From Flavobacterium sp. (GTDB lineage: Bacteria > Bacteroidota > Bacteroidia > Flavobacteriales > Flavobacteriaceae), in contig NVUT01000017.1 of assembly GCA_002733185.1 (NCBI GenBank), positions 31,815 through 65,029 on the forward strand: 33,215 nt of DNA, in the 5' to 3' direction. The translations under genes and the position numbers were made by a program. The notes beneath the pieces are model-generated. The model worked only from the letters and a program-made list of their open reading frames with translations, was not told where the DNA came from and made no database searches. This document shows, in pieces, positions 1 to 33,215 of this stretch (position 1 is the stretch's first letter; every line of letters starts with the position of its first letter).

Positions 1-1
1 G

Positions 2-256
2 AAATCGACCAGTTTAGAAGAAATAAACTCTTGGTTTAAAGAAGCTTCAGAAGGAGCTTATAAAGGCGTAGTACAATATGTGGAAGACGAAGTGGTTTCG
101 CAAGATTTTGTTTCAGAAACACATACTTGTAATTACGATTCGAAAGCTGGAATTGCTTTAAACGACACCTTTTTTAAATTAATTGCTTGGTATGATAACG
201 AATATGGATATTCAACAAAATTAATCGAATTGGCAACCTTGGTTTCAAAATTATAA
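2..256 (+). CDS. gap: Glyceraldehyde-3-phosphate dehydrogenase, C-terminal part (5' end outside window)
   Basis: Frame 2 reads ...YDSKAGIALNDTFFKLIAWYDNEYGYSTKLIELATLVSKL*; WYDNEYGYS is the GAPDH C-terminal signature. Confidence 0.95.
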   Translation, partial: KSTSLEEINSWFKEASEGAYKGVVQYVEDEVVSQDFVSETHTCNYDSKAGIALNDTFFKLIAWYDNEYGYSTKLIELATLVSKL

Positions 257-259
257 CAA

Positions 260-1111
260 ATGATATTAATTGCCGATAGCGGTTCCACCAAATGCGATTG
301 GGTAGTTTTAGATTCCTCAGGTAATGTGGTTTTAAAAACCAACACTTTAGGATTGAATCCTGCTATTTTATTGGAAGATAAACTGAATTCTATCATAAAT
401 TCTAATGAAGAATTAGTTTCAATATTCACAAAAATCACGACCTTAGATTTTTACGGAGCAGGTTGCGGAACCGAAACGCCAAGAAAAAATTTAGAAGATT
501 TATTAAGTGCGATTTTTACAAATGCCAAAGTAACGGTTCAAGAAGATATGATGGCTGCGGTACTTTCGGTAACGACCGAACCTGCGATTGTTTGTATCTT
601 GGGAACAGGTTCTAATAGTTGTTATTTTGATGGTTCAAAAATCACCACTGCTTTTCCGTCTTTGGGCTATATAATTATGGATGATGCCAGCGGAAATTAC
701 TACGGAAAACAATTAATTCAAGATTATTATTACAACAGAATGCCTTGGGAAATCGCTTTAAAATTTAATGAAGAATTCTCGATTAATTCAGATGAAATAA
801 AAACGAATTTATATAAGAAACCCAATCCGAATGCTTATTTAGCTTCCTTCGCAAAGTTTATTTTTAATACGGAAGATCAGGATTATTATTTTTATAACAT
901 ATTAAGTGTAGGGATTTCAAAATTTATTAAAACGCATATTCTTTGTTATTTTGAAGCAAAAGAAGTTACTATTCATTTTATTGGAAGTATCGCACATTTT
1001 TCTGAAGATATCATTAAAGAAAACTTTAAAAAGCATAACTTAAAATTGGGCAACATTATTAGAAAACCCATGGATGGATTGATTGAATATTATAGAAATA
1101 ATAAACTTTAA
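260..1111 (+). CDS. BadF/BadG/BcrA/BcrD-type ATPase, N-acetylglucosamine kinase-like
   Basis: N-terminal MILIADSGSTKCDWVVLD phosphate-1 motif and CILGTGSNS phosphate-2 motif; starts 3 nt after the gap stop codon. Confidence 0.85.
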   Translation: MILIADSGSTKCDWVVLDSSGNVVLKTNTLGLNPAILLEDKLNSIINSNEELVSIFTKITTLDFYGAGCGTETPRKNLEDLLSAIFTNAKVTVQEDMMAAVLSVTTEPAIVCILGTGSNSCYFDGSKITTAFPSLGYIIMDDASGNYYGKQLIQDYYYNRMPWEIALKFNEEFSINSDEIKTNLYKKPNPNAYLASFAKFIFNTEDQDYYFYNILSVGISKFIKTHILCYFEAKEVTIHFIGSIAHFSEDIIKENFKKHNLKLGNIIRKPMDGLIEYYRNNKL

Positions 1112-1203
1112 AACTAAAATTCAAAAATTAAGCGAAATCAATTCCTCTTTTTGAGCTTTGGTTTTTTTATATTTGGCAATTGAAATTAGCATCTTAAATC
1201 AAA

Positions 1204-2709
1204 ATGAATTTTCCTTCTATAAATCCTACTACTACCGAAGCTTGGAAAAAGTTAACACAACATTTTTCTGAAGTGAAAGACCTTCATATGGTAGATTTAT
1301 TTAATCAAGAGGAAAACAGAGCCCATAAAATGAAAATTACTTGGAATGATTTTCAAGTAGATTTTTCAAAAAACAGAATTACAGATCAAACCATTTCTTT
1401 ATTACTTCAGTTAGCTGAAGAAGTAGGTTTGTCTGAAGCAATTCAACTTCAATTTAACGGTGAGAAAATAAATCAGACCGAAAATAGAGCCGTATTACAT
1501 ACACAACTTCGTGATTTCGAGATTATGAAACCCGAAGTAAAACGAAGCTTAAAAAAAATGAAGAAGTTTTCCGAAGCTATTAACAAAGGAAAATGGACAG
1601 GTTTTACCGGAAAGCGAATTACCGATATAGTAAATATTGGAATTGGCGGAAGTGATTTAGGTCCAAAAATGGTCACCAATGCACTTCACTATTATAAAAA
1701 TCATTTGAAGGTTCATTATATTTCAAATATTGATGGAGATCACGTTTCAGAAACTTTAAAAAATTTAAATAGAGAAACTACGTTGTTTATAGTAGTTTCA
1801 AAAAGTTTTACCACATTAGAAACCATCACCAATACCAATACTATAAAAGATTGGTTTTTAAAAGGTGCCACGCAATTAGATATTGAAAATCATTTTGTAG
1901 CGGTATCTTCAAATTTGAAGGAAGTTATTCATTTCGGAATTTTAGAAGACAATATTTTTCCTCTGTGGGATTGGGTTGGGGGTCGTTTTTCACTTTGGGG
2001 TGCCGTAGGTCTTTCCACTTGTTGTTCCATTGGATATTCAAATTTCAAGCAATTATTGGAAGGAGCACATGAAATGGATGTGCACTTTAAAAACGAAAAG
2101 TTTTCAAATAACATCCCAGTTATTTTAGCAATGATTTCTATTTGGTATAATAATTTTTATAAATCTGAAACGGAAGCTGTTATTCCCTACACTCAATATT
2201 TAAAAGATCTTGTTCCTTATTTGCAACAAGCGGTAATGGAAAGTAATGGTAAGAGTGTGAATAGAAATGGTGATAAAGTCAACTATCAAACAGGAACCAT
2301 TGTTTGGGGAAATGTAGGAGCCAATGCACAACATGCGTTTTTTCAATTATTACATCAAGGCACCAAATTAATCCCGGTGGATTTTATAGGTTTTTCTGAA
2401 TCGCTCTACGGAAATGAAAACCAGCATCAAATATTAATGGCAAACTTCTTTGCACAATCAGAAGCACTATTAAAAGGAACATTCTTAGAAAATGTAGAAA
2501 ATCCTTACAAAATATTTGATGGCAATAATCCTTCCAATACAATTTTGATTTCTAAATTAACACCAAAAAACTTAGGCGCTTTAATCGCACTTTACGAACA
2601 TAAAATATTTGTCCAAGGAGTCGTTTGGAATATTTTTAGCTATGATCAATGGGGTGTTGAGTTGGGTAAAAAGTTGGCAAACAACAAATTAAAAGTGTCT
2701 AATTTATAG
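1204..2709 (+). CDS. pgi: Glucose-6-phosphate isomerase
   Basis: Motifs NIGIGGSDLGPKM, VVSKSFTTLET, WDWVGGRFSLWGAVGLS and GVELGKKLA are typical of PGI. Confidence 0.97.
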   Translation: MNFPSINPTTTEAWKKLTQHFSEVKDLHMVDLFNQEENRAHKMKITWNDFQVDFSKNRITDQTISLLLQLAEEVGLSEAIQLQFNGEKINQTENRAVLHTQLRDFEIMKPEVKRSLKKMKKFSEAINKGKWTGFTGKRITDIVNIGIGGSDLGPKMVTNALHYYKNHLKVHYISNIDGDHVSETLKNLNRETTLFIVVSKSFTTLETITNTNTIKDWFLKGATQLDIENHFVAVSSNLKEVIHFGILEDNIFPLWDWVGGRFSLWGAVGLSTCCSIGYSNFKQLLEGAHEMDVHFKNEKFSNNIPVILAMISIWYNNFYKSETEAVIPYTQYLKDLVPYLQQAVMESNGKSVNRNGDKVNYQTGTIVWGNVGANAQHAFFQLLHQGTKLIPVDFIGFSESLYGNENQHQILMANFFAQSEALLKGTFLENVENPYKIFDGNNPSNTILISKLTPKNLGALIALYEHKIFVQGVVWNIFSYDQWGVELGKKLANNKLKVSNL

Positions 2710-2711
2710 AT

Positions 2712-2750
2712 TTTAATATTATTTAATTTCTATTTATAAATAATATTAAA
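2712..2750 (+). terminator. Rho-independent terminator candidate after pgi
   Basis: Perfect 14-bp inverted repeat TTTAATATTATTTA / TAAATAATATTAAA with an 11-nt loop, followed by TTTTT. Confidence 0.65.
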
Positions 2751-2813
2751 TTTTTACACATACAATTCATTAATATTTAATATTTTAGAGCTCAAACTAA
2801 AACAATAAATTCT

Positions 2814-5270
2814 ATGAAAAAGAATACACTATTTTCTGTTTTTCTTTCCGTGTTATTTACTGCAACTAGCTTAGTTGCCCAAACACCTTCTGAAAGACTA
2901 GAAATTACCGAAAATTACAACTTAGAAAAACTAAGACAATTAGAGCAAAATTTTGAATTAAATTTCTTTGCAGAAAAACAAAAAGCATTAGATGCAGGTT
3001 GGGATGAATACATTGAAATGCCTAATGGAGAAATTTCAATTTTAATTGGTGTATTAGACTCAGGAGAACCACTTTATTACTCAACTCATAACAGAGAAGG
3101 TGGAATTACAACTCGTACAAATAAAGTACATACTGGTGGAGGCGCTGGTCTAGATTTAAACGGAGAGAATATGATTGGCGGAATTTGGGACGGAGGTCGT
3201 GTACGTACAACCCACATTCTTATTGAAAATAGAGCAGATCAATTAGACTCACCTAGTGGATTTAGTAGTCATGCAACCCATGTTGCAGGAACGATGATAG
3301 GAACAGGAACTGTAGCAAGCGGAACAGCTAAAGGAATGGCACCTGAAGCTGAACTTTGGGCATACGATTTTAATAGTGATACACCAGAAATGACTGCAGC
3401 AGCTGCAAATGGCTTGTTAGTTTCAAACCATTCTTATGGTTTCAATATTAATAATCTTCCTCTTTGGTATTTAGGTTATTATGATAATAATGCTAAAGCA
3501 TTTGACCAAATTACTTATAATGCTCCTTATTATTTACCAGTTGTTTCGGCTGGAAACGATCGTCAATCTGGAGTTAATACTGGAGATGGAGGATATGATT
3601 ATTTAACTGACAAAGGAACAGCGAAAAATGTATTGACAAGTGCAGCAGTTTTTGAAGTTTTAAATTATACGGGACCTGGTAGTGTGTCAATGTCTTCATT
3701 TAGTAGTTGGGGACCAACCGATGATGGACGAGTAAAACCAGATATTTCAGCAAAAGGTGTGAATATGTATTCTTCAACGGCTAATTCAAATAGTTCTTTT
3801 GCAAATTTTAGTGGAACGTCTATGTCAGCACCAAACACTACAGGAAGCTTACTATTATTACAACAACATTATAATAATGTTAATGGAGAATATATGCTAA
3901 GTTCAACATTAAAAGGTTTAGTATTACATACTGCAGATGAAGCAGGAAATGCTCCAGGTCCAGATTACAGATTTGGTTGGGGGCTTTTAAATATAGAAGC
4001 TGCTGCAGCTGTAATTTCAAATAACGGTACTACCTCGTTAGTTCTTGAAGAAGAAATTATTGGCGAACAAACATATACCACAACTGTTAAAGCAGATGGA
4101 ATAAACGATTTTATGGCTTCAATTACTTGGACAGATGTTCCAGGAAATGTTTTGCCAGCAGGAAATGAAGACGATGCGACTCCTTCATTAATTAACGATC
4201 TAGATTTAAGAATATCTCAAGATGGAGGTGCTACTTTTTTCCCTTGGAAATTAAATGTAGCAAGTTTTTCTGCTCCCGCTACAAAAGGAGATAATATTGT
4301 TGATAATATTGAAAAGACAGAAATTACAGGTGCAAGCGGTGAATACATTGTAAGAGTATCTCACAAAGGGTTTATACAGGATTCAGTTCAGGTATTTTCA
4401 ACAATTATTACAGGGATTAATAGAGAAGAGTTTTTTGTATCAAGTCATGATGGATTAAATGTTACGTGTGCAAGCTCTGGAACCATCGATTTTGATATTG
4501 ATTTAACTTTTAACGACGGTTTTTCAGACACTATTGATTTTACGGTAGCAGATTTACCAGTAGGAACAACAGGTTCTTTTTCTTTCACATCGTTAAATGC
4601 AGATGGAACTACTGTATTAACAGTTGACAATCTTAATGGTCTAACAAATGGAGATTACCCTTTCAAAGTTACTGCAACAGGTTCTACTGAAACAATTAAT
4701 CTTTATTTGATACTTAGAATAACAGACGATATGAATTTCCCTCAACCAATCTTGTTATCCCCTGGAAATAATTGGCAAAACCGCCCTGTTGATTTAGCTT
4801 TTGATTGGGATGGTGGAAACAATTTAACTGAAGGATATGATTTTGAATTAGCTTTAGATGATCAATTTACCAATATTATAGAATCTCAAACAGTAACTTT
4901 AAGTTCTGTTTTTATAACTGGTTTAAACTACGAAACAGATTATTTCTGGAGAGTTAGAGCTAAAAACTCATGTCAAGATGGCCCTTTTTCAGATGAATAT
5001 AAATTTACTACTATGGCAGAACTTGGGTTTGAAGATCAATCTATTGAAAACTTAATTATTTACCCAAATCCAACAACTAGTATTCTAAATATAGAAGCCT
5101 CAACTCCAATAACAAATGTGGAAGTTATTAATATTCTAGGACAAGTATTAATTTCAAAAAGAGACACTACAATTTCACAAATAGATGTTTCAGAATTAAG
5201 TACAGGAAATTATTTTATTAAAGTAACATCAGATAGTAATACTGATGTATTGCAATTTGTAAAAAAATAA
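2814..5270 (+). CDS. S8 (subtilisin-like) serine peptidase with T9SS type A C-terminal sorting domain
   Basis: Signal peptide; subtilase motifs GGIWDGG, SSHATHVAGTMIG and FSGTSMSAPNTTG; C-terminal IYPNPTTSILNIE...LSTGNYFIKVTSDSNTDVLQFVKK. Confidence 0.93.
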   Translation: MKKNTLFSVFLSVLFTATSLVAQTPSERLEITENYNLEKLRQLEQNFELNFFAEKQKALDAGWDEYIEMPNGEISILIGVLDSGEPLYYSTHNREGGITTRTNKVHTGGGAGLDLNGENMIGGIWDGGRVRTTHILIENRADQLDSPSGFSSHATHVAGTMIGTGTVASGTAKGMAPEAELWAYDFNSDTPEMTAAAANGLLVSNHSYGFNINNLPLWYLGYYDNNAKAFDQITYNAPYYLPVVSAGNDRQSGVNTGDGGYDYLTDKGTAKNVLTSAAVFEVLNYTGPGSVSMSSFSSWGPTDDGRVKPDISAKGVNMYSSTANSNSSFANFSGTSMSAPNTTGSLLLLQQHYNNVNGEYMLSSTLKGLVLHTADEAGNAPGPDYRFGWGLLNIEAAAAVISNNGTTSLVLEEEIIGEQTYTTTVKADGINDFMASITWTDVPGNVLPAGNEDDATPSLINDLDLRISQDGGATFFPWKLNVASFSAPATKGDNIVDNIEKTEITGASGEYIVRVSHKGFIQDSVQVFSTIITGINREEFFVSSHDGLNVTCASSGTIDFDIDLTFNDGFSDTIDFTVADLPVGTTGSFSFTSLNADGTTVLTVDNLNGLTNGDYPFKVTATGSTETINLYLILRITDDMNFPQPILLSPGNNWQNRPVDLAFDWDGGNNLTEGYDFELALDDQFTNIIESQTVTLSSVFITGLNYETDYFWRVRAKNSCQDGPFSDEYKFTTMAELGFEDQSIENLIIYPNPTTSILNIEASTPITNVEVINILGQVLISKRDTTISQIDVSELSTGNYFIKVTSDSNTDVLQFVKK

Positions 5271-5288
5271 ATTCCATATCAAATATTG

Positions 5289-5324
5289 AAAAAAGCCTTT
5301 GTCTATTTAGACAAGGGCTTTTTT
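5289..5324 (+). terminator. Intrinsic terminator after the S8 peptidase
   Basis: AAAAAAGCCTTTGTCTA-TT-TAGACAAGGGCTTTTTT: long stem with one G-U pair and a T-tract. Confidence 0.85.
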
Positions 5325-5395
5325 CTTTAAAATAGTTCGTAAAAAATTACTATCTTCAAACTTTCAATAACTCCCTATTTTAAAAATAAAATTAT

Positions 5396-6937
5396 ATGCT
5401 CACAAAGGTATATGGGAGTGCTGTGTTTGGTGTTGAAGCAAGCACAATCACCGTTGAGGTTAATGTAGATAAAGGAATAGGCTACCACTTAGTAGGTCTT
5501 CCTGATAATGCGATAAGAGAAAGCAATTTTCGGATTGCTGCTGCTCTACAGAACAACGGTTACAAAATTCCAGGAAAAAAATTAATTCTCAATATGTCGC
5601 CTGCAGATCTACGGAAAGAAGGTTCTGCTTACGACCTAACTTTAGCAATGGGAATTTTAATTGCTACGGAACAAATTGAAGAAAAAAATCCACTTAAAGA
5701 TTATATCATTATGGGCGAACTTTCGCTCGACGGAAGTCTGCAACCCATTCGAGGTGCTTTGCCAATAGCAATTAAAGCAAACGAAGAAGGTTTTAAAGGC
5801 TTTATACTTCCAGAACAAAATGCCAAAGAAGCTGCCATCGTTGAAGGATTAGAAGTCTATGGAGTTAATAATATAAAAGAAGTAATCGATTTCTTTAATG
5901 AAAAAACTCCATTAGAACGAACCATCGTAGATATTGAAGCCGAATTTTACAATCATTTAGAAAATCCAGAATTTGATTTTGCTGATGTAAAAGGCCAAGA
6001 ATCAATTAAACGTTGTATGGAAATTGCTGCAGCTGGCGGACATAATATTATATTAATTGGTCCTCCAGGTTCAGGGAAGACTATGTTAGCAAAACGACTG
6101 CCAAGTATTTTACCTCCCATGACACTGGGCGAAGCGTTGGAAACCACAAAAATACATTCTGTTGCTGGACGAACTATGAAGAAAGGTGGAATTATGAGTT
6201 CAAGACCCTTTAGAAGTCCTCATCATACAATATCAGACGTAGCCCTCGTTGGTGGCGGTGCCTACCCACAACCAGGAGAGATTTCACTATCCCATAACGG
6301 AGTTTTATTCTTAGATGAACTTCCCGAATTTAAACGAGGAGTTCTTGAAGTAATGAGACAACCTTTAGAAGATCGCGAAGTAACTATTTCCAGAGCAAAA
6401 TTTACGGTAACGTATCCATCCAGTTTTATGTTGGTAGCGAGTATGAATCCGAGTCCGAGTGGGTATTTTAACGATCCAGATTCTCCAATGACATCATCTC
6501 CTCAAGAAATGCAACGGTATTTAGGAAAGATTTCTGGTCCTTTATTAGATAGAATTGATATTCATATTGAAGTTACTCCTGTGCCTTTCGAAAAATTAAG
6601 TGATGAGCGTAGCGGAGAGCTGAGCAATGTAATTAGAGAACGGGTTACTAAAGCTAGAAAATTGCAAACTGCACGGTTTTTAGAAAATGAAAACATACAT
6701 TATAATGCCCAAATGGGAGTTAAACAAATTAGAGACTTTTGTAAGTTAGAAAAAGCTTCCTTAGATTTATTGAAAACTGCCATGGAACGATTAAACCTTT
6801 CAGCAAGAGCCTACGACAGAATCTTAAAAGTTTCAAGAACTATTGCCGATTTAGAAGCTTCAGAAAACATTACTGGAGATCATATTTCTGAAGCCATTCA
6901 GTATCGAAGTTTAGATCGTGATGGTTGGTTTGGGTAA
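5396..6937 (+). CDS. comM: YifB/ComM-family Mg-chelatase-like AAA ATPase
   Basis: LVGLPDNAIRESNFRI, Walker A GPPGSGKTMLAKRLPSILPP, FRSPHHTISDVALVGGG, LFLDELPEF; full length. Confidence 0.93.
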   Translation: MLTKVYGSAVFGVEASTITVEVNVDKGIGYHLVGLPDNAIRESNFRIAAALQNNGYKIPGKKLILNMSPADLRKEGSAYDLTLAMGILIATEQIEEKNPLKDYIIMGELSLDGSLQPIRGALPIAIKANEEGFKGFILPEQNAKEAAIVEGLEVYGVNNIKEVIDFFNEKTPLERTIVDIEAEFYNHLENPEFDFADVKGQESIKRCMEIAAAGGHNIILIGPPGSGKTMLAKRLPSILPPMTLGEALETTKIHSVAGRTMKKGGIMSSRPFRSPHHTISDVALVGGGAYPQPGEISLSHNGVLFLDELPEFKRGVLEVMRQPLEDREVTISRAKFTVTYPSSFMLVASMNPSPSGYFNDPDSPMTSSPQEMQRYLGKISGPLLDRIDIHIEVTPVPFEKLSDERSGELSNVIRERVTKARKLQTARFLENENIHYNAQMGVKQIRDFCKLEKASLDLLKTAMERLNLSARAYDRILKVSRTIADLEASENITGDHISEAIQYRSLDRDGWFG

Positions 6938-6952
6938 AATTATTTTCTAAAG

Positions 6953-7001
6953 TATCCTGAGTGATTTTTCGATCCTTTGAGAAAAATAGTATCGAAGGAT
7001 A
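6953..7001 (+). repeat. REP-like hairpin element, family A, copy 1 (49 nt)
   Basis: TATCCT-GAGTG-ATTTTTC-GATCCTTTGA-GAAAAAT-AGTATCGA-AGGATA; both stems are perfect. Confidence 0.85.
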
Positions 7002-7009
7002 AAATATAA

Positions 7010-7054
7010 GCCATTCAATATAGGAGTTTGGATCGAGATGGCTGGTTTGGATAG
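7010..7054 (+). pseudogene. Duplicated remnant of the comM 3' end
   Basis: GCCATTCAATATAGGAGTTTGGATCGAGATGGCTGGTTTGGATAG translates to AIQYRSLDRDGWFG*, identical in protein to the real comM terminus at 6893-6937 but with seven codon differences, all synonymous. Confidence 0.85.
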
Positions 7055-7174
7055 CAAACGGGATGTATTTTTAGGTTCTTTTATAAAAGTAGTTTCGAAG
7101 AGTAGTCAAAATGTTAATTAAAACAGAAATTTCTATTTTTTGCATTATTATTGCAATCTAATTATTCATCATCA

Positions 7175-8386
7175 ATGAAAAAAGTCCTTTTTCTTTTAGT
7201 AGTAATTACTTTAACAAGCTGCGTTAGTACAAAAACAGCCTATCATATTCCAATTCAAAATATTGAAACCCCAAAGAAATTGATAGTTTTTATGGACGGA
7301 ACCATGAACAATGCAAGTAGTTATACCAATGTTTCAAAATTATATAATTTAACAATACTTCAAGATAAAACCAATACTAATGCTGCGTATGTTACAGGAG
7401 TAGGAAACAGAGGAATTGGTTTAATGACTGGGCTTGGTATTGGAAAAACAGTACGAGAAGCCTATTTATTCCTTTCAAAAAATTACCGACCAGAACACAA
7501 TGACGAAATCTATATTTTCGGTTTTAGTAGAGGAGCGTATGCTTCTAGAATTTTAGCAGGATTAATCCATGTTGCTGGAATTACAGACCTCTCAAATATC
7601 CCAGAAGAAGAACAATTTAAATACATTAAAAAAGTATATCTAGCCTATCGTGGTGACCAAACCATTTACAATCGCAGAAAAGATATTAAAGCCATAACGG
7701 GAAAATTTCCCGAGTCGGTTTCAATAGAGTTTATGGGGCTTTGGGACACCGTTGAAGCTTTAGGGGTTCCTAATTTCAAGGAAAATTATAATGTTCCTAA
7801 TAAAAATTATGTAGATCAGTTGTGTAATATTAAAAAGGCAGCACAGGCACTTTCAATCAATGATGATAGAGCTACTATTTTTACACCTAAATTATTATCA
7901 AAAAATTATCTTACTGAAAAGTGCGAAAAACCAATAGACATAAATAAAGTAGTAAATGAAGTATGGTTTTCTGGAGCGCACTCAGATGTTGGAGGCGGTT
8001 ATGGTGATACCGAAATTGATGGTGTGAGTTTAAACTGGATGATTAACGAAATAAAACTTTACGGTATCTTACCAGAAACAGCCAGAGTTTTTGAAGACCC
8101 TTATGGTACTATTCACGATCCATCAAATTCATTTATTGAAATATTTTACAGAAGAAGATTTAGAGATTTGTCATTGTACATTGAAAACAACGATGACTAT
8201 AACAATGGAAAGTTTAAAATTCATAGTTCTGTATTTAAAAGACTAAATAGTACAGAAGTGCTCCCATTACAAAATTTTGAATACAACTTACAAGCACACT
8301 TTTCCAACTGTTTTCAACTTCAAAAAAACGGTGGCTTTATTTTTATGGGGGGCGATGATTGTGTAATTGAAGAAGTAGAAAATTAA
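7175..8386 (+). CDS. DUF2235 domain-containing lipoprotein (predicted alpha/beta hydrolase)
   Basis: The ATG at 7175 gives lipoprotein signal MKKVLFLLVVITLTSCVS; VFMDGTMNN, GFSRGAYASRILAGLI and FSGAHSDVGGGY are DUF2235 motifs. The supplied ORF begins at an upstream TTG (7151). Confidence 0.85.
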   Translation: MKKVLFLLVVITLTSCVSTKTAYHIPIQNIETPKKLIVFMDGTMNNASSYTNVSKLYNLTILQDKTNTNAAYVTGVGNRGIGLMTGLGIGKTVREAYLFLSKNYRPEHNDEIYIFGFSRGAYASRILAGLIHVAGITDLSNIPEEEQFKYIKKVYLAYRGDQTIYNRRKDIKAITGKFPESVSIEFMGLWDTVEALGVPNFKENYNVPNKNYVDQLCNIKKAAQALSINDDRATIFTPKLLSKNYLTEKCEKPIDINKVVNEVWFSGAHSDVGGGYGDTEIDGVSLNWMINEIKLYGILPETARVFEDPYGTIHDPSNSFIEIFYRRRFRDLSLYIENNDDYNNGKFKIHSSVFKRLNSTEVLPLQNFEYNLQAHFSNCFQLQKNGGFIFMGGDDCVIEEVEN

Positions 8387-8408
8387 ATAAGATTTCTTAT
8401 TATATAAG

Positions 8409-8428
8409 CACTTCGTCTGCGCTCAGTG
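8409..8428 (-). repeat. REP-like family A, minimal form, inverted orientation
   Basis: CACTTCGTCTGCGCTCAGTG; its reverse complement is CACT-GAGCG-CAGA-CGA-AGTG, matching the outer stem and bulge of family A. Confidence 0.55.
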
Positions 8429-8469
8429 AGACAATCCGTTTAATGACTTCACCCGTCAAGAAGTTAAAG

Positions 8470-8515
8470 CACTCTGAGTGAAATTAGTACTATGGGAGTA
8501 AATTTGTATTGAAGA
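8470..8515 (+). repeat. REP-like family A, degenerate copy
   Basis: CACTCTGAGTGAAATTAGTACTATGGGAGTAAATTTGTATTGAAG keeps GAGTG, the AAATT/AATTT inner stem and GTATtGAAG. Confidence 0.55.
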
Positions 8516-8527
8516 ACATCAATCAAA

Positions 8528-8572
8528 GCATTCTGAGTGATTTCTCGACCTAAGAAGAAAAGTAAAAAAATC
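8528..8572 (+). repeat. REP-like family A, 3'-truncated copy
   Basis: GCATTCTGAGTGATTTCTCGACCTAAGAAGAAAAG matches the left half of the 8625-8673 copy and then diverges. Confidence 0.55.
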
Positions 8573-8624
8573 ATCTTCATAGATTTTAAAGACTCAAATT
8601 GTAATTTACTAATTCAGTTTAAAG

Positions 8625-8673
8625 GTCACTGAGTGATTTCTCGACCTAAGGAGAGAAATTGTATCGAAGTGAC
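8625..8673 (+). repeat. REP-like hairpin element, family A, copy 5 (49 nt)
   Basis: GTCACT-GAGTG-ATTTCTC-GACCTAAGGA-GAGAAAT-TGTATCGA-AGTGAC; compensatory changes relative to copy 1. Confidence 0.85.
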
Positions 8674-8759
8674 TATATTTCCAAATTCATTTAACAATTA
8701 TTTAAGTTTTTTCAGAAAATGCGATTGTATCTTTATAGCTTATACTAAAATCAATCAAA

Positions 8760-11630
8760 ATGTTTAAAATTTCTTTTAAAATTGCAATGATTTCATTGCT
8801 TTCATTTAGCTTATTTATGACTTCATGTAAAAATTCTTCAGAGGAAAATACTGAAGTAGCCGACACCAAACTTTCAATCGACTTTGAAAAATACCAACTT
8901 GCAAATGGGCTCGATGTGGTACTTCATCAAGATAAAAGTGATCCTATTGTTTCATTAGCCATTCAATATGGAGTTGGTTCTAACCGTGAAAAAACGGGTA
9001 GAACAGGATTTGCACATTTATTTGAACACATGTTATTTCAAGAATCTGAAAATATTCCACAAGATCAATTTTTCAAAAAAATTCAAGATGTTGGAGGAAC
9101 TTTAAATGGAGGAACCTGGAAAGATGGAACCATTTATTATGAAATCGTTCCTAACAATGCTCTTGAAACGGTACTTTGGATGGAAAGCGATCGGATGGGT
9201 TTCTTGATTAATACGGTGACAGAATCTGCTTTTTATAACCAACAAGAAGTGGTTCAGAACGAAAAAAGACAACGGGTAGATAACAACCCTTACGGTCATA
9301 CTGGCTGGGTAATCGACAAAAATTTATACCCAGAAGGACATCCTTATAACTGGCAAGTAATTGGTGAATTGGTAGATCTTCAGAATGCAACTGTAGAAGA
9401 TGTTAAGGAGTTTTATAATAAATATTACGGACCTAATAATGCCACCTTAGTTTTGGCAGGTGATTTTGAAACTGAAGAAGCAAAAACATTAATCGAAAAA
9501 TATTTTGGTGAAATAGAACCCAAAGAAGAAGTAGCAAAATTAGAACCACAACCTGTAACACTTTCTGAGACCAAACGATTATTTCACGAAGATAATTTTG
9601 CAACCGCACCGCAATTAAATATGGTGTGGCCTACGGTTCAGCAATATACAGATGATGCGTATGCATTAGATTTTTTAGCTGAAATTTTATCTAGTGGAAA
9701 AAAAGCACCTCTTTATAAGGTGTTGGTGAAAGAGAAAAATTTAACTTCTAGAACCATCGCTTTTAATAGAGCACAAGAATTAGCAGGAGCCTTCCGAATT
9801 ATAATAACAGCAAACAACGGAGTAAATTTAAATGATGTGGAAGCAGGTATCAACGAAGCATTCGTATTATTTGAAAAAGATGGCGTAACCGATAAAGATG
9901 TAGAACGAATAAAAGCAGGATTGGAAACTGGTTTTTATAACGGAATTGGATCTATTTTAGGTAAATCCTACCAATTGGCGCAATACAATGTTTTTGCAGG
10001 TGATCCTGGGTTTATCACACAAGATATCGAAAACATTAAAAAAGTAACTAAAGAAGACGTAATGCGTGTGTATAATAAATACATTAAAGGACAAAACTTT
10101 GTAATGACCAGCTTTGTTCCTAAAGGACAATTGGCTTTGATTACTGAAAATTCTACCAAAGCTCCTGTTGTTGAAGAGGAAATAAAAGATAACGTAGAGA
10201 AAAAAGTAGAAGAAATTAAAGAAGAAATTGTAAAAACTCCTTCAAATTTTGACAGATCTGTTGATCCTGAATTAGGACCTACACCAAAATTAAATATTCC
10301 TACAAGTTGGACAGCAACTTTAAAAAACGGAATGAAAGTGTATGGTATCGAACAAAACGAAATTCCAACGGTCAACTTTAGTTTGGTATTGGAAGGAGGT
10401 CATTTATTAGACAATATGAATAAAAATGGTGTAGCGAATTTAATGACCGATATCATGATGGAAGGTACGGCTACTAAAACTCCTGAACAGTTAGAGGAAG
10501 AAATTGAAATGTTAGGCGCAAATATTAATATGTACACCACTCGCGAATCTATTGTGATTAGCGGAAATACTTTGGCTCGTAACTTAGACAAAACCCTTAC
10601 ATTGGTTGAAGAAATTTTATTACAGCCAAGATGGGATGAAGAAGAGTTTGCTCGTATTAAAACAAAAACAATTAATGATATTAAACGTTCTGACGCAAAC
10701 CCTAATGTAGTAGCAAGACGTGTTTATAATAAAATTTTATACGGAAAAGATCATATATTCAGTTATCCAACTAGTGGAACGGTAGCATCGGTTGAAGCAA
10801 TTACTATCGATGATTTAAAAGCATTTTACAGTAAAAACTTCTCACCATCAATTAGCAAGTTTCAAATTGTTGGAAGTATTACAAAAGCGGGAAGTTTAGA
10901 AAATTTAGCTTCTTTAGAAACTAATTGGAAATCTAAAGAAGTAAGTATTCCAAGCTATCCTATTACTAATAATAGAGATAAGGCTTCTTTGTATTTTGTG
11001 GATATTCCAGATGCAAAACAATCTGTCATCAATATTGGTTACATCGCATTACCTAGAACCGATAAAGATTTTTATCCAGCTGAAGTGATGAATTATAAAT
11101 TAGGAGGTTCTTTTTCAGGAAATGTAAATTTAATTTTAAGAGAAGAAAAAGGCTATACTTACGGAGCAAGAACAGGATTTAGCGGAACAAAAATTCCGGG
11201 TACATTCACGGCTTCTTCAAGTGTACGTACCAATACTACAGGCGAATCGGTGGCTATTTTTAAAGAGCAAATTGAAGCTTACAAAAATGGTATTAGTGAG
11301 GAAGATTTAGAATTTACTAAAAATGCGATGATAAAATCGAATGCTCGTAGATTCGAAACGCAATTTGCTTTATTAGGAATGTTACAAGAAATGAGTAACT
11401 ACGATTTAGATCCAAATTATATTGAAGGTGAAGAAGCGATTATTAGTGCAATGACTTTAGAACAGCACAAAGCACTTGCCAATAAATATTTGGATGAGTC
11501 TAAAATGGCTTATGTAGTAATTGGAGATGCAAAAACACAATTTGCTCAATTTAAAGATATGGGCTTTGACGAAGTAAAACTAATGAGTAAAGAAGGGGAG
11601 GAAGTAACATTGGATGATGTAAAGATGTAA
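8760..11630 (+). CDS. M16 family metallopeptidase, two-domain (pitrilysin-like) lipoprotein
   Basis: Lipobox FMTSCKN; zinc motif RTGFAHLFEHMLFQES (HxxEH) in the first half; second M16 half without the motif. Confidence 0.93.
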   Translation: MFKISFKIAMISLLSFSLFMTSCKNSSEENTEVADTKLSIDFEKYQLANGLDVVLHQDKSDPIVSLAIQYGVGSNREKTGRTGFAHLFEHMLFQESENIPQDQFFKKIQDVGGTLNGGTWKDGTIYYEIVPNNALETVLWMESDRMGFLINTVTESAFYNQQEVVQNEKRQRVDNNPYGHTGWVIDKNLYPEGHPYNWQVIGELVDLQNATVEDVKEFYNKYYGPNNATLVLAGDFETEEAKTLIEKYFGEIEPKEEVAKLEPQPVTLSETKRLFHEDNFATAPQLNMVWPTVQQYTDDAYALDFLAEILSSGKKAPLYKVLVKEKNLTSRTIAFNRAQELAGAFRIIITANNGVNLNDVEAGINEAFVLFEKDGVTDKDVERIKAGLETGFYNGIGSILGKSYQLAQYNVFAGDPGFITQDIENIKKVTKEDVMRVYNKYIKGQNFVMTSFVPKGQLALITENSTKAPVVEEEIKDNVEKKVEEIKEEIVKTPSNFDRSVDPELGPTPKLNIPTSWTATLKNGMKVYGIEQNEIPTVNFSLVLEGGHLLDNMNKNGVANLMTDIMMEGTATKTPEQLEEEIEMLGANINMYTTRESIVISGNTLARNLDKTLTLVEEILLQPRWDEEEFARIKTKTINDIKRSDANPNVVARRVYNKILYGKDHIFSYPTSGTVASVEAITIDDLKAFYSKNFSPSISKFQIVGSITKAGSLENLASLETNWKSKEVSIPSYPITNNRDKASLYFVDIPDAKQSVINIGYIALPRTDKDFYPAEVMNYKLGGSFSGNVNLILREEKGYTYGARTGFSGTKIPGTFTASSSVRTNTTGESVAIFKEQIEAYKNGISEEDLEFTKNAMIKSNARRFETQFALLGMLQEMSNYDLDPNYIEGEEAIISAMTLEQHKALANKYLDESKMAYVVIGDAKTQFAQFKDMGFDEVKLMSKEGEEVTLDDVKM

Positions 11631-11681
11631 ATAAAAGTCTCGCAAAGGCGCGAAGACGCAAAGTTTTATAAGTATAATAAT

Positions 11682-11717
11682 AAAAGCTCAATTTGGTTTT
11701 ACCAAACTGAGCTTTTT
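11682..11717 (+). terminator. Intrinsic terminator after the M16 peptidase
   Basis: AAAAGCTCAATTTGG-TTTTA-CCAAACTGAGCTTTTTGTTTTT hairpin with T-tract. Confidence 0.75.
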
Positions 11718-11740
11718 GTTTTTACTGTATTATCCTGAAA

Positions 11741-11991
11741 ACCTCCTCGCAATGACAGTACAGAGACTAACTGATTGCCACGTCGCTTAAAAATAACTAC
11801 TCGAAATGACAAGACTCATTTACCTAAATAGCAAGTACCCTGAGTGATTTTCCCTTCCGCAAATCGTATCGAAGGGTACGGGAAAGTAACGACCATTAGA
11901 TCGCCACGTCGCTGAAAAACTCCTCGTAATGACAGCACGACGAGAAACAGATTGCAACGTTGCTTAAAAAAAAAGCTCCTCGCAAAGACAA
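11741..11991 (+). repeat. Cluster of dispersed repeat family B (four full or partial copies, interrupted by a family A copy)
   Basis: Copies near 11741-11757, 11773-11811, 11899-11934 and 11950-11991 share GATTGCCACGTCGCTNAAAAA-CTCCTCGCAATGACA. Confidence 0.7.
11836..11878 (+). repeat. REP-like hairpin element, family A, copy 6 (43 nt)
   Basis: TACCCT-GAGTG-ATTT-TCCCTTCCGC-AAAT-CGTATCGA-AGGGTA. Confidence 0.8.
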
Positions 11992-12044
11992 ACATTAAAA
12001 AAAAAATCATACCTTTATTCTTATTAACTAATAGCCAAATTAAA

Positions 12045-12401
12045 ATGACAAAACCAAAAAATTGCATCCCTGTTGCAGATGCTAAAGTACTTCAAGCAAA
12101 CTGGAACAACAACCAAGCAAAAGACATTGAAAAAGCCACTGGCACTAAAGATGTTTGTGCAGTAACCTTTAATATAGACCAATTGCAACAATTTATTGAC
12201 TATGTAAAAGCCGAATCTGCAATTAAAGGAATAGACAGCCCAGGCATACGTGTTTATTTTGCAGCCTATAACGATAAAGAATCTAACAAAGCCACCGTAT
12301 TTTTAAATGCTACCGAAAGCGATGATGGTAATTCGGCTAATAATTATGGGATTGATCCTTTGAATTTGGGAAGTAATAGGTGGCCTCCATATGCATATTA
12401 G
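12045..12401 (+). CDS. Small soluble protein of unknown function (118 aa), first gene of the 7TM/two-component operon
   Basis: Starts at ATG 12045 (MTKPKNCIPVADAKVLQ...); the supplied ORF starts at a TTG inside a family B repeat, which is unlikely. C-terminus ...SDDGNSANNYGIDPLNLGSNRWPPYAY. Confidence 0.75.
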   Translation: MTKPKNCIPVADAKVLQANWNNNQAKDIEKATGTKDVCAVTFNIDQLQQFIDYVKAESAIKGIDSPGIRVYFAAYNDKESNKATVFLNATESDDGNSANNYGIDPLNLGSNRWPPYAY

Positions 12402-12404
12402 GTT

Positions 12405-13139
12405 TTGGAGTATTTTTACAAATATTTATTAAATATTATCCCAATATTTTCACTAGAGGTTATATCGGTAATTGTTGGGATTTATTATTTAAAAAAGAAC
12501 CAGTCAGCTTCTAAAATTGAAACATATTTTTTGTATTATTTAGGGCTTACTGTTGCTGTAGAAATAATTGCTCTTTATACACCAATAGCATATTTTTCAA
12601 ATTATGAATATTTCGGATTTACAAAAGGAAAACGTTATGAAAGAAACTCTTGGTTGTATAATATTTATGTGATTATTAGTTTTGCATTTTATATCTATTT
12701 TTTTTCAACCTTATTAACAAATGGAATTAAACAAAAAACCTTAAAAACAATAAATATTGTTTTTGTTCTTGCAACAGTTTTAAATTTAATGTTAAGTGAT
12801 GTTTTTTATAAAGGGGATTCTATTTTTACGATAATTTTGGGCTCTTTTATTTTATTATTTTCTGTTATTTTATTTTATTTTCAATTGTTAGAATCGGATA
12901 AAATTATAAGTTTAAAAAAAATATTGCCAGTTTATATATCTATAGGGGTGTTGATTTTTTATCTCTGCTTAACTCCAATCGCTATTTTTTCACAATACTT
13001 TAATCCAAAGAATGAATTATTTATTAATGTTAAAGCGATTGTAATGCCATTAGCAAACATAATAATGTACGGAGCATTCATCATAGGTTTTATAGCCTGT
13101 GCAAAAAGCAACCCAAATAAAGATGAATTATTAAATTAA
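12405..13139 (+). CDS. 7TM membrane protein, paralog 1
   Basis: Seven hydrophobic segments by eye; NSWLYNIY, P-Y-IS-G and TP motifs shared with the next two genes; TTG start 3 nt after the upstream stop. Confidence 0.8.
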   Translation: MEYFYKYLLNIIPIFSLEVISVIVGIYYLKKNQSASKIETYFLYYLGLTVAVEIIALYTPIAYFSNYEYFGFTKGKRYERNSWLYNIYVIISFAFYIYFFSTLLTNGIKQKTLKTINIVFVLATVLNLMLSDVFYKGDSIFTIILGSFILLFSVILFYFQLLESDKIISLKKILPVYISIGVLIFYLCLTPIAIFSQYFNPKNELFINVKAIVMPLANIIMYGAFIIGFIACAKSNPNKDELLN

Positions 13140-13145
13140 TAATAG

Positions 13146-13274
13146 ATGATACAACAACAAAAAGCCACCGTATTTTTAAACGCTACCGAAAGCGATGATG
13201 GTAACTCGGCTAATAATTATGGGATTGATCCTTTGAATTTAGGTTTAGGAGGATGGCCGCCTAATGCCTTTTAA
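13146..13274 (+). CDS. 42-codon micro-ORF, duplicate of the C-terminal module of the 12045 gene
   Basis: ATG ATA CAA CAA CAA AAA GCC... gives MIQQQKATVFLNATESDDGNSANNYGIDPLNLGLGGWPPNAF*. Its 83-nt core matches 12288-12370 at 80/83 positions, with all three differences synonymous. Confidence 0.5.
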   Translation: MIQQQKATVFLNATESDDGNSANNYGIDPLNLGLGGWPPNAF

Positions 13275-13276
13275 AA

Positions 13277-14014
13277 TTGGATTATTTTAATAAATTTTTA
13301 TTTAATGCTATTCCTACAGTATTATTAGAGTTGCTAGCAGCATTAGCTGGATTTTACTTTCTGAAAAAGAATAGGAACGCCTCCAAATATGATAAATATT
13401 TTGTTGTGTTCTTGTGGTATACGTTTGCAAACGAAGTAATAGGTGCTTACGCACCTATAGCCTATTTTTCAGAGTATAGAATTTTTGGTTTTATTAAAGG
13501 AACTTTATTTGAAAGAAATTATTGGCTGTATAATATTTATTTTATTATTAATGCTAGCTTTCTAGTTTATTATTTTAATAACCTACTATCAAATAAAAAA
13601 AGTAGGAAAATAACCAATTTTGTCTTGTGGTCTTATGTTTTATCTGCAATAATATTTTTATTTGCAACAGATGTATATTATAAAAGTTACTCTAATTTTA
13701 CTTTTGCTCTTGGAGCAATATTGTTACTAATTAGTATATTGTTATTCTATTTTAGATTGTTAAAAACGGATGAGATTATTGATTTAAAAAAGTATTTACC
13801 AATTTATTTGTCAATTGGTGTAATGTTTTTTTATTTATGTGTAACTCCAATAGAATTATTTGCAAAATATTTTAAAATAACAAATGAAGTTTATGTGGCT
13901 ATTAGAATTAATTTACTGCTAATTTGTAATATTTTTATGTACACTACTTTTATAATTGGCTTTATAGTCTGTGCAAAAGACAAGCCTAATAAAGAAAAAA
14001 GGATTACTAAATAA
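13277..14014 (+). CDS. 7TM membrane protein, paralog 2
   Basis: Homologous by eye to 12405-13139 (NYWLYNIY, SNFTFALGAILLL, LPIYLSIGVMFFYLCVTPIELF); TTG start 2 nt after the micro-ORF stop. Confidence 0.8.
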   Translation: MDYFNKFLFNAIPTVLLELLAALAGFYFLKKNRNASKYDKYFVVFLWYTFANEVIGAYAPIAYFSEYRIFGFIKGTLFERNYWLYNIYFIINASFLVYYFNNLLSNKKSRKITNFVLWSYVLSAIIFLFATDVYYKSYSNFTFALGAILLLISILLFYFRLLKTDEIIDLKKYLPIYLSIGVMFFYLCVTPIELFAKYFKITNEVYVAIRINLLLICNIFMYTTFIIGFIVCAKDKPNKEKRITK

Positions 14015-14026
14015 TACACTAAGAAA

Positions 14027-14716
14027 ATGGATACATATTTTTTTGTTACCTATATTTTTGAAGTAAGCGCATTCTTGTTGTCTATTTATTATTACAAGAA
14101 TCATAAATCTAGAGAGGTACTTTATTTAACTTGGTTTTTGGGTATTACTATTTTTGTTGAAACCATTAGTTCATATTCCTTTTTATTGGATGATCTTAGC
14201 TTTCTATCTCGATTAAAAGGCACCAACTTTGAAAATAACTATTGGATTTATAATATCTATATGATTGTAAGTTACTTGTTTTATGGTTCCTTTTTTAAAT
14301 GGTATTTAAAATCAAATAAAGCAATAAAAATCTTAGACATTCTATCTGTAGTTTATGTTATAGGAAGTATTTTGTATTTAATTATTAATGAAGGTTTTTT
14401 CGAAGGGTATTCCTTATTTACATTACTTGTGGGAACTATCTTGGTGCTATTAAGTTTATTTTACTATTATTATGAAATCATAAAAAATGATAGCTTATTA
14501 AATATAAAAAAATCGGTACCATTTTATGTATCTTTAGGGGCTCTGTTTTTTCACTTATTTACAACCCCAGTTTTAATTTATAGTATTTATTACCGGCAAA
14601 GTTTTAATCCAGAATTCGATACTGTTTTTAAAATAGTTTTATATGGTTCTAATTTAATTTTATATTTTAGTTTTATCCTAGGTTTTATTATATGCTCCAA
14701 GAAAAAGAAAATCTAA
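14027..14716 (+). CDS. 7TM membrane protein, paralog 3
   Basis: NYWIYNIY, SLFTLLVGTILVLLS and VPFYVSLGALFFHLFTTPVLIYSIYY align with the two upstream paralogs; ATG start. Confidence 0.8.
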   Translation: MDTYFFVTYIFEVSAFLLSIYYYKNHKSREVLYLTWFLGITIFVETISSYSFLLDDLSFLSRLKGTNFENNYWIYNIYMIVSYLFYGSFFKWYLKSNKAIKILDILSVVYVIGSILYLIINEGFFEGYSLFTLLVGTILVLLSLFYYYYEIIKNDSLLNIKKSVPFYVSLGALFFHLFTTPVLIYSIYYRQSFNPEFDTVFKIVLYGSNLILYFSFILGFIICSKKKKI

Positions 14717-15507
14717 TCAGTCAAGAAACAATCGTTTTAATAGCCTACGCCATTGCGGTAATTTTTGTGCTGCTTATTTTTGTGATTTTCTTTTTTACAG
14801 CCTTTCAGAAACGAAAAAATAAATTACTCTTAGATCGTATTGAAGCCAAACTTAAATTTGAAAAAGAATTAACAACTTCGCAATTAGAAATACAAGAACA
14901 AACCTTTAAAAATATTGCTTGGGAACTGCACGATAACGTAGGGCAACTACTCTCGGTCGTCAATATGCAATTGAGTATGGTATTGATGAAAGCGCCCGAT
15001 GCTTTAAAGGAATCGCTGCAAGAAACCAAGTCGGTAGTAAGCGATACGGTACAGGAAGTACGAAACCTTTCCAAAACCTTAAACAACGATGTGATTAATA
15101 AAAACGGATTGGTACGTTCGCTTCAGATAGAAATTGAACGCTTCAATCGTTTGGGTTTTTTGGAAGCTGACTTTCAAATTAATGGAGAAGAAAAATACAT
15201 TTCTTCAGAACACGAAATCTTAATTTTTAGAATGTATCAAGAATTTATTTCCAACGTAATGAAGCATTCTAGAGCTGAAAACCTTTCCGTAGTACTCAAT
15301 TTTAACAAGACCAATTTAGAAATTATTGCCGAAGATAACGGAGTAGGTTTCGACACCAATATGAAAACTGAAAGTTCTGGTTTACAAACCATCAAAGGAA
15401 GAGCCGATTTGTTAAATGCAGCATATTCCTTAACTTCCGAAATAGGCAAAGGCACCCGATTAACACTTACTTATCCCTATCCAGATGACACCCACGAAAG
15501 AATATAA
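14692..15507 (+). CDS. Sensor histidine kinase, HisKA_3/HATPase type, one N-terminal TM helix and no sensor domain
   Basis: WELHDNVGQLLSVVNMQLS H-box, EDNGVGFD, GLQTIKGRADLL; overlaps the upstream 7TM gene by 25 nt. Confidence 0.9.
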   Translation: MLQEKENLISQETIVLIAYAIAVIFVLLIFVIFFFTAFQKRKNKLLLDRIEAKLKFEKELTTSQLEIQEQTFKNIAWELHDNVGQLLSVVNMQLSMVLMKAPDALKESLQETKSVVSDTVQEVRNLSKTLNNDVINKNGLVRSLQIEIERFNRLGFLEADFQINGEEKYISSEHEILIFRMYQEFISNVMKHSRAENLSVVLNFNKTNLEIIAEDNGVGFDTNMKTESSGLQTIKGRADLLNAAYSLTSEIGKGTRLTLTYPYPDDTHERI

Positions 15508-16138
15508 CCTCGTAATAGTTGACGACCACTTTTTGGTGGCAGATTCATTAAAGATGCTAATTGGTATGTTTTCGGGTTATAATGTAATGTATCATGCTAA
15601 AAATGGCTACGATTTACAACAGAAAATGATATCGGAAACAACTACACCCGATGTAATTTTATTAGATGTAAATATGCCAGTAATGAATGGTTATGATACG
15701 ATGGAATGGTTAGCTGCAGAACATCCAGAAATAAAAGTTTTAGCTTTATCTATGGACGATGACGAGTCAATGGTGTTGAAAATGTTGAGCAAGGGAGCCA
15801 ACGGTTATTTACTAAAAGACATTCATCCTGAGGCTCTTAAAATTGCCTTAAATGAAGTGATGGAAAAAGGTTATTACCATTCAGATAAAGTAGCGGTAAC
15901 TTTATTAAATTCCTTAAAACCAAAAGAAGAAATACCAACCATACATTTAAAAGAAAACGAACTGAAATTCCTACAACTTTCGTGTAGCGAATTAACCTAT
16001 AACGAAATTGCCGAACGAATGTTCCTAAGTCCTAAAACCATCGATAATTATCGAGGTGATTTATTTAAACGCTTTCATGTAAAAAACCGAGTAGGGCTTG
16101 TTATTTTTGGTTTAAGAAATAAGTTGATTTTTATTTAA
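15485..16138 (+). CDS. Response regulator, NarL/FixJ (LuxR-type HTH) family
   Basis: VIVDDHF, VILLDVNMPVMNG, LKDI, and C-terminal HTH LTYNEIAERMFLSPKTIDNYRGDLFKRFHVKNRVGLV; overlaps the kinase by 23 nt. Confidence 0.93.
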   Translation: MTPTKEYNLVIVDDHFLVADSLKMLIGMFSGYNVMYHAKNGYDLQQKMISETTTPDVILLDVNMPVMNGYDTMEWLAAEHPEIKVLALSMDDDESMVLKMLSKGANGYLLKDIHPEALKIALNEVMEKGYYHSDKVAVTLLNSLKPKEEIPTIHLKENELKFLQLSCSELTYNEIAERMFLSPKTIDNYRGDLFKRFHVKNRVGLVIFGLRNKLIFI

Positions 16139-16169
16139 TTGCACTTAGTTCAGGAGGCATGTTATTCAT

Positions 16170-16217
16170 GAGATTTCCACGTTATCCGATAACTATCGGA
16201 ACTCCTCGCAAAGACAA
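16170..16217 (+). repeat. Divergent family B repeat copy containing a CCGATA-AC-TATCGG hairpin
   Basis: GAGATTTCCACGTTATCCGATAACTATCGGAACTCCTCGCAAAGACA resembles the family B ends (..CCACGT.., CTCCTCGCAAAGACA). Confidence 0.5.
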
Positions 16218-16253
16218 TTTACCAAAAGCATACAGCCTAAATCTTACAGCCTA

Positions 16254-17921
16254 CTATTCATACGCCTTATCATGAACATTAGTAACTGCTCTACCACTTG
16301 GGTCATTCATGTTTTTAAAACTCTCGTCCCATTCCAATGCAATTTTCGTACTACAAGCTACTGAAGCTTCTTGAGGTACCGACCAAGCTGCGGTATCACT
16401 CGGGAAGTGTTCTGCAAAAATAGAACGGTAATAAAATTCCTCTTTACTAGTTGGTGGCTGAATTGGGAATTTATAATGTGCATTTTTTAATTGCTCGTCA
16501 CTTACTTCTTTTTCTACCATTTCTTTTAAAGTGTCTATCCAACTATAACCAACACCGTCACTAAATTGTTCTTTTTGTCGCCAAGCCACAGATTCTGGAA
16601 GCATATCTTCAAAAGCTTTTCTTAATATCCATTTTTCCATACGTTCGCCATTAATCATTTTTTCTTGTGGATTGATACGCATTGCTACATCCATAAATTC
16701 TTTGTCCAAAAACGGAACACGTCCTTCAATTCCCCAAGCTGCTAGTGATTTGTTTGCACGAAGACAATCATACATATGTAATTTGTTTAATTTCCTTACA
16801 GTTTCTTCATGAAATTCTTTTGCAGAAGGTGCTTTATGAAAATACAAATAGCCTCCAAAAATCTCATCTGCTCCTTCACCAGACAGCACCATTTTAATTC
16901 CCATTGCTTTTATGGCTCTAGCTAATAAATACATAGGAGTGGAGGCACGAATAGTAGTAATGTCGTAAGTTTCTAGATGGTAAATTACATCACGTAAAGC
17001 ATCGATTCCTTCTTGAATGGTAAATTTTATTTCGTGGTGAACCGTATCTAAATGGTCCGCTACTTTTTGAGCGGCGGCTAAATCTGGCGAACCTTCCAAT
17101 CCAATTGCAAAAGAATGAAGTTGAGGATACCAAGCTTTGTCCTTATCATTACTTTCGATACGTTTGTCGGCATATTTTTTTGCAATTGCCGAAGTGATAG
17201 AAGAATCTAATCCACCAGAAAGTAACACTCCATAAGGCACATCACTCATTAATTGCCGGTGTACTGCTGCTTCTAGAGCCTCTTTTAATTTTTGAATATT
17301 GGTTTCATTATCTTTAACAGCATCATATTCTTTCCAATCTCTATCGTGCCATCGTTTTAGTTCTCCGTCTGAACTATGTAAATAATGCCCAGGAGGAAAG
17401 AGTTCGATTTTTGTACAAATACCTTCCAACGCTTTTAATTCGGAAGCCACATAGAAAGTTCCGTTTTCATCCCAACCCATATATAATGGAATGATTCCCA
17501 TATGATCCCGAGCTACAAAATATTCGTCTTTTTCAACATCATAGATAGCAAAACCAAAAATACCATTAAGTTCATCTAAAAATGAAACTCCTTTTTCTTT
17601 ATATAAAGCTAGAATGACTTCACAATCTGATTGTGTTTGAAAATTATAAGAACCCTCGAATTGTTTGCGTAATTCTAAATGATTGTAAATCTCGCCATTG
17701 GCAGCTAGAACCAAGTTTTTATCTTCTGAAAACAAAGGCTGTTTCCCTGATGTTGGATCTACAATGGCAAGCCGTTCGTGAGACATTATTGCCTTTTTAT
17801 TATTAAAAATACCGCTCCAATCGGGTCCTCGGTGTCTTATTTTTTTTGACATTTCTAAAATTTGAGGTCTTAGTTTTTCTGAAGGTTGCTTTAGGTTAAA
17901 AGCACATACAATTCCGCACAT
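16254..17921 (-). CDS. asnB: Asparagine synthase (glutamine-hydrolysing), class B
   Basis: MCGIVCAFN (class II amidotransferase Cys2), RHRGPDWSGIF, GVLLSGGLDSSITSAIA, VLSGEGADEIFGGYLYF. Confidence 0.97.
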   Translation of the reverse strand: MCGIVCAFNLKQPSEKLRPQILEMSKKIRHRGPDWSGIFNNKKAIMSHERLAIVDPTSGKQPLFSEDKNLVLAANGEIYNHLELRKQFEGSYNFQTQSDCEVILALYKEKGVSFLDELNGIFGFAIYDVEKDEYFVARDHMGIIPLYMGWDENGTFYVASELKALEGICTKIELFPPGHYLHSSDGELKRWHDRDWKEYDAVKDNETNIQKLKEALEAAVHRQLMSDVPYGVLLSGGLDSSITSAIAKKYADKRIESNDKDKAWYPQLHSFAIGLEGSPDLAAAQKVADHLDTVHHEIKFTIQEGIDALRDVIYHLETYDITTIRASTPMYLLARAIKAMGIKMVLSGEGADEIFGGYLYFHKAPSAKEFHEETVRKLNKLHMYDCLRANKSLAAWGIEGRVPFLDKEFMDVAMRINPQEKMINGERMEKWILRKAFEDMLPESVAWRQKEQFSDGVGYSWIDTLKEMVEKEVSDEQLKNAHYKFPIQPPTSKEEFYYRSIFAEHFPSDTAAWSVPQEASVACSTKIALEWDESFKNMNDPSGRAVTNVHDKAYE

Positions 17922-17991
17922 ATTATGATGTTTTATTATTTATATCCTTGCTTTACTTAGACAAACTCAGTACAAGTCGCAAGGAATAGGT

Positions 17992-18028
17992 AAAAAAAAA
18001 ATGCCTATCAAGAAAAACTTGACAGGCA
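17992..18028 (-). terminator. Intrinsic terminator in the asnB leader (attenuator candidate)
   Basis: On the - strand: TGCCTGTCAAG-TTTTT-CTTGATAGGCA followed by T10. The single non-Watson-Crick position is G-U on this strand and A-C on the other, supporting - strand function. Confidence 0.85.
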
Positions 18029-18043
18029 CATATAGGTTCTCGA

Positions 18044-18052
18044 CAAGTTTTT
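18044..18052 (-). promoter_or_regulatory. Antiterminator segment of the asnB leader
   Basis: - strand AAAAACTTG (18052-18044) is perfectly complementary to CAAGTTTTT (18021-18013), the inner part of the terminator left arm plus the loop. Confidence 0.65.
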
Positions 18053-18053
18053 G

Positions 18054-18092
18054 TTAAGGTTTGTAATTAGTATTTAAATTATTAGTAAACAT
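18054..18092 (-). CDS. asnB leader peptide candidate MFTNNLNTNYKP (4 Asn in 12 aa)
   Basis: - strand ATG TTT ACT AAT AAT TTA AAT ACT AAT TAC AAA CCT TAA, ending 2 nt before the antiterminator segment and upstream of the terminator and asnB. Confidence 0.7.
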   Translation of the reverse strand: MFTNNLNTNYKP

Positions 18093-18171
18093 TGTCGTTT
18101 GTTTTATTATTTGTTTGGTAAATATATAGTATTTTTTTTAATATCCTAACTTTATATAATTAGTAATTATA

Positions 18172-18963
18172 TTATTCATATTCAAACTTAATGACATAAA
18201 TAGCTGTTCTATCATCTTCAATCTCAAAAACTCTTCCTTCATTATCAAAAACATATTCATAATCGTAATAAGTCAATGGAAAACTATAATCATTTCCTTC
18301 ATATGGATATACCTTTTCTATAGCAAATATATTTTTTGAAAAAAGTGTGTTTCTCCAATCAATTAAAACTCCAATTGATTTTAATAAGTAATACGGATTT
18401 GTTTTATTGGTATTGTAGTCTAGATATTCTACTCGGATTTCAGATTCATTTTCAACAGAAATAATATTCAAGTTTGAATCATAATTATATTTTTTATATC
18501 TGATGTCATTTTGAAAATATCCTGACCTTACTTCTGTTAAATTATTATCACAAAATACTAATTCTGTCAGTTTTTGATTTTCATTATTGAAAACTTCAGC
18601 TTTATTATTAGTCCACTTTATTGTTCTAGATAATTCATTATTGAGATATTCGGAGATAAGCCTACCTTTATTATCGTATTGGTATTGAGATATGTAAATT
18701 TCTCCCGGATTATAAGTAGAGATATATTTAGCGGAGATTACTTTTCCTTCTTCATCAAAAAAATATTCGTTTGTTTGTAACCATTCGTCATTATAATCAT
18801 ATCTAGCTGTAATTTTAAGATAAGAAGTGTAAAAAGAGCTATTAATAATAACATCTGTGTCATTACAAGTTGCAGTATAATTATTATCATCATCACTATT
18901 ACAACTTATCATTAATAATAAGAGTGTTATAAATGCTATTTGATTTTTAATAATTAAATACAT
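18172..18963 (-). CDS. Hypothetical lipoprotein with YD/RHS-like beta-strand repeats
   Basis: Signal ending LLLMISCNSDDD (lipobox); repeated Y-(D/E)-(N/D)-x-G-(K/R) motifs, e.g. YFFDEEGKVISAKY and YQYDNKGRLISEY. Confidence 0.65.
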   Translation of the reverse strand: MYLIIKNQIAFITLLLLMISCNSDDDNNYTATCNDTDVIINSSFYTSYLKITARYDYNDEWLQTNEYFFDEEGKVISAKYISTYNPGEIYISQYQYDNKGRLISEYLNNELSRTIKWTNNKAEVFNNENQKLTELVFCDNNLTEVRSGYFQNDIRYKKYNYDSNLNIISVENESEIRVEYLDYNTNKTNPYYLLKSIGVLIDWRNTLFSKNIFAIEKVYPYEGNDYSFPLTYYDYEYVFDNEGRVFEIEDDRTAIYVIKFEYE

Positions 18964-18968
18964 TTTTC

Positions 18969-21383
18969 TTACCTTAATTTCGGAAAATTAGTAGGATTTA
19001 CCTCATTCATCATTTCATATACTTTTTCATAAATATCTTCCACTTGTGGTTTTGAAAAATAATCACCATCGGTTCCGTAAGGTGGTCGATGTGCCTTTGC
19101 AGTTAAGGTTTGAGGCTTGCTATCTAAATATTGATATCCGTTTTGGTTGTCTAAAATTTCGCTTAATATATATGCAGAAGCTCCTCCTGGAACATCTTCA
19201 TCAATCACCAATATTCGATTTGTTCTTGTTATACTTTTTACTAAATCTTGATTGATATCTAAAGGTAATAAGGTTTGAATATCAATTACTTCAGCATCAA
19301 TACCTACTTGTTGCAATTCTTTTGCTGCTTCTTCAACTATTCTAAGTGTACTTCCGTAGGAAACCAAAGTAATATCATTTCCTTCTTTAACGGTTTCTAC
19401 CACTCCAATAGGAGTTCTGAATTCTCCTAAATTAGTAGGCATTTTTTCCTTTAAACGATAACCATTTAGGCATTCAATTACTAGGGCTGGCTCGTCGGTT
19501 TCTAATAAAGTATTGTAAAAACCTGCGGCTTTGGTCATATTACGAGGAACTAAAATATACATTCCTCTAAGTAGGTGAATTAAGCCGCCCATTTGCGAGC
19601 CACTGTGCCAAATTCCTTCCAAACGATGTCCACGAGTACGCACAATTAACGGTGCTTTTTGCATACCATTGGTACGATATCGTGTCGTCGCTAAATCGTC
19701 TGTTAAGGTTTGAATACAGTACATTACATAATCTAAATACTGAATTTCGGCAATGGGTCGAAGTCCTCTTAATGCCATTCCTATTCCTTGTCCGATAATG
19801 GTCGCTTCCCGAATTCCGGTATCTGCAATTCGTAATTCTCCGTAAATTTCTTGAAGTCCTTCTAAACCTTGATTTACATCACCAATTTTTCCAGCATCTT
19901 CACCGAAAATTAAGGTATTAGGATGTGTTTTAAATATTGCATCAAAATTATTACGAATGACAACTCTACCGTCAACCTCTTCAATTTTATCATCGTAGGT
20001 TGGTGGTACTTCTTTAATGGAAGTTGCATTGTTAGAAGCTTCAGAATAAAGATGAGCACTGTATTTTGGTTGAATGATTTCGAAATAATTAGCGATCCAA
20101 TCTTGTAGTTGTTTCTTTTCTACTGATTTTTCAGAAACTACATAGCGCAATGTTTTTCTTGCAGTTCCAATAATATCTTTTCGTAAAGGTTCTTTATCTG
20201 AAGCGAGGTCGTTTACAAGTTTTTCAATAAATATTTTATTAGAACTAGCACTTGCCAAATTATTTAGTAAAATTAAAAGTTCTTTTTGTTCTTGTTTTTG
20301 AGGAGCTACAAATGCTTTCCACGCTTCTTTTTTACCTTCTCTAACTTGTTTTACGATCTCTTTTTCAATGGTAATTAACTCTTCATCGGCAGCAAAATTA
20401 TTAGTGATTATCCATTCTCTAAATTTCACATTACAATCGTGTTCGATTTCCCAAGCAAGACGTTCTTTGTTTTTATAACGCTCGTGCGATCCACTGGTAG
20501 AATGTCCTTGAGGTTGGGTAAGTTCGTTTACATGAATTAAAACCGGAACGTGTTCCTCTCGAGCTACCGTAGCCGCTTTTTGATAGGCTTCAATTAAAGT
20601 TGGGTAATCCCAACCCTTTACACGAATAATTTCATAACCATTTTCAGTTTCAGTACGTTGAAAGCCTTTTAATATTTCTGAAATATTCTCTTTGGTGGTT
20701 TGGTATTTTGCGTGAACTGAAATTCCGTATTCATCATCCCAAACACTTATCACCATAGGTACTTGAAGTACTCCGGCTGCGTTGATGGTTTCCCAAAAAA
20801 GTCCTTCGCTAGTACTTGCATTTCCGATGGTTCCCCAAGCGACTTCGTTTCCGTTGATAGAAAAATTGGTTTTGTTAGTGATTCCGTTAACGGTTCTGTA
20901 AATTTTTGATGCTTGTGCCAATCCTAATAGTCTTGGCATTTGTCCAGCAGTAGGAGAAATATCTGCACTACTATTTTTTTGAATGGTTAGATTTTTCCAA
21001 CTTCCATCGTTTTCTAAACTGTGGGTTGCAAAATGCCCTCCCATTTGGCGGCCTGCACTCATAGGGTCTGCATTGATGTCTGTGTGACCGTATAATCCCG
21101 CAAAAAATTCTTGTATGCTTAACTTACCAATCGCCATCATAAATGTTTGATCGCGGTAATAACCGCTACGCCAATCTCCATTTTTAAACGATTTTGCCCA
21201 AGCTAATTGTGGTACCTCTTTTCCGTCACCAAAAATTCCAAATTTAGCTTTACCAGTTAGCACTTCGCGTCTTCCTAAAAGGCTACACTCACGGCTAGTA
21301 ACTGCAATTTTATAGTCGTTTAAGATTTCGGTTTTAAAATCTTCAAAAGATAATTTATTATTGGTTTCAGAATTTGTTTGCAT
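18969..21383 (-). CDS. 2-oxoacid dehydrogenase E1 component, fused alpha/beta subunits (branched-chain/pyruvate type)
   Basis: Alpha half: GQMPRLLGLAQASKIYR, NEVAWGTIGNASTSEGLFWETINAAGVLQVPMVISVWDDEYGISV. Beta half: FGEDAGKIGDVNQGLEGLQEIYGELRIADTGIREATIIGQGIGMALRGLRPIAEIQYLDY. Confidence 0.92.
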   Translation of the reverse strand: MQTNSETNNKLSFEDFKTEILNDYKIAVTSRECSLLGRREVLTGKAKFGIFGDGKEVPQLAWAKSFKNGDWRSGYYRDQTFMMAIGKLSIQEFFAGLYGHTDINADPMSAGRQMGGHFATHSLENDGSWKNLTIQKNSSADISPTAGQMPRLLGLAQASKIYRTVNGITNKTNFSINGNEVAWGTIGNASTSEGLFWETINAAGVLQVPMVISVWDDEYGISVHAKYQTTKENISEILKGFQRTETENGYEIIRVKGWDYPTLIEAYQKAATVAREEHVPVLIHVNELTQPQGHSTSGSHERYKNKERLAWEIEHDCNVKFREWIITNNFAADEELITIEKEIVKQVREGKKEAWKAFVAPQKQEQKELLILLNNLASASSNKIFIEKLVNDLASDKEPLRKDIIGTARKTLRYVVSEKSVEKKQLQDWIANYFEIIQPKYSAHLYSEASNNATSIKEVPPTYDDKIEEVDGRVVIRNNFDAIFKTHPNTLIFGEDAGKIGDVNQGLEGLQEIYGELRIADTGIREATIIGQGIGMALRGLRPIAEIQYLDYVMYCIQTLTDDLATTRYRTNGMQKAPLIVRTRGHRLEGIWHSGSQMGGLIHLLRGMYILVPRNMTKAAGFYNTLLETDEPALVIECLNGYRLKEKMPTNLGEFRTPIGVVETVKEGNDITLVSYGSTLRIVEEAAKELQQVGIDAEVIDIQTLLPLDINQDLVKSITRTNRILVIDEDVPGGASAYILSEILDNQNGYQYLDSKPQTLTAKAHRPPYGTDGDYFSKPQVEDIYEKVYEMMNEVNPTNFPKLR

Positions 21384-21607
21384 AATAAAAGGGAGGTATT
21401 AGGTCATGCAAAAGTAGTGAAAATTGAAATTTTATGCAATCCCTATTTTTAGTAAATAAGAAAGGTATTTAATAAAAGTTACAATTTCCCTAAAAAGATT
21501 AGATATAATTTAATAAAATAGTAGGATAGCTAATAAATAGTTAAATAAATTAACTTTATAATGAATTAAAAAAATATAAGTAAAAAAAAATATTAAAAAA
21601 ACTGAAA

Positions 21608-21841
21608 CTATTTTACTTCTTTTTTATCCGAAGTAATTCCTTTTATTATAATAAGTCTAATTAATAAAAAGTAGGGTAAACCGTGTAATACTACATCAAA
21701 CCAGTCCATTGGTTTCATTCCTTCTGCACCACCTAGAATCCATTTTGCTTTTCCGAAGATATGTGGTTCTGGGAAAAAAGGAGCCAATCCTAAAGTTAAA
21801 CAAAGTAATATTACTATTCGCCAATTATTTATTATATCCAT
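21608..21841 (-). CDS. Small conserved membrane protein (77 aa)
   Basis: Two hydrophobic segments (WRIVILLCLTLGLAPFF, VVLHGLPYFLLIRLIII); 15 nt downstream of the M1-like gene. Confidence 0.6.
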   Translation of the reverse strand: MDIINNWRIVILLCLTLGLAPFFPEPHIFGKAKWILGGAEGMKPMDWFDVVLHGLPYFLLIRLIIIKGITSDKKEVK

Positions 21842-21856
21842 GATTATTGTTTTTTA

Positions 21857-24673
21857 TTAATACCAATTTCTGGAAAATAATCCAAAAAGTGTGCTTATGT
21901 CTATAGTGATGATAAATCGTATTTTTTCTTCGTAATTGGCTTGTCCCATTTCCCAACCTAAATTGGAATAAACAGGGAAGAAAACCTCAAAATAATCTTC
22001 TACCAAACTTAGTCTTAATCCACTATCATAAAGCGTTTCAGTGCCAAGATTTTTGTTGTTTACAAAACCAAGATCACCATACACTTGTATCCATCGCCAA
22101 ATATTGGTACTTACATTCATTGTTGCCATCCAAGTGTTTGAAAAATCTGGACTTAATTTAGATTTAAAACCACCTTCTGCCAAAATTAATTGTTGACTAA
22201 AAAAACCGGAGTCATCACTTCTTCCGTAGTAATTATAATCAAATAGATAATCGGTTGGTCGGTCTAATGCGAAACTAAAAAAGTCGTCATTTACATCGGT
22301 TTTATTTTTTAGAAATGCACCTGCGAATATCCGAATGTCAATTTTTCGGTTATTATTAAAGAGTTTTCGATATTTTAATGTGGTAGAAATTTTACTAAAT
22401 TCAGAAGATAATTGATAATTTACTACTGCTTTGTAGTGATTAATTAAATTTGGGTTTGAATACACATAACTTATGTCGAATACACTATAATTAGGTGATT
22501 CTAACGGTTTGTTTGGATTAATATCTCGATCTACTGTAACATTTCTTAAGTTTATAAAATGTCTTTTATTACTTCTAAGGTCTTTGCTGTTTCTAAAGCC
22601 TATGGTTGCAAACGGACTTAATCGTTTATAAAACAATCCTTCATCGTACGAAAAATAATTTCCAGAAATTCCAAACCTATAAAAATAAAGGTTCCCAAAT
22701 TCTGGCATATGTTTATAATGTATGGAAGCACTTCCTACAACGGTATTTGATCTAAAAGCATATAAAGGTTCTAATTTGTATTGAAACTCTTTCCGAAGTA
22801 TGGTTTTGTTATATAATTTCGGACCTAATGCTAAGCCGTCATATACATTATAACTGTATTCTGGCATTAAAAATATCTGATTGTATTTTGGATCTTCGAC
22901 ATCTTTAAAAACCCTAATTTGAAGCGGTTTATTTAAAAATCCTTTGACCTTTTTAAAATTGTTTCGCTCATTATATTCTGGTATATTACTTTCGTAATTT
23001 AATGCAATTTGACGAATGTCTTTTATAGGTAAAGTCACGGTAATAGAAGAATCTATAGGAGCCAACCATTGTTTGAAAACTATATTGTTTTTATTGATTC
23101 CGTAGATAGAAACGGGTAAAGAAGTAGGGCGTTTATTAACCACAGTAACCTGCACCGAGTCTTTGGTTTTCTTTACATCTTTCAATACAAATTCAATAGT
23201 ATTTCTATTGTCAACAAAATCTTTAAAAAACCAATCTACCGATTTGTCTGTGTTTCTTTCAAGGTATTTTTTAAACTCATTAGAGCTGATTGCTTTTAAT
23301 TCATTTTCAGAAAAAAACTGATGGATACTTTTTAAAACGGCATCATCTCCGAGGTAATTTGAAAGGTAAGATAAACCCTTTCCTCCATAATAATCGCTAG
23401 CTATATTCTTATTAAATTTGAGTAGGGAATCTCTAGGAGTGGTTATTTTTTGATGTAAATTATTTCTTGCCATATTCAGATATAAAAATGAATATTGGTC
23501 ATTTATTTTCAATTCTGAAGCGTGAAATAATCGAGCAAGCCATAAATTACTTAAATTTCCGATTATTTTCATATCGGGATAGTAAGTGTCCACATATTCC
23601 ATCATTAAATACACTTGAAACGCACCAATTAACCAATGGTCTTCACGAGGGTTTACTACTAATGTATTTTCTAAATACGTGCGACTAATTATTTTAAGCA
23701 TTTCAATATCATACTCAAAACCATTGGGAAAAGGACTGATAAATTCTGGCAATAAATTAAGGCCATAAACGGGATCTCGTTTATAATCTATCTCGCTAAT
23801 TACCAATTTATCGAACGGATAACTACCCAGATTTTTATCTAAAAACTGAACAACCCTATCTATAATCAACGCTTTAATTTGAGGAGTTACTTTTTTGTGT
23901 GTATGGTTGGAAGTAACTTGAACTTTATCGGTAAGAACGTTTTCAAAATCGGAAGCCTTAACTAGATGTAATTTTACAAGCATTCGGTTATCTCCTGTAA
24001 AATGATAGGTTCTTTTATCTTTCGTAAAGGTATCTGAAATTTCTTTTAAATCTGAAACAATTGTAAAATAATAAGGAACCTGAAAATGAATATCAAATGT
24101 AGAAGGAGTGAGGAAGCTATCGTTTAAATCTTTATTGCTATAATACTGCCATTCTCCATTAAAAACTGCAGGAGATAAATACCAATAGCGAATCTTAAAA
24201 TCGCCGTTATTGTTAACACCATAACGTGTAAATTTATCATCTGGAAGCACTACAGAATACTCCATTTTTAAGGTATAGGTTTCTCCTGGCAGAAGGGTTT
24301 TATCTAAGGTTATGTGTATAATATCTACTTCTTTTCCACGCTTCCAAACCAATGGAGAGTTTTGATAATTTTCAATGCTTTTTATAGTTGAATGTCCCCG
24401 TTTTTTATTTTTTTCAAAATGAAATGATGCTTGGTAGTTTTCAGAAAAACGTTTGCCTAAGGGTGTGGTTTTACTGGAAAAACTATTAGCCCAATCGTTT
24501 AAATAAATTTCTTTTAAAGGAACTGTTGAATGATTTTTATAAACAATTTCTTGCTGAATGGTAATTGTATTTAAAGTAGGATCTAACGATGCATCAATCG
24601 TGATATTATGCTGTGAAAATGTAATAGAACTAATAAATAATCCTATAATTAGTATGTAGTTTTTACCCTTCAA
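21857..24673 (-). CDS. M1 (gluzincin)-like protein with C-terminal outer-membrane beta-barrel region; zinc motif absent
   Basis: M1-like N-terminal layout (RYWYLSPAVFNGEWQYYSN, PFDKLVISEIDY, YYGGKGLSYLSNYLGDDAVLKSIHQFF, VDWFFKDFVDN) and a strand-rich C-terminus ending in ..LFGLFSRNWY. No HExxH anywhere in the translation. Confidence 0.75.
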   Translation of the reverse strand: MKGKNYILIIGLFISSITFSQHNITIDASLDPTLNTITIQQEIVYKNHSTVPLKEIYLNDWANSFSSKTTPLGKRFSENYQASFHFEKNKKRGHSTIKSIENYQNSPLVWKRGKEVDIIHITLDKTLLPGETYTLKMEYSVVLPDDKFTRYGVNNNGDFKIRYWYLSPAVFNGEWQYYSNKDLNDSFLTPSTFDIHFQVPYYFTIVSDLKEISDTFTKDKRTYHFTGDNRMLVKLHLVKASDFENVLTDKVQVTSNHTHKKVTPQIKALIIDRVVQFLDKNLGSYPFDKLVISEIDYKRDPVYGLNLLPEFISPFPNGFEYDIEMLKIISRTYLENTLVVNPREDHWLIGAFQVYLMMEYVDTYYPDMKIIGNLSNLWLARLFHASELKINDQYSFLYLNMARNNLHQKITTPRDSLLKFNKNIASDYYGGKGLSYLSNYLGDDAVLKSIHQFFSENELKAISSNEFKKYLERNTDKSVDWFFKDFVDNRNTIEFVLKDVKKTKDSVQVTVVNKRPTSLPVSIYGINKNNIVFKQWLAPIDSSITVTLPIKDIRQIALNYESNIPEYNERNNFKKVKGFLNKPLQIRVFKDVEDPKYNQIFLMPEYSYNVYDGLALGPKLYNKTILRKEFQYKLEPLYAFRSNTVVGSASIHYKHMPEFGNLYFYRFGISGNYFSYDEGLFYKRLSPFATIGFRNSKDLRSNKRHFINLRNVTVDRDINPNKPLESPNYSVFDISYVYSNPNLINHYKAVVNYQLSSEFSKISTTLKYRKLFNNNRKIDIRIFAGAFLKNKTDVNDDFFSFALDRPTDYLFDYNYYGRSDDSGFFSQQLILAEGGFKSKLSPDFSNTWMATMNVSTNIWRWIQVYGDLGFVNNKNLGTETLYDSGLRLSLVEDYFEVFFPVYSNLGWEMGQANYEEKIRFIITIDISTLFGLFSRNWY

Positions 24674-25909
24674 TTATTTTTTAATAAATTTTAATACAGG
24701 AGCATTTGGAATGTTTGTTTTTATATAAAACAATCCACTTTGTAAAAACGATACATTTAGGTGAATATTTTTTTCTTTTTTTGAAACGTAATAAAGTGTT
24801 TTTTGTCCTAAGGTGTTAAAAACAGAAATGGTAATGTTTTCTGAATAGCTTTCAGAAATCAATAATTTTACTTGGTCATAAACAATTGTTTTTTCTATAG
24901 AAATTGGTGATACTACTTCAAAATCGGTATTCCCTAAAACAAATTCTTTATTTGTTTCTAATTGCATAATTACGGGTAAATGATCACTCATACTGTATAA
25001 ATTATTTCGTAATACTTGACTATAATCACCTATACAAGTTTCGTCGCTAATATCTAAGTTATAGCAATTTTCATTGTTGCCGTAAGCTTTATAACTAGTA
25101 GGAATGTACCTTAATTTTGGATCAGTCATCATATTTTCTGAAATAGTAATAAAGTCGAAACGATCGTCCAAACCACCTCCAGCACCAGATCCAAAAGGAG
25201 AATTAATACGGGTGCTTTGTGTATGTATATTTTGATAAGTATCGTTATTATGCCAAGAACCTGGAGAGTCAATAGGGTCAACCATAATAATTGCATTAGT
25301 TGGGTCTAATAACTCTTGGTATGCAGGTTCTGAAGCAGTATAAAGGTTAAAGTCTCCAGAAAATATTACGAAAGAATTTGGATTGATGGTTGCTAAATCT
25401 GAAGTAAATTCATTTACCATACTTAATCTTAAGTTTTGATTGCCTGTACCTTGACTAGATTTTAAATGTGTAACATAAATGTAAATAAATATAGGGTCCG
25501 TTTCTTGATCTATAGTATTTAACTTTAAAACATATTTATTTATATCTCTTACAGTAGTTGAAATTACTTCGGAAGATTCTAAGCTAAATTTATTGGTTTT
25601 AAAAAATATTAATTGTTGCAATTCTGATCCACTTGATTGGTTATCAATAAAATTTGCTCTAGAATAAATATTGGTTTCGCTGTTTAGTGTGATGTTCATA
25701 ATATCGTCGGCACCTTCTTCAGATTGTAATTCGCAAACCATAAAAATATCGGGTTGAAATTCTGCCATAATATTTTTTAAAATTCCGGAGCGACCACCAG
25801 GAGCAGCATTAGGAAATTCTAATAAATTATAAAACATAGCATTGATTGTTTCTTGAGCAGATAGTGTAAGGTTTACTAACACAAAAATAACAACTATATG
25901 TTTTTTCAT
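24674..25909 (-). CDS. Secreted endonuclease/exonuclease/phosphatase family protein with T9SS sorting tail
   Basis: MFYNLLEFPN, PDIFMVCELQ, VTHLKSSQGTGNQNLRLSMV, FVIFSGDFNLY, YSMSDHLPVIMQL (EEP motifs); C-terminus NTLGQKTLYYVSKKEKNIHLNVSFLQSGLFYIKTN...LKFIKK. Confidence 0.88.
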   Translation of the reverse strand: MKKHIVVIFVLVNLTLSAQETINAMFYNLLEFPNAAPGGRSGILKNIMAEFQPDIFMVCELQSEEGADDIMNITLNSETNIYSRANFIDNQSSGSELQQLIFFKTNKFSLESSEVISTTVRDINKYVLKLNTIDQETDPIFIYIYVTHLKSSQGTGNQNLRLSMVNEFTSDLATINPNSFVIFSGDFNLYTASEPAYQELLDPTNAIIMVDPIDSPGSWHNNDTYQNIHTQSTRINSPFGSGAGGGLDDRFDFITISENMMTDPKLRYIPTSYKAYGNNENCYNLDISDETCIGDYSQVLRNNLYSMSDHLPVIMQLETNKEFVLGNTDFEVVSPISIEKTIVYDQVKLLISESYSENITISVFNTLGQKTLYYVSKKEKNIHLNVSFLQSGLFYIKTNIPNAPVLKFIKK

Positions 25910-26076
25910 TAAAAGGGAGTTTGTTTATTGTTTTCAAATGTACAATTAAAGTGGTGTTAATTGCTAAAAGTCAAGTGAGAAAAGTAAAATTAAAAGGCTG
26001 AAATAATTTATAATTACAAGAGGTTGAATCTTGTTTATATTATATAAAACTATTTGATAAAAATTTAATTACAGAA

Positions 26077-26103
26077 AAAACTCAACCGAAATGATTGAGT
26101 TTT
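26077..26103 (-). terminator. Intrinsic terminator for the 26128 gene
   Basis: AAAACTCAA-CCGAAATGA-TTGAGTTTT hairpin 24 nt downstream of the stop; on the - strand followed by TTCTGTAATT after a T-rich arm. Confidence 0.65.
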
Positions 26104-26127
26104 AGTATTTTATTTAAATATAAAAAT

Positions 26128-26559
26128 TTATTTTAACCAACCTTTTTTTATAGTGCTTTTACTATAAATTACAAGGAAAATTGCAATTAAAATAATCATA
26201 ATTGGCATAATAGCTCCTCCTGGGCCATATGTTTCTAATGAATTAATAATAACGAAATTATAAATCATTTGAATTAATACGGCTATAAGTGAAATTGAAA
26301 ATAATAAACTAGCGACTTTTTTTCTTAAAAGTAATGCCAAGGCTCCTAAAAGACCTGCAAAAACTGCAATTGCAAAAGCTGTAATTGCCCAAGAAGGCAT
26401 ACTATAAACTAATTCTAACTGTTCTGGAGTGTATTGACTTTTAAAAGCTTCTGTATTATACTGTTGTTGTAAATATTGATTTACGCCCATTGCATTCCAA
26501 ATAAGTGCAATTACAGCGATGATCCAATAAATTAAATTTGGTTTGTGAGTTATTGTCAT
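26128..26559 (-). CDS. Hypothetical membrane protein (about four TM helices)
   Basis: Likely ATG at 26559 (MTITHKPNLIYWIIAVIALIWNAMGVNQYL...); the ORF track extends 20 codons upstream. Confidence 0.7.
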   Translation of the reverse strand: MTITHKPNLIYWIIAVIALIWNAMGVNQYLQQQYNTEAFKSQYTPEQLELVYSMPSWAITAFAIAVFAGLLGALALLLRKKVASLLFSISLIAVLIQMIYNFVIINSLETYGPGGAIMPIMIILIAIFLVIYSKSTIKKGWLK

Positions 26560-26678
26560 TGTTTTGGTTTTAGTGATTATTTGAGCTTTCAATATAAAGG
26601 AAAAGTTTAAAATTTGCAAATTATTGTTTTATTGAACATTAAATGCTTCTAAAAATTATGTATCTTTCAAATAAAAAT

Positions 26679-27353
26679 ATGACCACAATATCCAAATCCA
26701 ATTTTTTATTTCTAAAAAAACTAAAAAATAATAACCATCGAGATTGGATGCAAGAAAACAAAAAAGAATACCTAGCCAACGAAAAAATTTTAAAGCAATT
26801 TTACGCTAGCATAGAAAGTAAACTGAATATTGAAGATGAAATTTCTAAATTGAAAGTGTTCCGAATTAATAGAGATGTACGGTTTAGCAAAGATAAAACT
26901 CCTTATAATGTGCATCGAAGTGCAAGTTTTAGTAGAGCAGGAGCACATAAAAGAGGAAGTTATTATTTACGTCTAGAACCTGGAAAATCTGCAATGGCAG
27001 GAGGTTTTTTCTCTCCTGAATCTCCAGATTTACTCAGAATTAGACGGGAATTTGAAATGGACGCTTCCGAGATTAGAGAAATATTAAATCTGAAAGATTT
27101 TAAAAAAGCATTTGGAGGCTTTAATCAAGAATACAAAGTGAAAACGGCTCCAAGAGATTTTAATAAAGAAGATCTCAACATTGATTTAATAAAACTAAAA
27201 AGCTTTTTTGTAGTCCATAATTTTACAGATGAGGAGGTATTTGCAAACGATTTTGAAGAAAATTTAATGCATCATTTTTTGTTGTTACGTCCATATTTCG
27301 ATTATATGAGCGATGTACTTACTACCGATCTTAATGGAGAATCTTTGCTCTAG
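26679..27353 (+). CDS. DUF2461 family protein
   Basis: FLFLKKLKNNNHRDWMQENKKEY, KVFRINRDVRFSKDKTPYN, RSASFSRAGAHKRGSYYLRLEPGKSAMAGGFF. The ATG at 26679 fits the family start better than 26643. Confidence 0.87.
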   Translation: MTTISKSNFLFLKKLKNNNHRDWMQENKKEYLANEKILKQFYASIESKLNIEDEISKLKVFRINRDVRFSKDKTPYNVHRSASFSRAGAHKRGSYYLRLEPGKSAMAGGFFSPESPDLLRIRREFEMDASEIREILNLKDFKKAFGGFNQEYKVKTAPRDFNKEDLNIDLIKLKSFFVVHNFTDEEVFANDFEENLMHHFLLLRPYFDYMSDVLTTDLNGESLL

Positions 27354-27467
27354 TGTTAATTTAAGTATAAAAAGACATCCCAAAACCTATTCTTTTTCGT
27401 TTTTATTTCATAAAATTCAAAAAATAATTTCGTCTTAACCGCCATTTCATACTTTACTTAACACTAG
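27350..27467. repeat. 118-bp MITE-like inverted-repeat segment spanning both convergent stop codons
   Basis: CTAGTGTTAATTTAAGTAT (27350-27368) versus reverse complement CTAGTGTTAAGTAAAGTAT (27449-27467): 17/19 match. Confidence 0.5.
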
Positions 27468-27871
27468 CTTGCAAAGTGATATTCTAGCAACTGCAGATTT
27501 TTCTTTAACCGATCCTTTACAATACACATCATCCGTTTATTTAAAGCTGAAGAGTATTGTACATATTGCCGATGTTCATTAATGGTAAACTGACCAATAA
27601 TAATTCCTTTTAACGAATTCCGGAATTTCATATCCTTATGTATTGCATTTTCAATATAATCCAATCGCTTTTCTATTGAAAGGTCGTAGAATACATTTTT
27701 GTGCTTAGTAATATAATGTTTAAACACTTCTACCAACAAATCGTTTTGTAATTTTGCAATTGGACGGATGGTATTGTTCTGGAAAAATTCACCTTCAGAC
27801 ATTGTACTGCTAATAACTGCTGAAGGAATTTGAGGACGAATTTTTAGTAAAGCACTATCTCTTTGATTCAT
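27464..27871 (-). CDS. Hypothetical protein (135 aa)
   Basis: Intact ORF starting MNQRDSALLKIRPQIPSAVISSTMSEGEFFQNNTIRPI; convergent with DUF2461. Confidence 0.65.
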   Translation of the reverse strand: MNQRDSALLKIRPQIPSAVISSTMSEGEFFQNNTIRPIAKLQNDLLVEVFKHYITKHKNVFYDLSIEKRLDYIENAIHKDMKFRNSLKGIIIGQFTINEHRQYVQYSSALNKRMMCIVKDRLKKNLQLLEYHFAS

Positions 27872-28207
27872 GTCTTTTAGGTTTTACTAAATTTAGAAAT
27901 TATTATTCGCTATTTTTTCAGTTTCAGAAATAGTTATAAACGTGGTTTTCAACAATAAAAAAAATATCAATTTTATATGGTTCTATCCTTATTTTAATGG
28001 AATTATCCGCAATTTTTTAATTAGTTATTATTCTATTCTTTTGTTTATTTGTTTAATCGGTTAATCGTTAGTACTATTTATAAACGATTACATGATTAAA
28101 CACTCAAATCATTTTGTTTTTAAAACGCAACTATTTTTTATTTCCCACTAAATTCGGGGTAGAACCTTTTATATTTCTAAGAGAAATTTAAAAGAATATT
28201 AATAAAA

Positions 28208-28272
28208 AGACCTCACAGGTTTTCTTTGTTTTCCAAAGCTTTTAAGCAAAGGTAAAAAAAACTGTGAGGTCT
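28208..28272 (-). terminator. Hairpin/terminator downstream of the VPS10/BNR gene
   Basis: Perfect 11-bp stem AGACCTCACAG...CTGTGAGGTCT; on the - strand followed by TTTTTATT. Confidence 0.7.
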
Positions 28273-28312
28273 AGATTAATAAGTTAATTCCTCTTTCGTT
28301 ATGATAAAAAAA

Positions 28313-31300
28313 CTAACTCTTTTTCAAATATTCTTCTTTGCTTTTTAAACTAGGAAGTACAATTTCATTTTTTACTAAAAAGGAATTTAATTTCTTTACT
28401 TCTTTGTTTTTTATTGCTTCGTATTTAGTTTTCGCTTCATTTAATTCTTCAGATATCAACTCGAAATTAGCGATTCTTGAAGGAGAAACTTTTCCGTAGT
28501 TACCGGCAACACCGCTGTATAAATCACCTAGCTTTTCTCTAATTTCAGGATCTGCTGTCGCTACATAATTATCACCAGTTGTAACCACTAATGTTTTTAG
28601 TAAAGTATTTAAAGCATCGTAAGTTTTTTGAGCAGTTTTCTTTCCTTTTGGATGGTCTTTTATCACTTCTTGAGCTTTGTCCATTGTACCGTTAATTTCG
28701 TAAACCATATAAGCTAAATCCTCTACCATATTAAATAGTGTTTGAGTTAATTCTTCTTGCTCTTTTCTTTCAGCTAAGGTGGTTGGAGATTTTTTATCGT
28801 AAATAACTTCAATTGGATGTTCGTAAGTTTTCTTTCCTTTTGTCAATACAATTTTATACTTTCCAGCAGGAACTCTTGGAGAAGTAAAACCACCAAATGA
28901 TAGAGTTTTTCCTTCAGCCATTTTTGGAGTGTTGGTGGTGAAATTCCAAGTGATTACATTAATTCCTTTGGATTTACTAGGGTTTAAATCGGTGATTTTA
29001 TTTCCTTCCATATCTTGTACTTCCATTCTCATTTTACCAAACGTATGACGCTTTTTTAAATAATATAAGATGCGTGCTGAAGTGCTTTTACTTTGCCCAA
29101 CAAATTGAGTTTCACTTCCGAAGCTACCAGAAAAACCACTGTTTTCATTCATTACAAAAGGTTTCGTTTCAAAGAAATGCACATCTTCAGCTAAAACCTC
29201 TTGATTTAATTCACGTAATGGGCTAATATCGTCAATGATAATCACACCACGACCATGAGTTCCCATTACCAAATCGTTAGTTGCTTTCTGAAGGTCAATA
29301 AAATGAACTGCAGTTGCTGGCATATTATTTTCAAAACGATTCCAGTTTTTCCCACCATCAATAGTGATAAATAAACCGAATTCAGTACCTATAAATAATA
29401 AGTTTTCTGAAACATAATCTTCTTGAATATTTCTAACATATCCAATAATATCATCGGTAATTATATTCGTCCACGTTTTTCCGAAGTCAGTAGTTTTTAA
29501 AGTATAAGGTTTCATATCACCAGTGGTATGACCTTCAAAAACAGCATAAGCAGTTCCTTTTCCGTGAACACTCGATTCAATATGACCTACCCAAGTATTT
29601 GCTGGAATTCCTACTAAATTTTCGGTGACATTTTCCCAATTCTTTCCACCGTCTTTGGTAACTTGAACGTTTCCGTCATCAGTACCAACCCAAATAATAT
29701 CTTTATCTAAAGGCGATTCAGCAATAGTAAAAATAGTGGTGTGCATTTCTGCTCCACTATTATCGATTGATAAACCTCCCGATTTAGATTGATCTTGTTT
29801 AGATTTGTCATTGGTGGTTAAATCTGGGGAAATTATTTCCCAAGTTTCACCCATATCATCTGAACGATGCAAAAACTGACTTCCCATATAAAAACGGTCT
29901 TCAACAAAAGCACTGATTGCCATTGGCGGATTCCAGTTAAAACGTAAATCTGGATCTCCTTTACTTTTCATTGGTTGAATAGTTCTTGTTCTATTATTCT
30001 CCACATCGTAACGCCAAACTGCTTGCGCTCCTTGCATTTCGGAATAAATAATATTTTTTGTTGGGTGTTTTAAAACACGATATCCATCGCCATACCCAAC
30101 ACTGTTCCAGTCTCTAGCATTCACTCCGCCTGGAGAAGAAGATGGTCCGTACCAAGAACCATTATCTTGTAAACCTCCATACACATTGTACGGAGTTTCG
30201 TTATCTACACTAATATGATAGAATTGTGAAAGTGGAAGGTTTTCAGCAATTTCAAAAGTAGAACCACCATCCCAAGAACGGTAAAATCCGCCATCAGTCC
30301 CTGTGTAAATTACATCTGAATTATTAATATCGAAAACAATATCGTGAATATCACTGTGCATATTTCCTAGTGATTTGAAGGTTTTTCCTCCATCACGACT
30401 AATAGATCCACTTAATCCACCTTTAATAATTACATTTGGATCTTTGGGATCGATGGTTATTCTTGAAAAGTAAAAAGGTCTTACAGTTAATCCGAAATCA
30501 TTATTTAAATGTTCCCAACTAGCACCTGCATTGGTAGATTTCCAAAGTCCGTTGGTTGCTTTCTCACCAGTTTCTAAAACAGAATATAAGATTTTACTAT
30601 CACTAGGTGCAACAGCTATTGCAATTCTTCCTAAATCTCCTGTAGGAAATCCTGAATGAATTTTATTCCAAGTTTTTCCGCTATCGGTAGATTTGTATAA
30701 AGCACTTGTTTTTCCTCCGGAAACAAAACTCCAACCAGAACGTCTAAATTCCCACATAGAAGTATAAAGTATAGATGGATTATTAGGATCCATAATTACA
30801 TCTGCCGCTCCTGTTGAAGTACCGATATAAAGTATTTTGTCCCAAGTTTTTCCACCATCGTTCGATTTATAAACTCCACGATCTTCACTATCACTCCATA
30901 AAGCTCCTAAAACACCAACATACATTTCGTCTGTATTGTTGGGGTTAATTGCTATGGAAGAAATACGTTCGGAATTTTCAAAACCTATTTTATTCCAGTT
31001 ATTTCCACCATCGGTAGATTTATATAATCCATCACCCACAGAAACTGAGTTACGAGTCCAAATTTCACCAGTTCCTACCCAAATAATATTGTCAGGATCT
31101 TTTGGGTCTAATTTTACGACTCCAATAGATTGAGCGTGATCGTCAAAAATTGGAGCGAAGGTTGTTCCTGCGTCACTAGATTTCCAAACACCACCGCCGG
31201 CTGCTCCAATATATATGATTCTTGGATTGGTTGGATGATTTTCTAAATCGATAATACGTCCACTCATTAAAGCTGGACCAATATGGCGTGCATTAAGACC

Positions 31301-31399
31301 GCCAAACAATTCTTTTCCTTTTAGTGTGATTTCTTCTTGTCCGAATGAATTAAAAGACAATAGAACAGCTGCAATTAGTAATGTAATTGATTTTTTCAT
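28313..31399 (-). CDS. VPS10/sortilin-like protein with BNR (Asp-box) repeats, secreted
   Basis: Signal peptide; many S-x-D-x-G-x-T-W Asp boxes (KSSDAGTTF, KSTDGGNNW, KSNDGGKTW, KSTDSGKTW); MGTHGRGVIIIDD. Confidence 0.85.
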   Translation of the reverse strand: MKKSITLLIAAVLLSFNSFGQEEITLKGKELFGGLNARHIGPALMSGRIIDLENHPTNPRIIYIGAAGGGVWKSSDAGTTFAPIFDDHAQSIGVVKLDPKDPDNIIWVGTGEIWTRNSVSVGDGLYKSTDGGNNWNKIGFENSERISSIAINPNNTDEMYVGVLGALWSDSEDRGVYKSNDGGKTWDKILYIGTSTGAADVIMDPNNPSILYTSMWEFRRSGWSFVSGGKTSALYKSTDSGKTWNKIHSGFPTGDLGRIAIAVAPSDSKILYSVLETGEKATNGLWKSTNAGASWEHLNNDFGLTVRPFYFSRITIDPKDPNVIIKGGLSGSISRDGGKTFKSLGNMHSDIHDIVFDINNSDVIYTGTDGGFYRSWDGGSTFEIAENLPLSQFYHISVDNETPYNVYGGLQDNGSWYGPSSSPGGVNARDWNSVGYGDGYRVLKHPTKNIIYSEMQGAQAVWRYDVENNRTRTIQPMKSKGDPDLRFNWNPPMAISAFVEDRFYMGSQFLHRSDDMGETWEIISPDLTTNDKSKQDQSKSGGLSIDNSGAEMHTTIFTIAESPLDKDIIWVGTDDGNVQVTKDGGKNWENVTENLVGIPANTWVGHIESSVHGKGTAYAVFEGHTTGDMKPYTLKTTDFGKTWTNIITDDIIGYVRNIQEDYVSENLLFIGTEFGLFITIDGGKNWNRFENNMPATAVHFIDLQKATNDLVMGTHGRGVIIIDDISPLRELNQEVLAEDVHFFETKPFVMNENSGFSGSFGSETQFVGQSKSTSARILYYLKKRHTFGKMRMEVQDMEGNKITDLNPSKSKGINVITWNFTTNTPKMAEGKTLSFGGFTSPRVPAGKYKIVLTKGKKTYEHPIEVIYDKKSPTTLAERKEQEELTQTLFNMVEDLAYMVYEINGTMDKAQEVIKDHPKGKKTAQKTYDALNTLLKTLVVTTGDNYVATADPEIREKLGDLYSGVAGNYGKVSPSRIANFELISEELNEAKTKYEAIKNKEVKKLNSFLVKNEIVLPSLKSKEEYLKKS

Positions 31400-31423
31400 A
31401 ATTGGTTTTTTGATTATAAAACA

Positions 31424-31461
31424 AAACCCCTTTTACACTGAAAACAGAATAAAAGAGGTTT
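31424..31461 (-). terminator. Intrinsic terminator between the 31485 gene and the VPS10 gene
   Basis: AAACCCCTTTTA / TAAAAGAGGTTT stem. The imperfect pair is G-U on the - strand and C-A on +; T-rich tail on -. Confidence 0.6.
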
Positions 31462-31484
31462 AATTAAATTGATTGAATGATATT

Positions 31485-32246
31485 TTATTTTTTCCCTTCT
31501 TCTGTTGGTGTTGCTACTTCTGGAAAAGCGAACATTGCCATATCTATTTCAGGGTTTAGGATTATTTTTTTAATGGTAATTGCTTGACCTCCCATATTCA
31601 TTGAAAACGGAAAAAATAAACCATCAACTTCTTCATAATCGCTTAAAGTAGTTTTGTTCATTTGCCCTTTCATTGGACCTTGTTGAATTTTTGCTTCAGA
31701 AACAATAGGAACAAAGTTTTCAGTTTCAAAATAATAATAAGTGATGTTTGCTGTTTCTACACCATCAACCATAATTGGGTCTTGTGTAAGTTTTATTTTA
31801 AAGGTATCAGTACCTTCAATAGTTTCGTTTTCTAATTTTTCAACCGTATACCCTTTTTCTTTATAATTAAGTAATGGAGAAGGGAAGTCTTTCATTTGCT
31901 TCTTCATATTATCGGTAGTTTCCTGATCACTTTTCTCTGGAGCCATTGTCATAAAATTGGTTGTCCACATTGTTTCTCCATCGAAAGAAAATTGAGTCAT
32001 ATCTTGTCCTTGAAGATTAATTTTAACAAGTTGTTTTCCGTCTTTCATTTGGTAAATTTCGACAGGAATAACCATTCCTTGAGCATTTGCTTCTGCTTCC
32101 ATTTTTACTCCATTCAGTTTTGCCCAATTTGCAGCTCCTCCCGTATTTTCAAAATAATTATTAATAATTTCGTCTGCAGTCTGTGCTGATGCAGGAGTTA
32201 TTGCGATTATTAGAAATGCAATGATTAGTGTTTTAATTGTTTTCAT
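31485..32246 (-). CDS. LolA-like outer-membrane lipoprotein-sorting family protein (secreted/periplasmic)
   Basis: Signal peptide MKTIKTLIIAFLIIAITPASAQ; ADEIINNYFENTGGAANWAKLNGVKMEAEA, SFDGETMWTTN, LSDYEEVDGLFFPFSMN. Confidence 0.7.
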   Translation of the reverse strand: MKTIKTLIIAFLIIAITPASAQTADEIINNYFENTGGAANWAKLNGVKMEAEANAQGMVIPVEIYQMKDGKQLVKINLQGQDMTQFSFDGETMWTTNFMTMAPEKSDQETTDNMKKQMKDFPSPLLNYKEKGYTVEKLENETIEGTDTFKIKLTQDPIMVDGVETANITYYYFETENFVPIVSEAKIQQGPMKGQMNKTTLSDYEEVDGLFFPFSMNMGGQAITIKKIILNPEIDMAMFAFPEVATPTEEGKK

Positions 32247-32317
32247 TTTTGATATTTATTTAGTTACAGTTTTTGACGCTTATATTATTGATTTGTTACA
32301 GTTTTTTTTAAGAAATA

Positions 32318-33214
32318 TTAATTATTGTTGAAATCATTGCCACTTGGAAATTCAAAAACTTCCAAATCAAAATAGGAAGCAGAAGCCAATAAGTGATCAA
32401 AAATATCTGCTTGAATATGCTCATAATTAACCCACTGTTTGTCTTTACTGAAACAATAAACTTCAACAGGTATTCCTTTTTCGGTAGGTGCTAAATGCCT
32501 TACCATTAGAAACATTTCCTTATTAATTGCGGGATTTTCATTTAAATATGCATCTATATACTTTCTAAAGAGTCCTAAATTAGTTTGGTTTTTACCATTA
32601 ATTTTTAATGTAGTATCAATTTCATTTTTATTATTATATGTTTCATTATCTTTTTGTCTATGTTCTAAATAATTTGAAACTAATTGAATTTTTCTATATT
32701 TTGTAAGATCTTCTTCACTCAAAAATTTTACGGTATTTTGTTTAATATAAATTGCACGTTTTATTCTCCTGCCGCCTGAATTTTCCATACCTCTCCAATT
32801 TTGAAAAGATTCAGATGTTAAGCTATAGGTAGGTATGGTTGTGTATGTTTTGTCAAAATTTTGTACTCGAACAGTTGCCAAACTTATTTCTATTACGGTA
32901 CCGTCTGCTCCATATTTACTAAATGTTATCCAATCGCCAATTCGAATAATATCATTTACAGTTACTTGAATACTAGCTACAAAACCTAATAATGTATCTT
33001 TAAAAATAAGAAGAATAACAGCTGAGGCTGCACTTAAAGAAGCTACACTTGCAATCGAATAACTTGTTAAATTATTTATGATTAAAAATATACCAATACC
33101 CCAAGTGAAAATCATTAGTACTTGTATATAACTTTCTAAGGGCTTATCTTTATATTTTTCATTACTTAATAAGTAATTTTTAACAGACTTTAGGACACTT
33201 CTAATAATAATTAC
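32318..33214 (-). CDS. MscS-family mechanosensitive ion channel (5' end outside window)
   Basis: SAASAVILLIFKDTLLGFVASIQVTVNDIIRIGDWITFSKYGADGTVIEISLATVRVQNFDKTYTTIPTYSLTSESFQNWRGM. The reading frame stays open upstream of the listed ATG (..KSVKNYLLSNEKYKDKPLESYIQVL) to the window edge. Confidence 0.92.
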   Translation of the reverse strand, partial: VIIIRSVLKSVKNYLLSNEKYKDKPLESYIQVLMIFTWGIGIFLIINNLTSYSIASVASLSAASAVILLIFKDTLLGFVASIQVTVNDIIRIGDWITFSKYGADGTVIEISLATVRVQNFDKTYTTIPTYSLTSESFQNWRGMENSGGRRIKRAIYIKQNTVKFLSEEDLTKYRKIQLVSNYLEHRQKDNETYNNKNEIDTTLKINGKNQTNLGLFRKYIDAYLNENPAINKEMFLMVRHLAPTEKGIPVEVYCFSKDKQWVNYEHIQADIFDHLLASASYFDLEVFEFPSGNDFNNN

Positions 33215-33215
33215 A

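Follow-up and report, generated by a model that had tools for sequence, protein, structure and literature searches.

The asparagine synthase gene asnB of a Flavobacterium sp. is preceded by an element that is very likely a ribosome-mediated transcription attenuator sensing the charging of tRNA-Asn, a conclusion based on comparative evidence and on analogy, without any experiment. The parts of this element, their order and conservation, the coding constraint on its short Asn-rich open reading frame (ORF) and the covariation of its paired segments are shown by the sequences, and the evidence for selection on every part of the element is strong, with only modest support for the pairing between its segments 1 and 2. 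The window, the whole stretch of DNA that was analyzed, has 33,215 nucleotides.

Organization of the asnB leader

The features of the asnB locus in the window, all of them on the minus strand, are the following:

18146-18149 (-): candidate -33 element TTAG, which precedes the -7-like element by 19 nt, read directly from the sequence
18119-18126 (-): candidate -7 element of the leader promoter, TATATTTA, by recurrence of NAnnTTT(G/A) upstream of other leaders
18087-18097 (-): segment 1, CGACAATGTTT, which overlaps the leader start codon and may pair with segment 2
18054-18092 (-): leader peptide ORF, MFTNNLNTNYKP-stop, 12 aa with 4 Asn codons, homologous ORF in 43/43 distinct elements
18041-18052 (-): segment 2, AAAAACTTGTCG, 5' strand of the antiterminator, separated by 1 nt from the leader stop, from the alignment of 38 distinct sequences
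18044-18052 (-): AAAAACTTG, the portion of segment 2 named in an earlier reading
18013-18021 (-): segment 3, CAAGTTTTT, comprising the loop of the terminator and the apical portion of its 5' arm
18002-18028 (-): intrinsic terminator hairpin, TGCCTGTCAAG-TTTTT-CTTGATAGGCA, segments 3:4, covarying helix
17992-18001 (-): terminator U-tract, 10 U, a U-tract being present in all aligned relatives
16254-17921 (-): asnB, asparagine synthase B (glutamine-hydrolysing), the putative regulated gene, NF006949

An earlier sequence-only reading of the window had proposed a peptide attenuator at this position, and all the parts named in it were confirmed base for base on the minus strand. The ORF with four Asn codons (the last one at 18068-18066), the sequence AAAAACTTG with its complement CAAGTTTTT and the terminator from 18028 to 17992 including its ten U residues held, as did the assignment of asnB, with a score of 945.8 bits for NF006949 (NCBIfam, asparagine synthase B), well above the cut-off of 499. 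The start of asnB, placed 70 nt further on, essentially held, with the ATG at 17921 being located 71 nt past the U-run, and the gap between the leader stop and segment 2, given as two nucleotides, is 1 nt in our count. Segment 2 was refined by extension to AAAAACTTGTCG, and the sequence CGACAA, offered as a weaker candidate for segment 1, was refined to CGACAAUGUUU (18097-18087), which can pair with AAAACTTGTCG with a 1-nt bulge and about -9.8 kcal/mol. Folding of the leader strand, proposed as a check, yielded -24.1 kcal/mol, far better than the -11.6 kcal/mol of dinucleotide shuffles (z -4.8).

The promoter consensus of Bacteroidota is TTTG-N19-TAnnTTTG, which is the basis for the resemblance of the TTAG element. 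Most attenuator loci examined have a promoter-like NAnnTTT(G/A) element whose distance to the downstream start codon of the leader is about 28-48 nt; the leader promoter of the window is inferred from the sequence, with no transcription start data.

Elsewhere in the window (12405-14716, plus strand), three multi-spanning membrane proteins of similar appearance (244, 245 and 229 aa) are encoded in succession, and genes for a histidine-kinase-like protein and a response regulator come after them.

Conservation of the leader peptide and of the proposed RNA switch

The upstream regions of a starting set of 80 asnB loci were read, and the combination of segment 2, terminator and Asn-rich ORF was common to the window and 7 of these loci. 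A covariance model built from segment 2 and the terminator only, with the ORF excluded, served to search 399 Flavobacteriaceae genomes, and the search was repeated after refinement of the model with 38 distinct sequences. This ORF-free model revealed the element upstream of asnB in 38 of the 399 genomes, belonging to 23 genus codes; the asnB linkage of the matches was verified with tblastn or from the asnB start. Every asnB-linked element inspected carries an Asn-rich ORF, and the inspected matches unlinked to asnB, all of them lower-scoring, were ordinary terminators without such an ORF. Among the loci inspected in searches at the order (296 genomes) and class (295 genomes) levels, no asnB-linked copies were found outside the Flavobacteriaceae; the matches inspected there as candidate copies were plain terminators without asnB downstream and were rejected. 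The copies of the element form one clade, and therefore these counts are not independent.

The leader ORF has 11-19 codons in all 43 distinct elements examined. The sequence-only reading would have been refuted if relatives lacked a conserved Asn-rich ORF; the outcome was favourable, with a homologous ORF in 43 of 43 elements. Asn accounts for 294 of the 608 residues after the start (48%), whereas shuffling of the leader nucleotides gives 56 Asn codons expected and a maximum of 76; the two other frames contain 4 and 11 AAY codons. Both Asn codons are used (AAT 212, AAC 82), the first Asn is found at codons 2-7, and Asn codons are retained where the neighbouring residues vary. Between 0 and 4 nt separate the leader stop from the segment 2 that follows (1 nt in 39 of the leaders), and the ORF length varies in whole codons, with the start at the same phase to segment 2 in 41/43. 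Four sister pairs encoding identical peptides showed 11 synonymous and 0 non-synonymous differences, a synonymous-only divergence that points to a leader ORF likely maintained under coding constraint, its translation itself being inferred.

The window peptide MFTNNLNTNYKP is among the weakest of these leaders (4 Asn of 11), with stronger peptides in relatives such as MLLFNLNNNNNNNPLP and MFILANNNNNNNNNAKT. Asn runs of up to 10 residues are present, the longest run being 2 in the window and 1 in locus L093. The Asn content of the window ORF alone, with P about 0.02 versus shuffled nucleotides, is only weak evidence, and therefore the case rests on the relatives. The last residue, directly before the stop in 43/43 leaders, is Pro (32) or Thr (11). 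Proline before a stop codon is known to slow termination, and it is possible, as an inference, that the Pro/Thr-stop end slows release and holds the ribosome over segment 2. The third positions of these terminal Pro/Thr codons are variable.

Covariation of the 2:3 and 3:4 pairings, the former suggested as a check in the sequence-only reading, was measured on an alignment of 38 distinct sequences, and both pairings covary. In the terminator helix 3:4, 98.9% of cells were paired with 30 double-change cells, and in the antiterminator helix 2:3 the values were 98.2% and 11 double-change cells (0/500 shuffles). A 2:3 compensatory change at columns 2-40, from A-U to G-C in 10 sequences, is explained only by the antiterminator, because column 40 sits in the terminator loop. 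Extra pairs at columns 11-31 and 12-30 are each formed in 28/38 sequences (GC 16, GU 8 and AU 4 at columns 12-30), and the sequences without them are largely those with G-C at columns 2-40. Swapping segments between species weakens 2:3, with 0/1000 permutations as good, and the result is less clear for 1:2 (26/1000). The mean of the 1:2 duplex is -6.4 kcal/mol versus -3.8 kcal/mol for shuffled segment 1, and the duplex is weak in loci L099 and L184.

Segment 2 covers mainly the loop and the apical part of the terminator. With a modelled ribosome at the first Asn codon, the antiterminator is formed before segment 4 in 42/43 elements, and with a modelled ribosome at the stop it is formed in 2/43. 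The full-length RNA always folds the terminator in the folding model, and the equilibrium energies are about -20 kcal/mol for the terminator structure versus about -7 kcal/mol for the 9-bp antiterminator. Since the terminator far outweighs the antiterminator at equilibrium, switching must be kinetic. In known leader-peptide attenuators the ribosome and the polymerase race (PMC1183508).

Proposed mechanism and alternative explanations

Comparative genomics strongly supports the ribosome-mediated, Asn-sensing attenuator of the sequence-only reading, in the absence of transcription or mutation data. The promoter is inferred, and so are the stalling of the ribosome, the read-through when Asn runs short and the direction in which asnB is controlled. 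In the proposed mechanism, the leader transcript would start about 20-30 nt upstream of the short Asn-rich ORF. Under Asn shortage, a ribosome would stall at the early Asn codons and cover segment 1, leaving segment 2 to pair with the emerging segment 3, which is part of the terminator; the terminator would then not be formed in time and RNA polymerase would read into asnB. A ribosome reaching the leader stop would cover segment 2, so that the terminator 3:4 would form and transcription would stop. If the leader is not translated, both 1:2 and 3:4 are predicted to form, with asnB off. Bacteroidota ribosomes start mostly without Shine-Dalgarno pairing.

Of 32 genomes tested, 30 have AsnRS above the cut-off, among them the two others of the window's genus; it is absent from the window's own assembly, which is 84% complete, and split over two contigs in genome G203. 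As AsnRS is present, tRNA-Asn charging can depend on free Asn, although an additional transamidation route is not excluded.

The first alternative, already raised in the sequence-only reading, is that the hairpin merely terminates the lipoprotein gene upstream (18172-18963), with the ORF being a chance occurrence in an AT-rich intergenic stretch. In its favour, the closest ORF upstream has the same orientation in 32/32 loci examined, and the Asn content of the window ORF taken alone is only modestly unusual. However, the element remains linked to asnB next to upstream ORFs of different sizes (263, about 456 and about 174 aa), the Asn-rich ORF is found in every element with synonymous-only divergence between sisters, and segment 2 and its covariation with the terminator loop would be pointless in a plain terminator. 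This explanation was rejected as very unlikely because the element tracks asnB together with a conserved coding ORF. A second role of the hairpin as the terminator of the upstream gene is possible and has not been excluded.

A second alternative accepts an attenuator and attributes the stall to a nascent poly-Asn/Pro peptide or to general translation stress, not to uncharged tRNA-Asn. It is favoured by the long Asn runs and the C-terminal Pro or Thr in all 43 leaders, and some regulatory ORFs sense translation stress (PMC12121999). Against it, the downstream gene makes exactly the encoded amino acid, Asn codons are retained among variable neighbours, long Asn runs are not required, as the window and L093 leaders show, and AsnRS is present. 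There is little to recommend this alternative, and sensing of tRNA-Asn charging remains the preferred reading.

A metabolite riboswitch, T-box or protein-binding RNA controlling the terminator with an incidental ORF is all but ruled out: a terminator/antiterminator design is also found in riboswitches and T-boxes, but the leader is only about 100-130 nt, much of it an ORF constrained as coding. The T-box/riboswitch identity was rejected without Rfam support, since neither the window nor any of six relatives had an Rfam match that reached the gathering score, and the weak hits obtained were to unrelated families far below threshold.

Known attenuators and evolution of asnB control

The his, trp, leu and related leaders of Proteobacteria, such as the trp and his leaders of Escherichia coli, have a short ORF in which codons for the amino acid made by the pathway abound, and alternative pairings 1:2, 2:3 and 3:4, in which a ribosome at the stop promotes the terminator (PMC1183508). 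The asnB element shares this design, with only modest support for its 1:2 pairing. It differs from them in being Asn-specific and in Bacteroidota, in an antiterminator that engages mainly the terminator loop and apical stem, and in having no Rfam family, with no sequence relation seen. An amino-acid-rich leader with terminator and antiterminator is also common to the attenuators of Actinobacteria (PMC1262725), hisS/hisZ of bacilli (PMC2965389), his operons of Firmicutes (PMC9413887) and a Leu-rich attenuator of Staphylococcus aureus (PMC5794164), which belong to other phyla and respond to other amino acids; several of the leader attenuators outside Proteobacteria were found, like the asnB element, by comparative genomics. 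Genes for Asn synthesis or for Asn-tRNA are known to be regulated by AsnC and by Asn T-boxes. Unlike the asnB element, neither has a translated leader: AsnC is a DNA-binding protein, and in Asn T-boxes the RNA binds uncharged tRNA directly.

According to the 2010 paper on a bacilli example, only Proteobacteria and Actinobacteria had until then provided demonstrated leader-peptide systems, and Bacteroidetes were not mentioned (PMC2965389); the Firmicutes his operons (PMC9413887) and the S. aureus Leu-rich attenuator (PMC5794164) were added later. Known leader-peptide attenuators cover a limited set of amino acids (His, Trp, Leu, Ile/Val, Thr and Phe), and most of them come from Proteobacteria, from Actinobacteria and from certain Firmicutes. 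The literature searched, which left most subscription papers out of its scope, contained no account of an Asn leader peptide and none of attenuation at asnB, so that the suggestion of the sequence-only reading that an Asn leader may be undescribed met no earlier description and priority is unsettled. An Asn attenuator adds one amino acid and, as far as found, one phylum to those known.

In a tree of 117 AsnB proteins, some rows of which are partial, a single branch (SH-aLRT 99) separates the 43 proteins with the attenuator from all the others, consistent with one change. Relatives outside the attenuator clade have a promoter-like element close to asnB, often with palindromic boxes. One exchange of regulatory systems at asnB, between control through DNA boxes and RNA attenuation, in either direction, is suggested by this pattern.

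A bolder reading combines a first Asn-specific leader-peptide attenuator, among the first in Bacteroidota, with close timing of ribosome and RNA polymerase, a single exchange in one clade of DNA-box control for attenuation (or the reverse) and slow release over segment 2 at the Pro/Thr-stop end; taken jointly, these propositions fall a little short of an even chance. An Asn attenuator in Flavobacteriaceae by itself implies that translation in Bacteroidota can keep up with RNA polymerase well enough for attenuation to work, and it would be a natural reporter with which transcription-translation coupling in this phylum can be tested. The switch point in the asnB tree would also offer a clear example of the replacement of one regulatory system by another.

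Palindromic boxes GTT(N5-6)(A/T)TGNAA(C/G) were observed upstream of asnB in loci without the attenuator (L014, L044, L049, L052 and L067). Where two boxes matched they were exactly 31 bp apart, and where a NAnnTTTG(C/T) promoter element matched as well, the second box preceded it by about 21 bp. Transcription-factor control of asnB through these boxes is possible, as inferred from sequence, the factor being unidentified.

A dispersed hairpin, CCTGTCAGGTTTTNAAAACCTGACAGG, resembles the terminator of the attenuator and is present in about 16, 12 and 4 copies in genomes G210, G261 and G044, respectively, with none for the reversed control pattern. It was absent from the six attenuator genomes tested, and consequently the derivation of the attenuator terminator from this hairpin is mere speculation.

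In a locus from another family of the class (L163, G681:C49), an ORF encoding MQFRHNGNFGGNHNVNFNIVNSNNNS, with 10 Asn of 26 residues, is located upstream of asnB, and a G+C-rich hairpin comes next, before asnB. This might be an independent Asn leader, on the basis of a single locus with no relatives compared. In another genome, assembled as a single contig, the asnB match (G131:C1:285796-287433) contains two in-frame stops, and asnB may be broken in this genome.
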